Source of the DNA: Candidatus Dormiibacterota bacterium | GTDB taxonomy: Bacteria; Acidobacteriota; Polarisedimenticolia; Gp22-AA2 | Assembly (NCBI GenBank): GCA_035635555.1 | Contig: DASQAT010000040.1 | Coordinates: 1 to 64,000, forward strand | Reading direction: 5' to 3' | DNA: 64,000 nucleotides | Shown: positions 1 through 64,000 of the stretch, one piece after another | Numbering within the stretch: the stretch's first letter is position 1 | Layout: each line of letters starts with the position of its first letter | The notes under the pieces: generated by a model | Databases searched by the model: none | Told to the model about the DNA's origin: nothing | The model's input: only the letters and a program-made list of their open reading frames with translations | Program-made: the position numbers and the translations under genes

Positions 1-1286
<1,286 letters not shown>

Positions 1287-1341
1287 CGGGAAGACCTCCG
1301 TTTGAGAGTGGGTCGAAGGCCGGGGGATGGTCACGGTCCTC

Positions 1342-1368
1342 TTGGCACTCGGTGCTGTGGAGTGCCAA
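1342..1368 (-). promoter_or_regulatory. CIRCE operator (HrcA-binding inverted repeat) of groESL
   Basis: A perfect 9-bp inverted repeat, TTGGCACTC and GAGTGCCAA, separated by exactly 9 bases (GGTGCTGTG). The classical CIRCE consensus is TTAGCACTC-N9-GAGTGCTAA; each arm differs at one symmetrical position. It sits just upstream of groES, where HrcA represses chaperonin genes until heat shock. No hrcA gene is in this window. Confidence 0.93.
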
Positions 1369-1408
1369 TCGTACTCGACCAGGCACGCCGATGTCAACGT
1401 GGCCGACT

Positions 1409-2296
1409 TCACGACCTGGCTGCGACGGCGCGGCCGGCTGCTCGCGGAGCGAAGTGCAATGGATCTCTGAGGCTCTGAAGCTCCCGGTAATAGTAGAGAG
1501 CGGTCGGTCGTTTCCCCTGGAATCTCAGCTTCTTCAGGAACTCGATCTCCTCCCCGGTCGCGGTGCCGCCCAGGGCAGGGTCTTTCAGGAAATCCTTCAG
1601 CCCCGGCTCGTCGATCGGCTGCGTTTCGGGGCCCCGCTCGATGAAGTCGAACTTCTTCAGGGGTTCCCGCGCGACTCTGCGGCTGAGGACGATCTCCATG
1701 CCGAACGTCGCCAGGTCGATGTCCCAGGACTCGATCAGCGGATCCATGAAGACGACGCACTGTTCCGCCGACAGGTTGAAAATGTCGGTGTCGAGGAACT
1801 CGAGCACCAGGACGCGCATCTGATCGAAGCGTCTGTGGCTGAGGCGGGCGACCAGGCGGACCCAGCGCTCATTCTGCAGTTCTTCCGTCGCCAGTCTCTT
1901 GACCACGTCCAGCAGCTTCTGAGTCACCAGACGCTCGAGCTCGCCGAAGGCCTCCTTCTCGAAGATGGGGCGCAGGTGCTTGCCCCTGGCGGGCGGGCAT
2001 TTGCGGAGAATCAGGCCGCGGACCTCCTTGAACAGGGGCGTCGGAGTGTCACCCAGGCGCTTCTTCAGAGCCTCGCGGCGCTGCAGGCCGGCCAGGCGCG
2101 CCAGCTCACCGTGCGGGAACTTCAGGATCTTCCCCAGCCTGTCATAGAGATCGGTGCGATCGGGCGCGGGCGGGGCCTTCTTCCGGCCCAGCAGCTGCGA
2201 GATGTACGATTCCGTCACCTGGGCGGCCCGCGCCAGGTCGCGCTGCTCGAGACCCAACTCCTTCAGCCGGCGCCCGATCACCAGGGAGATGTCCAT
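1409..2296 (-). CDS. XRE-family helix-turn-helix regulator with long C-terminal domain
   Basis: Residues about 5-40 form a Cro/CI-type helix-turn-helix ([20 protein letters not shown]), followed by some 250 residues I cannot assign to a named domain. The C-terminal part is charged and helical, without membrane segments or a signal peptide, so a cytosolic DNA-binding role is likely. It is on the same strand as groESL and ends 41 bp before the CIRCE repeat. Upstream it shares an AT-rich intergenic region with the divergent desaturase gene, which it could regulate along with itself. The target is unknown. Confidence 0.8.
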
Positions 2297-2370
2297 AGGA
2301 ATGGTCCTCTCGTAACTTAACTGTAATCGATTAACAATTCATAAACAATGTCAGTATCGCACTCCTTGGT

Positions 2371-2399
2371 TTGACAAGTAAAGTGAATTGACCTATCGT
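2371..2399 (+). promoter_or_regulatory. Candidate sigma-70 promoter of the desaturase gene
   Basis: TTGACA at 2371-2376, a 17-base spacer, and TATCGT at 2394-2399. The surrounding 2297-2407 stretch is markedly AT-rich for this genome and lies between divergent genes. The transcript would begin almost at the ATG at 2408, leaving little or no leader; I see no good ribosome site there. This is pattern matching only. Confidence 0.45.
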
Positions 2400-2407
2400 G
2401 ACCTGAC

Positions 2408-3439
2408 ATGCTGTCCTGGAAGCGGGCCGTGATCAGGTACCAGGAGCCGATGCTGCGAAAGAGCATCTGGCAGGTCGTCAACACGCTCGTGCCGTACCTG
2501 GCTCTCTGCGGGCTGATGATCTGGACGCTGCACGTCTCCTATTGGCTGACGCTGGCGGTGTCCGTCGCCGCCGCCGGATTCATGATTCGCATCTTCATCA
2601 TCTTCCACGATTGCGGCCACGGCTCCTTCTTTCGATCGCAGCATGCGAATCATGTCCTGGGATTCGTCACCGGGGTCCTGACGTTCACGCCGTACCTCCA
2701 ATGGCGGCAGAAGCACGCCCTGCATCACGCGACCTCGGGCGATCTGGATCGGCGCGGCACGGGGGACATCTGGACGCTGACGGTGCAGGAGTACATCGAT
2801 GCGCCCCGCTGGAAGCGTCTCGCGTACCGGGTCTTCCGCAATCCTTTCGTGCTGTTCGTCATCGCCCCCCTGTACCTGTTCCTGATCCACCAGAGATTCC
2901 CGTCGCGCGCGGTCGGCAGGCGGGAACGCCTCGAGGTGCACTGGACGAACGGAGCGCTCCTCCTGATCGCGGTCGTGATGAGCCTGACCGTCGGCCTCAA
3001 GGCCTACGTGCTGATTCAACTTCCGGTGATGACGCTGACCGGAACGGTCGGTCTCTGGCTGTTCTACGTGCAGCATCAGTTTGAAGGGGTGTACTGGAAG
3101 AGACGCGAGAGCTGGGGATTCGCGGAAGCGGCCCTCCAGGGGAGCTCGTTCTACCGGCTGCCGAGGATCCTGCAGTGGTTCTCGGGCAACATCGGGTTCC
3201 ACCACATTCACCATCTGAGCCCGCGCATTCCGAACTACAACCTGGAACCCTGCCACCGGGCCGACCCGCTCTTCCAACGCGTGAAGCCGATCACGCTGCT
3301 TTCCAGTCTGCGATCGTTCACCTACCGTCTCTGGGACGAACAGCGTGGCAGACTGACAGGCTACCGCGCCCTGCGGGAGCTTCGCCGGCAGCAGGCCGGA
3401 TCCTTCCGATCGTCTTCTTCCGCCTCGAGTTCGGGGTAA
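2408..3439 (+). CDS. Membrane fatty acid desaturase
   Basis: Di-iron membrane desaturase that introduces a double bond into acyl chains. All three histidine boxes are present: HDCGH at residues 67-71, HALHH at 103-107 and HHIHH at 265-269. Hydrophobic segments before and between the boxes fit the four-helix desaturase topology, and the 343-residue length is normal for delta-12/omega-6 type enzymes. The regiospecificity cannot be read from sequence. The gene is divergent from the XRE regulator, which suggests but does not show control of membrane fluidity by that regulator. The last 15 residues are Ser-rich and probably unstructured. Confidence 0.93.
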   Translation: MLSWKRAVIRYQEPMLRKSIWQVVNTLVPYLALCGLMIWTLHVSYWLTLAVSVAAAGFMIRIFIIFHDCGHGSFFRSQHANHVLGFVTGVLTFTPYLQWRQKHALHHATSGDLDRRGTGDIWTLTVQEYIDAPRWKRLAYRVFRNPFVLFVIAPLYLFLIHQRFPSRAVGRRERLEVHWTNGALLLIAVVMSLTVGLKAYVLIQLPVMTLTGTVGLWLFYVQHQFEGVYWKRRESWGFAEAALQGSSFYRLPRILQWFSGNIGFHHIHHLSPRIPNYNLEPCHRADPLFQRVKPITLLSSLRSFTYRLWDEQRGRLTGYRALRELRRQQAGSFRSSSSASSSG

Positions 3440-3575
3440 AGTCTCCACCGAGCGGGTATCCCGGCCCCGAGATTCCTCGAACCTGGGGGCGGTCCCATCC
3501 GTCCTGCAGGGTGAGCGCCACCCCGAGGTCGATGGAACGCGGGCCGGGGCGTAGGGAAGCAAGCGGGAGAGAGCG

Positions 3576-4139
3576 TTGCTGGACGTCGCCACCCTCCTGG
3601 AACGTTGCCGCCGGGGAGACGACCTCGCCTGGGAGGCGCTGGTGCGCCTCTTCCAGGCGCGCGTGTACTCGGTCGCCTGCCACTACATGCGGAACGCCGA
3701 GGACGCCCGGGACGTGGCGCAGGAGGTCTTCGTCCGGGTCTACGAGCGTCTGGAGTCCTTCCACGGGGATCAGGCCTTTCTGCCGTGGGTCCTGCGCCTG
3801 TCGCGCAATGTCTGCATCGACGCCCTGAGGAGGCGGAAGGCGCGTCCCCGGGGGTCGGAAGACCTCGCCGACGACCCGGAGCACCTTGTGTCGTCGGGGC
3901 CGACGCCGGAGGAGGCCACGGCGTCGCGTTCGGCGCGGGACCTGCTGTATCGCGCCATGGACCGGATGAGCGATTCCGACCGGGAGATCCTCATGCTGAA
4001 GGAGATCCAGGGCTTGAAAGTGGAGGAGATCGCGACTCTGCTGAAGGTCCCGATCGGCACGGTCAAGTCGCGCTGCAACCGGGCCCGGCTCGATCTGGCC
4101 ACGCGAGTGCGGCGCCTCGATCCATCGTATGGAGCGTGA
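3576..4139 (+). CDS. ECF-type RNA polymerase sigma factor
   Basis: Sigma-70 family, group 4, 187 residues. Region 2 is visible as YSVACHYMRNAEDARDVAQE and FLPWVLRLSRNVCIDALRRR. Region 4 appears as DREILMLKEIQGLKVEEIA and the recognition helix VPIGTVKSRCNRAR. The best start is TTG at 3576, preceded by a GGGAGAG ribosome site. The anti-sigma gene begins 4 bp after the stop, so the pair is co-transcribed. The preceding 136 bp hold no recognisable gene. Confidence 0.93.
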   Translation: MLDVATLLERCRRGDDLAWEALVRLFQARVYSVACHYMRNAEDARDVAQEVFVRVYERLESFHGDQAFLPWVLRLSRNVCIDALRRRKARPRGSEDLADDPEHLVSSGPTPEEATASRSARDLLYRAMDRMSDSDREILMLKEIQGLKVEEIATLLKVPIGTVKSRCNRARLDLATRVRRLDPSYGA

Positions 4140-4142
4140 CGG

Positions 4143-4991
4143 GTGAACGACGCGACCTGCGACTCAATCATCGAGCGGCTCGACGATCTCCTGGAGGGGC
4201 GGTTGAGCCAGGCGGATCGCCGGGCGGTCGAAGAGCATCTCCGCTCGTGCGCCCTGTGCCGCGACCTCAAGAGCCTGTTGGCCGAAGCGGGCGCGCCGGT
4301 CTCTCCGCCGGCGAGTCTTCTCGGCGCGGTCCTGGCGCGCACCAGCGGCTCGACGTGCGGGAGCGCCCGTGCGCGGCTGTGCGACCACGTCGACCGGCTG
4401 CTCGGGCCGACGGACGACGAGATGGTTCGCATGCACCTCGACGGCTGCGACGACTGCGGCCGCCTGGCGGCGGCCCTCGCACGGCTCGCGACCGATCTTC
4501 CGTCCTTCGCCGAGCTGGAACCGGACGCGCTCTTTGTTCCCGGGGTCCTGGCCCGGACCTCGGGGCGCGCGGCGCCGTCTTCCGTCTGGATGGCGCGTCT
4601 CGCAGCCGGCTGGCGGCGGCTCGCGCATCGCCCGAGGATCGCCTGGGAAGGGGCGTACGCCGGGTCGCTCCTCGTGCTCCTCCTGTTTGGCGCTCCCAAC
4701 GCGCCGTTCGCGGACGTACCGGGGAGGGCGCTCGGTCTCGTCCGGACGGTGCAGGCCACGCTGCCGGCGGACGCCGCCGCGGTGGAAGCCCCCCGGATCC
4801 GCAGTGCGGTGCGCTCGCGCTGGGACGGCACGAAGGCGCGGGTCCAGGACGCGACTCGTGAGCTCACGACCACGGCGAGGCGTCGCTCGAAAGTGGCATG
4901 GGACGGGCTGAAGAAGGAAGTTGGAACCGTGTGGGATCGGATTGCGTCTCAGCAGACGACACACGATACGAACGAGGGAGGATCCAGATGA
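4143..4991 (+). CDS. Anti-sigma factor with two zinc-finger (HC2-type) motifs
   Basis: Likely inhibitor of the ECF sigma factor encoded 4 bp upstream. Two separate His-x3-Cys-x2-Cys motifs are visible, EEHLRSCALC near residue 36 and RMHLDGCDDC near residue 100, where typical members have one. A hydrophobic segment near residue 175 (YAGSLLVLLLFGA) could anchor the protein in the inner membrane, placing the alanine- and arginine-rich C-terminal part in the periplasm. The start is GTG at 4143. The TGA stop overlaps the ATG of the next gene (ATGA, 4988-4991), so translation is coupled. Confidence 0.85.
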   Translation: MNDATCDSIIERLDDLLEGRLSQADRRAVEEHLRSCALCRDLKSLLAEAGAPVSPPASLLGAVLARTSGSTCGSARARLCDHVDRLLGPTDDEMVRMHLDGCDDCGRLAAALARLATDLPSFAELEPDALFVPGVLARTSGRAAPSSVWMARLAAGWRRLAHRPRIAWEGAYAGSLLVLLLFGAPNAPFADVPGRALGLVRTVQATLPADAAAVEAPRIRSAVRSRWDGTKARVQDATRELTTTARRRSKVAWDGLKKEVGTVWDRIASQQTTHDTNEGGSR

Positions 4992-5560
4992 ACGCCATGC
5001 AGGAATCGTCGGTGCCGCACGTCCCTTCCCATCCCCAGGCACCCCCGGTGGTCCCGCTGCAGACCGGGATGAGGGACTCGCGGAGCAAGTCGCCGGCGAT
5101 CGCGGCGATCCTTTCGATGATGCCTGGCCTGGGACAGGTGTACGTGGGCTACTACCAGCGCGGGTTCGTGCACGCGGCGGTCATCGGCACCCTGATCACG
5201 ATCATGTCCTCGGGGACGCTCGACCGCCTGAGCCCCCTTTTCGGGCTGTTCGTGGCGTTCTTCTGGCTCTACAACATCATCGACGCGGCCCGCCGAGCCT
5301 CCCTCTACAACGACGCCCTCGCCGGGAACGTCTCGATCGAGCTGCCGCAGGACTTCAAGAGCCCCGGAATCCGCGGTTCGATCTTCGGAGGCGGCGCCCT
5401 CATCGTCGGCGGTTTCATTCTGCTCCTCAACACCCGCTTCGGGGTGTCGCTCGACTGGGTCGAACAGTGGTGGCCGGTGGCTCCGATGATCTTCGGCGCC
5501 TACCTCCTCGTCCGCGCCCTCCAGGAGCGCCGGGCCTCGCAGACGTCCGACCCCCGGTAA
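4988..5560 (+). CDS. Small multi-pass membrane protein (TM2/LiaF-like), third gene of the sigma operon
   Basis: 190 residues. A proline-rich N-terminus is followed by a Gly-rich hydrophobic stretch, MPGLGQVYVGYYQRGF, resembling the start of TM2-type domains. Further helices follow near residues 80-100, and a C-terminal pair (GGALIVGGFILLLN and WWPVAPMIFGAYLL) resembles the membrane part of LiaF/DUF5668 proteins. The frame extends upstream to 4898, but the ATG at 4988 has a GAGGGAGG ribosome site and the ATGA overlap with the anti-sigma gene. It probably belongs to the sensory side of the ECF system. Function unknown. Confidence 0.8.
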   Translation: MNAMQESSVPHVPSHPQAPPVVPLQTGMRDSRSKSPAIAAILSMMPGLGQVYVGYYQRGFVHAAVIGTLITIMSSGTLDRLSPLFGLFVAFFWLYNIIDAARRASLYNDALAGNVSIELPQDFKSPGIRGSIFGGGALIVGGFILLLNTRFGVSLDWVEQWWPVAPMIFGAYLLVRALQERRASQTSDPR

Positions 5561-5582
5561 CGGAAATCCACGGGGGCGAGTC

Positions 5583-6635
5583 TCAGTCGGCCGCGCCCCG
5601 CGGGGACGAGGCGTCCGCGACCGTGGGCGCGAGATCGCTGAACGAGAAGGTCGACCGGATCCCCGTCCAGGGCTTGCCGTCGATCTCGGCGTAGGGATAG
5701 ACGAAGTAGTTCAGCGGGTCGCCCTGCTGCGCCGGGTCGAGCCGGATGTCGCGCCCCCGGGTGAACAGGATCCGGTTGACGTCGTGCGCGCCGAAGAAGT
5801 AGTCGCGGCGCGCCGGGTCCTTCCAGGCCTCGGAGGCATCGATCGGGATCCACCCCAGACCGTCGATCCAGAACTGGGCCCAGCAGTGGTATCCGGATAT
5901 CTCGCCGCTCTTCTTGTCGCGGGGCAGGGGGAATCCGATCTCGAACCGGGCGGGGATGCCCGAAGCGCGCATCATGCCGATGAAGAGCGCGTGGAAGTCG
6001 GTGCAGTTTCCCTTCTTGACGCTGCAAGCGTAGACCGCGTCTCCGCGGCCCCAGCCCTCCCCGGTCTTGTCGTAGCGCATCACCGACAGGACGTAGTCGT
6101 AGATCGCACGCGCCTTGTCGAGCGGCCGCTCCAGGCCCTTCGTCTGATCGGACGCGAGACTGCCGATCGGACCGTCGAGCGGCACGAGATGGTCGGGAGC
6201 GAGCGATCGCCTCAGATCCGCCGGCCTGGAGACGGCTGCCGAAGGGGCGCCTGCGTCGCGCACGGCGACCCGGTTCTCCCGCCGCACGGCCTTGAAGGTC
6301 ATCTCGATCTCGATCGGCACCGGCTGCTTGCGCGGGTCGAAGTCCAGGTAGGCGTAGTGGTCGTGATACTCCGCGTCCTCATGCATCTCGTAGCGCAGGG
6401 GGCTCTTGATGCTGAGATTCGAGATCTCCTGCTGGGCGTCCGACGTGGGAACCGGAATCCAGAGCTGCAGGCGGGCCGCGTCCTTGGGAGGCTCCTTCAC
6501 GCGGACCGTGTACTTGAACTCGAAGGCCCGCGACGAGGAGGCCGGCGCATCGGCGGAGCCGCCGGCGGCGAGAGCCGCCGACGCGACCAGTGCGGTCGCA
6601 GTCATGGAAATTCCTCGTGCTCGCATGCGACGCAT
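5583..6635 (-). CDS. Secreted transglutaminase-like (papain-fold) protein
   Basis: The N-terminus has a signal peptide (MRRMRARGISMTATALVASA then ALAAGG). Residues about 40-170 form a beta-rich domain, and a transglutaminase core follows with the full Cys-His-Asp triad: Cys in KKGNCTDFHALF, His in GYHCWAQF and Asp in WIPIDASEAW. Such bacterial proteins usually hydrolyse or rearrange amide bonds of peptides in the periplasm; the substrate is unknown. The frame opens at 6668, but the ATG at 6635 follows a GGGAGGAT ribosome site. It converges with the sigma operon, 22 bp from its end. Confidence 0.88.
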   Translation of the reverse strand: MRRMRARGISMTATALVASAALAAGGSADAPASSSRAFEFKYTVRVKEPPKDAARLQLWIPVPTSDAQQEISNLSIKSPLRYEMHEDAEYHDHYAYLDFDPRKQPVPIEIEMTFKAVRRENRVAVRDAGAPSAAVSRPADLRRSLAPDHLVPLDGPIGSLASDQTKGLERPLDKARAIYDYVLSVMRYDKTGEGWGRGDAVYACSVKKGNCTDFHALFIGMMRASGIPARFEIGFPLPRDKKSGEISGYHCWAQFWIDGLGWIPIDASEAWKDPARRDYFFGAHDVNRILFTRGRDIRLDPAQQGDPLNYFVYPYAEIDGKPWTGIRSTFSFSDLAPTVADASSPRGAAD

Positions 6636-6719
6636 CTTATCCTCCCGGTGATGATGAGAGCTTAGCATGGCGGCCTGGGGGTCCGAAGCCGGGAGCCCAT
6701 CGCCGCTGTTGCTCGACGG

Positions 6720-8924
6720 CTACGCGCGCAGCCTGGCCGGCGTGATGGGAAGTCTGCGGACCCGCCGCCCCGTCGCGGCGAACACGGCGTTCGCGACGGC
6801 GGGGGCGACGGGCGGGACCGAGTGTTCTCCGAATCCCGAGGGGGGCGCCTGGCTGGGAACGAGGTGGGTCTCGATCACGGGCGACTCGTCCATGCGCATG
6901 ACCTCGAAGTCGGTGTAGCTCTCCTGAAGCGCCCGGCCGTCGCGGAAGTCGATCTTTCCGTGCAGGGCGGCCGAGAGTCCCCAGGTGATTCCGCTCTCGA
7001 TCTGGCCCTCGAGACCGGCCAGGTTGATCGCCACTCCGCAATCGACGACGCACGCGACGCGGTCCACGCGAAGATCGCCGAGGTCGCGTGCGACGGACAC
7101 CTCGGCCACCTCGGCGACGTAGCTCTCGCCGAAGTAGGAGTTGACGGCCACGCCGCGTCCCCGCAGCCGATCCTTCGTGGAGGACAGGGGAGTGGCCCAG
7201 CCGGTCTTGTCCCGGGCGATCTCCAGAACCTTGATCATCCGACCGCGATCGATGCGCTGATCGCCGAGCTCCAGGATGTTCCCGGGCCGGAGCAGGTCGA
7301 TGCGCAGCCGCAGCGGGTCCTTCCCTCCCGCGCGCGCGATCTCGTCGATGAACGACTCGCGGGCGAAGACACGCGAGGGGTACTCCACGGCGCGCCATGC
7401 GCCCGTGGGCACGGGGCTATCCACCGGGACGTAATCCACCTTCATGGCCGGGAAGCCATAAGGGTTGTCGTACGCCCCCCAGGGGGATCCATCCTTCGCG
7501 TACCGCTGCTGGTCTTTCTTCTCCTCCTCGCTCGGGAGACCGAACATCGACAGATCCGAGCCCACGGCCTTGTGCAGCCAGGCCAGCACCGTTCCGTCGG
7601 CGGAGAGACCGGCGCGCAGCCGATCGACGGAGGCCGGGTGGAAGAAGCCGTGCCGCATGTCGTCCGGCCGGGTCCAGAGCAGCTGCACGGGCTTGCCGAT
7701 CGCCTTCGACAGCTCGACCGCTTCGTGGACGTAGTCCACGAAGAGCCGGCGCCCGAAGCCGCCACCGAGCAGGGTCGTGTGCACTTGGACCGCCTCGGGA
7801 GGCAGGCCGTAGGTCTTGATGATGTCGTTGAAGGCGGTCTCGGGGGTCTGGGTCGGCGCCCAGACCTCGCACGATTCCTTCCGCATGTCGGCCGTGCAGT
7901 TCATCGTCTCGAGCGGGGCGTGCGCCTGGAACGGATACTCGTAGACCGCCTCGAGCGTGGTGGCCGCGGAGCCCATAGCACCTTCCGCATCCCCGTCCCG
8001 GCGAATCGGATAACCGTCCTTCGAGAACGCCTCTTCCATCGTCCGGATGAAACGCTCCGAATCGAAGTCCCGGTTCGGTCCGGGGTCCCACGTCACGAGG
8101 AGCGATTCGCGGCCCTTGAGGGCGGCCCAGGTGTTGTCCGCGGCCACCGCCACGCCGGTCGAAATCCCGCTCTTGATCGGGACGACATGACGCACACCGG
8201 GGGTCGCCAGGGCCTTGCTCGCGTCGAAGCCTGCAACCTTGCCGCCCAGGTAGGGACACCGCTCCATCACCGCGACGAGCATGCCGGGCACGCGCACGTC
8301 GATGCCGTAGACCGCGCCGCCCCGCACGATCGCCGGACCATCGGTGCGCTTCACGCGCGTTCCGATCAGACGGAAATTCCTGGCGTCCTTCAGCGGCGGA
8401 TCGCTCGGCGGCGTCTGTCGGGCCGCCGCCCCGGCCAGGCGGCCGTAGCCGAGCGTCCGGCCCGACGGTGTGTGGATCACCGAACCGAGCGCGGCGCGGC
8501 AGCTGGAGCGATCGACCTGCCAGACCTGCGCCGCCGCTGCGATCAGCATCTCGCGCGCGGTCGCTCCCGCCAGTCGCAGGGCGCGGAACGTCCCGGAGCT
8601 GCTGCCGCTGCCGCTGGTGCGCAGCCGGATGCCCTTGAAGCGCGCGCCGGGCATCGCCTGCTCGAGCCTCACCCTGCCCGGGTCCACTTCCAGCTCCTCG
8701 GCCAGCAGGACCGGGAGAGTGGTGCGCACCCCCTGTCCCATCTCGGAGCGCGTCACCCAGAGCGTGATCGTGTCGTCCGGGGAGATCTCGATGTAGGCGT
8801 TCGGCCGGAACGCCGCCGGCGCGGCGTCCGCCGCCTGCGCGACTCCGGGCATCCGGAAGCCGACGATCAGACCCGCCCCGGCGGCGGCGCCCGCGTTCAG
8901 GAAGGCCCGGCGCGAGACCCTCAT
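6720..8924 (-). CDS. Molybdopterin-binding large subunit, IorB-type aldehyde/isoquinoline oxidoreductase
   Basis: Xanthine-oxidase-family Mo-cofactor subunit, 734 residues. It begins with a Tat signal containing the twin-arginine motif ([16 protein letters not shown]), so it folds with cofactor before export to the periplasm. Family landmarks are [18 protein letters not shown] near residue 60, [15 protein letters not shown] in the Mo-binding region, and [19 protein letters not shown] near the C-terminus carrying the catalytic Glu. The start ATG overlaps the stop of the 2Fe-2S subunit gene (ATGA, 8921-8924). The substrate could be an aldehyde, alcohol or N-heterocycle. No cytochrome partner is adjacent, so the electron acceptor is unclear. 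Confidence 0.93.
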
Positions 8925-9388
8925 GTGCGCTTCCCCTCGCGGGCCGCTCGATGAATGGCCCGACGCATGCGCTGGTAGGTGCCGCAACGGCAGACCGAAT
9001 CCGACAGGGCGGTGTCGATGTCGGCATCGGTCGGATCGGACTTGTCTCGAATCAATGCGGCGGCCGTCATGATCATCCCCGGCTGGCAGTAGCCGCACTG
9101 GGCCACGTCCTCTTCGATCCAGGCCCTCTGACACGGATGATCGCCGGTGTCCGCGAGCCCCTCGATCGTCGTGTAGCGCTTGCCGACGGCCTGGGAGACC
9201 GCGATCTGGCAGGAACGCACCGCCACGTTGTTCTCGTGGACGGTGCAGGCGCCGCACACGCCGGCGCCGCATCCGTATTTCGTCCCGGTCATGTGCAGGA
9301 GATCGCGGAGGACCCAGAGCAGAGGCATCTCCGGATCCGCATCGACCCGGCGCTTCCGTCCATTGATCGTCAGCGTGAAGGCGGCCAT
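8921..9388 (-). CDS. 2Fe-2S small subunit, IorA-type
   Basis: 155 residues with two iron-sulfur domains. The N-terminal plant-type cluster is bound by CGAGVCGAC plus a later Cys (VRSCQIA). The C-terminal helical domain has CGYCQPGM and CRCGTY. It passes electrons from the Mo site of the overlapping downstream subunit. There is no signal peptide; it is expected to ride out through Tat with the large subunit. This subunit comes first, as in IorAB operons. The ATG at 9388 opens with [20 protein letters not shown]. Confidence 0.95.
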
Positions 9389-9479
9389 GGAGTCCGCGGG
9401 CAGGCTAGCACGCGGTGGGATCGGCGGTCCGTAAAAAGACGCAAGGGACGTGTAAAAGGATGTAACTTTTCCGGCCCGG

Positions 9480-10121
9480 TCAGCTCCGCCGTTCGGGCTT
9501 CGGGCGCCGCCGCAGCCGGCGTTCCTGGCGGAGGCGCCCTCTCTCCTTCTTTCGCCGGATCGCTTCGGCAGGCCCCGCCTCCGCGTAAGACGGGGCCTGT
9601 CGCTTCCGTTCGTCGTCCCGGACCACCGGCACCGGATCCTCCAGAGCGGCCCGCGCCTCCAGCTCGCGTTCGATGTCCGAAAAGTCGCCTTCGACCGGCT
9701 TGCCCTCGGGATCGGCGGCGCGTTCGATGTGCTTCAGCCAGAACGCGTGCACCTTCATGCGAAGCACGCTCTTCGGCAGCCTCACCGCCAGCGTGCGCAC
9801 ATCGTTGGTCACGACCGTCACATGCTGTCCCTGCTCCGCGCGTCGTATCGCCTCGTGGGTGATCCGCTTGTCGGCCCCTCCATCACTCCGCCGCGTGTAA
9901 ACAGTCTCGAGGAACGGCTCCCGGGAGACGTCCGGGTTCCTGGGCAACTCTTTGGCATCGAAGACCACGAGCACCTGTTCACCCCTGCTCTGCGCGAACC
10001 GTCTCAGCGTGTCCACCAGGGCGCCGCGCGCCTCGTCACCGCGACCCGAGACCTGCATCTCGTGGAGGCCGCGGATGGCGAAGATCAGGTTGTGGCCGTC
10101 CACCATCCAGATTCGCTTCAT
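9480..10121 (-). CDS. NYN/YacP-like PIN-fold ribonuclease candidate
   Basis: 213 residues. The N-terminus [18 protein letters not shown], then VLVVFDAKE, a [11 protein letters not shown] stretch and VVTNDVRTL give the acidic residues of the NYN (PIN-like) nuclease fold seen in YacP/Rae1 proteins, which act on RNA. The C-terminal 60 residues are very basic ([19 protein letters not shown]), as if for nucleic-acid binding. The start ATG at 10121 follows a GGAGGGG site; the frame itself opens 20 codons earlier. It is monocistronic. The RNA target is unknown. Confidence 0.82.
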
Positions 10122-10302
10122 GGCCCCTCCACCGCGAGCCGGACGGGGATTTCGAGAAGAAATCGCGCCACTCGTGGACATGCACGGGGAGTCCCACCTA
10201 CCTCTTCAGTGTGCCGGAGAAGCCGACCCTCCGCGTGTCGTGATCCGAGGGTCACCCGACGGAGCTTGCCCTCGGCCCAAGCCCGACATTATCTTGGCCG
10301 GC

Positions 10303-10548
10303 ATGGAGACCGCCAGGCCGCTGTTCCCGGCGTTGATCAGACACATCGCCTTGCCGGCGGTTGCACCCGCCGCGGTGACCGGTCTGTACTTCACGCCCGT
10401 CGCCGTTTTCGGATGCGTGAATCGCGGTCTCATGGCCCTGTCGGTCGTGCTCCTCTCGGCGCGGCATGACCCATCGGTGGACTGGTGGCTGCTCACCACC
10501 CTCATCCTGCTTCTGCCGATCGCGCTGATTGTGGGGCCCCTGGGATAG
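10303..10548 (+). CDS. Small hydrophobic protein (81 residues), unknown
   Basis: Begins METARPLFPALIRHIALPAV and contains two hydrophobic stretches, near residues 18-50 and a strong one at the C-terminus (WWLLTTLILLLPIALIVGPL). A two-helix inner-membrane protein is plausible. I see no strong ribosome site and no family match. The frame is open to 9952, but that part is antisense to the NYN gene. It converges with the deacetylase gene 18 bp downstream. Moderate confidence that it is expressed. Confidence 0.5.
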   Translation: METARPLFPALIRHIALPAVAPAAVTGLYFTPVAVFGCVNRGLMALSVVLLSARHDPSVDWWLLTTLILLLPIALIVGPLG

Positions 10549-10565
10549 TCCGAGGCGAGGTCCGA

Positions 10566-11837
10566 TCACATCGAGGCGTCCTGCACGATCGCCCAGCCGT
10601 CGCCGCGCGGACGCAGGACGAGGAGCGTGAATCCCGTGGCCGGTGCCTTTCCGGAGTAGGTGAGCGTCCAGCGGGCGGCGACCGTCATCCCCTGGACGCT
10701 TCCCGGAACCGCGTTCTGCATCAGATCAGTCTCCATCCCCCAGGTGGGGCGGGCCTCGAGGATCTCGAGGCTGAGCTGTCCCATCGCCGCCTGATCGGGA
10801 TAGCGCGAGCGGTAGCGATCGATGACCGCCTGCCGTCCGTTCGTGACTCCGGCAGGGGAGAGGAACGTCGCATCGTCGGCGTAGACGGAGCAGAAAGCCT
10901 CGATGTCCCCGCGATTCCAGGCGTCCGCCTGGTGGGCGAGGAGATCCTCGATCTCGCGTCGGGCGGCGCGCTCGCTCCGCTCGTGCTCGAGACGATCCCA
11001 GAGACCGCACCCCTGGCGGGCGATGAACCGAGGCTCCTCGGAAAAGGCGGGATCGGCCAGGACCTCGTCGGCGGTCGCGAAGCGGTGCCCGGTCTTCTCC
11101 AGCCAGTCGAAGAGATCGTCCCACAGGGCGGCGCCGACTTCATTGGCGTGCAGGAGAAGGATTTGTGGCGTCAGACGGCCGGTCAGGCGGTCACCGCGAC
11201 GCTCGTGCGACCGGACCTCGAGTCTGAGGGCGGCGAGGTAATCGGCCGCAACCTCCGCGCGCGCCCCTTGATCCCCGGCGCGGCGGGCCGCGACCCAGGG
11301 TTCCTCGAACGACCAGTCCTGCGTGTCGATGGTCACCGGCAGATTCCGCTGGCCGCTCGAACGCAGGTAGCGCCGCATCGCGTCGAGCTTCCCCCCAGTC
11401 TCCCCCTCGTCCAGGAAGGGGAACCGGAAGAAGCGCGGTGTCGCGCCGCGCGTGCCGAGGAAATCGGCGAGCCCCCGGCGGCCTCGCTCGACGTCGGCGA
11501 TGTAGACCGCCTCGTCGGTGGCGCTGTAGTCGAGGTGACCGAACGAATGGTTGCCGAGCTCGTGTCCCCGCTTCAGCCAGAGATCGAGCAGACCGGGACC
11601 GCCCTTGCCTTCGCCTACAGTGCCCCAGATCACGAGACCGACCGCCTTGACGTGGTGGCGATCGAGCGCGGCCAGAAGGTCCCGCGTGATCCTCTCCCTC
11701 TCCGCCGGTTCGATGTGCAGCCTGCCGGACGCGATCGGCAGGTCGTCGACGGTGACCAGGATCGGACGCCGGATCTCAGCCTTCGTGGCGGGCGGAGCGC
11801 GATCGATTCCGAAAGCGGGAGACACGGCGAGGATCAA
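10566..11837 (-). CDS. Polysaccharide deacetylase (NodB) fused to a SnoaL/DUF4440-like domain
   Basis: Residues about 25-280 are a NodB carbohydrate-esterase domain. The metal and catalytic motifs are TVDDLP, HSFGHLD, FRFPFLDEG and a late LLLHANE. The last 130 residues have the NTF2-like signature DAWNRGDIEAFCSVYADDAT followed by a beta-sheet pattern ending in GWAIVQDASM, typical of DUF4440/SnoaL domains. A secreted role on glycan N- or O-acetyl groups is likely. The listed start is TTG at 11837; codons further upstream (from CTG at 11882 or 11891) add a basic n-region that completes a signal peptide, so the true start may be one of these. Confidence 0.85.
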   Translation of the reverse strand: MILAVSPAFGIDRAPPATKAEIRRPILVTVDDLPIASGRLHIEPAERERITRDLLAALDRHHVKAVGLVIWGTVGEGKGGPGLLDLWLKRGHELGNHSFGHLDYSATDEAVYIADVERGRRGLADFLGTRGATPRFFRFPFLDEGETGGKLDAMRRYLRSSGQRNLPVTIDTQDWSFEEPWVAARRAGDQGARAEVAADYLAALRLEVRSHERRGDRLTGRLTPQILLLHANEVGAALWDDLFDWLEKTGHRFATADEVLADPAFSEEPRFIARQGCGLWDRLEHERSERAARREIEDLLAHQADAWNRGDIEAFCSVYADDATFLSPAGVTNGRQAVIDRYRSRYPDQAAMGQLSLEILEARPTWGMETDLMQNAVPGSVQGMTVAARWTLTYSGKAPATGFTLLVLRPRGDGWAIVQDASM

Positions 11838-11901
11838 CGCGCCGGCCAGGAATCGCCCTGTCCCGCGAACCGCCCTTTTCAGGGTTTTCAGCGGGACCGC
11901 G

Positions 11902-12148
11902 CTACTTGGGAGCGTTCTGGTTCGCGGCCTCGGCCGCTTCCTTGAGCTCGATACTCACCTGGTCGAGCAGCTCCTTGGCTTTCTGGGCGTGACCGTTCAT
12001 GTCCCATTCGTTCGCCCTCTGCGCGGCTGCGATCTTCTCGAACGCCTCCCACGCCAGCCTCTGCGCCGCGGCAAGATTGGGATGCCGTCCTGACGAATCC
12101 ACCGGTCAGCGCGAGCACAGTCACGGCGATGATCAGGATTTTCTTCAT
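11902..12148 (-). pseudogene. Small exported helical protein, broken by a one-base frameshift
   Basis: From the ATG at 12148, behind a GGGAGGACGC site, one frame encodes a clean signal peptide, MKKILIIAVTVLALTGGF. About 15 codons in, a different frame takes over and gives the mature helical part RHPNLAAAQRLAWEAFEKIA through ANEWDMNGHAQKAKELLDQV. I recognise the latter as a widespread small periplasmic family that normally starts with such a signal peptide. The combined span is 247 nt, one more than a multiple of three, consistent with one inserted base. The second frame alone could start at GTG 12102 but would lack any signal peptide. It is either a recent pseudogene or a sequence error. Confidence 0.65.
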
Positions 12149-12260
12149 GCGTCCTCCCTTCGAGGCGGGGATCATACTCCAGGGCCGTCCGGCTCGACAC
12201 CGGCACGTCCTACGATGGCGACCGCGTCGGCCGCAGTCGCAATCTCCCGGGTCGGCGGGC

Positions 12261-13445
12261 TCATCGACTCGAGGACGTCTGGAGTGCCAGGAGAATCGTC
12301 TCGGCCACCAGGCGATAGCCGGCCGGGCTGAAATGAGCACCGCGGTAAGAGTAGAGCTCCGAGATATCCGGGTGCCGGGAGATCGGCGGATGCAGATCGA
12401 TGAGGGGGATCTGCAAGTCCTCCACGATCGAAAGGACCTGCCCGCGGGCCCAGTCGTACTCGCGGCGGTATCTATCCTCATGATAGCGGGCCTCGGCGGG
12501 GAGATAGACGAAGTAGAGCCGTCCGCCCCATCCGCCGGTGGTCCGGCGCGCCTCATCGAGGATCCGCCGGAACAGGGGGAGATCGACACGCGTGGAGTCC
12601 AGCGTGATCTCTCCGACCTGCAGCCCCAGAGCCTGTCGCAGGGACCACAGTCGCCAGAACCGACCCGGAGCCGACATCTGCATCGTGTCGGTCTCGCGGG
12701 AAATGTACTCGCTGTCCGTCAACCTTCGCAGGAAGGCGTCGCACTCCGACTGTCGCCCGATCAGGCCCTGACGATGGTCCGGGAGCAGGTAGTCCGTGAG
12801 TCGGGTGAAGCGCTTCTCACGGTTCAGATCGAAGGTCAGGTCGTTCCCCTCCGTATAGACCCACAGGACGACGCCCGGTCTGAGCTCCGTGAGGAATTCC
12901 TTCAATCCGGCAAGCATAAGAAGCGGTCCGTTCCCCACCATCCCCAGGTTGAGGGTCGCGGGGTACCGGCGGCGCAGCAGCTCCACGAAATTCTGTTCCG
13001 TCGGAACGCAGGCACCCTGGGTGAAGGAGTCACCCAGCACGGCCAGGTCGAACCGGGCGGACGACCAGATCCCCTTCGGATTGTGGAACCCGTGCTCGTC
13101 GCTTCGGTAGACGACGTACTGCCCCATCTCGTTGCAGAACACGGTCGTCACGTCCGAGATCCCGCCCAGAGGCAGTAGGGGTGCATCCGCGGAAGGCAAT
13201 CCCTGCCAGGCGGGAAAGGTGACGGGATAGACGTCGGGTCCCTGTTTTCGGAGGTCACGGACCACTTGGAACTGGTCGCGAGCGTCGAAGGGAATTCCGA
13301 ACCGGCGGGCGGCCAGCCGGACCCGCAGGAACGGCAGCTCCCGAAGGTAGGCCTCCGCGATGTAGGCCGCCGCGACGAGGGAAACAAGCGTCACGGCCAG
13401 CGTCACCCGCCGGGGGAGTGACAGCCGAAGACAGGCCAGAAACAC
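12261..13445 (-). CDS. Membrane-anchored SGNH/GDSL hydrolase-like protein
   Basis: Block I of the SGNH fold is FDLAVLGDSFTQGACVP, block III the NGP of MVGNGPLLML, and block V the His of RGAHFSPAGYRLVAETI. Such proteins add or remove acetyl groups on extracellular polysaccharides. With the GTG start at 13445 there is one N-terminal membrane helix. The same frame is open without interruption to 13613 and encodes two further hydrophobic segments; a CTG at 13601 after GAGAGAGAA could start a 446-residue, three-helix form. The choice of start is therefore uncertain. The C-terminal 100 residues keep the family pattern LIDLHPPISRHPDISELY. Confidence 0.8.
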   Translation of the reverse strand: MFLACLRLSLPRRVTLAVTLVSLVAAAYIAEAYLRELPFLRVRLAARRFGIPFDARDQFQVVRDLRKQGPDVYPVTFPAWQGLPSADAPLLPLGGISDVTTVFCNEMGQYVVYRSDEHGFHNPKGIWSSARFDLAVLGDSFTQGACVPTEQNFVELLRRRYPATLNLGMVGNGPLLMLAGLKEFLTELRPGVVLWVYTEGNDLTFDLNREKRFTRLTDYLLPDHRQGLIGRQSECDAFLRRLTDSEYISRETDTMQMSAPGRFWRLWSLRQALGLQVGEITLDSTRVDLPLFRRILDEARRTTGGWGGRLYFVYLPAEARYHEDRYRREYDWARGQVLSIVEDLQIPLIDLHPPISRHPDISELYSYRGAHFSPAGYRLVAETILLALQTSSSR

Positions 13446-13613
13446 GGCGCTCAGGCAGAGCGCCCCTCCCAGAAGCAGCGCCTGCCGGGCGATCCCGGCA
13501 TGGACGCTACGGGCGGTCGTGAACGCCAGCAGCCCCGCGCCCGCGGTCGCCGCCGAGGCGGCGAGAAGGACCAGGTTCGCGAACCAGCGCTCCTTGTTCA
13601 GGGATTCTCTCTC

Positions 13614-13841
13614 TCAGGCACCGATACCTGAAGCGTGCAGGCCGACGAACGAAAGCAGCGTTGGATACCAGGACAGCAGGAAAGCGAGCGGGAAAAAGAA
13701 CCGGAGAGGATGTTCGCGAACGCCTCGTTTGAACGCGCTGGCCAGGATGCGCCTCCGCGGCAGAGCATACCACCATGCATCATGGGAGCCGTTCCGTTGC
13801 GCGATTAGGATGAATACCGGAGTGGCGGTGACGAATGGCAC
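13614..13841 (-). pseudogene. Possible N-terminal remnant of a CPBP-like membrane protein
   Basis: This frame ends at TGA 13614-13616, directly before and in phase with the extended frame of the SGNH gene. Its last 35 residues (VREHPLRFFFPLAFLLSWYP and on to GLHASGIGA) resemble the first helix of CPBP/Abi intramembrane proteases, but nothing of the catalytic part follows. The frame has no convincing start and stays open upstream past 13975 against a plus-strand lipoprotein gene. Apart from this, the interval 13446-13976 holds no complete gene that I can support. The call is weak. Confidence 0.25.
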
Positions 13842-13976
13842 GCTGCTTCGAAACCGCGCCGCGCCCTGATCCTGCCCGACAGCGAAACTGATCCCGCGGT
13901 AGATTCCACAGCAGAGCGTACGGAAGGCCTGGGGTCGAGGATTCAGGGCCGCCAGGCGCCTTGGGAGGGGCCGACC

Positions 13977-14540
13977 ATGCGACGGAATGTTGCTGGGATC
14001 GCAGTTGCGATCGTGTTCATGAGCGCTTTCGATTTGATCTCGTGTCAGGAGTCGGGCGGTGCCCTGGGGAAGGGGATCCCCCCGGTGGGCCCCGTGAAAA
14101 CCAAGTGGCGGGTAACCCTGAACGTCGATTCAGACCCCTGCGGCCTCGCAGGCATTGTGAAACCGATCGGTTCCATCGTGGACATGGTCCAGACGGGACC
14201 CGATCTTGACGCCCTGCGAGAGGACTGCTGCTGTGCCTTCGACACCCGATATACAGGCAGCCTGCAGGGGAGCTCGATGACCCTGACTTCCGTCCGCGCC
14301 ATTGGGCGCGACACAACCTGTAACAATATGAGAGTCGAAGAAAACGACGTCGCCACTCTGCGCGATAACAGCTTCACGGGCGACGCCAGTCTTATCGTCT
14401 CCGATCCAGACGGTACCTGCGGCGCTGGCTTCCCCTGCCAGGTGCACGGCTCGTTTCAGGGAACTCGTTGCCAGGGGGAGGAGTGCGCCTTAATGTGCTT
14501 GAATGTTTTCTGCCCGCTAGTACCATGTTCAAGCCTCTGA
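13977..14540 (+). CDS. Putative cysteine-rich lipoprotein, unknown
   Basis: 187 residues. The N-terminus MRRNVAGIAVAIVFMSAFDL runs into ISC, giving a plausible lipobox with the lipid-modified Cys near residue 23. The mature part is beta-rich (TGSLQGSSMTLTSVRAI, then DASLIVSDPDGTCGAGF) and holds more than ten cysteines, suggesting disulfides in the periplasm or on the surface. A strong GGGAGGGG ribosome site precedes the ATG. I recognise no family. Base composition is somewhat lower in GC than the neighbours. Confidence 0.6.
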   Translation: MRRNVAGIAVAIVFMSAFDLISCQESGGALGKGIPPVGPVKTKWRVTLNVDSDPCGLAGIVKPIGSIVDMVQTGPDLDALREDCCCAFDTRYTGSLQGSSMTLTSVRAIGRDTTCNNMRVEENDVATLRDNSFTGDASLIVSDPDGTCGAGFPCQVHGSFQGTRCQGEECALMCLNVFCPLVPCSSL

Positions 14541-14571
14541 GGAAGCACTGACGTGAGCACCTGGCACCTCC

Positions 14572-14712
14572 TCACTTCCTGGGGCGGTTCGCGGCGACAG
14601 CGGACGTACCGATTGGTTCTCCCGGGCAGCCGGCTTGCGCCGGCTCCAGCAGAGCGAACAGAAGGACGAGAACGATCCTGTGGCGAACGATCGCGCTCAG
14701 GTCAATAGGCAT
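14572..14712 (-). CDS. Very small secreted peptide (46 residues)
   Basis: ATG at 14712 follows GAGGTGAG. The product MPIDLSAIVRHRIVLVLLFA continues LLEPAQAGCPGE and is mostly a signal peptide with an AQA-G cleavage site, leaving a mature peptide of about 20 residues. It may be a genuine micropeptide or the surviving start of a decayed exported protein. It runs antisense to, and just beyond, the lipoprotein gene. Confidence 0.35.
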   Translation of the reverse strand: MPIDLSAIVRHRIVLVLLFALLEPAQAGCPGEPIGTSAVAANRPRK

Positions 14713-14817
14713 ATCTCACCTCTGTCGTCGGATCGCAGTGGAGAGTTCCCAATCGATGCCACTTTTCTACGATCAGGCAGGCATCGGGTCAAGCGGACGG
14801 ATGTGCGGTGAAAGCCA

Positions 14818-14915
14818 AGAGGTCCTGGAGGATTCCGAGCCCTGTCCGTATCGAGGCCGGGCTCGGCTTCGAGCCCATGACCCTCTCGAACAGAAGCTCG
14901 TCCTCCAGGACCTCT
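14818..14915. repeat. Nested inverted repeats in an intergenic region
   Basis: Outer arms AGAGGTCCTGGAGGA (14818-14832) and TCCTCCAGGACCTCT (14901-14915) are perfectly complementary over 15 bp around a 68-base interior. Inside lies a perfect 8-bp pair, CCGAGCCC (14835-14842) with GGGCTCGG (14859-14866), and an alternative 6-bp hairpin GGGCTC/GAGCCC (14859-14876). No convincing protein gene covers 14713-14979, so this may be a structured RNA or a palindromic mobile remnant. Confidence 0.6.
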
Positions 14916-14979
14916 ACTGGCGCGTCGGAAGCGAAGGCAACGCCAGGCGCGTCAGGTTCCCGCGCCGATCAGACGACTG

Positions 14980-15309
14980 TCAGCGCGACGGTTTCTTCTG
15001 AGAATCCGCGGCGGGCGCGGCTTGGATCCGCGTGATCCCTTCGTGCTCTCCCTTCTCGTTGTCCTGGCAGGTCAAGGTCACGTACTCGCCCGCCTTCACG
15101 TTCTTGAGGGTCCCGGCCGCCGCGTCCAGAACGGGGGCCGTGACGCTCGCGCCGGAATCATCCTTGAAGGTGATCGTCTTGCCCTCGACGTTGACGGCGA
15201 CGACAGTCCCCTTCACGTCGTGCGTCTTGCCCATGGCGACTGCGGGCGCCACCTGGACCAGCAGCACGGCCATCAGAACTGCAACCATCAGCACAGCGAC
15301 TCTGGTCAT
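14980..15309 (-). CDS. Small secreted beta-barrel-like protein, unknown
   Basis: 109 residues. A signal peptide (MTRVAVLMVAVLMAVLLVQV then APAVAMG) is followed by a short beta-rich domain, KGTVVAVNVEGKTITFKDD through KAGEYVTLTCQDN, typical of small OB-fold-like periplasmic proteins. The C-terminal tail is polar and probably disordered. A strong AAGGAGGAT ribosome site precedes the ATG at 15309. There is one Cys in the mature part, so no disulfide of its own. It stands alone, with no partner suggested by context. Confidence 0.72.
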   Translation of the reverse strand: MTRVAVLMVAVLMAVLLVQVAPAVAMGKTHDVKGTVVAVNVEGKTITFKDDSGASVTAPVLDAAAGTLKNVKAGEYVTLTCQDNEKGEHEGITRIQAAPAADSQKKPSR

Positions 15310-15450
15310 CGATCCTCCTTCTTAGAGTAGCCAAGTGGACTTGCTGGAGATGGACAAGCAAAACAGCAATATCGATGCCACCCCCCTGGACACCGCGCTT
15401 CGTGAACTTCGCGCCGCTCCAAGGGGGAAGACCGTGCAGAGGACAGAGGT

Positions 15451-15496
15451 TCGTGTCCGTTCCAGTGGACAAATTTGACCTCGCCCGATGTCGCCC
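15451..15496. repeat. Dispersed intergenic repeat, copy 1
   Basis: A 46-bp stretch containing TCGTGTCCGTTCCAGTGGAC matches 50510-50555 at roughly 83% by eye. The first half holds a short inverted repeat, TGTCC and GGACA. Both copies lie between genes. Otherwise 15310-15548 holds no gene that I can see. Confidence 0.55.
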
Positions 15497-15548
15497 GGGC
15501 AGATTCCGCTTGACGCTCTTTCCACGTCGCGGTAAGAGTTCTCTACAC

Positions 15549-16130
15549 ATGTCCACAGTGTCGGCGCGTCTGGCTCTGTCATTGGCCCTGGCGATGGTGT
15601 CTGCGCAGCCGGGGCCGATGGCGATGACCGCCCTTCCCGTCACCCTGCCCGATCTGAGCGGCAGCGCCGCCCGGGTCTTTCGCGGAGTCTGTCTGTCGGC
15701 GGAGGTCGGTACGACGGAATACGCCGGGGCGCGGATCGCGGCGACCACCTACACATTCGAGGTCCGGGAATACCTCAAGGGAGGCGGCGGGAAGACGGTC
15801 ACCTTCCGGCAGGTCGGAACACCCAGCGGGGGTCCGAGGGACCTGGGCAGGGCAGCCGGCCTGCCGGTGTACACCCCCGGACTGGAGTACGTCATCTTCC
15901 TCCTGCCGGAGAGCAAGGCACGACTGACGTCTCCGGCCGGCGCGAGCCGGGGGGCTTTCCTCGTCGCCGGCGAAGATGTGATCGTTCCGGAGGAACTCAC
16001 CGGTCTCTTCCCGTCAGCGCCCCAAGGACGCGACGCGACGACCGCCGCCGGCGGCGGCAGGGTTCCCTACCGGACGGTGCGCGAATCGATCCTGAAGACG
16101 CTCGTCGGCGCTCCGCCGGCGCGGCGCTGA
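15549..16130 (+). CDS. Secreted protein, partner of the downstream metalloprotease-like gene
   Basis: 193 residues beginning MSTVSARLALSLALAMVSAQ, a signal peptide. The mature part has an FRGVCLSAEVG segment, a beta-rich core (TYTFEVREYLKG, KTVTFRQVGTPSGG) and GLEYVIFLLPES, then a polar C-terminus. I do not recognise a named domain. It is encoded 16 bp upstream of the matrixin-like gene on the same strand, so the two probably form an operon and may act together outside the cell. The ATG at 15549 is chosen because it starts the signal peptide; the frame is open from 15375. Confidence 0.75.
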   Translation: MSTVSARLALSLALAMVSAQPGPMAMTALPVTLPDLSGSAARVFRGVCLSAEVGTTEYAGARIAATTYTFEVREYLKGGGGKTVTFRQVGTPSGGPRDLGRAAGLPVYTPGLEYVIFLLPESKARLTSPAGASRGAFLVAGEDVIVPEELTGLFPSAPQGRDATTAAGGGRVPYRTVRESILKTLVGAPPARR

Positions 16131-16146
16131 GCCGCGGGGGCCCTGG

Positions 16147-19100
16147 ATGCGACGCGTCTTCGCGGGTCCTCTGATCCTTCTCGGATCGTGCACCGTCGCG
16201 CTGGCCGGCGGTCCGCTGGTCTCCTCGACCGACGGGAAACCGGTCGGATGGGACACGTCGGCGGCCGTCGGCTATACCACCGACAGGAGCGGTCTCGGTC
16301 TCCTCTCGCGCAGCGAGGCCGTCCGCCTGACCGGAGACCTGTTCGCCACCTGGGAGAATGTTCCGACGGCGACGATCGCGTTCGTCCGCGCCGGCGGCCT
16401 GTCCGTCGACGTCGACGAGACCAACTTCGGACCGTACCTGGGCCCGTACGGCGGCGCCACGGCACCTCTCGGTCAGAGCGTGATCGTGTTCGATGCGGAC
16501 GGCTCCATCTTCGACGCGCTGTACGGTGTCGGCACGAGCGTGCTCGGTTTCGCCAGCCCGACATTTCTCTCCGACGGGACGAGCACCGTCGCCATCGGCG
16601 ATCCGGTCCCTCCGGGGTCCCACATCGTCGAGGGGCTGGCGTTCCTCAACGGCAAGTGGATCGACGGCGTGGACGACCCGGCGGCCGGCAACCACGAGAT
16701 ATCACTCGATCTGTTCAAGGCGGTCTTCGTCCACGAATTCGGGCATTTCGCCGGCCTGGACCACACGCAGGTGCACGGACTCATGAATCCTCCCGACTCC
16801 GATCTCGCCGGTTACACCACGCCGGTCGAGACCATGTACCCTTTCATCAGCGACGCTTCGCAGGCGACTCCGGAGAGGGACGACGTCGTGGCGATCTCGT
16901 CGCTCTATCCGATCTCGAACTACGCCGCAACGACCGGAGCCGTCCGCGGACGCATCCTGGCGCCGGACGGCGCCCCGCTCTCCGGGATCAACGTCATCGC
17001 CCGCAATCTCGCCGACGATCGGGACGCCATCTCGTACTTGTCGGGCACGACCGTGGTGCCCCCCGGCGCGTACACGCTCGCCGGGCTCGTTCCCGGCGAC
17101 TCCTACCGGATCGAGATCCAGGAGGTGGACGTGTTCGCGCAGGAGGGCAGCCGCATCGGGCCGTTCTCTCCGCCGGTCATACTGCCCGGTCCACCCGAGT
17201 TCTACAACGGCACCGGCGAGAGCGCCGATCCGGCGGTCGACGATCCGCGCGCCTTCACGCCGATCGTGGCGGCGGCCGGAACGATCGCGCAGGGCGTCGA
17301 CATCATCGTCAACGACCAGCCCCTGCGCGTGAGCAACGTGGCGCTCGGTGAATCTCGCGGTCCCGTGGAGTTCGCCGTGGGGGATTTCGACGGGGACGGC
17401 GCCGTTGATTTCGTGGCGCCGCAGACCGGTTTCGTGCCCGGGAACCTCGTCCGGTACTACCGTGGTCACGGCGACGGGACCTTCGCGCCTCCCGTCGACG
17501 TGGCGTCGTTCCCCGGGAACGGGCCGATTGTCGCGGGGCAGTTCAACCGCGGCGTGGACGACTTCCTCGACGTAGCCGTGGCGAGCACCACGGGGAAGGA
17601 GGTCCGACTGTACCGCGGTGACGGCCGAGGAGGGTTTGGCGCGCCGGTTACGCTCCTCGACGCGCCCGACCAGGACACATTGACCGACCTGGCTGTCGCC
17701 GATCTGGACGGCGACCCGTACCCGGACCTGGTCACGTTGATCCGCCACGCCGCGGGGGGGGCCTCCGTCTACTCCCTGATGGGACGGGCGGACGGCGGCT
17801 TCACGACCGTCGCCACCGAGCTGCCTGCGGGGACGTCCTTCCCGGAGGGGGCCCTGATGGCCGGCGACTTCGCCGGTAGCCCCTCCGTCGACGTCGCCGG
17901 CGTGGCCGGGGCCGCCTCCGCGCCGTCGATCGTCGTGCTCCAGGGGGACGGCTCCGGCCGATTCCAGCCGATGTCCACCTCCATCAGCACGGTCACCGTC
18001 AGGGTCGATGCCCGCAGCCTTGCGGCCGGAGACTTCAACGGGGACGGCCGCGCGGATCTCGCGCTGTCGGACCTGCAGCCCGCGGGGGGCGCTGCAAACT
18101 TCACGCGATCGTATATCGACGTTCTCCTCGCGAACGGCGCCGGCGGATTCGCCCTGGGGGGCCGCACCGCGGTCCCCGAGCCGTTCCAGCCGTCGGTCGT
18201 CGCCGCCGATTTCGATCGCGACGGTCACCTCGACGTCGCCTCGACGGGCGCCTGGTTCTCGCCGCGCAGCCCGGGCGCGAAGCTGACGATCTCGTACGGA
18301 GACGGGACCGGCGCCCTGACGCGTGCCGACACGATCTGGGGCCTGGCGGAGTTTCCGCAGAAGCTGGCCGTGGCCGACCTCGACGGGAACGGCCGCAGCG
18401 ATCTGCTGGTGAGTCTCAGCGCCACCGGGCCCCTCGGGTTCGATCCTCCCGCCACCTACGCCGTCCTGCTCCGACCCTCCACCTGCTCGTCGCAGAGCGA
18501 ATGCGACGACGGGGTCTTCTGCAACGGAGTCGAGTGGTGCGGCGCGGGCTCCTGTCACGCGGGGACGCCGCCGTCCTGCGACGACGGCGATCCCTGCACG
18601 ACGGATCTGTGCGGTCTGCCGATCGTCCTGTCGTGGGAAGGGTTCGAATCCGGCTTCCCCGGGTGGACGCACGCCTCGCGGGGCGGCGCCGACACGTGGC
18701 ACCAGGACTACGCGAGCTGCCTGGCCGAGCGATTCCCGAGCGTGATGTTCTCCTCCAATGGTAACTACGGCTCGGCCTGCCAGGCCGACTCATCCAGGGA
18801 GCGCAGCCAGCTCGTCGGCCCCGCCGTCCTGCTGCCCGCATCCGGACGCACCGTCCTCTCGTTCGACGCCCTGTCGCGCGACGAGGCCGGCTCCTGCCTC
18901 GCCTCCGGTGACAGGGACGCGCACGACGCGGGCATCACCCTCGACGGCGGAGCGACCTACACTCCCCTCAACGACTGCACGCGGCTCGCGGACGGCACGG
19001 GGGCCGCGATCCATCACGAGTTCGATCTGGGAGCGTTTGCCGGCCGCACGGTGCAGGTGATGTTCGTCTACGACACGCGCGACGCGCTCACCGGCCATAC

Positions 19101-19554
19101 CTTCGCCGTGGACAACGTCACCGTGAGCGCGACGCCGGACGCCTGCGAGCATGTCCCGATCTTCCCCGACGACGATCTCGACACCCACGTCGACGCGCAC
19201 TGCGGCGGGGACGATTGCGCGGACCACGACCCGACCGTCTGGTCGGCGCCGTTCGAGGTCGCCGGATTCGCGGCGTTGAACGCCTCACCGAGCCTGGCAT
19301 GGCAGGGACAGGATCAGGCCTGCGGCCCCGAGACACGCTACGACCTGGTCAGCGGCGCGCTGTCCTCCGGCACCGGTCCCGCCTTCGCGTCGTCCACCTG
19401 CCTCAACTCGACGACCGCCGTCGTCTACGACGATACCCGCCCTGCTCCTCCCGCGGGAAGCGCCTACTGGTACCTGGTCCGCTCCCGCAATTCCTGTGGC
19501 GTCGGCACCTTCGGAACGCCCATGAGCGACGCCTCGATCCCCCCGTGTCCGTAG
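16147..19554 (+). CDS. Large secreted matrixin-like metalloprotease with VCBS/FG-GAP repeats
   Basis: 1135 residues with a signal peptide (MRRVFAGPLILLGSCTVALA). A zinc-protease signature, VHEFGHFAGLDHTQ, sits near residue 195 with a following Met-turn-like VETMYPF, as in matrixins (M10/M12-like). Next come a carboxypeptidase-regulatory-like beta domain and about six FG-GAP/VCBS calcium-type repeats (for example [17 protein letters not shown]). A Cys-rich stretch with CDDGVFCNGVEWC, a jelly-roll-like domain with a WHQDYASC segment, and a C-terminal domain ending YLVRSRNSCGVGTFG follow. It is probably secreted or surface-displayed. That last domain recurs in the protein at 61432-64000. Confidence 0.85.
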   Translation: MRRVFAGPLILLGSCTVALAGGPLVSSTDGKPVGWDTSAAVGYTTDRSGLGLLSRSEAVRLTGDLFATWENVPTATIAFVRAGGLSVDVDETNFGPYLGPYGGATAPLGQSVIVFDADGSIFDALYGVGTSVLGFASPTFLSDGTSTVAIGDPVPPGSHIVEGLAFLNGKWIDGVDDPAAGNHEISLDLFKAVFVHEFGHFAGLDHTQVHGLMNPPDSDLAGYTTPVETMYPFISDASQATPERDDVVAISSLYPISNYAATTGAVRGRILAPDGAPLSGINVIARNLADDRDAISYLSGTTVVPPGAYTLAGLVPGDSYRIEIQEVDVFAQEGSRIGPFSPPVILPGPPEFYNGTGESADPAVDDPRAFTPIVAAAGTIAQGVDIIVNDQPLRVSNVALGESRGPVEFAVGDFDGDGAVDFVAPQTGFVPGNLVRYYRGHGDGTFAPPVDVASFPGNGPIVAGQFNRGVDDFLDVAVASTTGKEVRLYRGDGRGGFGAPVTLLDAPDQDTLTDLAVADLDGDPYPDLVTLIRHAAGGASVYSLMGRADGGFTTVATELPAGTSFPEGALMAGDFAGSPSVDVAGVAGAASAPSIVVLQGDGSGRFQPMSTSISTVTVRVDARSLAAGDFNGDGRADLALSDLQPAGGAANFTRSYIDVLLANGAGGFALGGRTAVPEPFQPSVVAADFDRDGHLDVASTGAWFSPRSPGAKLTISYGDGTGALTRADTIWGLAEFPQKLAVADLDGNGRSDLLVSLSATGPLGFDPPATYAVLLRPSTCSSQSECDDGVFCNGVEWCGAGSCHAGTPPSCDDGDPCTTDLCGLPIVLSWEGFESGFPGWTHASRGGADTWHQDYASCLAERFPSVMFSSNGNYGSACQADSSRERSQLVGPAVLLPASGRTVLSFDALSRDEAGSCLASGDRDAHDAGITLDGGATYTPLNDCTRLADGTGAAIHHEFDLGAFAGRTVQVMFVYDTRDALTGHTFAVDNVTVSATPDACEHVPIFPDDDLDTHVDAHCGGDDCADHDPTVWSAPFEVAGFAALNASPSLAWQGQDQACGPETRYDLVSGALSSGTGPAFASSTCLNSTTAVVYDDTRPAPPAGSAYWYLVRSRNSCGVGTFGTPMSDASIPPCP

Positions 19555-19663
19555 CCTGACGGGCGCAGCTCTAGGACGGGAGCCCGACGCGGCGCGCCAG
19601 GTCCTGGATGCGGTGATCCTTTCTCAGCGGATTGAGTCGGGGATCCACCCCGAGCCATGGCAT

Positions 19664-21919
19664 TCAATCCGATCGTTGCAGGAAGGCCGCGTCGAGAGAC
19701 TCGAAGGCGCGCTCGGTTTCCCCGAGCTGCGCATAGGCGGCCGCTGCGTTGAATCGGCACACATAACGTTGAGTGGCCTGTGCCAGGCCCGCGTCGAGCA
19801 GTCGCCGGGCCTCCCCGGGGCGCGCCGCTCTCGCGAGGGCCGCCGCGGCCGTGATGAGCACGACGGGGGCGTTGCCGAGGTGCGTCGCGCGGCTGGCGGC
19901 GTCGGCCGCCTCGCTGGACCTTCCCGTCTGCGCGTACGCCTGCGCGAGGAGGGCATAGGCAATCCCCGATTCCGGCTCCAGATCGATCAGCTTCTTGCAC
20001 TGCTCGATGAAGTCCTCGCTGCGTCCCGAGAAGAGGTAGATCCAGAGCGCCTCAGGCCTGACGCTCGGCGAGACCGGGTCGAGCGCGTACGCCTGCCGCA
20101 CCTGCGCGATGGACTCGTCGAACTTTCCGAGCGTCGCCAGGTAGTCGGCGTATCCCATATGCGCGTCCGGCAGACTGGGGTTGAGCGCCAGAGCGCGACG
20201 GAATTCTCTTTCCGATCCGGGCCAATCCCAGTCGAAGAAGAGGAGCACGTTGCCGAGCGAGGCGTGGGCATCGGCCAGGTTGTCGTCCAGCTCGAGCGAC
20301 CTCAGCGCCGCGGCCTTGGCCTTCGGCATCACGTCCAGGGGCGCGACGTAGTAGGTGCTCCCCGCCCAGTAGGCCTCGGAAAGCGCCGCCTGAGCCCGGG
20401 CGTCCTGCGGGTCTTCCTGGATGGCCTTCTGGAAATACTCGATGGCCTTTTGGATTCCTTCGCGGCTCTGCTTGCGGAGTTCGTTGCGTCCGAGAAGGTA
20501 CGTCTCGTAGGCTTCCGGATCGACTTCACGCGTGTTCGTCAGGCCGGCTCGCTGAGAGGGGAGGAGCTCCACCGCCAGGGACTGCGTCACCCTCTGCGCG
20601 ACCTCGCTCTGGATTCGCAGGACGTGACTGAGCGGGCGTTCGTAACTCTCGGCCCACAGATGCGTCTGGTCGCTGACCTGGATGAGCTGCGCGGTGACCC
20701 GCACGCGCTGGTCCGCGAGGCGTATGCTTCCCTCCAGGACGTAGCTCACATTCAGCTGGCGGCCGATTTGGTCCACGGTCTCGTGCGTGTGCTTGTATCT
20801 CATCGCCGAGGTGCGCGCGATGACGCCCAGCCGTGAGGGCTGCAGCTCGCCCAGCTGGGCGATGGTTTCTTCCGTGAGCCCGTCCGCGAAGTAATCCTCT
20901 TTGGGGTTGTCGCTCAGATTCTCGAACGGGAGCACCGCGATCATGATCTTTCCCGGGAGCGCGCCCGGGGAGGAGCCGGCCCGACGGAGCCAGTAGCCGC
21001 CCCCGGCGAGAGCGAGGGCCGCGGCGAGAGCCATCGTCGCGGCCGTACGCCACGCGCGGGTCTTCGCTCCCGGCGTCGTGCCCCTTGAATCGGTCTCGTC
21101 AAGACGCCGCAAATCGGAGAGCAGGGCCGCCGCCGAGCCATAGCGCCTCGCGGGCTCCTTCTCGAGCGTCTTGAGAATGATGCGCTCGAGCTCGGGCGGT
21201 ATTCGATGGTTGAGAGCGCGCGGCGAGGGGGCCGCGCTCTCGAGGATCGCCGTGCCCAGACGGAACGCATCATTTTCGAGGAAGGGACGCCGCCCGGTCG
21301 CCATCTCATAGAGCACGGTCCCCAGCGCCCAGATGTCCGTGCGCGCGTCGACCTGTCTGCCCCGCACCTGCTCCGGTGCCATGTAGGGGAGCGTCCCGAC
21401 CGTCCCTGTTTCGGACAGACTGTCCGCGATTGCGGTCTCGCCCGCCGGGCGGACGACCTTCGCAAGGCCGAAGTCCAGGATCTTCGCCCGTCCATCGAGC
21501 GTCACCCGGATATTGCCCGGCTTGATGTCCCGGTGGATGACATGTTCCTTGTGGCCGGCTTCCAGCCCTTCCGCCAGCTGCGTCCCGAGCCGGATGACGT
21601 CCTTCTCGGGAAGCGGCCCCTGGGTCAGCCTCTCGTTCAGCGTGACGCCCCTGATGTATTCCATCACCAGGAAATCCACTCCATCGGACGTATCGAAGTC
21701 GTGCACGGTCGCGATATTCGGATGGTTGAGCCTGGAAAGCGCCAGGGCTTCTTTGCGAAACCTCGCGCGCGCCGTTTCATCGGCGAGCGTCCCGGCGGGC
21801 AGGATCTTGATCGCGACGTCGCGCTGAAGTCGCTCGTCGCGCGCCAGATAGACCTCGCCCATTCCACCGGCGCCAATCTTTTCAATGATGCGGTAGTGGC
21901 CGAGGGTTCTGCCAATCAT
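19664..21919 (-). CDS. Ser/Thr protein kinase with TolB-like and TPR domains
   Basis: 751 residues. The Pkinase domain has the Gly loop GAGGMGEVY, Lys38 in DVAIKIL, the catalytic HRDIKPGN at 129-136 and DFG at 149-151, all intact. A transmembrane helix follows (TMALAAALALAGGGYWL), then a TolB/FlgO-like N-domain (MIAVLPFENLSDNP, LEGSIRLADQRVRVTAQLIQ), then TPR repeats to the C-terminus. This layout is typical of Acidobacteriota. The reading frame stops at TGA 19664-19666, yet the same frame continues for 30 codons to TAG 19571-19573 with the family's usual tail (PWLGVDPRLNPLRKDHRIQD). The TGA sits where a Trp codon is expected. Confidence 0.93.
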   Translation of the reverse strand: MIGRTLGHYRIIEKIGAGGMGEVYLARDERLQRDVAIKILPAGTLADETARARFRKEALALSRLNHPNIATVHDFDTSDGVDFLVMEYIRGVTLNERLTQGPLPEKDVIRLGTQLAEGLEAGHKEHVIHRDIKPGNIRVTLDGRAKILDFGLAKVVRPAGETAIADSLSETGTVGTLPYMAPEQVRGRQVDARTDIWALGTVLYEMATGRRPFLENDAFRLGTAILESAAPSPRALNHRIPPELERIILKTLEKEPARRYGSAAALLSDLRRLDETDSRGTTPGAKTRAWRTAATMALAAALALAGGGYWLRRAGSSPGALPGKIMIAVLPFENLSDNPKEDYFADGLTEETIAQLGELQPSRLGVIARTSAMRYKHTHETVDQIGRQLNVSYVLEGSIRLADQRVRVTAQLIQVSDQTHLWAESYERPLSHVLRIQSEVAQRVTQSLAVELLPSQRAGLTNTREVDPEAYETYLLGRNELRKQSREGIQKAIEYFQKAIQEDPQDARAQAALSEAYWAGSTYYVAPLDVMPKAKAAALRSLELDDNLADAHASLGNVLLFFDWDWPGSEREFRRALALNPSLPDAHMGYADYLATLGKFDESIAQVRQAYALDPVSPSVRPEALWIYLFSGRSEDFIEQCKKLIDLEPESGIAYALLAQAYAQTGRSSEAADAASRATHLGNAPVVLITAAAALARAARPGEARRLLDAGLAQATQRYVCRFNAAAAYAQLGETERAFESLDAAFLQRSD

Positions 21920-22153
21920 GCTGGCGCGAATTGTATCGCGTCTCCGGGGTCACGGCGCACGGGATCTACGCCTGCCCAGGAGAGTTTCGATCCGTGTTGC
22001 TCGCCTGCAGCACCCGGCGCAGGCGCAACGCAGCGGCGGCCACCGGGACCGACTTGAAGAGCGAGGTGCGACCGTCCACCTTATTCATGGGAGTCGGCAG
22101 CCACCCCTGGATCGTCGGGAACTCTGCGCCGCCCCCGGTGTCCAATCCATACG

Positions 22154-23056
22154 ATGCGCGACGCGCGGATTCTTCAGATCCTCTTTCTCGGCACGCTGCT
22201 CGCGGCGGGGGCCTGGCTGCGCGATTTCAGTCTGCGTCCTTCGCAGGTCGCTCTCACCTTCTTCGCAGGCATCGCGACGCAGGTCCTGTGCGCGCGGACC
22301 CGCGGGCTGAAGCGGATCGGCATCCCGAGCGCCGTCATCACCTGCCTCAGCCTGTCGATCCTCCTGCGGGCCGACACTCTGTGGGCCCATCCGCTTCTGG
22401 CCGCGTCGGCGATCGGCTCGAAGTTCCTGATCCGCGTCCGGGGCAAGCACGTCTTCAACCCGGGGAACCTCGGCATAATCCTGGGCCTGCTTCTCGTCCC
22501 GGGCACCTGGACGTCACCCGGCCAGTGGGGCCAGGACCTCGCCTTCACCGGCTGGTTCGTCGCCCTGGGGACGATCGTCACGTGCCGGGCCCGCAGGGGT
22601 GACATCAGCTGGGCCTTCCTCGCGTTCTACCTCGGCCTCCTCGCGGCGCGCGTCGCCTGGCTCGGCCAGAGCCCGGCGGTGTTCGTCCACCAGATCGGCA
22701 ACGGCTCACTGCTTCTCTTTGCATTCTTCATGATCTCCGATCCGATGACGATTCCCAACCACCCGCGGGGACGGATCGTCCATGCAGCGCTCGTCGCGGG
22801 ATTCGCGGCCATCTGGCAGTTCGGCCTCTACCGGCCGAACGGCCTGCTCTTCGCTCTATTCCTGCTGGCGCCGGCGGTGGCGCTGTGGGATCGACTCTGG
22901 CCCGCACCGAAGTTCACCTGGCAGCAAAACGCCTTACAAGGAGAGACCCATGGACCCATGTTCGCCATCCGACCGCGGCCCGATATCCCGGCCCGTCCCG
23001 CCGGCACGGCCGGGCTTGATTCGCTCGTGCCGGGGAATATTGCGTCGCTCCGCTGA
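22154..23056 (+). CDS. RnfD/NqrB-like membrane protein
   Basis: Polytopic membrane protein with roughly eight helices and the RnfD/NQR2 signature region GKHVFNPGNLGIILGLLL, followed by the FMISDPMTIPNHPRGR motif that in RnfD/NqrB lies near the covalent flavin site. No other Rnf or Nqr subunits are nearby, so it is a stand-alone member. It is encoded directly before, and overlapping by 107 nt, the DUF2330 gene. The last 50 residues, after the final helix, lie mainly in the overlap and look unconserved. The electron-transfer role is inferred from the family only. Confidence 0.82.
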   Translation: MRDARILQILFLGTLLAAGAWLRDFSLRPSQVALTFFAGIATQVLCARTRGLKRIGIPSAVITCLSLSILLRADTLWAHPLLAASAIGSKFLIRVRGKHVFNPGNLGIILGLLLVPGTWTSPGQWGQDLAFTGWFVALGTIVTCRARRGDISWAFLAFYLGLLAARVAWLGQSPAVFVHQIGNGSLLLFAFFMISDPMTIPNHPRGRIVHAALVAGFAAIWQFGLYRPNGLLFALFLLAPAVALWDRLWPAPKFTWQQNALQGETHGPMFAIRPRPDIPARPAGTAGLDSLVPGNIASLR

Positions 23057-24449
23057 CCCTTGCCGCTTGCGCCATCCCGGGATCCTGCTGGCCGTGCTGT
23101 GGCTTGCGTCGCCGCCTGAGGCGCGCGCCTTCTGCGGCTTCTACGTCGGACGAGCGGACGCGTCGCTGTTCAACAGCGCCTCCCAGGTGGCGCTGGTCCG
23201 GGACGGCGACCGGACCGTCATCAGCATGCTGAACGATTACCAGGGAGACCTGAAGGAGTTCGCGCTGGTCGTGCCGGTGCCGGTCGTGCTGGAGAAGGGA
23301 CAGATCCACGTCGGCGACGCCGCTCTCTTCAAGCATCTCGACGCCTACAGCGCCCCGCGCCTCGTCGAGTATTTCGACGCGGACCCCTGCGCCCGTGAGC
23401 TGACCGAGAAAATGCGGGTGCTCGGCGATACCGGAGGGGTCATGGCATCGGGCGTCTCTACGGCCCGCACCCGGAGCCTCGGGGTCGCGGTCGAGGCTCA
23501 ATACACGGTGGGGGAGTACGACATCGTCATCCTCTCGGCGAAGGTCTCCGACGGTCTCGAGACCTGGCTCCACGAGAACGGCTACCGCGTTCCGAAGGGG
23601 GCGAGCCGGGCGCTGCAGCCCTATGTCCGCCAGGGGATGAAGTTCTTCGTCGCCCGGGTGAATCTCGAAGAGCAGGTGAGGATAGGCGCGACGTATCTCC
23701 GCCCTCTGCAGTTCGCCTTCGAGTCGGAGAAGTTCATGCTGCCGATCCGGCTGGGAATGATGAACGCGCGCGGGCCGCAGGACCTTGTCGTGTACGCCCT
23801 CACCAGGACGGGGCGGGTCGAGACGACCAACTACCGCACGGTGATGCTGCCGACCGGCATGGAGATCCCCGAATACGTCAAGGAATCGTTTCCCGACTTC
23901 TACAAGGCGATGTTCAACCGGCAGGTCCAGCGCGAAAACGGACGCGCCGTCTTCACCGAGTACGTCTGGAACATGGGCTGGTGCGATCCCTGCGCGGCCG
24001 ACCCTCTTTCACCCCAGGAGATGCGCGCCCTCGGTGTCTTCTGGCTCGACGATCCGGGATCCAGACAGGGCGTCGGTCCGGGATTCGGGGGGAAAGCTCC
24101 CGGGTGGGGATTCGGGCGGGCGCCCGCATCACGGCCGGCCGGTGGTCCGACGCAAGTCATTCTCACCCGCCTGCACCTGCGCTACAGCGCCGAGACCTTT
24201 CCCGAGGACCTGGTCTTCCAGGAGACCGGCGACCAGCAGAATTTCCAGGGACGATACGTCCTGCAGCACCCCTGGACGGGAGCCCCCGACGCGTGCCCCG
24301 CCGCGGCGGGATACTTCGAGGAGCTGCAGGCACGACGGGAGAAGCGGGCGGAGACTCTGGCGAATCTGACGGGGTGGGACATCGACGCCGTCCGATCGAA
24401 GATGGAGATCGAAGCGCCCCGGCGCTGGTGGGAAACCCTCTGGAGGTGA
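22950..24449 (+). CDS. DUF2330 secreted protein
   Basis: 499 residues. The N-terminus is arginine-rich, then a hydrophobic segment (HPGILLAVLWLASPPEARA) acts as a signal peptide ending just before FCGFYVGRADASLFNSASQV, a hallmark of DUF2330. Other conserved stretches are RTVISMLNDYQGDLKEFALV, PRLVEYFDADPC and EYVWNMGWCDPCAADPLS. The ATG at 22950 follows AAGGAGAG. The family has no proven biochemical role. The overlap with the RnfD-like gene implies co-translation and a shared function at the membrane. Confidence 0.85.
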   Translation: MDPCSPSDRGPISRPVPPARPGLIRSCRGILRRSADPCRLRHPGILLAVLWLASPPEARAFCGFYVGRADASLFNSASQVALVRDGDRTVISMLNDYQGDLKEFALVVPVPVVLEKGQIHVGDAALFKHLDAYSAPRLVEYFDADPCARELTEKMRVLGDTGGVMASGVSTARTRSLGVAVEAQYTVGEYDIVILSAKVSDGLETWLHENGYRVPKGASRALQPYVRQGMKFFVARVNLEEQVRIGATYLRPLQFAFESEKFMLPIRLGMMNARGPQDLVVYALTRTGRVETTNYRTVMLPTGMEIPEYVKESFPDFYKAMFNRQVQRENGRAVFTEYVWNMGWCDPCAADPLSPQEMRALGVFWLDDPGSRQGVGPGFGGKAPGWGFGRAPASRPAGGPTQVILTRLHLRYSAETFPEDLVFQETGDQQNFQGRYVLQHPWTGAPDACPAAAGYFEELQARREKRAETLANLTGWDIDAVRSKMEIEAPRRWWETLWR

Positions 24450-24453
24450 GCCG

Positions 24454-25293
24454 CTACTTGATCCGCGCGACCCGTCCCTTGGTCGGGAACCGTCGAAACT
24501 GCAGCGCATCATGTCCTGGAACGATTCGATCCACGGACCCCGCCAGTTCGATCATGCGTTCCTGATTCTTGATGTTGGCGGGTTCGTCCGCCTTGGAAAA
24601 GGTGGCGCTCGCCTTGTGCTCCGCGAGGTTTCGGTAGAGGTAGCAATTGTCCGAGGCCAGCACGAACGACGGGCTCCCCTCCACGCGCAGGTATTGCGAC
24701 GCATAGGTGTGGCGCGCGCCCGTGTAAGCGCGAATCCCGGGAAAGATCTCCATGTTGTCGCCGTCCACCAGACGCAGCCGTCCCTCCGTGTTCAGCCGCA
24801 CCAGTTCCCGGGCATCTTCCGGATCGATGCCGTCGTGGTCCCCATCCACCTGCCACGCGTCTCCCGTGTAGTATCGGAATTCGTCCTTCTGGATCCACAC
24901 GGTGGCCTTCGGAAACAAATCGATCCCGCCCATGTGATCCCAATGCGCGTGACTGATCACGATGTCCGTGACTTCATCGGGCTTCACTCCCGCGAGCTTC
25001 ACGGCTTCATCCGGTCTGAGATAATCGGTCACGGGAGAGTACTTGAACCACTTCTCCCGATGGAATCCGCTGTCGAACAGGATGTTCCGCCCGCCACCGC
25101 GGATCAGCCACACGACGAACACGGTGTCGATGGTCTCGTTCCGGGGAGCTCCCATGACCAGGTCCGCCACGGAATCCCCCTGGGAGTCCGCATACCGGAT
25201 CGCCTGGATGGAATACTTCGGAGGGGGCGCGGCAGAAGGCTCCACGCCACCGACCGCGAAAACGAGAAGAAGCAGGCACGCAGAGGGCTTCAC
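24454..25293 (-). CDS. Exported metallo-beta-lactamase-fold hydrolase (lactonase-like)
   Basis: 279 residues. The zinc motif HAHWDHMGG (HxHxDH) and later His and Asp ligands (TGARHTYASQY, LASDNCYLYRN, VPGHDA) match the glyoxalase-II/AHL-lactonase branch of the fold. Starting at GTG 25293 gives a signal peptide (KPSACLLLLVFAVGGVEPSA), so it acts outside the cytosol. The GTG overlaps the TGA of the FAD oxidoreductase gene (GTGA, 25290-25293). The substrate, perhaps a lactone or another ester, cannot be read from sequence. Confidence 0.88.
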   Translation of the reverse strand: MKPSACLLLLVFAVGGVEPSAAPPPKYSIQAIRYADSQGDSVADLVMGAPRNETIDTVFVVWLIRGGGRNILFDSGFHREKWFKYSPVTDYLRPDEAVKLAGVKPDEVTDIVISHAHWDHMGGIDLFPKATVWIQKDEFRYYTGDAWQVDGDHDGIDPEDARELVRLNTEGRLRLVDGDNMEIFPGIRAYTGARHTYASQYLRVEGSPSFVLASDNCYLYRNLAEHKASATFSKADEPANIKNQERMIELAGSVDRIVPGHDALQFRRFPTKGRVARIK

Positions 25294-26483
25294 GCCGGCA
25301 GCCGCCCCTTGAGATCCGAGGCCTTGAACGGACCGGGCTCGGCGAGGAGCCGTCGCGCCGCGTCGACCTGCTCCCAGACGTTCCACAACAGGACGCCCCT
25401 CACGCGGCCGTTTCGCAGGTAATAGATCACACCTTCACGACACGGCTCCTTCCAGTCCGCGACGGTCTCCAGACGCGAGTCGACTTCACCGACGGCTTCA
25501 TATCCCATCTCGAAAAGGTCCGAATAGAACGACGGGAGATGGTCGTAAGCGACTGTTTCGCCCGCCATGGCGCGACCCGCCGCGCCCCCCATCGTGTTGG
25601 CGTTGTCCTCGTGCTCGACACGCATCCACACGTCCAGGACGGGATTATGAAAGCCGGCAACGTCCCCCGCGGCGTAGATGTCCGGATGGCTGGTTCGCAG
25701 GGATGCATCCACCCGGATGCCGTTCTCCACTTTGAGGCCGGCCGCCTGGGCCAGATCGACGTTCGCCTGAACGCCGATCCCGGCCACCACCCCATCGACG
25801 CTGATCTCCTGTCCGTTTCCGGCCCGAGAGTCGCGAAGGGTCAGGATCGACTTGTCCCGGCGCGTTTCCATGCCGGTCACCGACGTTCCGGTCAGAACCT
25901 CGACTCCCTTCTGGCGGTAGAAGTCGTTCAAGAACCTGGAGAGCTCGGACGGAAACACACGGCTGCCGATCCCTTCCTGGGGGAACGCCAGGACCACCTC
26001 CCTCCTATTCATCGCCAGCGCGGCGGCGACCTCGGAACCGATGAATCCGCCGCCGATGACCGCGAACTTCCGCCCTCGTTCCGTCAGCGCCCGCAGACGC
26101 TGGTAATCGTCCAGCGTGCGATAGTAAATGATCTGCTCGGCCCCGAACGCCAGACGGCGGGGGGTGGCGCCCGTGGCCAGGAGCAGCTTGTCGAACGTGT
26201 ACACGTTCCCCTGATCATCGGTGACCCGCTTGTTCGCCGGGTCGAGATGCTGGACCCTCAGTCCCAGATGGAAAGTCAATCCCAGCGTGTCGCTCTTGCG
26301 CCAGATGCTGTCCAGCGGCTGCTTCTTCCAGAGCCCCTTGGAAAGCGGCGGACGGTTGTAGGGGGGGTGCGACTCCGCCCCGATGACGCCGATGGATCCA
26401 CCGCGATCGATCTCGCGGATCCCATGAATCGCCGCATCGGCGGTCATTCCGCCTCCAACGATCAAGTAGGTGTAGTTCGGCAT
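25290..26483 (-). CDS. FAD-dependent pyridine nucleotide-disulfide oxidoreductase
   Basis: 397 residues, cytosolic. The FAD-binding GxGxxG-type fold is YLIVGGGMTADAAIHGI at the N-terminus, the NAD(P)H-binding fold is FAVIGGGFIGSEVAAALAM near residue 150, and the second FAD contact is DIYAAGDVAGFHN near residue 280. There is no redox-active CxxxxC pair, so it belongs with rubredoxin/ferredoxin reductases rather than thioredoxin reductases. The ATG at 26483 follows GGAGGGAAGG. It is first gene of a translationally coupled pair with the lactonase-like protein. Confidence 0.93.
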   Translation of the reverse strand: MPNYTYLIVGGGMTADAAIHGIREIDRGGSIGVIGAESHPPYNRPPLSKGLWKKQPLDSIWRKSDTLGLTFHLGLRVQHLDPANKRVTDDQGNVYTFDKLLLATGATPRRLAFGAEQIIYYRTLDDYQRLRALTERGRKFAVIGGGFIGSEVAAALAMNRREVVLAFPQEGIGSRVFPSELSRFLNDFYRQKGVEVLTGTSVTGMETRRDKSILTLRDSRAGNGQEISVDGVVAGIGVQANVDLAQAAGLKVENGIRVDASLRTSHPDIYAAGDVAGFHNPVLDVWMRVEHEDNANTMGGAAGRAMAGETVAYDHLPSFYSDLFEMGYEAVGEVDSRLETVADWKEPCREGVIYYLRNGRVRGVLLWNVWEQVDAARRLLAEPGPFKASDLKGRLPA

Positions 26484-26559
26484 CCTTCCCTCCTCCGGTG
26501 CAGGACCGCCGCGTTCATGTCGCGGCAACCAGTCTAGCGCGACACGTTCTTCGAGACCC

Positions 26560-27705
26560 GTGAGGTGCTCTCGCATTTTTCCAGTCGTCCCCGCGAGGGG
26601 ACAGATTCCCGCGTCGTTGGCTGCGGCACCCCCTGGCGAGCCGTCTCTACCTGACTTACTCGCACTGGCGCTCCTGGTCGCCGGGTGCGTCACGATTCCC
26701 GCTCCCTCGAGGGCGGACGTGGGGATCTCGTTCGACTTCTTCTACTCGGATCTGAGCCCGCACGGTCGCTGGCTCGTCTCCGGAAGCTACGGACGGGTCT
26801 GGCAGCCTGCCGACTACAGGGCCGGATGGAACCCCTACTCCGACGGTCACTGGGTCTACACCGACGTCGGCTGGACCTGGCTGTCGGATTATGAGTGGGG
26901 CGCGGTTCCGTATCACTACGGGACCTGGGTCCTCGACATGGACGTCGGCTGGGTGTGGGTGCCGGGGTACGTGTGGGCGCCTGCCTGGGTCGTCTTCCGC
27001 ACCGGCCCTGATTACATCGGCTGGGCGCCGGTGCCGGTCGGGTACTCCGTGGGCGGGTCCATCGGCTCCGCCTCCTACAGTCCCGATCTCTTTCTGTTCG
27101 TGGCCAGCCGCGACTTTCTCGCGCCGCGCGTCGGCGCCTATGCCGTCCCGGCTGCCAGGACGCGCGTGATCATCAACAACACGAGGATCGAGAACACCAT
27201 TCGCGTCGAGAACAACGTGGTCGTCAACACGGGTCCCGACGTGCGCCTGGTGCAGAGGGCCAGCGGGCGGACGATCGAAGCCGAGTCGATCGAGCGCGTT
27301 CCGAGAGTGGGCCCGGCGCGACACATGAGCCGCGACGATCTGCGCGTGGATGCAGTCAAGAGCGGGACCGGCCTGCGCGCCGCCGAGCCGATTTCCGAGA
27401 GGCAGTCCAGGGCCATCATCGAAGGGCGCGGCCGGGACGAGTCCCGTGCCCCGAGGGCCGGGGAGAGGACGCCCCGCCCGGAGACGCGTCCTCCTCGGGA
27501 CGAGGGGGACAGGATCAAGGACAGGAGCGGCGCCCAGGCCGACGACGGGGTGAAGGCCGACGACAAGGCACGGGCCGATGCCAAGGCGAGGGACGATGCC
27601 AAGGCGAAGGCGGATGCGAAGGCCGACGCCAGGCGGAAGGGGAATCCGAAGAAGAAGGAGAAGCCGAAGCCGACTCCGGCCGATGACAAGCCACCCAGTC
27701 GATAA
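26560..27705 (+). CDS. DUF6600-type exported protein with aromatic repeats and Lys/Ala-rich tail
   Basis: About 381 residues. After a hydrophobic segment with a lipobox-like VAGC (LLALALLVAGCVTIP) comes a domain rich in Trp/Tyr/Gly: FYSDLSPHGRWLVSGSYGRV, then WNPYSDGHWVYTDVGWTWLS and related units. This is the DUF6600 (YXWXGXW-like) pattern. The final 120 residues are low-complexity with many Asp, Ala, Lys and Arg, likely a flexible or helical wall-interacting tail. The listed start is GTG 26560; a TTG around 26617 would give a shorter signal sequence. Function unknown. Confidence 0.75.
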   Translation: MRCSRIFPVVPARGQIPASLAAAPPGEPSLPDLLALALLVAGCVTIPAPSRADVGISFDFFYSDLSPHGRWLVSGSYGRVWQPADYRAGWNPYSDGHWVYTDVGWTWLSDYEWGAVPYHYGTWVLDMDVGWVWVPGYVWAPAWVVFRTGPDYIGWAPVPVGYSVGGSIGSASYSPDLFLFVASRDFLAPRVGAYAVPAARTRVIINNTRIENTIRVENNVVVNTGPDVRLVQRASGRTIEAESIERVPRVGPARHMSRDDLRVDAVKSGTGLRAAEPISERQSRAIIEGRGRDESRAPRAGERTPRPETRPPRDEGDRIKDRSGAQADDGVKADDKARADAKARDDAKAKADAKADARRKGNPKKKEKPKPTPADDKPPSR

Positions 27706-27707
27706 GG

Positions 27708-30107
27708 CTAGTGGCCGTCTTTCCGCGCCCGCGCCAGCTCGCGCGCGAAGACCGGGTTTGCCGGGAACTCACGAGCGAGCTCCTCGAAGAGCGCGCGGGC
27801 GCGGTCGAGCCGGCCCTCGCGCTCGGAGGCGAGGGCGAGCAGCGCCTTCGCCATGGGCCGCAGGTAGCGGCCCCGCTCCGCGGCCGTCTGAAGCTGCTCC
27901 ATGCCACGGTCGCGATCCCCGTGCACGCCTCCGAACCACAGCAGGAATCGCTTGTAGACAGGCAGGCAGCCGATGATGTAGTTCGCGGCGCCGAGCGCCA
28001 CATAGGCGTCCTGGGCGTCGGCCCGCACGGCGAGGAGCCGCGTGGCTTCCTTCTCCGCACGACGGATCAAGGAAAGGGCCGAGAGCTGGCGCTTCTCGAT
28101 CAGGGCCTGGAAGTCTCCCTCCATGCCGTCGGTTAGAGTGAGGACGAAGAGACCATCCGGGTCGTCGGGATGTGTCTTCAGCCGCTTCAGCGCCATATCC
28201 CTGGCGCTCCCATTGGCGGCCAGAAAGGCCGCGCGCCGCGCGGGGTCGGGTGCCCCCTGGATACCGCCCAGCAGTCTGTCGTCGTCGAGGAAGAACTCGG
28301 AGGTCAGGACGCCCTCGTGGTCGAACTCCTCGAAGAGATGGCTCGCCGCCTCGGCGGCGACGCCGAGAGGCTCGTCCGGGCGCGCGCGCCGGTAAACAGC
28401 GATCTCCTTGCGGGCCTCATCGAACCGAAGCTCGTACATGAGGCGGAAGGCGGCGTCGAGCTGCGGCGTGTCGTCCGCCCGCCCCTGCGCCACGCCGCAG
28501 ATGACGGTCGTTGCCGTCAGGCCCGCGACCAGGAGAGCTCGCACGGGACGATCAGCCGGGAGGGGGCCCGCGGGGACGGACCTCCCGCCGGCGTTCGCGA
28601 CCTCCCCTTCGTCGAGGTAGTCGCGCTCGGCCCGCCGGATCGCCCTGTAACGCTCGAATGCGGCCCGTTCCTCTTCGAGACCCAGCATCGTCCTCAGCGT
28701 GCGCCCCCGGTACGTGTGACTCAGCATCCCGTGCCAGTGGCGCAGGAGGAAGAGCGGGCTCTGCCGCAGCACGGCGGGGATGTGCCGGACCTTCATCCAG
28801 CGCTCCGCGCGCCAGCGCTGGAATTCGATCTCCTCGGCCGTCAGGTGCTCGCTGCGCACGACCGCCGTGGTCCCGTCGTATTCCTCGAGGCGCTCGCTGA
28901 TGATCAGCCCGCGGTCGCGGAAGTCCGCGGTCATCGGGGTTCCGGGGTACGGCGTCGGGTGCTGGATGTAGGGCCAGTCGACGTGGCGGCGCGCGAACTC
29001 GAGATTCGCTTCGATCGATTCACGCGTGTCCCCCGGGTTCCCGACGATCAGGCCGCCGACGACGTACATCTTGTTGCGATGCAGATGATCGATCGCGGCG
29101 ACAGATGCGTTTCCGACGGTCCGTCCGTCCCTCCGCTCCCGGTTCTTGGACGAGGCACGCAGGAACTCCAGGTCGTCCTCCAGGACATTTTCGATGCCGA
29201 GGAAGACGTAGCGAAAGCCCGCCCGGCGCATCAACGGGGCCAGCGTCTCGCCATGGTTCGCGATGGACGAGGTCATCGCCTGCACGAGGTAGTGCAGCGT
29301 GTTCAGCTTCGCATCGATGATGGCGCGGCAGAGAGCCTCGAAACGCCGGACATCGAGGGTGAGATTGTCGTCGACGAGGAAGACGGCCCGCGCCCCGTGC
29401 GCCCGGGCGTCGCGGATGTCCTCGAGGACCCGTTCGATCTCGAAGGTGTGGAAATTCCGGCCGCGCATCGCGATGATCGAGCAAAAGCTGCAATCGAACG
29501 TGCAGCCGCGCGAGGTCTCGACGACATCGACCGGCCGGCCCAGCAGCGTGTAGCCTCGGAGCACGCGCGCGCTCCGCTTCGGAAGCCGCAGATCACCACC
29601 GCGCAGGCGGCCGACGGGTCTGTCGGGATTGCGGCGAACGGTGTCGCCGTCGCGATAGGTCAGCCCGGCGATGTTCCCGTACCCTCCGCCCGTCTCCATC
29701 GCCCGAACGAGGTCCCGGAAGGTCATCTCCCCTTCGCCGCGCACGATGAAGTCGGCGCGACCCGGTGAGGGCGCCTCGTAGGCCTCCGGCGCCAGGCTCG
29801 GATCGTAACCTCCGACCGCGAAGCGCGCCTCGGGGCGCAAGGAACGGACGAGCTCCATGACCCGCGTCGCGGTCCGGCGCTGGAAGGTCATGATCGAGAG
29901 GCCGACGAGGTCCGGTTTCAGGTCGCCGACGAGCCGGGACACGGTGCGACGGACCCGGTCCTGGGCCAGGATCAGGTCGGCGACCGCCACCCTGTGATGG
30001 GGATCGACGTTCCCGGCCAGGGAGGTGAGCGCGCCGTTCGGCATCCGGATCCCGACCGCCGGCATGTGCTCGAAGGAGTCCGGCATGGAAAGAAGAAGAA
30101 TGTTCAT
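27708..30107 (-). CDS. B12-binding radical SAM protein fused to a TPR domain with an internal signal-like segment
   Basis: 799 residues. An N-terminal cobalamin-binding-like Rossmann domain ([20 protein letters not shown]) is followed by a radical SAM core with CTFDCSFCS (Cx3Cx2C) near residue 200 and [20 protein letters not shown] further on. After about residue 510 the sequence changes: a hydrophobic, signal-peptide-like stretch ([20 protein letters not shown]) ends at ADD, then TPR-like helices run to the C-terminus. A GTG at 28544 could start the second part as its own exported protein, but no stop separates them. The ATG at 30107 overlaps the stop of the GIY-YIG gene (ATGA, 30104-30107). 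Confidence 0.85.
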
Positions 30108-30400
30108 CCGACCTTCCCGGCCTGTCTCACCACGCGCTTGATCATGTTGTCCTGCTCGATGAGTCTTTCCTTCTGCCGCCGCGGGAGCCTCTTGATTCGG
30201 CCTTCGACCCTGAGGGCAAGGCCATGACCTCCGATCGCCATCTTGAAGACCAGCCGCAGCGGGCCCTTGCCTCGAAGGTATTTTGCGCCCTTGCCCCCGT
30301 TCTGTCGATGCTGCGCAACCCGTCGAGATACGTCCGTCGTGATACCGGTGTAAAGGGCCCCGTCTCTGCACCGCACCAGATAGACGTGCCATCGAGGCAT
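30104..30400 (-). CDS. GIY-YIG nuclease-superfamily protein (UPF0213/YhbQ-like)
   Basis: 98 residues, a single small domain. It begins [20 protein letters not shown], with the two motif strands VYL and YTG separated by the usual distance, then the Arg of [19 protein letters not shown] and the helix carrying a conserved Glu (KERLIEQDN). Stand-alone GIY-YIG proteins of this size act on branched or damaged DNA. Translation is coupled to the downstream radical SAM gene by an ATGA overlap, although a functional link is not obvious. Confidence 0.9.
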
Positions 30401-30416
30401 CGGGCCGGCTCTCCGG

Positions 30417-31178
30417 CTACGGCGAGACGAGTCTGACGAACTGTTTCAGCTCGTCTTCTTTGAGATCGGAGACGGCCCAGTAGTTCATCCCGCCCTGGGT
30501 CCAGTGGAGCAGGTGGTACCCCTGACGCGTCGCGACGGTCAGGGGGCGATCCATGTCGCGTGACGCGGGCCAGACCATGAGGTTGATGATGTGCTGTCGA
30601 CGCTCGTAGACGAGGGCCGCGATCGGCCGGCCTCCCAGGTAATCGAGCCGTCCGCCCGTGAGGGGAAAGCCTTCATCGGCCAGATCCTTCACGGGCGGCG
30701 AGAAATCGAGTCTGCCGTTGAACCACGGCTTGACCGTGTGCTGGTCGGACGACGGCACATCGGCCAGGTGGCCCGGCATGAGCGAGCGGATATGGCTGGC
30801 GACCACCTCCTGCGCCAGGAGATCATCCGCGGATTGCCGCGGCGCGACCAGCACCGCCAGGACGCCGGCCAGCGCCCCCGCGGGCAGCCAGAGCCACCGT
30901 GTCCACGAGAAGCCGCTCGGAGGACCCGCCCGAGCGGCCGCGCCGACGGGCTCCGCGGACGCGCGCAGGGCCGCCTGGGCGCGGGTCGTGAACCCTTCGG
31001 GCGGCCTGAAATAAAGCGCCTCGTCGCGGAGTGCCGTGCGCAACGCCCGCTGCGCGGAATGCTCCCGGGCACAGGCGGGGCACGTGTCGAGATGACGCTG
31101 CACATCCAGGCTGTGCGTGAGATCCAGCTCGTCGTCGAGGAAGGCGTGCAGCAGGGATCGGGCCTCCTGGCAGGTCAT
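30417..31178 (-). CDS. Membrane anti-sigma factor with zinc-finger domain
   Basis: 253 residues. The N-terminal zinc-binding anti-sigma motif is [13 protein letters not shown] (Hx3Cx2C) near residue 28, preceded by [21 protein letters not shown] transmembrane helix near residue 90 ([18 protein letters not shown]) is followed by a periplasmic domain with [20 protein letters not shown] and a C-terminal [15 protein letters not shown]. This periplasmic part resembles other transmembrane anti-sigma sensors. The ATG at 31178 overlaps the TGA of the sigma gene, so the two are made together. Confidence 0.92.
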
Positions 31179-31720
31179 CTTGCGACCCCCCCGCCCGGCG
31201 GACCTGCGAGCCCGATCTGCAGGCGGCCGCGCGCGCGGGCCAGCCGCGACATGACCGTTCCGACCGGGATGTCGGCGATGGTGGCGATCTCCTTGTAGGA
31301 AAGCCCCTCGATCTCCCGCAGCACGAGCACCTCGCGGAACTCCACCGGCAGCTCCTCGAGCGCCTGTCGCACCCGCGTCGTGTCCGCTTCCTTCAGCACG
31401 AGCCTCTCGGGGTTCAGCACGTCCCCGTCCGGCGTGTGGACCTCTTCGTCGAAGGGCGTGGTGACCTCGTGCGCGCGGCCGCGGCGCAGCCAGGTGTAAC
31501 AGGCGTTGCGCACGATCGCGAGAAGCCACGCGCGCGGGTCCGTGCCGCGGAATCCGTGGAACGCCTTGAAGGCTCTCAGGAGCGCCTCCTGCACGAGGTC
31601 CTGCGCGTCGTGCTCGTTGCGCGTCAGCCAGCGGGCCAGGTTGTAGGCAGCGCCCAGCTGAGGCAGCACCGACTCTTCGAAACGGGCGACGGCGCGCTCA
31701 TCCAGCGCTCGAGGTGCCAT
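31175..31720 (-). CDS. ECF-type RNA polymerase sigma factor, second system
   Basis: 181 residues. Region 2: YNLARWLTRNEHDAQDLVQE and DPRAWLLAIVRNACYTWLRR. Region 4: EFREVLVLREIEGLSYKEIA and IPVGTVMSRLARARGRL. The start is ATG 31720 (MAPRALDERAVARFEES); the frame remains open far upstream but that part is antisense to the metallophosphoesterase gene. An ECF-like promoter motif lies on its own strand at 31747-31774, suggesting autoregulation. It is divergent from the phosphoesterase/CuA/cytochrome/TatA operon. Confidence 0.93.
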   Translation of the reverse strand: MAPRALDERAVARFEESVLPQLGAAYNLARWLTRNEHDAQDLVQEALLRAFKAFHGFRGTDPRAWLLAIVRNACYTWLRRGRAHEVTTPFDEEVHTPDGDVLNPERLVLKEADTTRVRQALEELPVEFREVLVLREIEGLSYKEIATIADIPVGTVMSRLARARGRLQIGLAGPPGGGVAR

Positions 31721-31746
31721 TTCGACCCGCGGCCCCTTCCAGATGA

Positions 31747-31774
31747 AGACTCTCGTGAGAGCTCTTTTATTCCC
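31747..31774 (-). promoter_or_regulatory. Candidate ECF promoter for the sigma/anti-sigma genes
   Basis: On the minus strand, GGGAATA (from 31774) and GTCTTC (from 31750) are separated by about 17 bases, close to the common ECF pattern of GGAAC/T and GTC. It is 27 bp upstream of the sigma start. A similar motif on the opposite strand serves the divergent operon. Pattern match only. Confidence 0.4.
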
Positions 31775-31798
31775 GCGGCGAGAGTAGCACACGCCTCG

Positions 31799-31826
31799 GG
31801 AATTTCCCCGGCCGGGGCGAGTCTCG
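31799..31826 (+). promoter_or_regulatory. Candidate ECF promoter for the divergent phosphoesterase operon
   Basis: GGAATT at 31799-31804 and GTCTCG at 31821-31826 with a 16-base spacer, preceded by one more G so that both divergent motifs read GGGAAT. The -10 flanks are also alike (GCGAGTCT here, CGAGAGTCT on the other strand). It lies 56 bp before the ATG at 31883. Confidence 0.4.
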
Positions 31827-31882
31827 GAGGGCGGCGGCGGTTTCCCGATGATCGGGGCCGCGCGCCGGAAAGAGAGGCGGAG

Positions 31883-32884
31883 ATGGCAAACCGGGTGGAT
31901 CGACGATCGTTCCTGAAGATCGCGGGGACTTCCCTGGGGATCGGCGCGCTCTACAGCGTGGCGCCGCTCCTCGGGGCCGACGGAGAGGGCTCCGAGATCG
32001 CGAGGATGCTGTGGAAGAAGCACGGAGAAAGGCTCAAGCCGTTCTCCTTCGTCCAGCTCAGCGACACGCATGTCGGGTTCAACGGACCGCCGGACCCGCT
32101 CGGAACGCAAGCCTACGAGCGGGCGGTGGACATGATCAACGGCCTGCGCCACCGGCCCGACTTCGTCCTCGTGACCGGCGACCTGACGCACGACAGCGAG
32201 AAGCCGGGGGAGCACGCGGACCGGATGAAGAGGTTCCAGGAGATCTCCAGCCGCCTCCGTGTGGATGCTGTCCGATGCGTCCCCGGGGAGCATGATGCCG
32301 GGCTCGACGGCGGAGCGCTCTTCCGGGACGTCTTCGGCCCGACCTTCTACTCCTTCGACCACCGCGGCGTTCACTTCATCGGCCTCGACAACGTGTCGCG
32401 CGCCAAGCCGGAGGTGGGTCCCGAGCAGCTGGCGTGGCTGAAGAAGGACCTGGCCCGGTTCCCCACGACCGCCCCGATCGTCGTGTTCACCCACAGACCG
32501 CTGTTCGATCTGAAGCCGGAGTGGGAGTGGTTCACGAGCGATGGCGACGAGGTCATGAACGCGCTGGCGTCGTACGAGAACGTGACGGTGCTCTACGGCC
32601 ACATCCACCGGCAGCACGAGCATGCCGCCGGCGGCGTCCGGCACTACGCGGCCCGCTCTCTCATCTGGGCCTTTCCCGACCCGGCGACGACGGCGGACAA
32701 GAAGCCGCTGCCGTTCGACAAGGAGGAGCCGTTCAAGAACCTCGGACTTCGTCTCGTCCAGGAGCCGGGGACGCGCGGTGCCGTGCCCGACCCCCCGACG
32801 ATCGACGATGTCGAGCTCACGATGCGCGAGTACTCGGGCACCGTGGGCATCAACCAGTTCCTCAAGGAAGGAGCCGCACGATGA
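31883..32884 (+). CDS. Tat-exported calcineurin-like metallophosphoesterase
   Basis: 333 residues with a Tat signal (DRRSFLKIAGTSLGIGALY). Metal-binding motifs are QLSDTHVG (Asp61, His63), VTGDLTHD (Asp100), PGEHDAG where most relatives have GNHD, FTHRPLF and YGHIHRQHEH. The Asn-to-Glu change at 136 touches a metal/phosphate ligand and may alter chemistry. ATG 31883 follows AGAGAGGCGGAG; the frame is open from 31436 on the far side of the promoter region. It is first gene of a four-gene coupled operon with CuA, cytochrome c and TatA proteins. Confidence 0.9.
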   Translation: MANRVDRRSFLKIAGTSLGIGALYSVAPLLGADGEGSEIARMLWKKHGERLKPFSFVQLSDTHVGFNGPPDPLGTQAYERAVDMINGLRHRPDFVLVTGDLTHDSEKPGEHADRMKRFQEISSRLRVDAVRCVPGEHDAGLDGGALFRDVFGPTFYSFDHRGVHFIGLDNVSRAKPEVGPEQLAWLKKDLARFPTTAPIVVFTHRPLFDLKPEWEWFTSDGDEVMNALASYENVTVLYGHIHRQHEHAAGGVRHYAARSLIWAFPDPATTADKKPLPFDKEEPFKNLGLRLVQEPGTRGAVPDPPTIDDVELTMREYSGTVGINQFLKEGAAR

Positions 32885-33264
32885 GAACCGGACAGGATTG
32901 CGGAAGGAAAGTGTTGCTTGCGATCGCGCTGACGGCGGCGGGGCTGACCTTCGCCTCGCCATTCCATGCGCGCGCCGAGGAGGCCCCCGGGCCGCGCGTC
33001 GTGGCCATCACGGCCAGACGCTTCGAGTTCGTCCCGAAGGAGATCACCTTGAAGCAGGGGGAAGCGGTGACGCTCCGCCTGACCAGCGAGGACGTGACGC
33101 ACGGTTTCTTCATGAAGGCGCTCGGGATCGACGCCGTGATCGAGCCCGGCCAGCCCACCGACGTGACGATCACACCGCAGACGACGGGCAGCTTCACGAC
33201 GATCTGCGATCACTTCTGCGGCGAGGGGCACGGCAACATGCACATGACGATCGTGGTCCAATGA
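32881..33264 (+). CDS. Free-standing CuA-type cupredoxin, exported
   Basis: 127 residues. A signal peptide (KVLLAIALTAAGLTFASPFH then ARA) precedes a cupredoxin domain, FEFVPKEITLKQGEAVTLRL. The binuclear CuA site is complete: His in SEDVTHGFFM and CDHFCGEGHGNM, i.e. Cx3Cx3Hx2M, as in cytochrome oxidase subunit II. It lacks the two N-terminal membrane helices of true subunit II, so it is a soluble electron carrier. Its ATG overlaps the upstream TGA (ATGA, 32881-32884), and it overlaps the next gene in the same way. Confidence 0.93.
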   Translation: MRTGQDCGRKVLLAIALTAAGLTFASPFHARAEEAPGPRVVAITARRFEFVPKEITLKQGEAVTLRLTSEDVTHGFFMKALGIDAVIEPGQPTDVTITPQTTGSFTTICDHFCGEGHGNMHMTIVVQ

Positions 33265-33812
33265 GCCGGCTGGAGAGGGTACGCCATCCGGGTGGGGTTC
33301 TCAGACGCATCACTCCGGGCCTGCTTCTGTTCCTCACGGCCTGCCAGGCCACGCCGCCCGGCCGCTTCGAGAGGACTCTCGCCGCCGAAGTGAAGCGGAG
33401 CATCACGATCGGCGGCCGCGGCGACAGGAACCCGCTTCCCTCGAACGAGTCGACCGTCGCGAAGGGGCTCGATCTCTTCTCGAGGCACTGCATCGCCTGT
33501 CATGGTCTCGACGGCCAGAACACCGGGGTGCCGTTCGCCGACAGGATGTCTCCGCCCGTCCCGTTGCTGGTCTCGCACGACATCCAGGCGTACGCGGACG
33601 GCCAGCTCAAATCGATCATCGAGCACGGCATCTTTCCATCCGGCATGCCGGCGTGGAAGGGAATCCTGGACGACGACGAGATGTGGGCGATCGTCCACTA
33701 CCTCCGGCATCTCCCTCCCAAGGGAAGTCTGGGAGTGCCGACGTTCTACGAGGGCATCCGCTCAAACGCAGAAACAACTCCCTCCCCGCAAGCGGCGGGG
33801 GCATCGAGGTGA
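33261..33812 (+). CDS. Class I cytochrome c lipoprotein
   Basis: 183 residues. A signal sequence ends in a lipobox (LLLFLTAC, Cys near residue 28), so the protein is anchored by lipid on the periplasmic side. One haem site, CIACHG near residue 77, with the distal Met in FPSGMPAWKG and the C-terminal helix DDEMWAIVHYLRHLP, defines a mono-haem cytochrome c. The ATG overlaps the CuA gene stop (ATGA, 33261-33264). It is the natural partner to receive or donate electrons with the CuA protein. Confidence 0.93.
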   Translation: MSRLERVRHPGGVLRRITPGLLLFLTACQATPPGRFERTLAAEVKRSITIGGRGDRNPLPSNESTVAKGLDLFSRHCIACHGLDGQNTGVPFADRMSPPVPLLVSHDIQAYADGQLKSIIEHGIFPSGMPAWKGILDDDEMWAIVHYLRHLPPKGSLGVPTFYEGIRSNAETTPSPQAAGASR

Positions 33813-33816
33813 CGCC

Positions 33817-33969
33817 ATGGGATCGATAGGCCTTCCAGAGCTGCTCCTGATCTTCTTCATCGTCCTGCTCATCTTCGGAGGCAAGAGGCTGCCCGAGATG
33901 GCGCGCGGGCTCGGGACGGGCATCCGTGACTTCAAGCGCGCCCTGCACGAGAACACAGAAGGAAAGTGA
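33817..33969 (+). CDS. tatA: Twin-arginine translocase subunit TatA
   Basis: 50 residues. The short N-terminal helix and hinge GLPELLLIFFIVLLIFGGKR is followed by LPEMARGLGTGIRDFKRAL, the amphipathic helix of TatA/E. It lies 4 bp after the cytochrome gene, in an operon whose first product carries a Tat signal. No tatB or tatC is present in the window, so this is likely a dedicated extra copy. Confidence 0.95.
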   Translation: MGSIGLPELLLIFFIVLLIFGGKRLPEMARGLGTGIRDFKRALHENTEGK

Positions 33970-33979
33970 CGAGCCCGGG

Positions 33980-33997
33980 CCCCGTCTCAGGACGGGG
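33980..33997. terminator. Possible bidirectional terminator hairpin
   Basis: CCCCGTC and GACGGGG form a perfect 7-bp stem around TCAG, exactly between the convergent tatA and peptidase genes and overlapping the stop codon of the latter. No T-run follows, so intrinsic termination is uncertain. Confidence 0.35.
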
Positions 33998-34904
33998 ATT
34001 GCGCTCGCCGCGTGCGGGTGGCCTCCATCCACTTGCGGATCCGGTTGGCGTCGCCAAGACGCGTGTACTTGCCCCAGGAATCGAGGAGCACGATGACGGT
34101 CTGCCGCGCAGCGATCTCGGCCTGCAGCACCAGACACCGACCGGCCTCGTTGATGTAGCCGGTCTTCGAGAGCCCGATGTTCCAGGTCTTGTTGTTCACC
34201 AACCCATCGGAGTTGCGGAATTCCAGGACCCGGCCGTTGGAGAGCGTCACCGAGTGGAACGATGACGTGGTGGCCTCGCGAATCGTCGGATACCGCGTGG
34301 CCGCCAGAACCATCAGGGAAAGGTCCTCGGCGCTGGACACGTTTTCGCCGGAGAGCCCGGCCGGGTCCGTGAAGCGGGTCCGAAGCATCCCCAGCTCCTG
34401 CGCCTTGCTGTTCATGGCTTCGAGGCACGCTCCGGCCCCCCCCGGATAGGTCCGGGCCAGGGCGAAGGCCGCCCGGTTCTCCGACGCCATCAAGGCCACC
34501 CAGAGCAGCTCGCCGCGCCCGAGGCGCGCGCCCACAGGCAGCCTGGAGCGGGTGTGCTTGCGGGTGTCCACGTCGGCGCGCTCGATTTCAATCACCTCGT
34601 CCATTGGGGACTGCGCGTCCAGCACGACCATGGCGGTCATCAGCTTGGTGATCGAAGCGATGGGGGCCACCTGGTCGGAGTGCTTCGCGTACAGCGTCTC
34701 GCCCTGCGCCGCGTCGATCACCAGCGCCACGTTCGACTTCAGGTCCGGGCCGCCGCGCCGGGTTCGCACGGAAGTCGCCCCGCTCGCGCCGTTGGCCGCG
34801 CGTGAGCCGCGGCCGGCCGGCGCCCCCGCGGCTCGATCGGTGCCCGCGGCCATCATCGAGCCGATCACGACCGCCACCGCCGTCACCCGCGCGAGCCGAT
34901 CCAG
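33987..34904 (-). CDS. D-alanyl-D-alanine carboxypeptidase/endopeptidase (peptidase S11, PBP5/7-like)
   Basis: Penicillin-binding hydrolase that trims peptidoglycan cross-links in the periplasm. The three active-site motifs are present in order: SITKLM (SxxK), SEN and SKTGYINEAG (KTG). A hydrophobic N-terminal segment near VTAVAVVIGSMMAAG is a signal peptide. The frame opens at ATG 35009, but a GGAGGAGG site sits 5 bp before CTG 34904, and a good opposing promoter at 35003-35031 argues against the longer form; I use 34904. Convergent with tatA. Confidence 0.88.
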   Translation of the reverse strand: MDRLARVTAVAVVIGSMMAAGTDRAAGAPAGRGSRAANGASGATSVRTRRGGPDLKSNVALVIDAAQGETLYAKHSDQVAPIASITKLMTAMVVLDAQSPMDEVIEIERADVDTRKHTRSRLPVGARLGRGELLWVALMASENRAAFALARTYPGGAGACLEAMNSKAQELGMLRTRFTDPAGLSGENVSSAEDLSLMVLAATRYPTIREATTSSFHSVTLSNGRVLEFRNSDGLVNNKTWNIGLSKTGYINEAGRCLVLQAEIAARQTVIVLLDSWGKYTRLGDANRIRKWMEATRTRRAQSPS

Positions 34905-35002
34905 GGGAACCTCCTCCGCTTCGTAAAAAATACCAAGAATCTTCGTTCCTGAAAAGGGGTGGCAACACCCGGATCGGGTTCGAGTTCCGGCGTGTCCCTG
35001 CC

Positions 35003-35031
35003 TTGACACCAGTGCTCAATGGTCGTATGAG
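35003..35031 (+). promoter_or_regulatory. Candidate sigma-70 promoter of the large FG-GAP/TSP3 gene
   Basis: TTGACA at 35003-35008, a 17-base spacer and TATGAG at 35026-35031. The predicted start site is about 60 bp before the TTG start codon at 35101. Confidence 0.55.
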
Positions 35032-35100
35032 AGTACAAGCGTTCCTCCGCCCAGGCTGACTGGCTTCGACAGGGCGACGGGCATCGTCTGGAGCAAGCTC

Positions 35101-38100
35101 TTGCAACGTATAGGCGCGGTCGTGGTGCCATCCGCCAGGATAGCCCTGATCGCCGCTGTCCTCGTGGCCTCGATCGGCGCGGTGCGTGGTGACCGGCCTC
35201 TGTTTCCGGGGGAGGCATTCGATGTCGGCGCCGGTCCCATCTTCACGGGATTGGGGGACTTCAACGGCGACGGCAGGCCCGATCTGGTGGTGGCGAATCA
35301 GAGCGGCATCTCGGTCCTCCTTGGTCTCGGCGACACCACCTTCGGCCCCCGGACGGGTTATGCCGCCGGCTGCCATCCCAAATCGGTCGTCATCGGCGAT
35401 TTCAATGGTGACGGCAGGCAGGATCTGGCGGTGCCGGGGTGTGTTTCTCCTGACGGCCTGGCCGGCGTCTTCGTTCTGTCGGGCTTTGGGGACGGGACCT
35501 TCGGCCCTTCAGGCTTCTTCCCGACGATCGACCAAGGCAGGCTGGCTGCGCCCGGCGACTTCAATGCCGATGGTCGCCAGGATCTGGTGGTTGGTTCGGC
35601 GGCGGGGATCTCGGTGCTGCTCGGCCGGGGGAACGGGACGTTCGAGCCCGAGATCCGCACGCCGGACAACCTCGTCACCTCGATCGCAGCGGGGGATTTC
35701 AACGGTGACGGATTTCAGGATCTGGCGGTGGCGGTCGATGGTCTGGCCGTGCTGCTCGGGCGCGGCGATGGCACCTTCGGCGACCGGAAGCGCCAGGAGC
35801 AGGATGTCGCCATCCAGTCGGTCTCGACCGGGGACATGAATGGCGACGGCCACCTCGACCTGGTAGCGACCACGGCCACTGCGCGCTTCACCATCTACCT
35901 GGGCCACGGTGATGGCGTCTTCGGCCTCACGCACACCTTCTTCGAAAGAGTCTTCGGGGATTATCACCCCTTCACGGTCGCCATCATCGACCTGAATGCC
36001 GACGGCTATCAGGACCTGGCGGTGACCTCGGGCGGCGTCTCGGTCTTCCTGGGCCGCGGCGACGGGACGGTCGGGCCGGAGATGCCTGCCTGGGTCCTCA
36101 GGAACGCCTCCGCGACCGCGATCGGGGACCTCGACGCCGACGGACGCCTCGACTCGGTGGTGACCGACACGAACACCTCTGAAGCGTACGTCCTCCCGGG
36201 CCGCGGAGACGGCACCTTCGACTCCCGAAGGCCCATCCAGATGCTGGGATTCACCGACCCGATGGTCCTGGTGTTGGCGGATGTCAACGACGACGGAGTC
36301 CTGGATCTCGTCTCGACCGGCGCTGGTCTGGTCCTGGGCGCAGGCGACGGCACTTTCGTCCCCTCAGGGCTCTCCCTCACCCCGAGAGGCGGAACGCTCG
36401 ACTCGTTCGCAGCCGGGGACCTCAACGGCGACGGACGCGCCGATCTGGTCGTGGGGGACAATTACCTGGGCTCCGGCGAAGTGACCGTCTTCCTGGGGCT
36501 GGGCGGAGGCACCTTCGGCCCCCCGGCTTTCTACCCGACGGGCGATATTCCCCGGTCCATGGTGATTGACGATATCAACGGCGATGGACGCCCGGACTTG
36601 GTCATGGCGAATGGCGGCTTCAACAACTCCTCCGGGATTTCCCTCCTCCTGGGCGCCGGGGATGGCACCTTCGGTCCGGCGACCTATCTCGCCCCGGCCG
36701 GCCTCTCTCAGTCGGTCGCCGTCGGGGATCTCGACGAGGATGGACGGCGGGACCTGGTACTGGCATCCTCCGGTGCCCACGGGGTCGCCCTGCTTCCGGG
36801 CCATGGAGACGGTACGTTCGGTTCAGCGATCCTCCTCGCGACCGGAGGCTCTCCCCAATCCGTCGCCATCGGGGACGTCGACGGCGACGGCCATCAGGAC
36901 GTCGTGGCCGCGAATGCGGACTCGTACGTCTCTCTCTTCCTCGGGCACGGGGACGGCTCCTTCGATGCCGAGAGGCATCTCTTCCCGAACGCACATTCCA
37001 ACTCGGTCGCCATTGCGGACTTCGACCTCGATGGGCGCCAGGACGTCGTGACGACCGACGCTCCGGGGGACATCCTCGTGCTTCGGGGTCTGGGGGATGG
37101 CACGCTCGCCCCCCAACTGCGCTACCCGGGAGGTGGACACCCCAGGCTGGTTGTAGCCGGAGATCTGAACGGCGACGCCAAGCCGGATCTCGTGTTCGGG
37201 AACGGCAGGGTCGCCACCGGGGGGGCCGACGTGTCGGTGCTGCTCAATATCGGGCCGGTCGATGCCGACGCAGACGGAGTCCCCAATGGTGTGGACAACT
37301 GTCCGGCGGTCTACAACCCCGAGCAGACCAACTCGGACCAGGATCGGCTGGGGGACGCCTGCGACAACTGCCCGAACCTCGCCTCCTTCTCGCAGGCCGA
37401 TGCGGACAGGGACGGGATCGGGGACCTCTGCGACCCCTGCACCGACACCGATCGGGACGGGTTCGGCAACCCAGGGTTCCCGGCCAGCACGTGTCCGATC
37501 GACGACTGCCCGTCCGTCGCCAACCCTGATCAGCAGGACAGCGACCAGGATGCTCTGGGAGACGCTTGCGACAATTGTCCTTTGGTCTTCAATCCGAACC
37601 AGGTCGACACCGATCTCGACGGAGTCGGCGATGTCTGCGACTCCTGCACCGATACCGATCACGACGGCCTCGGAAATCCAGGATTCCCGGTCAACACCTG
37701 CCAGATGGACAACTGTCCGACGGTCTACAATCCCGGCCATGAGGACGCCGACGGGGATGGTGCAGGAGACGCCTGCGACCTCTGCACCGATACCGACCAC
37801 GACGGGATCGGCGATCCGGGATTTCTGAACAATGTCTGCCAGGTGGACAACTGCCCGCAGGTCTATAACCCCGGCCAGCAGGACGCCGACGGAGATCGGA
37901 TCGGGGATGCCTGCGACGCCTGCACCGACATGGACGAGGACGGTTACGGCAACCCAGGCTTCCCGGCGACTACCTGCGCGGTGGACAACTGCCCGAACCA
38001 CTACAATCCTCAGCAGCAGGATAGGGACCATGATGGAATCGGCGACCTCTGCGATTCGTGCACCGATACCGACGGAGATGGATTCGGGGACCCTGGCTTC

Positions 38101-40656
38101 CCAGTCAGCACGTGCCGCCTCGACAACTGCCCGAGCGCCTACAACCCCGATCAGCTGGACAGCGACTCTGACGGCATGGGCGATGCGTGCGACCCTTGTC
38201 CGACCGACCCTCGCAATGATGCCGACCACGACGGCCGGTGCACCAACGCGGACAATTGCCCGAATGTGCAGAATCCCGATCAGCTGGACACGGACGGGGA
38301 TGGGACAGGCGACGCCTGCGACAACTGCGCGAGCGTTTCGAATCCTTCGCAGGCAGACATGGATGGCAACGGGGTCGGCGATGCGTGCGACGCCTGCACC
38401 GACACGGACCACGACGGTTACGGCAACCCAGGCTTCCCGGCGACTACCTGCGCGGTGGACAACTGCCCGAACCTCTACAATCCTCAGCAACGGGATAGGG
38501 ACCATGATGGGATCGGCGACCTCTGCGATTCGTGCACGGATACCGACGGAGATGGATTCGGGGACCCTGGCTTCCCAGTCAGCACGTGCCGCCTCGACAA
38601 CTGCCCGAGCGCCTACAACCCCGATCAGCTGGACAGCGACTCTGACGGCACGGGCGATGCGTGTGATCCCTGTCCGGTTGACCCTCGCAATGATGCCGAC
38701 CACGACGGCCGCTGTGCCAACGCGGACAACTGCCCGACGGTGCAGAATCCCGATCAGCTGGACATGGACGGGGATGGGACAGGCGACGCCTGCGACAACT
38801 GCGCGAGTGTTTCGAATCCTTCGCAGGCAGACATGGATGGCGACGGGATCGGCGATGCGTGCGACGATTGTCCTCGCGTGGCGGACTCTCCCCAGGCGGA
38901 TATCGATCGCGATGGTGTAGGCGACGCCTGCGACAACTGCCCCGCGGCCCCCAACGCCGATCAGGCGGACGTGAACCACGACGGATCGGGAGACGCGTGT
39001 CAGCCGACACTCGCTCTCCTCAGCATCACGGAGGGTGCCTTCCTGGACCTCGATGTGGCCCTGAGAGCGAGGGACCCACAGAACGATCCCCTGAGCGGCA
39101 ACGTGTCTGCCGTCTGTATCACCACCAAACAGGACGTAACGCTCCAGGATCTGGGTAATACCTGGGAGTGCAGCCAGGGCTTCCTTCCCGAGAACGTCCC
39201 GGGCGAAGGGATCGGATTCGCCAACGGCTCCGTTGGCACTCCGATCGTCTTCGACCTGGACAGCATCCTCGTCTGCGAGGACGCACGGCAGGACTATGAG
39301 ATCGCCGCGGGGGCCTGCGCACAGCCGGAGACGCCCTTCATGGAGGTCCTGGATCTCTCGAGTGTGGCCCCGGCACCCACGGCCCTTTGCGTTCGAAAGG
39401 TCGGAAGCCAGCTCGGGTCGGATCTGCAGATCCTCGATCTCGAGCCGGATTTTCTGCGCGCCTCATTCGTGCATCTTCACTCAGTCGTTGATGTCCCCTT
39501 CACGTCCGGGCTGCCGAGAGAGGTCGCTCTCCCGTCGCTGCCGTCGGGGACGACCTGCACGCTCTCTGTCACCGTGACCGACGGCAACACCGTGCCGGTG
39601 ACGGCGCACCAGGACTTCGTCTACCAGGGCGAGACGAGGATGGTGATCACGAACGGCGAGCCCCCGCGGGCGGTGATCGCGGTGTCCTCACAGGTCGAGT
39701 GCGACCGGCCGGGGGGAGGGGTGGTGACGCTGGACGGCTCGGGATCGGTCGATTCCGATTCCGAAGGAGGCATCTCGTCGTACGAGTGGTTCCGGGATTT
39801 CGGGCAACCCGTGCAGCGGCTGCTCGGAACGGGAGCGCACCTCTCAGTGGTGCTGCCGCTGGGGGTGAGCCAGGTGACGCTGCTGGTGGCCGACAGCGAC
39901 GACCACCTGACGGGCACCGCGGAGGCGACGGTCACGGTCGTCGACAGGACGCCTCCTGCTCTGATCCTCACCCTCAATCCGACGACCCTGTGGCCCCCGA
40001 ATCACCGGCTGGTTCCGGTGCACGCAGCGTGGCAGGTGAGCGACGTCTGTGATCCGGCGGCCGGGGCAATCCTGGTCTCGGCCACGAGCAGCGAGCCGGA
40101 CGACGCGCCCGGCGCCGAGGACGGGAGCACGACGGAAGACATCCAGGACGCCTCGATCGGCACCCCGGACAGTTCGGTGCTGCTCCGGGCCGAGAGGTCA
40201 GCGGACGGATCGGGGAGGATCTACAGGCTCACCTACGCGGCCACGGACGTCTCGGGTAACACGGCGTCGGCCGTGGGGACCGTGATGGTCCCGTACGACC
40301 TGGGGACGGGGTCCGAGCCTCTGCTGATGAGCCTGGAGCCTGGTGGAACACCCGGGATGGCACACATCTCCTGGAGCTCGGTGCCGGGGGCGGAGATGTA
40401 CGACCTGATCGTGGGGGATCTTGATAAGGTCGCGGCTCAGACCGGGGTCCTGTGGCTTGGGCCGGTGCGGGTGCTGGCGTCGGGGATCACGGAGACGAGC
40501 TACACGGAAGGGGCCACGGCCGAAATTCCGGCCGCCGGCAAGGCGTTCTTCTACCTCGCGCAGTACCGGGACGGACTGATGTCCAGTGGCTGGGGTACGG
40601 AGTCGAGCCCCTGGCCCGAGGAGCCGGTGTCCTGTGACCTGGGCTGTCCTGAATGA
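35101..40656 (+). CDS. Giant secreted FG-GAP/VCBS and thrombospondin type-3 repeat protein
   Basis: 1851 residues. TTG 35101 starts a signal peptide ([20 protein letters not shown] then [10 protein letters not shown]). Residues about 40-720 carry a dozen or more FG-GAP/VCBS units with the DFNGDGxxDLxV motif, predicted to form calcium-binding beta-propellers. Residues about 720-1302 are an array of TSP3-type calcium repeats (DNCPxxxNPxQxDxDxDGxGDxCDxC). The last 550 residues hold Ig-like, PKD-like ([14 protein letters not shown]) and fibronectin-like domains. No sortase or autotransporter anchor is visible, so release or an unseen sorting route is likely. The TSP3 array includes a recent 474-bp duplication. 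Confidence 0.9.
37921..38868 (+). repeat. 474-bp tandem duplication inside the TSP3 array
   Basis: The stretch from 37921 recurs from 38395 with period 474 bp (158 codons) and only scattered base changes, through about 38868. For example CGGTTACGGCAACCCAGGCT occurs at both places. It is in-frame and expands the calcium-binding repeat array. Confidence 0.85.
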
Positions 40657-40681
40657 GCGATACCGGAGTCCCCGTCCCCGG

Positions 40682-42286
40682 TCATTGGGTCTTCTCGCTC
40701 ATGAAGACAACTTTGTGCCCGTCATTCGCGATCTGTCGACTGACGCGTTCGCCTTGGAACATGCGGTCGAGTTCCTGGGCGCGGGCATCATCCAGCACAC
40801 ACAGGACCCGATTCCGGCCGGCGAAATAGCGTTCGATGTCCGCCTGACTGCTGATGACCTCGATCGGGTGCGGGCTCCAGAACGGTTGCGTCTTGTGGTC
40901 CATCACGACCACCGGGTCCCCCGTGTAAAAATACACACCGCGCGCATAACTCCTGTCCGTCACGATCGCCTGGTCTCCATAATGTTCCTGGCCCACGATC
41001 TCTCCGACAAAAGCGTCCGCAACCGACCGGTCGAGCGCCGCGGTCATCCCTGAGCCAAGCAAAACGACCAGGACCACGACTCCGCACGCCTTCGTCATGA
41101 TCGCCTCCTTGATCCTCCCTCGCCACAGCAGGACCGAGCCGGCGATCAAGATCCCGCCAAAGAACCTGATGCCGTTCACGGCCCCCGTGGTCGCGACATC
41201 CCGGTATTCCCGGGTCACCAGGCAGGGCAGCACGACCAGGGCGAACCCGGAGAGGAGCTGCATGACGCTGAGCACAGTCTTCGAGCTCGAGCGCAGCTTC
41301 ACATGACCCAAGGACATCGCGAGCGGTATCACGAGCGCCGGGATCAGGGGCAGGATATAGCTCGCCAGCTTCGAGCGCGCGATCTCGAAGACCGTGAACG
41401 TCGACGCAAACCAAAGCAGGAAGAAAAGGTGTTCCCTCTTGTACCTCGCCCAGCCTCGGCCCAGCACCGTCAGCTCGAACGTCCAGGGAAACAGGCCGAC
41501 GGCAACAGTGGCGGGATAAAACCACCAGTGGTCGAAATTCTGGTGCTCGGGGTGAAAGATGCGGTCGATGTTGTCGTGGACGATGAATTCGGCGAAAAAC
41601 GCCCTGCCATCTCTTGCCAGGATATCCGCATACCACGGTGCGCATACGACGCCGAACAACAGCACCCAGGGATGGATGAGATAGCGCCGAAGGAGCGTGA
41701 ACTCCCTGAGAAGAAGAAGATAAATCACGGTAGTCGGGAGAAGGATGACGATCGCGACAGGGCCCTTGGTGAGGACGGCGAGGGCAGCGGCCACCCCGAA
41801 GACATACAGGTACAGGTCCCGCCGCTCCACGGTCCACAGGTAAAAACCATAGAAGGCCACCGTCATCATGAGCGACAGGGTGATGTCGGTCAGGACCGCC
41901 TCGGACATGACCAGATAGAGCGAGGATGTGGCCAGCAGGGTCCCCGCAAGCCACGCGATCTCTGAATCGAACACACGGCGGCAGAAAAGAAAGGTCGCGA
42001 CAACGCCCAGCAGTCCGCAGAGGGACGGGACGAAACGCGCCGCCGCGCGGGTGACGCCGGCGATCTTGAACGCCGCGATGAGCAACCAGTAGAACAGCGG
42101 CGGTTTTTCATACTGCGGGTGGCCGAAGATGAGCGGCGTCACATAGCTGTTCTGCCGCATCATCTCCTTCGCGGTCTGAGAGTAGAAGACTTCATCCGGA
42201 TCGGTCAGCGAGAGCCGGTTCATGGCCCCGCAATACAAGACGGCGGCGATCAGCAGAAACAAAACTGTCCAGACTCGTGTCGTCAT
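40682..42286 (-). CDS. GT39/ArnT-like polyprenyl-phosphate glycosyltransferase
   Basis: 534 residues from ATG 42286 (after GGGGCAGG). It has about eleven hydrophobic helices and the family's first periplasmic loop, SLTDPDEVFYSQTAKEMMRQ, whose DPDE acidic residues are catalytic in PMT/ArnT enzymes. The motif HPQYEKPPLFYWLL follows in the next loop. Such enzymes move a sugar from a polyprenyl phosphate to lipid A or protein on the periplasmic face. The C-terminal 100 residues are soluble. The acceptor is unknown, and no other glycan genes are adjacent. Confidence 0.9.
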   Translation of the reverse strand: MTTRVWTVLFLLIAAVLYCGAMNRLSLTDPDEVFYSQTAKEMMRQNSYVTPLIFGHPQYEKPPLFYWLLIAAFKIAGVTRAAARFVPSLCGLLGVVATFLFCRRVFDSEIAWLAGTLLATSSLYLVMSEAVLTDITLSLMMTVAFYGFYLWTVERRDLYLYVFGVAAALAVLTKGPVAIVILLPTTVIYLLLLREFTLLRRYLIHPWVLLFGVVCAPWYADILARDGRAFFAEFIVHDNIDRIFHPEHQNFDHWWFYPATVAVGLFPWTFELTVLGRGWARYKREHLFFLLWFASTFTVFEIARSKLASYILPLIPALVIPLAMSLGHVKLRSSSKTVLSVMQLLSGFALVVLPCLVTREYRDVATTGAVNGIRFFGGILIAGSVLLWRGRIKEAIMTKACGVVVLVVLLGSGMTAALDRSVADAFVGEIVGQEHYGDQAIVTDRSYARGVYFYTGDPVVVMDHKTQPFWSPHPIEVISSQADIERYFAGRNRVLCVLDDARAQELDRMFQGERVSRQIANDGHKVVFMSEKTQ

Positions 42287-42353
42287 ACATACCTGCCCCT
42301 CTACTCGTATACCACGGATGGGAAGCCATGACACCTCCACGGGAGGTCAGCCG

Positions 42354-42626
42354 ATGCGGAGACTGCTTCGAGTGGCAATCCCCCTGGTCGTCATCGTGGT
42401 CGTCGTGGGCCTGCTGGCGCCGGTCCTGGGTCCGGGCGACCCCCGGACCACACCCTATCTGTCTGCTCTATCGGATGCTTTTGCGACTCCGGCGCTGGCG
42501 AGAGGCGGCTGTGCGTTCAAAGACTGCGCGGGAGGCTCACGACACAACATCGTGTGCGCCAAGGTCCTGACGCCCACGATCTGCACGAACTCCAGCGGGA
42601 CCTGCGTAGCCGCGGGGTGTCCATAA
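42354..42626 (+). CDS. Small secreted six-cysteine peptide
   Basis: 90 residues. ATG 42354 follows GGGAGGTCAG. A strong hydrophobic segment (LLRVAIPLVVIVVVVGLLAP) is followed by a polar stretch and a C-terminal core with six Cys in about 40 residues (GGCAFKDC, NIVCAK, TICTN, TCVAAGCP). Three disulfides are likely after export. The gene is divergent from the GT39 gene and convergent with the propeller gene. No family recognised; it could be a signalling, toxin-like or structural peptide. Confidence 0.65.
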   Translation: MRRLLRVAIPLVVIVVVVGLLAPVLGPGDPRTTPYLSALSDAFATPALARGGCAFKDCAGGSRHNIVCAKVLTPTICTNSSGTCVAAGCP

Positions 42627-42641
42627 AGGGCCCGCTCGCGG

Positions 42642-44669
42642 TCAGAGCCGGTAGCCGACCAGCGTTCCGGGCGCGGTTTGCAGGAACAGCATGCCGGCGA
42701 CGTCGTCGACGGCGTACACCGGCTCGCGCTCCTTGCCCAGATCCACGCGCGCCCGCGGCTGCGCGCTGTCCTTGGCGATCTCGAGGAGGATGTTGCCCTT
42801 CCCCTCGGGGGCGCGCGTCAGCATGAAGACCGATCCCGGGACGGTGAGGGATGCGCGGAAGCGCTTCGAAGCGAGCGCCGCCGCCTGCCGCGAATAGCCG
42901 GTGAGCTGAGCGCCGCCCTGCGTGTAGGCCGTCGCCAGCTCTCCGGTGATGCGTCGCGCTGTCGGATCCGTGGCGGTCCGCGACGTCTGGGCAAAGGCAT
43001 CGCCGTACGCGGAGGCGGCGGCGCCGTACAATCCCGCGCGCACGGCGTCGATCCTGTAAAGCGCCCGCAGCAACCCCGGAAGCTGCGGCGCCGGGTAGTA
43101 AACCTGACTCTTCACCCGCCCATCCCGTGCCACCACAACGAGGTTCTGCGGCGCGATGAGGATGAGCCCCGAGGGCCGGATCTCCATGTCGGTCGGGTCC
43201 TCGCCCCCCTGCATCTTGATTTCGTCGCCGAGCGGCTTGAAGGTGCCGGCGTCGCGATCGATGGCGTACAGCCGATGGTCACGGTTGGCGAACACGTAGA
43301 GCGTCCGCCCCTCGACGACATGATGCAGGGAGTACCGCGCGGCCTTGTAGTCGCCCGAGCTCAACGGCCTGCCGCTCTCGATTGCGTCCTCGAAGCGGGG
43401 CTCGCCGCTCGCGAGGTCGATCATATTCACTTCGGCGTTCGTCGCCGCGTCGGGGCGCGAGATGTAGAGCAGACCCGCCGGCGTGAGCTCCGCATAGTCG
43501 AGACGGCCCTTGATCTTCACGTCCTTTTTCAGACGCAGCGTGGCCGTGGCCACGTCCAGCACGTTCACGAACGTGCGCGACTCGGCATCCACCGCGAGGA
43601 CCACGGAGCCATCGGCGATCATCGCGTCCATGACGGTGCCGCGCATGCGCAGCGGCTTGGCGGCGATCGTCGTTCCATCCGAATAGCGCGCGACGTTCAG
43701 CCCCGTCTGCACGACACCGTTCACGATGCGCACGTTGCCCGTCGCCTCGCCCGCCGGGGGCGATTCCGGGAGGATGACGATCCCGTTCGGATGCTGCACG
43801 ATGTCGTGCACCCACCCCTCCACCGTCGCCGGCTTGGCCCAGAGCGCCCGACCGTCCGCGAGGGCGTAGGCCATGAGGCGGTCGTCGAAGCTCACGTACA
43901 GGCGATCGGCTTTGTCGAGCGACGGGTAGAGGCGCACGTGTCGCGCGGGGTTGCCGGCGCGGGCGGTGGGCAGCACGGCGGACCAGCGCACCGCGCCGGT
44001 GCGCGCGTCGAGCGCCCGCAGGCCGGTCAACGTGTGCACGACGATCACACCCGGCCCCGCCTGCAGGACCTCCAGCGCGGTCCCTTCCGACGCGGAGCGC
44101 ACGAGACCCTGCATCATCCCCGCCAGCCCGCCCCGCCTGGGCTCGTTCTGCGGGAAGAGCGACTCGCTCGCCCAGCGTTGCGTGCCGGACGAGAGATCGT
44201 ACAGCGCCACGACCGGCGGCCCCCCGGCGCGCCGCCCGTGGACGAGCAGTGTGCCGCTCTGGGGCAGCACACGGCGGGTGACGACCTGCGCGAGGTCCAG
44301 GCGTCGGGAATCGAACACGACCGACCCGGTCACCGGGTCGAAGACGAGCGTCAGCCCTGGACGCTCCGCCTCCATGAGGAGCGACCCCTCGATCATCTTC
44401 ACGCCGTCGGCCGGCAATCCTCCGAGCTCGGGCTTCACCCAGGCGATCTGGCCGCGCTCGATATCCACGGCCGCGAGCCCGGCGTCCGTCGAGACGAGAA
44501 GCGCCCCGGCCGGCGTGACCTGCTGCCAGCGGATGTCCCCCTTCATCTTGATCGTCCAGGCCGGGGTCGCGCCGGAGGGAGCGGTCGCAGGGGCCTGGGC
44601 GTGGACCGCAGTGCAGACCGCGGCGAGCAGCGCGAACGGCAGAAGCGTGCGAGCGGAGACGGCGGCCAT
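42642..44669 (-). CDS. Secreted PQQ-type beta-propeller protein
   Basis: 675 residues with a signal peptide (RTLLPFALLAAVCTAVHAQA). Seven or so propeller blades show the Trp/Gly pattern of PQQ-like repeats: GLAAVDIERGQIAWVKPELG, VALYDLSSGTQRWASESL, LRALDARTGAVRWSAVL, LMAYALADGRALWAKP, HRLYAIDRDAGTFKPLG. A helical insert of about 80 residues lies before the last blade. No PQQ-binding catalytic residues are evident, so it is probably a BamB-like binding scaffold rather than a dehydrogenase. GGGGAGGATC precedes the ATG. Confidence 0.85.
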   Translation of the reverse strand: MAAVSARTLLPFALLAAVCTAVHAQAPATAPSGATPAWTIKMKGDIRWQQVTPAGALLVSTDAGLAAVDIERGQIAWVKPELGGLPADGVKMIEGSLLMEAERPGLTLVFDPVTGSVVFDSRRLDLAQVVTRRVLPQSGTLLVHGRRAGGPPVVALYDLSSGTQRWASESLFPQNEPRRGGLAGMMQGLVRSASEGTALEVLQAGPGVIVVHTLTGLRALDARTGAVRWSAVLPTARAGNPARHVRLYPSLDKADRLYVSFDDRLMAYALADGRALWAKPATVEGWVHDIVQHPNGIVILPESPPAGEATGNVRIVNGVVQTGLNVARYSDGTTIAAKPLRMRGTVMDAMIADGSVVLAVDAESRTFVNVLDVATATLRLKKDVKIKGRLDYAELTPAGLLYISRPDAATNAEVNMIDLASGEPRFEDAIESGRPLSSGDYKAARYSLHHVVEGRTLYVFANRDHRLYAIDRDAGTFKPLGDEIKMQGGEDPTDMEIRPSGLILIAPQNLVVVARDGRVKSQVYYPAPQLPGLLRALYRIDAVRAGLYGAAASAYGDAFAQTSRTATDPTARRITGELATAYTQGGAQLTGYSRQAAALASKRFRASLTVPGSVFMLTRAPEGKGNILLEIAKDSAQPRARVDLGKEREPVYAVDDVAGMLFLQTAPGTLVGYRL

Positions 44670-44815
44670 GACGATCCTCCCCTAAATCGGCCCCTGCATC
44701 AGGCTGTTTCAAGATGGGTTCTAGAGCCCCTCGACGCAATAGGGCTCGCAGGGGCGATCTCCATCACCTCGCGGGCGAACCCCGAGTCCGCCCGGACGTG
44801 GATTCCGTATGACAA

Positions 44816-45430
44816 CTACACCGACTGCAGCTTGAGCGCCAGGACCGCCCGGCTCAGCTCCCCCACGTCGTGGACGATGTCCGCCTGCGGCCCTTCGCAG
44901 ACGAAGTTGAAAGAGGCGCTGGCGCTGTTGCCGCCTATCGTCTGCGGCGGCTGCCGGCGCCGGACGTCGGATGTGGTGCATCCGAGACCCTTGGCTGCGG
45001 CCGACATCGCCAGGGCGAAGCGGACACAGTCTTCGATTGACCCCTCGTTGAACGAGTGCCCGGTGCTGAATGCGGGCACGGGCGCTGCGATGGGGATAGA
45101 GCCTCTTACGGTTGGAACGCCTCCGAAGCCTGGGCCGATACCGCCGATGCCCGGGGCCCTCGAGTCTGCCGGGATGCTGCCTCCCGTGGTGCCCAGCGTG
45201 AGGCTGTCCGTGGTCTCGGCGAATGTCTGGGGGGGTGGGCTCGGATCCACGAACGGGCCGGTGTAATACGACGTGACCGTGTAGTAACAAGAGTAGCTGC
45301 CGCTGAGGACCACATTCGGCTCGACGGGTACCTGCGGCCCCGCGGCCGGGGGAGATCCGGTCGTCGCCCCGCCGGGAACGACGCCAACGAACAGCGCGAG
45401 GGCTATGCTCGTCCCTACTCTGATGTTCAT
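44816..45430 (-). CDS. Secreted Pro/Gly-rich protein, unknown
   Basis: 204 residues from ATG 45430, after an AGGAGGACG ribosome site. The signal peptide is MNIRVGTSIALALFVGVVPG. The mature part has a SYSCYYTVTSYYTGPF segment, a Gly/Pro-rich linker (APGIGGIGPGFGGVPTVRGS), then a more helical domain with Cys pairs (EDCVRFALAM, LGCTTSDV, FNFVCEG). I recognise no family. The frame is open far upstream, but only because it is antisense to the PhoD gene. A candidate promoter lies at 45504-45532. Confidence 0.7.
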   Translation of the reverse strand: MNIRVGTSIALALFVGVVPGGATTGSPPAAGPQVPVEPNVVLSGSYSCYYTVTSYYTGPFVDPSPPPQTFAETTDSLTLGTTGGSIPADSRAPGIGGIGPGFGGVPTVRGSIPIAAPVPAFSTGHSFNEGSIEDCVRFALAMSAAAKGLGCTTSDVRRRQPPQTIGGNSASASFNFVCEGPQADIVHDVGELSRAVLALKLQSV

Positions 45431-45503
45431 GATGTTCGTCCTCCTGCGCCATGTGGGCGACCGAGGCACGATTGCATCGGCACGCTGTGGGCGGTGTGTT
45501 TTC

Positions 45504-45532
45504 CACTTACGCCCGCCGGAGGGTCCTGTCAA
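45504..45532 (-). promoter_or_regulatory. Candidate sigma-70 promoter for the gene starting at 45430
   Basis: On the minus strand, TTGACA (from 45532), a 17-base spacer and TAAGTG (from 45509). The -10 is a weak match. It lies within the short region divergent to phoD. Confidence 0.35.
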
Positions 45533-45550
45533 GGGGTATCCTGTGCTCCT

Positions 45551-47626
45551 ATGGACGAGATCAGCCGGCGGGAATTCCTCGTGGCCGCCGCGGCGCTCGG
45601 CGCATCGCTGGCCTGGGGCAGCGCTCACGCCAGGCCATCGCGCGTGCAGTGGCGCGAGCGGCGCGACCTGTTCCCGGAAGGGGTCGCATCCGGAGACCCG
45701 CAGTCCGACAACGTGCTGCTGTGGACGCGCTATCCCAGGAGCGATGGCTCGACCGAGGCCGGCCTGAGGCTCGAAGTCTCCGAGGACGCGGGCTTCGAGC
45801 GCATCGTCGCGACGGCGCGCGCCAGGGTCAGCGCAGCGTCGGACTGGACATGCCGCGTGCTCGCCGGTGGATTGAAACCGGCTCGCGAGTACTGGTATCG
45901 CTTCACGGACGATTCTGGAGCGGGGAGCCGTGTCGGACGCACGATCACCGCCCCCGGCGCCGATGACCCGCGCCCGGTGCGCTTCGCGTTCGTGAGCTGC
46001 CAGAACGTCAATCAGGGCGCCCAGCACGCGTACCGCCGCATGATCTACGAGGACGAACGTGCGCCGGTTGCGGAGCGCCTCTCCTTTGTCCTCCATCTGG
46101 GTGACTTCATCTACGAGATTGTCTGGTACCCGGAGGATCGGCCGCAGGGGATGTACGATCGTCGTCTTCGCGATATCGTGCGGTACGCGAACGGGGAGAA
46201 GGTCGCCGATTTCCACGTTCCGACGACAGTCGACGACTATCGGGCCGTGTATCGGGCCTACCTGCACGATCCCGATCTCCAGGACGCGCGTGCCCGCTGG
46301 CCGTTCGTCGCGATGTGGGACAACCACGAGTTCTCCTGGCTCGGATGGCAGTCGCTGCTGAAGCTCGGCGGCAAGACGCGCCCGGCGCAGACGCGCAAGG
46401 TGGCGGCGAATCAGGCGTGGTTCGAATACCAGCCGGCACGCATCAAGAGATCGACCGGCAAGGGGCTCGAGCGCTTCGATCCGCCGCACGTCGTCGATAC
46501 GCCGATCACGCGCTTCGATGCGCAGGGCCTCGGGCAGGAGCCGAACAATCTCGCCGCAATCGCCAGCCTCACGGGCTATCGTGCCCTGCGCTGGGGCCGC
46601 AACGTGGACCTGATCATCACCGACCAGCACAGCTACCGATCGGAGGAGCCGACCGATCGTCCCGAGGCCGCGGCCTTGTCGAGCGAGGATTTCCCCAACT
46701 TCATGCCGCAGGAGGCCCAGGAGATCCTCGACGCCGGACGCAACTACGCGGGGGGCCATCCCCCGGCGACGATTCGCTTCGGGGCGGCCGAGGTGCCGAA
46801 CTTCCGCAAGGAGGATCCGCCGCAGACGATTCTCGGCGCCGAGCAGAAGGCCTGGTTCCTGGATCGCCTGCGCACGTCGAAGGCGACGTGGAAAATCTGG
46901 GCCAACTCTCTCGGCACTCTCGACTGGCGCGCCGACCCGCAGAATCTCCCCGCCGGGCTCACGACGCCGTGGCCCGGAGCGGGCTACGCCGGCTTCGGCG
47001 GCGGCGATCACAGCGGCGCGTATGTGGAGCGAGCGGAGATCTACGATCTCGTCCGAGACGCGGGCATCACGGGATTCGCGACCGTCGCCGGCGATCGTCA
47101 CAGCTTCTGGGCCGGATTCGCGGCGAAGGCCCTACCGCCGGCGAAATTCGAGCCGGTGGGTGTCGCTTTCATCACGGGCTCGATCTCGGCGCCGGGTCTG
47201 GTCGAGGCGCTCGAGCACCGCTTCCCGAAGGACCATCCGTTGCGTCCGTTGTTTCTGGCCGACCGCCCGGATGGGGGAAAACCTCAGGCCGCCATCAACC
47301 TGTTATTGCGGCACGGCGTGCGCACCTGCGTCGAGTACGGAAAAACCGGCGACGCGGAGAAGGCGCGAAGGCTCTCGAATCCCGATCTCGCGCCCCACCT
47401 TTCCTTCGTCGATATCGGCGGCCACGGCTACGCCACGGTCAGGGTCGCGAGCGATGCCATCGAGAGCGAATTCGTGTGCATTCCGCGCCCGCTCGAACGT
47501 ACCGAGCGGGCCGACGGCGGCCCGCTGCGGTATCGAGTCGTTCATCGGGCGCCGCTGTGGACCAGGGACGAGCGCCCGCGGCTCGAGCAGCGGATCGTCG
47601 AGGGGGATCCGGGTCTGTCGGCCTAG
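45551..47626 (+). CDS. phoD: PhoD-family alkaline phosphatase/phosphodiesterase
   Basis: 691 residues with a Tat signal (ISRREFLVAAAALGASLAWG). An N-terminal PhoD_N beta domain (FPEGVASGDPQSDNVLLWTR) precedes the metallophosphatase core with VSCQN, VLHLGDFIYE, AMWDNHEFSW and VAGDRHSFW supplying the Fe/Ca ligands. PhoD enzymes release phosphate from organic mono- and diesters in the periplasm. The ATG at 45551 is chosen because it starts the Tat signal. The gene is monocistronic, and its stop overlaps that of the convergent lipoprotein gene. Confidence 0.93.
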   Translation: MDEISRREFLVAAAALGASLAWGSAHARPSRVQWRERRDLFPEGVASGDPQSDNVLLWTRYPRSDGSTEAGLRLEVSEDAGFERIVATARARVSAASDWTCRVLAGGLKPAREYWYRFTDDSGAGSRVGRTITAPGADDPRPVRFAFVSCQNVNQGAQHAYRRMIYEDERAPVAERLSFVLHLGDFIYEIVWYPEDRPQGMYDRRLRDIVRYANGEKVADFHVPTTVDDYRAVYRAYLHDPDLQDARARWPFVAMWDNHEFSWLGWQSLLKLGGKTRPAQTRKVAANQAWFEYQPARIKRSTGKGLERFDPPHVVDTPITRFDAQGLGQEPNNLAAIASLTGYRALRWGRNVDLIITDQHSYRSEEPTDRPEAAALSSEDFPNFMPQEAQEILDAGRNYAGGHPPATIRFGAAEVPNFRKEDPPQTILGAEQKAWFLDRLRTSKATWKIWANSLGTLDWRADPQNLPAGLTTPWPGAGYAGFGGGDHSGAYVERAEIYDLVRDAGITGFATVAGDRHSFWAGFAAKALPPAKFEPVGVAFITGSISAPGLVEALEHRFPKDHPLRPLFLADRPDGGKPQAAINLLLRHGVRTCVEYGKTGDAEKARRLSNPDLAPHLSFVDIGGHGYATVRVASDAIESEFVCIPRPLERTERADGGPLRYRVVHRAPLWTRDERPRLEQRIVEGDPGLSA

Positions 47627-48705
47627 CCGCCGATCGCGAGCACGACCTCCTTGCCCTTGAAGACATCCGGGTCGAGAATCACTACGCGGGCGCTGCCGTG
47701 GTCCTCGGAGGTTTCGATGGAAAAGTCCCTGCCTTCCTGGTAGACCGGCGGCAACAGACGGACCATGCGAATCTGTTCGAGGCCGAAGTTCTGCGGCACG
47801 AGGTCGATGCTGGTCTGCGCCCTCAGATCCAGCGACTCGTTGAAGGTGACCCCCTTCACGTCGCGCAGACGCTTCAGAACCGGGCTCAACACTCCCTCGT
47901 CCTTGAGATTCTGAGCGTTGGCGGCGTGGTAGAACAGGCTGTTCTCCCGGGTAGCCATGTCGCTCTCGAGCTGAGACCTGGCTTGCTCGAGCGCCGCGGC
48001 TTCCGACTGGGCGGCATCGCGCTCGCTCTTGTAGGCGTCCCGCTCCTTGACGAGCTGGCGCTGGCGCGCCCGGCGAACGCGGACCGGTGTCTGGCCGGCA
48101 TCCCCCTGGGTCACATACGTGCGGAAGGAGTCCTGCTGTGGATCGTAGAAGAACCACACCTTGTTGCCTGCCAGAAGCTCGTCCGTCTGGTCGACCTGGC
48201 TTAGCAGGGCCTTGGCCTTAGTGGCGTCCAGATTGGCCTCGCCGGTCAGATAGGCCATCGCCAGGTCCTGGTGCCTGTCGCCGCGCTTCGCCATCACGAA
48301 TTTATCGGGCAGGGCCTGCTCGAGGTGCGCCACCTTCTCCTGCAGCTCCCGGATGCTGTCACGGTCCGCGATGATCTTCTGCAGGAGCGTCTTGTAGGAA
48401 ATGTCCTTTTCCTGCTCCACGAGCGCGTTGAGCACGTCACGCTGCTCGGGATTCAGATCCTGCGTGAAGATCTCGCTGAACTGGAGCGTCCGCTCGCCGG
48501 GCTTGCGGGAGGAATTGAAGACCTCGATACGCTTCATCATGGTGTCCGAGGTCTTGTCGATTTCGCTCCGATCTTCCTGCAGCTGGCCCAAGAGCTCATC
48601 GGAAGTCTTGGCCGAGCCCGGCCCCGGTCTAGAGCAGCCGGTCGCTCCGAAGACGACCGTCGCGGCGATCGCCGCGGTCACCAACAAACTCCTCGTGTGC
48701 TTCAT
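47623..48705 (-). CDS. Coiled-coil lipoprotein, unknown
   Basis: 360 residues. The signal peptide ends in a lipobox, VVFGATGCSRP, so the protein is lipid-anchored. Long charged helices (for example IIADRDSIRELQEKVAHLEQ and LVKERDAYKSERDAAQSEAA) predict an extended coiled coil of about 250 residues. A C-terminal beta-rich domain (SIDLVPQNFGLEQIRMVRLL, VILDPDVFKGKEVVLAIGG) follows. It could span part of the periplasm. The last 4 bases overlap the 3' end of phoD in the opposite direction. Confidence 0.8.
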   Translation of the reverse strand: MKHTRSLLVTAAIAATVVFGATGCSRPGPGSAKTSDELLGQLQEDRSEIDKTSDTMMKRIEVFNSSRKPGERTLQFSEIFTQDLNPEQRDVLNALVEQEKDISYKTLLQKIIADRDSIRELQEKVAHLEQALPDKFVMAKRGDRHQDLAMAYLTGEANLDATKAKALLSQVDQTDELLAGNKVWFFYDPQQDSFRTYVTQGDAGQTPVRVRRARQRQLVKERDAYKSERDAAQSEAAALEQARSQLESDMATRENSLFYHAANAQNLKDEGVLSPVLKRLRDVKGVTFNESLDLRAQTSIDLVPQNFGLEQIRMVRLLPPVYQEGRDFSIETSEDHGSARVVILDPDVFKGKEVVLAIGG

Positions 48706-49043
48706 GACGCCTCCTGCGGGGTGGTCCCCGCCATAAGGTGTTTTAGACTGAGCCGGCAGCAGGATTCATGCCACTCGCGACTCTATGGCGGAGGAGTCGA
48801 TCAATCTCGACTCGAGGACCCGCGCGCTCTCGACCCCGTGCGACACAAACCGTTGCTCGAACGGAATTTGCCGCGACGCGAAGCGGCGTGAGGCGCTCGC
48901 AGCTCGCGGACTTCGCGCAACGAGCCTCCAGAGTTGACTGTCGGCTGCACAGTACGGTTGCCGTCCGCCTCGGATGACAGCCGCCGGGTTCTGACCGACC
49001 GGATCGTTGCAACCTTCCCGGATCCGTTGTCGTATAACCGGCG
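48706..49043. other. Intergenic region, nothing recognised
   Basis: 338 bp between the divergent lipoprotein and TAP-like hydrolase genes. It must carry both promoters, but I see no clear -35/-10 pair, hairpin or small gene. Confidence 0.5.
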
Positions 49044-50489
49044 ATGAAAACGAGACGCAGAGTTCTCGCGGCGCTCCTTCTGCTCCCCCTCAGTCTGGGT
49101 GAGCTTGCGGCCGGCTCGAAGAAGCTCAAGCCATGCCATGTGCCGGGTGTGGACGAGGAGGTCCTCTGCGGCCGGTACGAGGTCTATGAGAACCGTGCCG
49201 CCCGCAAGGGAAGAAAGATTGGGCTCAACATCGTCGTTCTTCCGGCGAAGGGTCCGAGAGTCGCAGCGGATCCCCTGGTCTTCCTCGCCGGCGGGGGAGT
49301 CGCACCGGCCACCAGCTATGCGGGCTTCCTGGGCGAGTCGTACTCCAATCTGCGACGTCAGCGCGACATCCTTCTGGTCGACCAGCGGGGGACCGGAGGG
49401 TCCAACCCGCTGGAGTGCGATCTGACCACGGATCCCGCGAGCGCGGAGTATCGCGACGAGGGCCGCTTCCTGGCGGCGGTTCGCCGGTGCCGGAAGGAGC
49501 TGGAGCAGAAGGCCGACCTGCGCTATTACACGACGCCGATCGCGATGGATGACCTGGACGAGGTCAGGGGAGCGCTCGGGTATCCGCGCCTCAACCTGTT
49601 CGGCGTGTCGTACGGAACGACGGCGGCGATGGTCTACCTGCGCCAGCATCCGGATCGCGTCCGGACCGTCGCCTTGCAGGGCGTCATTCCCCTCGACGTG
49701 CCGATGTGGCTCGAAGTGCCCCGCTCGTCACAGCAGGCGCTCGAGCAGGTCTTCGCCGCCTGCGCCCGGCAGCCGGGCTGTCACGAAGCCTTCCCGGAGC
49801 TCGAAAACGAATTCAACTCGCTCCTGAAGCGCCTCGCCGGGAAGTCCGTCACGGTCAAGGTGAAAAACCCGGAGACCGGCCAGGAGATGGAAGTCACCGT
49901 CGACGACGAGATCCTGCGCTACTATGTCTTCAGAGCGTTGTACTCCGCTTCCCGCATCCACGATTTTCCCCTGCTCGTCCATCTTGCTCATCAAGGTGAC
50001 TATCAGCCTCTCGCCGAGAGAGTCGCCGTAAGGGGAGAGAGCGGGATTCCGAAGGGTATCTATCTTTCGATCGTCTGCAGCGAAATCATCCCGCAGTTCG
50101 ACCCGGGCGCGCTGCCGGCGGCGACGGCGGACACGTTCATGGGTGGTCTTCGCGTCGGGCGGGACGTCAGCGCCTGCCGGGAGTGGATCCGAGGCTGGCT
50201 GCCGCCGGACTTCTGGATCCCGGTCAAATCTGATGTGCCCGTCCTGGTCATGAACGGCGCCCTCGATCACGTGACCCCGCCGCGCTACGGGGAGCGAGTG
50301 GCGCAATCGCTGGCCCACGCACGCCGGCTCGTCCTGTCGCAGCGCGGACACAACGATACGGATCCGTGCGTCAACGGGATGATCGAATCCTTCATGCTCG
50401 CCGGCACCCTCGCGAGGCTGGACACGAGCTGTCTCGCGAAGACGGAAGACCTGTCCTTCGCCCTGAAGGGCGATGATCTGATGAAGTGA
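49044..50489 (+). CDS. Exported alpha/beta-hydrolase, peptidase S33/TAP-like
   Basis: 481 residues with a signal peptide (VLAALLLLPLSLGELAAG). The nucleophile elbow is NLFGVSYGTTAAMVYLRQHP, the catalytic Asp lies in MNGALDHVTPP and the His in SQRGHNDTDP. DQRGTGGSNPLEC gives the oxyanion region typical of prolyl aminopeptidase-like enzymes. A C-terminal TAP-like region (VPVLVMNGALDHVTPPRYGE) supports assignment to the Streptomyces tripeptidyl-aminopeptidase group. Substrates are probably short peptides outside the cytosol. Confidence 0.9.
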   Translation: MKTRRRVLAALLLLPLSLGELAAGSKKLKPCHVPGVDEEVLCGRYEVYENRAARKGRKIGLNIVVLPAKGPRVAADPLVFLAGGGVAPATSYAGFLGESYSNLRRQRDILLVDQRGTGGSNPLECDLTTDPASAEYRDEGRFLAAVRRCRKELEQKADLRYYTTPIAMDDLDEVRGALGYPRLNLFGVSYGTTAAMVYLRQHPDRVRTVALQGVIPLDVPMWLEVPRSSQQALEQVFAACARQPGCHEAFPELENEFNSLLKRLAGKSVTVKVKNPETGQEMEVTVDDEILRYYVFRALYSASRIHDFPLLVHLAHQGDYQPLAERVAVRGESGIPKGIYLSIVCSEIIPQFDPGALPAATADTFMGGLRVGRDVSACREWIRGWLPPDFWIPVKSDVPVLVMNGALDHVTPPRYGERVAQSLAHARRLVLSQRGHNDTDPCVNGMIESFMLAGTLARLDTSCLAKTEDLSFALKGDDLMK

Positions 50490-50509
50490 GAAGCCTGCCT
50501 GACGGAGTG

Positions 50510-50555
50510 TCGTGTCCGCTCGAGTGGACAAATCCGGCCTCGCGCGAGGTCGCCG
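50510..50555. repeat. Dispersed intergenic repeat, copy 2
   Basis: Second copy of the element at 15451-15496 (about 8 differences in 46 bases by eye). It follows the TAP-like hydrolase gene by 20 bp. The rest of 50556-50708 shows no gene. Confidence 0.55.
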
Positions 50556-50708
50556 AAGCCCGGGGACGTTGCGAGCGGACCAGTGGCAAGCCCGCGGCCC
50601 CGAGCCTGAGCACGCCCCAATCGAGCCACCACTGAACCGTCGGCACGGGACGGCACGACGTTAGAGTCCGAACTCCGGGCGAGCAGCGGGGCCCGGCCGC
50701 GGCGATCG

Positions 50709-52112
50709 CTATTGCTTCGTGGCCGGTCCCCAGAGCTCGACGACTCCATTGCGCCGGATCAGCTCGATGAAGACGTTCTTGCCGCTCTTGTGCTTCAAGA
50801 CGGGGAAGTTGTAGGTGTGGGGCAATCCCGTGATGCACTCCTCGCACTGGATCGGGCCAGCATTCTCCTGACTCCTGTTTCCCTGAGCGTCGAAGATCGC
50901 AATGTTGAAGGCGGAGACGTCGACCTCGTGCGTCGTGCTCCACGTGACTGTCCCGGAGCCGGCGCCCAACGGATTCGCGAAGCTGATCGTGATCGGCTCG
51001 ATCCGCTGATCGCAGGCGGACGGATCCTGCCCGGGGTTCGGAATCGTGGGACAGTTGTCGCAGGCGTTCGGCACGCCGTCGCCGTCCGTATCGAGACCGT
51101 TGGCGTCGTCGTCGACCAAGCCGTTGCAGTCGTTGTCGAGGCCGTCGCAAATCTCGGGGTTCCCGGGAAAGCGCGCCGGGTCGGCGTCGTCGCAGTCTCC
51201 CTGGCAGGTCGACACACCGTCGTGATCGGCGTCGACGCAGGAGATGCCCTGGAAGAACGCGAAACCGGTCACGGCGCCGCTATCCGACCCGTTGATGATC
51301 GTCGTGCTGCCCACGTACAGGCAAAGATCGGCCGCCGGTGCGACGATCGTGAGGCGCGCGTCGCCGGAGGCGTCGGGCAGGACGCCGGTGTCGAACCACT
51401 GGCTGTCGCGCAGGTCGGGGGCCGTCGTGCAGGGTCCCACACGCGCCAGGATGCGGCCGACGGCCGTCGAGGGCGCGAACTGGTCGTTGCAGCTGTTGGA
51501 GCCGCTCAGCACCCCGAGCGAATCCGGATCACAGTCGCTGTAGACCACGGGCGTTCGGAAATGCAGCGTCAGGTTGAGCGCGTTCCCGTTGGAGGACTGT
51601 GCCAGGATTTCCGGCTTTCCGGCGCCTGTGCCGCAGGGCAGCGGCTGCACGAGGTTCGGCGCCGCGGGGTCATATTTCTGCGCGGCTTCCACGCCATATC
51701 CGAATTCCGGCGCGGCTCCGCTCAGGGAGACGAGAAGACCGTTGCCGTCGTTCCCCTGGACGACGATGACGAGACGCCGGGGTCCGTCCGGCTGAACCGG
51801 GCAGCCGTGGGCCTGTGGGTCGGACCAGTCGGTCTGGATCGTCGTCTGCCCGTCTCCAAGGCTTCCGGCCTCGTTGAGGCACACGACACCGTCCTTCGCT
51901 TCGCAGGCGATGTCCAAAGGACCCGTGTTCGTCCCGAGAGGGTCGCTCAATTGATACGCCAGGGCAGCCACCGGCGTCGAATCGGCGCAGAGGAAATAGG
52001 AACCGCGCGCGTGCCCGACGAACGTCGGGGTTTCGCAGGAGGCGCTGGCGTAAGGGACGATGAGCAAGCAGGACAGGCTCGAGAGGAACAGGAGGGCGAC
52101 AATCTTTCGCAT
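50709..52112 (-). CDS. Secreted protein with MopE-type metal-binding motif
   Basis: 467 residues. The signal peptide is RKIVALLFLSSLSCLLIVPY ending ASASC. A long beta-rich N-terminal domain with several Cys leads to a calcium/copper-type repeat region: CVDADHDGVSTCQGDCDDAD, then PEICDGLDNDCNGLVDDD (MopE-like putative metal-binding motif) and a TSP3-like DGVPNACDNCPTIPNP. A fibronectin-like C-terminal domain (GTVTWSTTHEVDVSAFNIAI) ends at NGVVELWGPATKQ. It belongs to the same secreted-protein style as the genes at 16.1, 35.1 and 61.4 kb. Confidence 0.82.
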   Translation of the reverse strand: MRKIVALLFLSSLSCLLIVPYASASCETPTFVGHARGSYFLCADSTPVAALAYQLSDPLGTNTGPLDIACEAKDGVVCLNEAGSLGDGQTTIQTDWSDPQAHGCPVQPDGPRRLVIVVQGNDGNGLLVSLSGAAPEFGYGVEAAQKYDPAAPNLVQPLPCGTGAGKPEILAQSSNGNALNLTLHFRTPVVYSDCDPDSLGVLSGSNSCNDQFAPSTAVGRILARVGPCTTAPDLRDSQWFDTGVLPDASGDARLTIVAPAADLCLYVGSTTIINGSDSGAVTGFAFFQGISCVDADHDGVSTCQGDCDDADPARFPGNPEICDGLDNDCNGLVDDDANGLDTDGDGVPNACDNCPTIPNPGQDPSACDQRIEPITISFANPLGAGSGTVTWSTTHEVDVSAFNIAIFDAQGNRSQENAGPIQCEECITGLPHTYNFPVLKHKSGKNVFIELIRRNGVVELWGPATKQ

Positions 52113-52343
52113 GGTCGTTCTCCTCCAGGTGACAGGGTGAGAGAAACGAGCACCGCCCTTATTTACCACGAGAGCGACGAACGGGCAATATGAAACCTGT
52201 GTCCGGGGACGCGGGCCCCGAAAGCAAAACATCGTGATCGCGACGCCGGACGAGGGCTCCGCGTGTCCGAGGTGTCGCACTTGAAGTCGTGGTTTCACCC
52301 GATGGCAGATCGCCGGCAGCCTCGCGGGGCTGCACACGAGGCT

Positions 52344-53489
52344 TCAGAAGCTCTTTTCGAAGGCGAAGCCGACTTCATGGCCGCCCCGGCGGCCATCCCT
52401 GACGGCGTCGATCCCGTAGCCGTAGCCGATAATGCAATCCGCGCCCCACAAAGTCTTGAAGCCGACCCCGGCGCCGATCCCGGGGAAGCGGTGCCAGCCG
52501 ATGGTTTCGCCGGTCGCCGCGTCGAGCTGCCTCAGCGTCGCGTAATCGCCATAGAGGTGCCCGGTCAGTTGATGCGCCGAAGCGATCGGGAATGCGAAGT
52601 CAAGATTCGCGAGGACGAAGCTCTCGGCGAGCAGCTCGCGTGTGTAGTAGCCGTGAAGCGTGTAGGAGAAGGGATCGATGCCGAGCATGTTGCCGCCCAG
52701 TTTCCAGGCGCTCAGCTCGTCGATATGTCTGCCGAGCCCTCCGTGGACGCCCACGACGATCAAGGTCCGGCCGGCCGGGATTCTTCCTCCAAGCGAGGCG
52801 GAGAGGCGATCGCTTCGAGTCCACGCTGGGAATGTGACGCCGTTCGGTCCGAAGGGATGGAATCCGGTGCGTTCGTTGGTGTCGGCCTCGAGATACAGCT
52901 CGACGCCGCGAGTTGATGTGAGACCGGGCTCGATGCCGCCGATGCGGAACTCGGCCATGAGCTGCTGAGTGCGGAAGTCGTGAGGACGGGTGAAGCGAAG
53001 AGTGTCGCTGGCGTTGCGGAAGGAGGTGCCGCTGACCGTGTACGTGGCGCGGATGTTGATCGGCAGCGGCGATGAGCCCGGGATCGTCTGGTTGACAAAC
53101 ACACGCGCGTTGACCGAGTCGCCGTAGAACTGCTGGTGCGACAGCCGCTCGCCGCTCGTGTAGGGATCGACTCCGTCGAGAAATGCCCCGCCGCCGATTC
53201 CGAGGCCGAGTGTGGTGTTGGGATTCCCGCCCGCGAAATAGCTCAGCTCGGCATCCGCGTAGATGCCGGCGTAGACGAGACGCAGCGCGGTATGCTCCCA
53301 GGGGAGGTGATTCCGGTTGAACCAGAAGGCGCCGAATCCGCCCGGCCATTCCTCGCCGTGCAAGACGGACGTGCTCGATTGCGCTGTCAGGATCGTACGC
53401 GGCTCGACGTCAACCTGGGCGAAGGTGTCACCACGCACGAGCGCGACAAGGAGAGCAACACAACCCAGTCGAATCCAGGCGGTGTTCAT
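52344..53489 (-). CDS. Outer-membrane beta-barrel protein
   Basis: 381 residues. Signal peptide WIRLGCVALLVALVRGDTFA, then alternating amphipathic strands throughout (LRLVYAGIYADAELSYFAGG, INIRATYTVSGTSF, GVELYLEADTN, HQLTGHLYGDYATLRQ). The C-terminus GHEVGFAFEKSF ends in Phe, the BAM recognition signal. Roughly 14-16 strands are plausible. Transport substrate, if any, is unknown. The frame opens at 53636 but the ATG at 53489 begins the signal peptide. Confidence 0.8.
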   Translation of the reverse strand: MNTAWIRLGCVALLVALVRGDTFAQVDVEPRTILTAQSSTSVLHGEEWPGGFGAFWFNRNHLPWEHTALRLVYAGIYADAELSYFAGGNPNTTLGLGIGGGAFLDGVDPYTSGERLSHQQFYGDSVNARVFVNQTIPGSSPLPINIRATYTVSGTSFRNASDTLRFTRPHDFRTQQLMAEFRIGGIEPGLTSTRGVELYLEADTNERTGFHPFGPNGVTFPAWTRSDRLSASLGGRIPAGRTLIVVGVHGGLGRHIDELSAWKLGGNMLGIDPFSYTLHGYYTRELLAESFVLANLDFAFPIASAHQLTGHLYGDYATLRQLDAATGETIGWHRFPGIGAGVGFKTLWGADCIIGYGYGIDAVRDGRRGGHEVGFAFEKSF

Positions 53490-53683
53490 CGTGTCGCCGC
53501 AGACCGCTCCCGTCACCGTTCCCCCCCCTCTTGTTACGTGTAAGAGCCCGCGGGGCAGAAAATCCTTCGCCGCTGAAGGAAAGACCTCTCTTGACAGTCT
53601 GGGTGACGCGCATTCCAGGAGGAAATCGCCACACACTTGCTGCCGGAGCAGGCTAGAATCGCTGGCAAACGAGGAGGGGGTTC

Positions 53684-54229
53684 ATGCGCCGACTTTTCAT
53701 CGCCCTGTTCGCCGTGGCCCTTGCCTTCCCAGCTGCGGCATCCGACAAGTTCACCGTCCACGATGACAGGCCGATGGACGATGCGCGACGGCCTGCGCCC
53801 GGGAAGGCCCTGATCTACTTCGTGCGGACCCAGACCATGGGGTTCGCTCTGATCATGAGCAAGCCTTACGTCCCGGTTGAAGTCGATCCAGGCAAGCACG
53901 AATTCGTCGTGGAGGCGGCGAACGCCGGTTTCCTGGAAGCGGACGTCACCCCCGACAGAGTCTATGTCGTCCAGGTGGCTATCCACATGGGAGCGATGAA
54001 GGCGCGCACCCACTTCGAGGTCGCTCGCACCCTCACCACCACGGACGAGGGCTTGAATTGGGTCAAGGAGGACGCTTCCAAGATCCAGGAGGTCATCAAG
54101 AAATATCGTGACAAGGGGGAGGAGTTCGAGCACCTGAAGCCGGAGGACGGCTTCGCCGGGCCACCCTGGAAGAAGCAGGGCGTGGCTCAGGTCATCGCCG
54201 TCAGGTCAGGCAGCGATCGATCGCCGTGA
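53684..54229 (+). CDS. DUF2846-like secreted protein
   Basis: 181 residues with a signal peptide (MRRLFIALFAVALAFPAAAS). The core GKALIYFVRTQTMGFALIMS, then VPVEVDPGKHEFVVEAAN and ADVTPDRVYVVQVAIHMGAM matches the small beta-sandwich of DUF2846-type proteins. A helical, lysine-rich tail follows. GAGGAGGGGG precedes the ATG. Its 3' end overlaps the convergent aminotransferase gene by 29 bp. Confidence 0.8.
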   Translation: MRRLFIALFAVALAFPAAASDKFTVHDDRPMDDARRPAPGKALIYFVRTQTMGFALIMSKPYVPVEVDPGKHEFVVEAANAGFLEADVTPDRVYVVQVAIHMGAMKARTHFEVARTLTTTDEGLNWVKEDASKIQEVIKKYRDKGEEFEHLKPEDGFAGPPWKKQGVAQVIAVRSGSDRSP

Positions 54230-55367
54230 GCGCCTGCTGGATGTCATCCGCGTCGTTGTAAAGATGCGGGGAGAATCTCAGGACGTTCCTGCGCGCCGAC
54301 ACGACGATCCGGGCTTCGTTGAGACGCTCGGCCAGGATCCGCACGTCCGTGCCGGCGAACCGGGTTGCGACGATCGAGGAGCGCGCACCGTCGTCGGTGG
54401 GCGACAGGATTTCGGCCTTCCTTTCGCGCAACCCCTCGATCAGGAGGTCGGCGAGCCTCTTGTTCCTGGAGAAGATCCGCCCGACGTCCAGCTGGAGCAG
54501 GTAATCGATCGAGCTGGCGAGGCCCGGCGCGCACCCGTAGGCCATGGTGCTGAACTCGAAACGGTGGGCGTTCGGGGGAAGTTTCAGTCGATCGGCGCGC
54601 AGATCCCACATCCGCTCATGGGATCGGAATCCGACGAGCCCCGGCTCGAGACGTTCGTGAAGATGGGGGGCGAGATACATCACGGCGACTCCGAACGGCC
54701 CGCACAGCCACTTGTAGGACGCGGTGATCAGGGCGTCGGCCCCGAGCGCCCCGACGTCGATCGGGATTCCGCCCGCCGACTGCGTTGCGTCGATGACGAG
54801 CAGGGCTCCGTTCCGGTGCGCGGCTTCAGCCAGCGCCGCCACGTCGAGTCGCCGGCCGGTGCTGTAAATCACGTCGGAGACGCAGACGACGACGGTCCCG
54901 CGATCGATCAGGCCGATCAGATCGTCGGCCAGCGGACAATCGCCCTTCATGCCGGCGAGCCTGACTTCGGCTCCCGTGTGGCGCGCGACTCGCGCCCACG
55001 GGTAGACCGTGCTCGGAAACTCCAGACCGGTGCTGACGATGTTGCTGCCGGCAGGCGGCGCGACGGCCCAGGCGAGGGAAGCCAGCAGCTCGGTCGCGCT
55101 CGATCCGACAGCGATCTCCTCGGGACGGCAGTTGAACAGCCGCGCGGCCGATGCGTGCAGTGTCGCGAAGGCCCGCTCCTCAGCAGCCTCGTCGAAATGG
55201 ATCGTTCCGTTCTCGGCGAGATCATGCGTCCATTCGACCACCGCCCGCTCCGCGCCGCTGTACATGAGACAGACCGAGGCGGTGTTGAGGTAGACACTCC
55301 TCCTGCTCGCTGGAAAGTCGCCCGGTGCGACGATCGGGGTCAGGTCGGACAATGCGATGTCGCCCAT
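54201..55367 (-). CDS. Class V aminotransferase (cysteine desulfurase-like fold)
   Basis: 388 residues, cytosolic PLP enzyme. The Schiff-base Lys is in DALITASYKWLCGPFG, with the PLP-binding Asp in LLVIDATQSAGGIPIDVGAL and the phosphate-contact SSATELLASLAWA. FSPHLYNDADDIQQALTAI at the C-terminus is typical of the family. It lacks the catalytic Cys loop of IscS/SufS, so selenocysteine-lyase/isopenicillin-epimerase-like relatives are closer. I use ATG 55367, which has GGAAGG 6 bp upstream; ATG 55385 is an alternative. Confidence 0.88.
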   Translation of the reverse strand: MGDIALSDLTPIVAPGDFPASRRSVYLNTASVCLMYSGAERAVVEWTHDLAENGTIHFDEAAEERAFATLHASAARLFNCRPEEIAVGSSATELLASLAWAVAPPAGSNIVSTGLEFPSTVYPWARVARHTGAEVRLAGMKGDCPLADDLIGLIDRGTVVVCVSDVIYSTGRRLDVAALAEAAHRNGALLVIDATQSAGGIPIDVGALGADALITASYKWLCGPFGVAVMYLAPHLHERLEPGLVGFRSHERMWDLRADRLKLPPNAHRFEFSTMAYGCAPGLASSIDYLLQLDVGRIFSRNKRLADLLIEGLRERKAEILSPTDDGARSSIVATRFAGTDVRILAERLNEARIVVSARRNVLRFSPHLYNDADDIQQALTAIDRCLT

Positions 55368-55576
55368 CCTCCACCTTCCACCCATGACTTGTTGACCAGC
55401 TTACCCAGGTGGAGGTCCCGGTGTCCATCCTCCGGAGGCGCGAGGGCAGCGGCTCGTGAACCCCTCTTCCGATGAGGAGCTATGGGCCGGTGACGACGTC
55501 TTCCTCGCACCGTGCACGCCTCGATTCGATCCGAGATCGATAGCCCCGCACGCGGGCTTCGGCCCTTCAGGAAGCC

Positions 55577-56929
55577 CTACTTCTTTGTCGCCTGTGAAAA
55601 CATGTATCGGAGCACCAGGCTGCTCTGTGTCTGTGGCAGGTCGAGAACCGCTCTGAAGGTGTTCTCTACGGTATGGCACCATGCTTTCTTGTCGGTTCCC
55701 GGGGCTTCCGGTGGGCGCAACTCGTGTCGGCCGAGTCTATCCTCCTTCGTCATATTCTCCAACGCCCGTGCGCGTAGCGTTTCGGCTTCCATCACATCCG
55801 GTGCGGCCTGCGGCGCCGTGAGAGCGCTTTCCATCACTCCTACCATAGCGTCGGTCAAGGGATTCAATCCGTCCTTTCCAAGGACACCCAGAAGGTCAAC
55901 ATGAACGCCGTGCGGCCGCAGCCATTGGTCACAAATATCCGAGGGATCAGCCTCCAGCCTTTCGAGGACAGTCACAGTTTCCTTCGCGTACCTGATAACG
56001 GATTCATCGGAGCATATCGGCAGATACTGTGGGAGTATTTCCGAGATGACGCTTACAGCGGGGTTGACGTACGCCCCGCCGTGTGCGTCGATCCTGTTCT
56101 TCTCACCAGCGAGCATTGCGTCTCGGAGCCGCTCATGCAGGTCAGGCCTCGCCTTGTCCAGGAGACTGAGCAGCCGATCGTCTCGGATTTCCTGGTCTAT
56201 GCGACGTGGCGCGTTCCAAGTCGACCATATCCGCATTCCCACTGGCACAATCGCCAGCAGCAATATCCAGGCGAATCGCTTCTTGGCCTTCTTATCAACG
56301 TCCGGACTACCGTAGAGCCTCCATGCCCCAAATACCATCACGCAGGCGATGAGAGCGCCCAATGCGCTCATGACCCGAAGGTCCGAGGATCTTTCAAACG
56401 CGATGTAGACCCCCATGAAGGCGAGCGCGGCCGGAATCGTAAGCCAGCGGGGGAGGGCTGATCGTGTTCGGACGTCGATCGGGCCAAAGCGCTGAATGAG
56501 AGTACAGCAGGCATCGAATTGTTCGAGCGTATCAGGGATGATGATTGCGGGTTGGGCGTGCCCCGTGTATATCAGCAGCCCACGTCCGGGGATTCTGACC
56601 ATCCGAGTGATCGCCGACGCCGCAGCGATCACATCGTCAGAACCATCTTGCGTTCGGAGGACTTGATCTCTTGAGACCGCTACCCGGAACGTCCGCCATC
56701 GGGCAACTTGCTTCTTGTAATTCAAATATAGAGTGATCCCGACAACGACAATCACGAACACCCAAGCGAAGATCTTCGATCCCAATTCGTTTGGGGCCCT
56801 TCGTCCTGTTAAGTTTGCCAGTGCGATCGATCCAAGCGTTATGGCGCCCGCAGTCCAGAGGATCGTGCGCCTGAGTCGTTGGAAATATGCGGGCGAGAGG
56901 ACGAAGACTCCAGGGCTTTGCTCAGCCAT
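55577..56929 (-). CDS. Membrane protein of unknown function
   Basis: 450 residues. Two N-terminal helices (ILWTAGAITLGSIALANLTG and SKIFAWVFVIVVVGITLYL) precede a soluble PH-like segment (FRVAVSRDQVLRTQDGSDDV to IPDTLEQFDACCTLI). Three more helices lie near residues 160-235, then a large C-terminal cytosolic or periplasmic domain. I recognise no family. The DNA is visibly less GC-rich than the flanking genes, which suggests foreign origin. Confidence 0.72.
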   Translation of the reverse strand: MAEQSPGVFVLSPAYFQRLRRTILWTAGAITLGSIALANLTGRRAPNELGSKIFAWVFVIVVVGITLYLNYKKQVARWRTFRVAVSRDQVLRTQDGSDDVIAAASAITRMVRIPGRGLLIYTGHAQPAIIIPDTLEQFDACCTLIQRFGPIDVRTRSALPRWLTIPAALAFMGVYIAFERSSDLRVMSALGALIACVMVFGAWRLYGSPDVDKKAKKRFAWILLLAIVPVGMRIWSTWNAPRRIDQEIRDDRLLSLLDKARPDLHERLRDAMLAGEKNRIDAHGGAYVNPAVSVISEILPQYLPICSDESVIRYAKETVTVLERLEADPSDICDQWLRPHGVHVDLLGVLGKDGLNPLTDAMVGVMESALTAPQAAPDVMEAETLRARALENMTKEDRLGRHELRPPEAPGTDKKAWCHTVENTFRAVLDLPQTQSSLVLRYMFSQATKK

Positions 56930-56956
56930 TCATCTTGTCCATATGCGGCTCGACGC

Positions 56957-57229
56957 TCACACGAGTGAGACCGCATCGCCTTTCTTCAAGCGCGTCACCC
57001 GTGAGCCCACGTCGGAAACCACGCCTGAGAGATCATTGCCCAGCACCAGCGGAAAACGGCATTTCAACAGCGTCTTCAGCTTCCCATCACGCGTCTTGAT
57101 GTCCACCGGATTCACGCTTGCGGCGTGTACTCGGACCAACAAATCCGTGGCGCCCAAGGTTGGGATATCAATATCCGCCACGCTCACGGCGTCATTGCTT
57201 CCGTAGCGGTCAATGAGTGCGGCCTTCAT
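56957..57229 (-). pseudogene. Truncated zinc-type alcohol dehydrogenase/quinone oxidoreductase
   Basis: 90 residues, the N-terminal GroES-like part only: MKAALIDRYGSNDAVSVADI, then LLVRVHAASVNPVDIKTRDG and PLVLGNDLSGVVSDVGSRVT. Full relatives are about 310-330 residues with a following NADPH-binding Rossmann domain, which is absent. The coding sequence stops after GDAVSLV and the unrelated membrane protein gene starts 27 bp on. It has a normal start and an AGGAGC site, so it may still be translated as a stub. Confidence 0.8.
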
Positions 57230-57263
57230 GGGGCTCCTGGCCGGACGCCAGCCAACCCTTCCG

Positions 57264-57465
57264 GTTAACAGCTCGGAGGATTCTAACTTCTCTGCCTGTC
57301 AACCCGGGGCAACCTCGGGGTTAACAACACGGAGAGCCCTAGCACGGCTTGCGCTCTCTACTCGTTAACCGCGCCACCTTCGGGTTAACAACCAAGCAAG
57401 AGGGAGAGAGAGTTTCGGGGTCCGAGCGATCACTCCCTGGCCTGTCGCGAGCCTCCCTGGTTAAC
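57264..57465. repeat. Cluster of five GTTAAC palindromes
   Basis: GTTAAC occurs at 57264, 57320, 57364, 57384 and 57460, usually as GGTTAAC. One such hexamer would be expected per several kilobases. Copies three and four pair as GTTAACC/GGTTAAC arms. A further copy is at 59024. The interval 57230-57848 holds no gene that I can support. Confidence 0.75.
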
Positions 57466-57623
57466 ACGTCGAGAGGGTGCTCGAAGCGGAACCCTGGGCG
57501 GGCACAACTGCGGCAGTGTCTAGGAGGACGAGAGCCCCGACCGCGAGCGCTACCGGAGCTCGTCAAGACGGCGACCCGAACGGCTCGGGTTTTATGATAT
57601 CTGGCTTCCCACGTGATCGAACC

Positions 57624-57705
57624 GTTCGAACTCAAGATGGGTTCGAACCAGGGGTGTGGGTGCATGCACACCCAGATCAACGTTCGAACTCGGCTTGGTT
57701 CGAAG
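57624..57705. repeat. Two pairs of GTTCGAAC palindromes flanking a GTGCATGCAC palindrome
   Basis: GTTCGAAC at 57624, 57641 and 57682 and GTTCGAAG at 57698; spacing inside the pairs is 17 and 16 bp. The perfect 10-bp palindrome GTGCATGCAC lies between the pairs (57659-57668). The arrangement sits 144 bp upstream of the CPBP protease gene and could be a multi-site operator. Confidence 0.7.
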
Positions 57706-57848
57706 GGTGTGCGTGACGGCCCACGTCGATCGCAAGAAGGAGGATCCTTGGCGGCTGGCAGCCTACCAGTTGCCCTGGCCCTGTACGGGATGGTCAAACT
57801 TGGAGAGAGGGTATCATTCATGCTCTTACGACGACGATCAGGAGTCTC

Positions 57849-58751
57849 ATGACCTCTTTCGAGACACCCGTCTCCGAGAGAACCGCACCATCCATCCTGG
57901 CGACGCTCGTCGCGTGGCTGGCGCTTCTCCCGGCTAGCCCGTTTGCGGCCATCATCTGTGATGCCCTGCTCCATGCCCCTGCTCCCGAGTGGCTCCCCTT
58001 CATCAATCTTGGCGTGAGCGCAACCCTGCTTGCGCTGGGTCATTTCCTGCCTCCCTTGAAGCCGATCCGGGGCTATTTGCGATCGATCACCCTCCTGGTC
58101 CTCGGGTACCTGGTACTGCTTCAGGTCGAGAGCGCTGAAGCGTGGCGCGCGCGGTTCAGCGGGGCCCCCACCTGGCAGTTCGTCTTCGCGGACTCAATCC
58201 TCGAGCTCATCCCGTGCCTGCTTCTCACGCTTGGCCTTGTTGGCAGCGACCTTACGCGTCGCGAGCTGTTCCTCACCCGAGGCAATCTGCGCGCATCGTT
58301 CCCAATGCCTTTCCGTCTCCCATCGGGTTCGTGGGCGTGGTTCGGGCCATTTCTCACGCTCTTCCTTGCAGGCCCGCTCGTGGCTCAGCTCATGTCCACC
58401 GTCAAGCCGGACATTCACATGCTTCAGCGTGCCATCCAGGGATTGCCGTTGACACTCGCGTTCTCCGTTTTCAATGCAGCCCAGGAGGAGTATCGGTTCC
58501 GCTCCGTTCTCCTCGGCCGGCTCGTGCCAGTGCTGGGCGCCTCCCAGGCGCTCTGGATGACCTCGGCCCTCTTTGGTCTCGGCCACTGGTTCGGCCACCC
58601 CTCGGGACCGACGGGCGTCGTCATGGCTGGGTTCGCCGGCCTCGTGTGGGGCAAGAGCATGCTGGACACGCGGGGATTCGCCTGGGCGTGGTTCATCCAT
58701 GGCTTCCAGGACCTGGTGATCTTCACCTTGCTTCTGATGTCCAGCCGCTAA
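57849..58751 (+). CDS. CPBP-family intramembrane glutamic endopeptidase
   Basis: 300 residues, about eight helices. Motif 1 is NAAQEEYRFRSVLLGRLVPV (EExxxR, catalytic Glu pair), motif 2 is SALFGLGHWFG (His), and motif 3 includes WFIHGFQDLVIFT. This matches the CAAX-protease/bacteriocin-processing (Abi) family of membrane-embedded peptidases. The ATG at 57849 starts MTSFETPVSERTAPS; no strong ribosome site is obvious. Upstream lies the palindrome-rich region. Substrate unknown; relatives process prenylated proteins, bacteriocins or anti-sigma factors. Confidence 0.88.
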   Translation: MTSFETPVSERTAPSILATLVAWLALLPASPFAAIICDALLHAPAPEWLPFINLGVSATLLALGHFLPPLKPIRGYLRSITLLVLGYLVLLQVESAEAWRARFSGAPTWQFVFADSILELIPCLLLTLGLVGSDLTRRELFLTRGNLRASFPMPFRLPSGSWAWFGPFLTLFLAGPLVAQLMSTVKPDIHMLQRAIQGLPLTLAFSVFNAAQEEYRFRSVLLGRLVPVLGASQALWMTSALFGLGHWFGHPSGPTGVVMAGFAGLVWGKSMLDTRGFAWAWFIHGFQDLVIFTLLLMSSR

Positions 58752-58823
58752 CCGTGCAGATTGAAAGAAAGAGATTCGCGGGAACTCCGTCATCCAGGGA
58801 AGGCGGGTAGTTGGCGCCGGTCA

Positions 58824-58857
58824 GGCCCCCCGGCTGCAAGGCCGTGCTCCGGGGGCC
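58824..58857. terminator. GC-rich hairpin after the CPBP gene
   Basis: GGCCCCCCGG and CCGGGGGCC form a strong stem around a 15-base loop, 73 bp past the CPBP stop. There is no T-run, so it could be a Rho-assisted terminator or a transcript-end stabiliser. The rest of 58752-59217 holds only the repeat copy at 59099. Confidence 0.4.
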
Positions 58858-59098
58858 TTGCTGGAAAATGTCGCAACACCTTTCAAGAGGGCGCCGGGAG
58901 TCGAGGCCACGAGCGTTTGAAGTCGGACCTTATTGCCTGCTCGCCGGGCTAAGATCAGCCCTCCGCAACCGCCTGCCGGCAGGATCTGTTTTTCGGGAAA
59001 GACAGGTGAAGGAATGGGCCGCTGTTAACCAGCGACCCGCCGCTTCGAGAAGCATGAGGTCTGGCTCCCCAAGCGTAAGTCTCCTCGCGGGGACCAGT

Positions 59099-59167
59099 CG
59101 GAGAGCCATAAGGAGCCCGTTCTGGTTTTAGATTGCCCGGGCATAGGTTGCGCCGACGAGCGCGTTC
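59099..59167 (+). repeat. 69-bp direct repeat, left copy
   Basis: Contains CATAAGGAGCCCGTTCTGGT. It differs from the copy at 60585-60653 at 3 of 69 positions. The two copies flank the PASTA protein gene, 1486 bp apart. Confidence 0.85.
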
Positions 59168-59217
59168 CCTTCCAATCACTGCACATCAATGTAGGGCGGC
59201 TCACAACCGCCCTTTTC

Positions 59218-60288
59218 TTATGGACATGTAGTCATAGTCGGATCGCACGGGCCAGCGGATACAAAGATATCAACGAAAGAGCCTGCATCCAGGGTGGTCC
59301 CCGCAACGGGGTTGGTAGAGACCACATAGTAAAGCGGTACGGTGTCCGAGTAGACAAAGGCGCTTGCTGCGCCAATCTGGAAGCCAAGTAGCTGGAGATC
59401 ATCGATAGCCGTGATGTAATCGACGCCGGCAAAGTCCGGCACGACAGCAGGCGGTAGTGCATTGGGATCAGGGCCGAGTGAGATCACGATACTCACCGTG
59501 CTCCCGACAGTCACTTCCTGTGAAGCCGCAGGGCTCTGGGATATAACGGTGTCAATCGGCACTGTGGGTGAGTAGTCATAGAGCTCATCGTAGTACAAGC
59601 CCAATGAGGTCAACAGGATTTCGGCCGAGGCAACATCCGTCCCTGCCAGGTTCGGAATATCCACCTCTGGCACCGGGCCGAGCGAGACACTGACGTCCAG
59701 AGTCTGACCGGGCTTGAGAGTGGTACCTGCGCGTATAGACTGATAATAGACCGTCCCCGCAGGGTATATGGCAGCGGCGTCAGATGAGAGGTATTGGTAG
59801 TTGGGCACGTATACCAGACGCAATGCCTCGACCGCTGCGCGTGCGGCGGCGTCCTGCTGGCCTACCAGGGCGGGGACTGTGACCAGGATGGAGAATGCAT
59901 CAGGCGGGATGGTCTGTACCGTCAGATCCGGTACCCCATTGATCGCTGTGGCCACATTGCCGAACTCATCCACAGCCACATTGTTGACCAGTGGCGTGCC
60001 GTCGTAGGCATTGGCAACGACGTTGTTGAAGAAGTCCCATACCATGGAATAGTTACTCTGGTACAGGGTGGTTTGGTACCCACCGCCACGGCCCGAGCCG
60101 CCGCACCGGGTCCAGGTGTGGATCACTCCGCTGATGGTGCGATCTGAATTGAACTTGGTGATGTAGGCTACGGGGTGTGAGCCCCCGCACCAATGCCCGC
60201 CTGCGGTCAGGTAGGGTACTGGAAGCGGTGCGGCTGTTGCCGCCCCGGCCATGGCCAGCAGGACGATTGCTATCAGTTTTCTCATCAT
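59218..60288 (-). CDS. Secreted PASTA-domain protein
   Basis: 356 residues. A signal peptide (MMRKLIAIVLLAMAGAATAA) is followed by a Cys-containing domain of about 110 residues (AGGHWCGGSHPVAYITKFNS). Three PASTA domains come next, at about 135-205, 207-275 and 280-350, recognised by VPALVGQQDAAARAAVEALR, IPNLAGTDVASAEILLTSLG and VPDFAGVDYITAIDDLQLLG. PASTA domains bind muropeptides or mediate wall contacts, usually on kinases or PBPs; here they are free and exported. The gene is less GC-rich than the chromosome around it and lies between 69-bp direct repeats. Confidence 0.88.
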   Translation of the reverse strand: MMRKLIAIVLLAMAGAATAAPLPVPYLTAGGHWCGGSHPVAYITKFNSDRTISGVIHTWTRCGGSGRGGGYQTTLYQSNYSMVWDFFNNVVANAYDGTPLVNNVAVDEFGNVATAINGVPDLTVQTIPPDAFSILVTVPALVGQQDAAARAAVEALRLVYVPNYQYLSSDAAAIYPAGTVYYQSIRAGTTLKPGQTLDVSVSLGPVPEVDIPNLAGTDVASAEILLTSLGLYYDELYDYSPTVPIDTVISQSPAASQEVTVGSTVSIVISLGPDPNALPPAVVPDFAGVDYITAIDDLQLLGFQIGAASAFVYSDTVPLYYVVSTNPVAGTTLDAGSFVDIFVSAGPCDPTMTTCP

Positions 60289-60500
60289 CCTCTCCCTGCG
60301 CTTCTGATGAAGCGTACCGAGTCTGTTCGGGGCTCACTTCCCACTCGTCGCCGGAGTGTATCCACAAGCGCATACGAAGTTCAAGTTGAGATGGTCTGCC
60401 TGTGTTGTCCGTACTGAAAATCCCATCCGCCCGTTCCTTCCTTGGTTCTAGGGTGTGTCCCGGGGATACTCCCTGCCTCACCTCAGGCTGTTGAAAGCCT

Positions 60501-60617
60501 ACGTCCAGGGTGAACCTGGCGCGGGTCTGGGACCAGTGGCGCTCGGCCCTCATCCTCGTCAAGCCGGAGAGGCGGGTCAACAGGCGGAGAGCCATAAGGA
60601 GCCCGTTCTGGTTTTAG
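60501..60617 (+). pseudogene. Possible eroded transposase/integrase fragment
   Basis: One frame gives ARVWDQWRSALILVKPE and then RRAIRSPFWF before TAG. This resembles, loosely, the region before the DDE domain of rve-type transposases (WRDALVLVKPETV then FRLFW). There is no start, catalytic domain or terminal repeat. The tail falls in the right 69-bp repeat, so the left repeat would carry the same tail. Confidence 0.3.
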
Positions 60618-60653
60618 ATTGCCCGGTCATAGATTGTGCCGACGAGCGCGTTC
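60585..60653 (+). repeat. 69-bp direct repeat, right copy
   Basis: Near-identical to 59099-59167 (3 differences), same orientation. The interval 60289-60725 otherwise contains only the possible transposase fragment. Confidence 0.85.
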
Positions 60654-60725
60654 GTTTCTGTGTCACGTTCGACACAGACGGACTGTTCAGTAGTGACGGG
60701 TCACCGAGGTTGGGGTGAAGCACGA

Positions 60726-61427
60726 TCAAGAAGCTCGGGCATTCACTGTCTGCACCCTTGCGCCCATGACCAAGAGCCACAACATGAACACAACCTCTCC
60801 GAGTTGGGCGGGGAAGACGATGTTAGAGACCACATCCTCGTACTGCGGTAACAGTAAGCCCGTGAAGCTCAGGGCCAGATAGGCGAAGCCGTTGATGATC
60901 AGCCAGACGCCCAGGAAGCGGGGCAGGAAGTGCGACCTGTACACGAGGATCGCCAAGGGGAAAAGCCATAGCCCCCAAAAGATCTCGGCGGCAAGGATCT
61001 CCTGGTCATGCATTCGAAGGAACAGCATGGCCAAGGCGTCCCGCTGAGGTTTTTCGAACACGGACAAGAAGTCGGCGCCGCGCACGAGTATCAGGGCAGC
61101 AACGTCGTTCAGCACGATGAAAAAATCGGTGGCGGCCGGGAACACACCTCCCAAGATCACCATCAGCCCAGCGAGGTTTTGGTCCACTCCCTTGAGCAAC
61201 CGGTAAAGAGCCAGCGCGAGAAAGATGCAGATGGTCCCGGAGAACAGATCGCTGACGATGCCGAGACGGAAGAGCGACTCGTGCGCGGCGATGTTGCTGG
61301 CGGTCGTGGTCGCGTCCCCATGCACGAACAGGGTGCTGGGAATGAGGAAGAGGCGTATGGGGGCGGCGATTGTAAGTAGTAGATAGAGGAACCCTGCGAC
61401 TCTGGCGTTCCTGCTGGTCGAGGTCAT
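60726..61427 (-). CDS. DUF4386 family membrane protein
   Basis: 233 residues with about six helices. It begins MTSTSRNARVAGFLYLLLTI and has the DUF4386 pattern RLGIVSDLFSGTICIFLALA, then AEIFWGLWLFPLAILVYRSH and FLPRFLGVWLIINGFAYLAL. The role of the family is unknown. It lies 4 bp after the end of the upstream same-strand repeat-protein gene, so it may be co-transcribed, although the two look unrelated. Confidence 0.85.
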   Translation of the reverse strand: MTSTSRNARVAGFLYLLLTIAAPIRLFLIPSTLFVHGDATTTASNIAAHESLFRLGIVSDLFSGTICIFLALALYRLLKGVDQNLAGLMVILGGVFPAATDFFIVLNDVAALILVRGADFLSVFEKPQRDALAMLFLRMHDQEILAAEIFWGLWLFPLAILVYRSHFLPRFLGVWLIINGFAYLALSFTGLLLPQYEDVVSNIVFPAQLGEVVFMLWLLVMGARVQTVNARAS

Positions 61428-61431
61428 GTGT

Positions 61432-64000
61432 TCACGGGCATGCCGCGGTGACGCGGGGCGCGCCGGAGGTAGTCGTGCCGTAGGTCCCGACGCCGCAGGC
61501 GTTCACGCCGCGCACCAGATAGTAGAAGCCCGGACGGGACGGCGGAGTGGTGGCATCCGTCACCTGGGTGGCGGTGTTTCCGGACGTCAGGCACGTCTCC
61601 GACGCGCCGCCTCCGACCGGCAGCTGCGAGATGAGGCCGCGCACCACGTCGTAGGTGGTCGCCGGTCCAGCCTGAGTGGCCAGGGAAGTCCACGAGAATG
61701 TCGGCCCCCCCGACAGGAACACGTCACTCGTGATGTCGGCCGGGACGGCCCAGAGGGTCGGGTCTTGCGGCGCGCAGTCGGTCGAGTTCCGGACTCCGTC
61801 GCCATCCAGGTCGGCAAGGACCTCGAGGACGATCGAGTTCGGATCGTGGTGGATCTTCCAGATCAGGTCGCCGCCAAGCGCAGGCAGGTTGGCCGCGGCG
61901 AACGACCCCACGGATGACGGGAAGGTCATGATGGTGAAGGTGTCGAGGTCCGCGGGGCTGAAGCCGTTCACCAAGGTGACGTTCAAGGTCCCCGCAAGGC
62001 CGGCGACGCCCGTGATGGCGGCGATGTCGTAGTCCGTCCCCGACGCCGGCCCGCCAATCTCGACGTCGTACGATGCTGCGGCGGTCTGCGTGTAGGTCCC
62101 GGAGATCGTCACCGCGCCCGGCGACAGCCCGGGCGCCAGGCGCCCCGCGTTGGTCACCGCGGCGGCCAGGGTGCCCGAGCCTCCGACGCTCCCGCCCTGG
62201 ATGTCGAGCGGTGTCGTGGAGGAGATCACGCCGCCCGCGACCGTCGTCGAGCCCGCGTTCTGCGTGTAGCCGGCGCTGAACGATAGCGTCCCCGACATCC
62301 CGCGGACGTTTCCTGCGTTGGTGAACGCCACGTTGCTGCTCGAAGTGCCGCCGCCGGCGGACTTCTGGAACGTGCCCCCCGCCAGGTTGTCGAACCGTGG
62401 CGCCGGGCTGGCGAGCAGAGTCATGGAGGTGTCCCCCTGGATGTCCCAGAGGCCGCTGTTGCGGATCACGGCCCCCGAGCCGGGGCGAACCGGGCCGCCC
62501 GTCCAGGTCGTTGTGCCGGCGGTGGCGAGCACCCGCCCGCCGGTGATGTCCTTGACGCTCGCGCCGCTGAAGGCGATGCCGCCGTTGGCGTTAGTCGTCC
62601 CGGTCCCGGTCATGCTCCCGGCGGTCCAGGTGATCGGGTCGGAGACCGTGACGTTATCGCTGCCGCGCAGTATCGACTCGGTCGCCGTGAGGGACAGCCC
62701 CGTCAGGTTGATCGGGTCGCCGCTGTTCAGCTCCAGGATCCCGAGCGCGAGCGTCACGCTCGTCCCGAGGCTCGTCACCGTTGCCGCAGGATTGAAACGC
62801 AGGAGCCCCGCGACTCCCGTCCCCGTGACGGAAGTACTGCCGGACACGTTGAACGATCCGGAGACGTCCAGCGTGGTGGCGTTGCCGACCACCACCGTCG
62901 TCGCGTCGAGAAACGATCCGGCGAGCAGGGAATAGGTCACGCCATTGAAAGCCAGCGTCGCGCCGGGCGAAGCGGAGAACGTCCCGTCGCCGGAGCCGCC
63001 GCCGATCAGGCTGACCGTTCCGCTCAGGACGGACAGGGCGCCGGCGTTTTCGAAGGGCAATTTGATGTTCAAGGTGCCCGTGCCCGCCGACCTCCGGAAC
63101 GTCCCCCCGGTCAGGTTGACGAACAACGGTGACGCGCCGCTCAGGAGATCCATCGTGTTGTCCCCCTGGACGTCCCAGACGCCGCTGTTGCGGATGAGAG
63201 CGCCCGCCCCGGCGCGGACGAAGCCCCCGGTCCAGGTGGTGGTGGCGGCCGTATTGAGCACCCGCCCGCCGGCGATGTCCTTGACGCCCGCCCCGCTGAA
63301 GGCGATGCCCCCGTTGGCGTTCGTCGTCCCGGTCCCGGTCATGGTCCCGGTGGTCCAGGCGATCGGGTCGGAGACCGTGACGTTATCGCTGCCGCGCAGC
63401 ATCGACATGGTCCCCGACAGGGACAGTCCCGTCAGATTGATCGGGTCGCCGCTGTTCAGCTCCAGGATCCCCAGCGCGAGCGTCACACTCGTCCCGAGGC
63501 TCGTCACCGTTGCCGCGGGATTGAAACGCAGGAGCCCCGCGACTCCCGTCCCCGTGACGGAGGTGCTGCCGGACACGTTGAACGATCCGGAGACGTCCAG
63601 TGTGGTGGCGTTGCCGACCACCACCGTCGTGGCGTCGAGAAACGATCCGGCGAGCAGGGAATAGGTCCCGCCATTGAACGCCAGCGTCGCGCCGGGCGAG
63701 GCGGAGAACGTGCCGGCGCCGGTGCCGCCGCCGGTCAGGCTGACCGTCCCGCTCTGGACCGACAGGGTGCCGTCGTTGTTGAACGGGAAGTTGGCGCTCA
63801 TCGTGCCGGCACCGGCGGACTTCCGGAACGTGGCCCCCGCCAGGTTGTCGAACCGCGGCGCCGGGCTGCCGAGAAGCATCATGGAGGTGTCCCCCTGGAC
63901 GTCCCACGTCCCGTTGTTGCGGATCACGGCACCCGAGCCGGGGCGAACCGGGCCGCCCGTCCAGGTCGTTGTGCCGGCGGTGGCGAGCACCCGCCCGCCG
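61432..64000 (-). CDS. Secreted beta-strand repeat protein, C-terminal 856 residues (cut by window edge)
   Basis: Beta-helix-type Gly/Thr/Ser-rich repeats of 243 residues, for example LDVSGSFNVSGSTSVTGTGV and TSLGTSVTLALGILELNSGD, repeated almost unchanged. A non-repeat region resembling passenger ends of surface proteins (GSGTLAAAVTNAGRLAPGLS) follows, then a DLDGDGVRNSTDCAPQDPTL calcium-type motif and a C-terminal domain ending YLVRGVNACGVGTYG. There is no autotransporter barrel. The same C-terminal domain closes the matrixin-like protein. The N-terminus with its presumed signal peptide is beyond position 64000. Confidence 0.85.
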   Translation of the reverse strand, partial: GGRVLATAGTTTWTGGPVRPGSGAVIRNNGTWDVQGDTSMMLLGSPAPRFDNLAGATFRKSAGAGTMSANFPFNNDGTLSVQSGTVSLTGGGTGAGTFSASPGATLAFNGGTYSLLAGSFLDATTVVVGNATTLDVSGSFNVSGSTSVTGTGVAGLLRFNPAATVTSLGTSVTLALGILELNSGDPINLTGLSLSGTMSMLRGSDNVTVSDPIAWTTGTMTGTGTTNANGGIAFSGAGVKDIAGGRVLNTAATTTWTGGFVRAGAGALIRNSGVWDVQGDNTMDLLSGASPLFVNLTGGTFRRSAGTGTLNIKLPFENAGALSVLSGTVSLIGGGSGDGTFSASPGATLAFNGVTYSLLAGSFLDATTVVVGNATTLDVSGSFNVSGSTSVTGTGVAGLLRFNPAATVTSLGTSVTLALGILELNSGDPINLTGLSLTATESILRGSDNVTVSDPITWTAGSMTGTGTTNANGGIAFSGASVKDITGGRVLATAGTTTWTGGPVRPGSGAVIRNSGLWDIQGDTSMTLLASPAPRFDNLAGGTFQKSAGGGTSSSNVAFTNAGNVRGMSGTLSFSAGYTQNAGSTTVAGGVISSTTPLDIQGGSVGGSGTLAAAVTNAGRLAPGLSPGAVTISGTYTQTAAASYDVEIGGPASGTDYDIAAITGVAGLAGTLNVTLVNGFSPADLDTFTIMTFPSSVGSFAAANLPALGGDLIWKIHHDPNSIVLEVLADLDGDGVRNSTDCAPQDPTLWAVPADITSDVFLSGGPTFSWTSLATQAGPATTYDVVRGLISQLPVGGGASETCLTSGNTATQVTDATTPPSRPGFYYLVRGVNACGVGTYGTTTSGAPRVTAACP
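62531..63999 (-). repeat. 729-bp tandem repeats within the secreted protein gene
   Basis: The same 12-base landmark ACCCGCCCGCCG (with minor change) occurs at 62531, 63260 and 63989, exactly 729 bp apart. Other landmarks, such as GTTGCCGACCACCACCGTCG at 62881 and 63610, show the same period. Units are in-frame (243 codons), partly identical over long stretches, and run off the window. Confidence 0.9.

Follow-up and report, generated by a model that had tools for sequence, protein, structure and literature searches.

At the locus examined here, a gene for an ECF sigma factor and a gene for a metallophosphoesterase (MPE) diverge from an intergenic region of 162 bp (31721-31882), with the sigma ATG at 31720 on the minus strand and the MPE ATG at 31883 on the plus strand of the window, by which we mean the whole 64-kb stretch of DNA that was analysed. 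The source genome is that of a soil bacterium of the Acidobacteriota, and the nearest named relative carrying the locus is MAG gp22 AA3. The sigma protein (181 aa; 31175..31720, minus strand) consists of region 2 and region 4 only, with Sigma70_r2 and Sigma70_r4_2 (PF04542 and PF08281) both scoring above cut-off, and it is one of about 20 sigma-70-type matches in the genome. Its gene overlaps by ATGA with that of an anti-sigma factor (253 aa; 30417..31178, minus strand), and the two genes are probably co-transcribed. The anti-sigma factor combines an N-terminal zf-HC2 domain, a probable single membrane segment placed from the sequence at about residues 95-112 and a periplasmic C-terminal domain, which is the architecture of ECF26-type anti-sigma factors. 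Its zinc ligands (C3, H29, C33 and C36) are kept in 55-59 of 68 aligned relatives. The structure of the periplasmic domain was predicted with good confidence and found its best, weak structural match in RseB/MucB (E 2e-3); no Pfam family was found for this domain. Three of its histidines (H129, H147 and H196) are invariant, and these residues, spanning positions 129-196, could possibly serve as metal or haem ligands. Further downstream on the minus strand (27708-30080), an open frame encodes a radical SAM/B12-binding protein fused to a TPR-like region.

On the plus strand, the MPE gene (31883..32884) encodes a Tat-exported protein (DRRSFLK) with a GpdQ/Rv0805-like fold. MPE residues 135-138 (32285-32296) read GEHD instead of the GNH[DE] that is usual in calcineurin-like phosphoesterases, and the Glu is present in all 42 aligned relatives with letters at this position. 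The MPE gene is followed by genes for a cupredoxin-domain protein (32881..33264), which adjoins the MPE in many relatives, a c-type cytochrome with a lipoprotein-like N-terminus (33261..33812; PF13442/PF00034) and a TatA-like protein (33817..33969; PF02416). ATGA overlaps join the MPE gene to the cupredoxin gene and the latter to the cytochrome c gene, suggesting a single operon, and all four genes would be transcribed together. Sulfite is not claimed as a signal because the operon lacks a sulfite oxidase.

Two ECF-type sites in the intergenic region

The intergenic region contains one ECF-type site on each strand. The site facing the sigma gene has its −35 box at 31769..31774 (minus strand; GGGAAT followed by AAAA) and its −10 box, GTCT, 18 bases past GGGAAT at 31747..31750, the same spacing as in the rpoE1 and rpoE4 promoters of Sinorhizobium meliloti. 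This form of the ECF-type promoter at the sigma gene itself, GGGAATAAA...GTCT, is kept across phyla. The site facing the MPE operon has its −35 box at 31798..31803 (plus strand), where GGGAAT is followed by TTCC in place of ATAA, and its −10 box, GTCT, 17 bases further at 31821..31824; a 17-base spacing is also found in the mapped S. meliloti sorT promoter and in three of the related loci described below (L045, L052 and L054). Positioned from the mapped S. meliloti promoters, the putative start of the sigma transcript would lie at about 31738 (minus strand), and that of the operon transcript at about 31833 (plus strand). An earlier note, made from the letters of this DNA, had placed matching boxes on both strands here. 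It was right about the coordinates and about the presence of GGGAAT and GTCT on each strand. Its spacing of 16-17 bp fits only if AGTCT is taken as the second box, the real gaps being 18 (minus) and 17 (plus), and the CGAG that it included in this box is not conserved in relatives, whose sites have GGAAT(A) and GT in common, with 17-18 bases between them.

The pattern GGGAAT-N17/18-GTCT is rare. It was found twice in the window against 0.20 expected, and five times in the whole 4.28-Mb genome, two of these being the sites described here on opposite strands. The scan of the genome for a regulon used this strict pattern only, and judging by its five matches the regulon looks very small. The family's GGGAATA is missing from all of the other three matches (0/3), of which two apparently lie inside open frames and one upstream of a patatin-like frame. 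These three were not counted as regulon members.

Site strength was compared with two weight matrices. With a matrix trained only on the sigma-strand sites of 49 distant loci, the minus-strand site ranked first in the window at 26.2 bits, the next best site reaching 13.1, and the plus-strand site scored 7.1 bits at rank seven. With a matrix trained on the MPE-strand sites of distant loci, the plus-strand site was second in the window, behind the minus-strand site. Of the two sites, the one on the operon side is clearly less strong. Its −35 box, CGGGAATTTCC, is unchanged in two relatives of the same genus and family, the nearest that have the locus, and its −10 GTCT reads GTCA in one of them (G005).

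The two −35 boxes are separated by 23 bp (31775..31797) containing the element AGAGTAGCACACG (31780-31792; CGTGTGCTACTCT when read on the minus strand), which is invariant in the same two relatives, i.e., in three genomes of the family including the window. The GTGTGCTACTCT conserved between the boxes was considered as a general housekeeping extended −10 element and rejected, as GTGTGNTANNNT occurs only once in the window, inside AGAGTAGCACACG. No sigma-70-type promoter was found by scan.

Conservation of the paired sites in related loci

Sigma orthologs were gathered from relatives, public genomes and plasmids, and the main test set comprised 32 independent loci outside the window's own clade with divergent sigma and MPE genes. 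Of these 32 loci, 31 had GGAAT-N17/18-GT on the sigma strand and 30 on the MPE strand, and 30 had it on both (the MPE-side site was absent in L055 and L082). By comparison, dinucleotide shuffles gave both sites in a mean of 0.03 loci and a maximum of 1, and a reversed-sequence control gave 1 locus on each strand. The earlier note had proposed an alignment of orthologous regions as a check and loss of the boxes there as grounds for giving up its reading; the outcome did not go against that reading, both promoters being kept in 30 of these loci, far above the shuffle mean. The loci with both sites span five phyla, namely Acidobacteriota, Verrucomicrobiota, Planctomycetota, Binatota and Pseudomonadota. 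In most of the divergent loci, 18 bases separate GGGAAT from GT on each strand, a tight spacing typical of a promoter, and the 17-bp gap on the MPE side forms a minority class (3/30). Among non-duplicate MPE-bearing loci that were fetched later, both sites were again found in 8 of 9 (L137, L138, L139, L141, L143, L146, L167 and L170), the remaining one, L159 (Gemmatirosa), having neither site; L140 also has both sites and was left out of this count as a repeat of L040.

The sigma-side promoter is also found at loci with other neighbours. [N]GGAATA-N17-GT precedes the sigma gene in 49 of 67 independent loci. The promoter is retained in L012-L014, where no MPE was found beside the sigma gene and where, in L012 and L014, a gene for a DoxX-type membrane protein takes the place of the MPE operon. 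The presence of the promoter at sigma loci without an MPE neighbour argues that the motif follows the sigma gene. The strict motif was missing in several alphaproteobacterial relatives without an MPE. In all three of L012, L013 and L014, the ECF promoter sits 159-329 bp upstream of the sigma gene, leaving a long leader, and the stretch between the two includes GTGTGATAGCGTTTCG or a near copy.

Among loci, the paired −35 boxes lie between 2 and 53 bp apart. In 33 collapsed loci, the distances cluster near 2, 13, 22-24, 30-34 and 40-46 bp, and a post hoc test on these loci for phasing at 10.5 bp gave a hint of it (Rayleigh R 0.50; jitter p 2e-4). The nine later loci gave p 0.008 for phasing, and p 0.22 without the common 20-24-bp class; helical phasing is not claimed here, the test being post hoc and the later loci giving only this last value once that class is removed.

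Interpretation and competing explanations

There are well-known cases of ECF factors that activate both their own gene and a neighbouring operon. The boxes at this locus most probably represent back-to-back promoters read by the adjacent ECF sigma factor, which would thus be autoregulated and also drive the MPE operon. The occurrence of the paired layout in at least five phyla makes it very probable that the sigma factor switches on both itself and the operon. We favour this reading because of the boxes on both strands in 30 of the 32 loci, the rarity of the motif in the genome, the match to mapped S. meliloti promoters, the ATGA overlap of the sigma and anti-sigma genes and the conserved zinc ligands of the anti-sigma factor. 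At rest, the anti-sigma factor, as a single-pass membrane protein with a cytoplasmic zinc finger and an RseB-like periplasmic domain, would hold the sigma factor. A periplasmic or redox signal acting through the anti-sigma factor would then free the sigma factor, which presumably recognises both promoters. Polymerase starting at the minus-strand promoter with its 18-bp gap would yield more sigma and anti-sigma factor, while polymerase starting at the plus-strand promoter with its 17-bp gap would yield the Tat-exported phosphoesterase, cupredoxin, cytochrome c and TatA.

The weakest step in this reading is the plus-strand promoter in the window genome, which is supported chiefly by where it lies and by the pairing conserved among relatives. 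If only the sigma-side site were real, the plus-strand GGGAATTTCC...GTCT would have arisen by chance or from a palindrome, and the operon would use another promoter or read-through. The low score of the plus-strand site with the sigma-trained matrix, the drift of its −10 box in G005 and the partly palindromic nature of GGGAATTTCC and CCGGCCGG are in line with such a scenario. However, sites on the MPE side recur in 30 of 32 independent loci, the plus-strand site is second-best in the window with the MPE-side matrix and has an invariant −35 box in relatives, and its TTTCC/17-bp form is that of a mapped promoter, S. meliloti sorT; we therefore regard a lone sigma-side promoter as unlikely. That the boxes are ECF promoters read mainly by another ECF factor of the genome, with the adjacent factor in a secondary role, would fit the number of sigma-70-type matches in this genome and the cross-activation documented among S. 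meliloti ECF26 factors (PMC6180224, PMC3511301). By contrast, the motif tracks the family of the adjacent sigma factor across phyla and gene contexts, and no strict motif was found upstream of other sigma genes in the genome, leaving such cross-talk highly improbable as the main input. The inverted arrangement of the GGGAAT boxes and the 13-bp conserved element between them could also be taken as an operator for a DNA-binding regulator rather than as −35 elements. An operator hardly accounts for each GGAAT being tied to a GT on its own strand at 17-18 bp while the box-to-box distance ranges so widely, and we give this explanation almost no weight. The back-to-back promoter reading had already been put forward in the earlier note as the expected layout of an autoregulated ECF factor driving its neighbouring operon, and it is supported by the divergent loci and by the match to 5'-mapped S. 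meliloti promoters.

A wider proposal can be offered as speculation that is rather more doubtful than probable: the locus may belong to an ECF group that has no name and occurs in five or more phyla, forming a self-contained cassette in which a sigma factor and an anti-sigma factor with an RseB-like, histidine-bearing periplasmic domain are combined with back-to-back promoters for a periplasmic GEHD phosphoesterase and a cupredoxin/cytochrome pair, the −35 boxes tending to be stepped by about one DNA turn. If true, such steps would suggest two polymerases on one face of the DNA. A literature search for an ECF/MPE/cupredoxin module found no description, which is weak evidence of absence as many subscription papers were outside its scope. 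For this uncultured lineage of Acidobacteriota, the analysis predicts the consensus of an ECF promoter, its target operon and its regulon. Relatives that are in culture (Herbaspirillum, Cupriavidus, Pseudomonas and Limnoglobus) have this cassette with its paired promoters too, among them Herbaspirillum chlorophenolicum (L061), Cupriavidus necator (L085) and Limnoglobus roseus (L057), and signal and function are testable there.

Comparison with known systems

The sigma family forms its own clade in the tree (support 100/99), which may lie beside ECF26, ECF15 or SigR/SigH. Holding it together with RpoE1/4/6 (ECF26) gave p-AU 0.38, with long branches involved, and joining it to SigR/SigH, from which the best tree separates it, gave p-AU 0.21. 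The −35 GGAATA and −10 GT of ECF26 promoters are present here; an ECF26 label taken from the promoter was nevertheless rejected, since the tree does not place the sigma factor there. The best family match of the sigma factor is NF009185 (PRK12533), at 214.9 bits (E 1e-63) and below the curated cut-off of 248, and proteobacterial relatives have the same divergent MPE layout. The best solved-structure matches of the sigma factor are mycobacterial SigH, of the actinobacterial SigR/SigH group (ECF12). SigR/SigH promoters have GGAAT/GTT. RsrA is among the zinc-finger profile matches of the anti-sigma factor, with the RsrA model scoring 36.4 bits against a cut-off of 62.5. RsrA, a redox-switch anti-sigma factor of the RsrA/RshA type, is soluble, whereas the window protein has a hydrophobic segment and a periplasmic C-terminal domain.

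Parallels are also found among the ECF26 promoters of S. meliloti, which were mapped by 5'-RACE or RNA-seq and have the same boxes (PMC6180224, Table 1). The rpoE1 operon promoter reads GGGAATAAA...GTCT (in full GGGAATAAATCCATAGCCCTCCGTGTCT) and the rpoE4 promoter TGGAATAAGC...GTCTC, both with a gap of 18, and the sorT operon promoter reads GGGAATTTTCC...GTCT (in full GGGAATTTTCCGGGGCGTCAGTCGTCTC) with a gap of 17 (PMC6180224). The RpoE1-EcfR1 system thus shares with the window the −35 sequence and the 18-bp gap, and EcfR1 is homologous to the window anti-sigma factor including the periplasmic domain (E 5e-14). RpoE1 is 35% identical to the window sigma factor; its system differs in having no MPE and an operon in which a small gene precedes that for the sigma factor.

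The RpoE4-EcfR4 module (ECF26) controls sorT-sorU-azu2, and both sorT and rpoE4 were induced by RpoE4 in reporter assays; the 1-bp difference in spacing was also noted (PMC6527743). As in the window, an 18-bp gap at the sigma gene is combined with a 17-bp gap at the target operon, and autoregulation with an adjacent operon for an exported enzyme, a c-type cytochrome and a cupredoxin, the sorT operon encoding sulfite oxidase, cytochrome c and pseudoazurin. By contrast, sigma gene and target are co-directional there and divergent in the window, the enzyme is a sulfite oxidase there and an MPE in the window, EcfR4 has no significant similarity to the window anti-sigma factor, and RpoE4 is only 36% identical to the window sigma factor. 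Given the 18/17 gaps and the sorT gene set, the window shows this arrangement again, with another enzyme and with sigma gene and target divergent, and by analogy its sigma circuit may work like the ECF26 sulfite module. The conserved set of enzyme and electron carriers suggests a further, uncharacterised stress response in the periplasm, next to the one known for sulfite.
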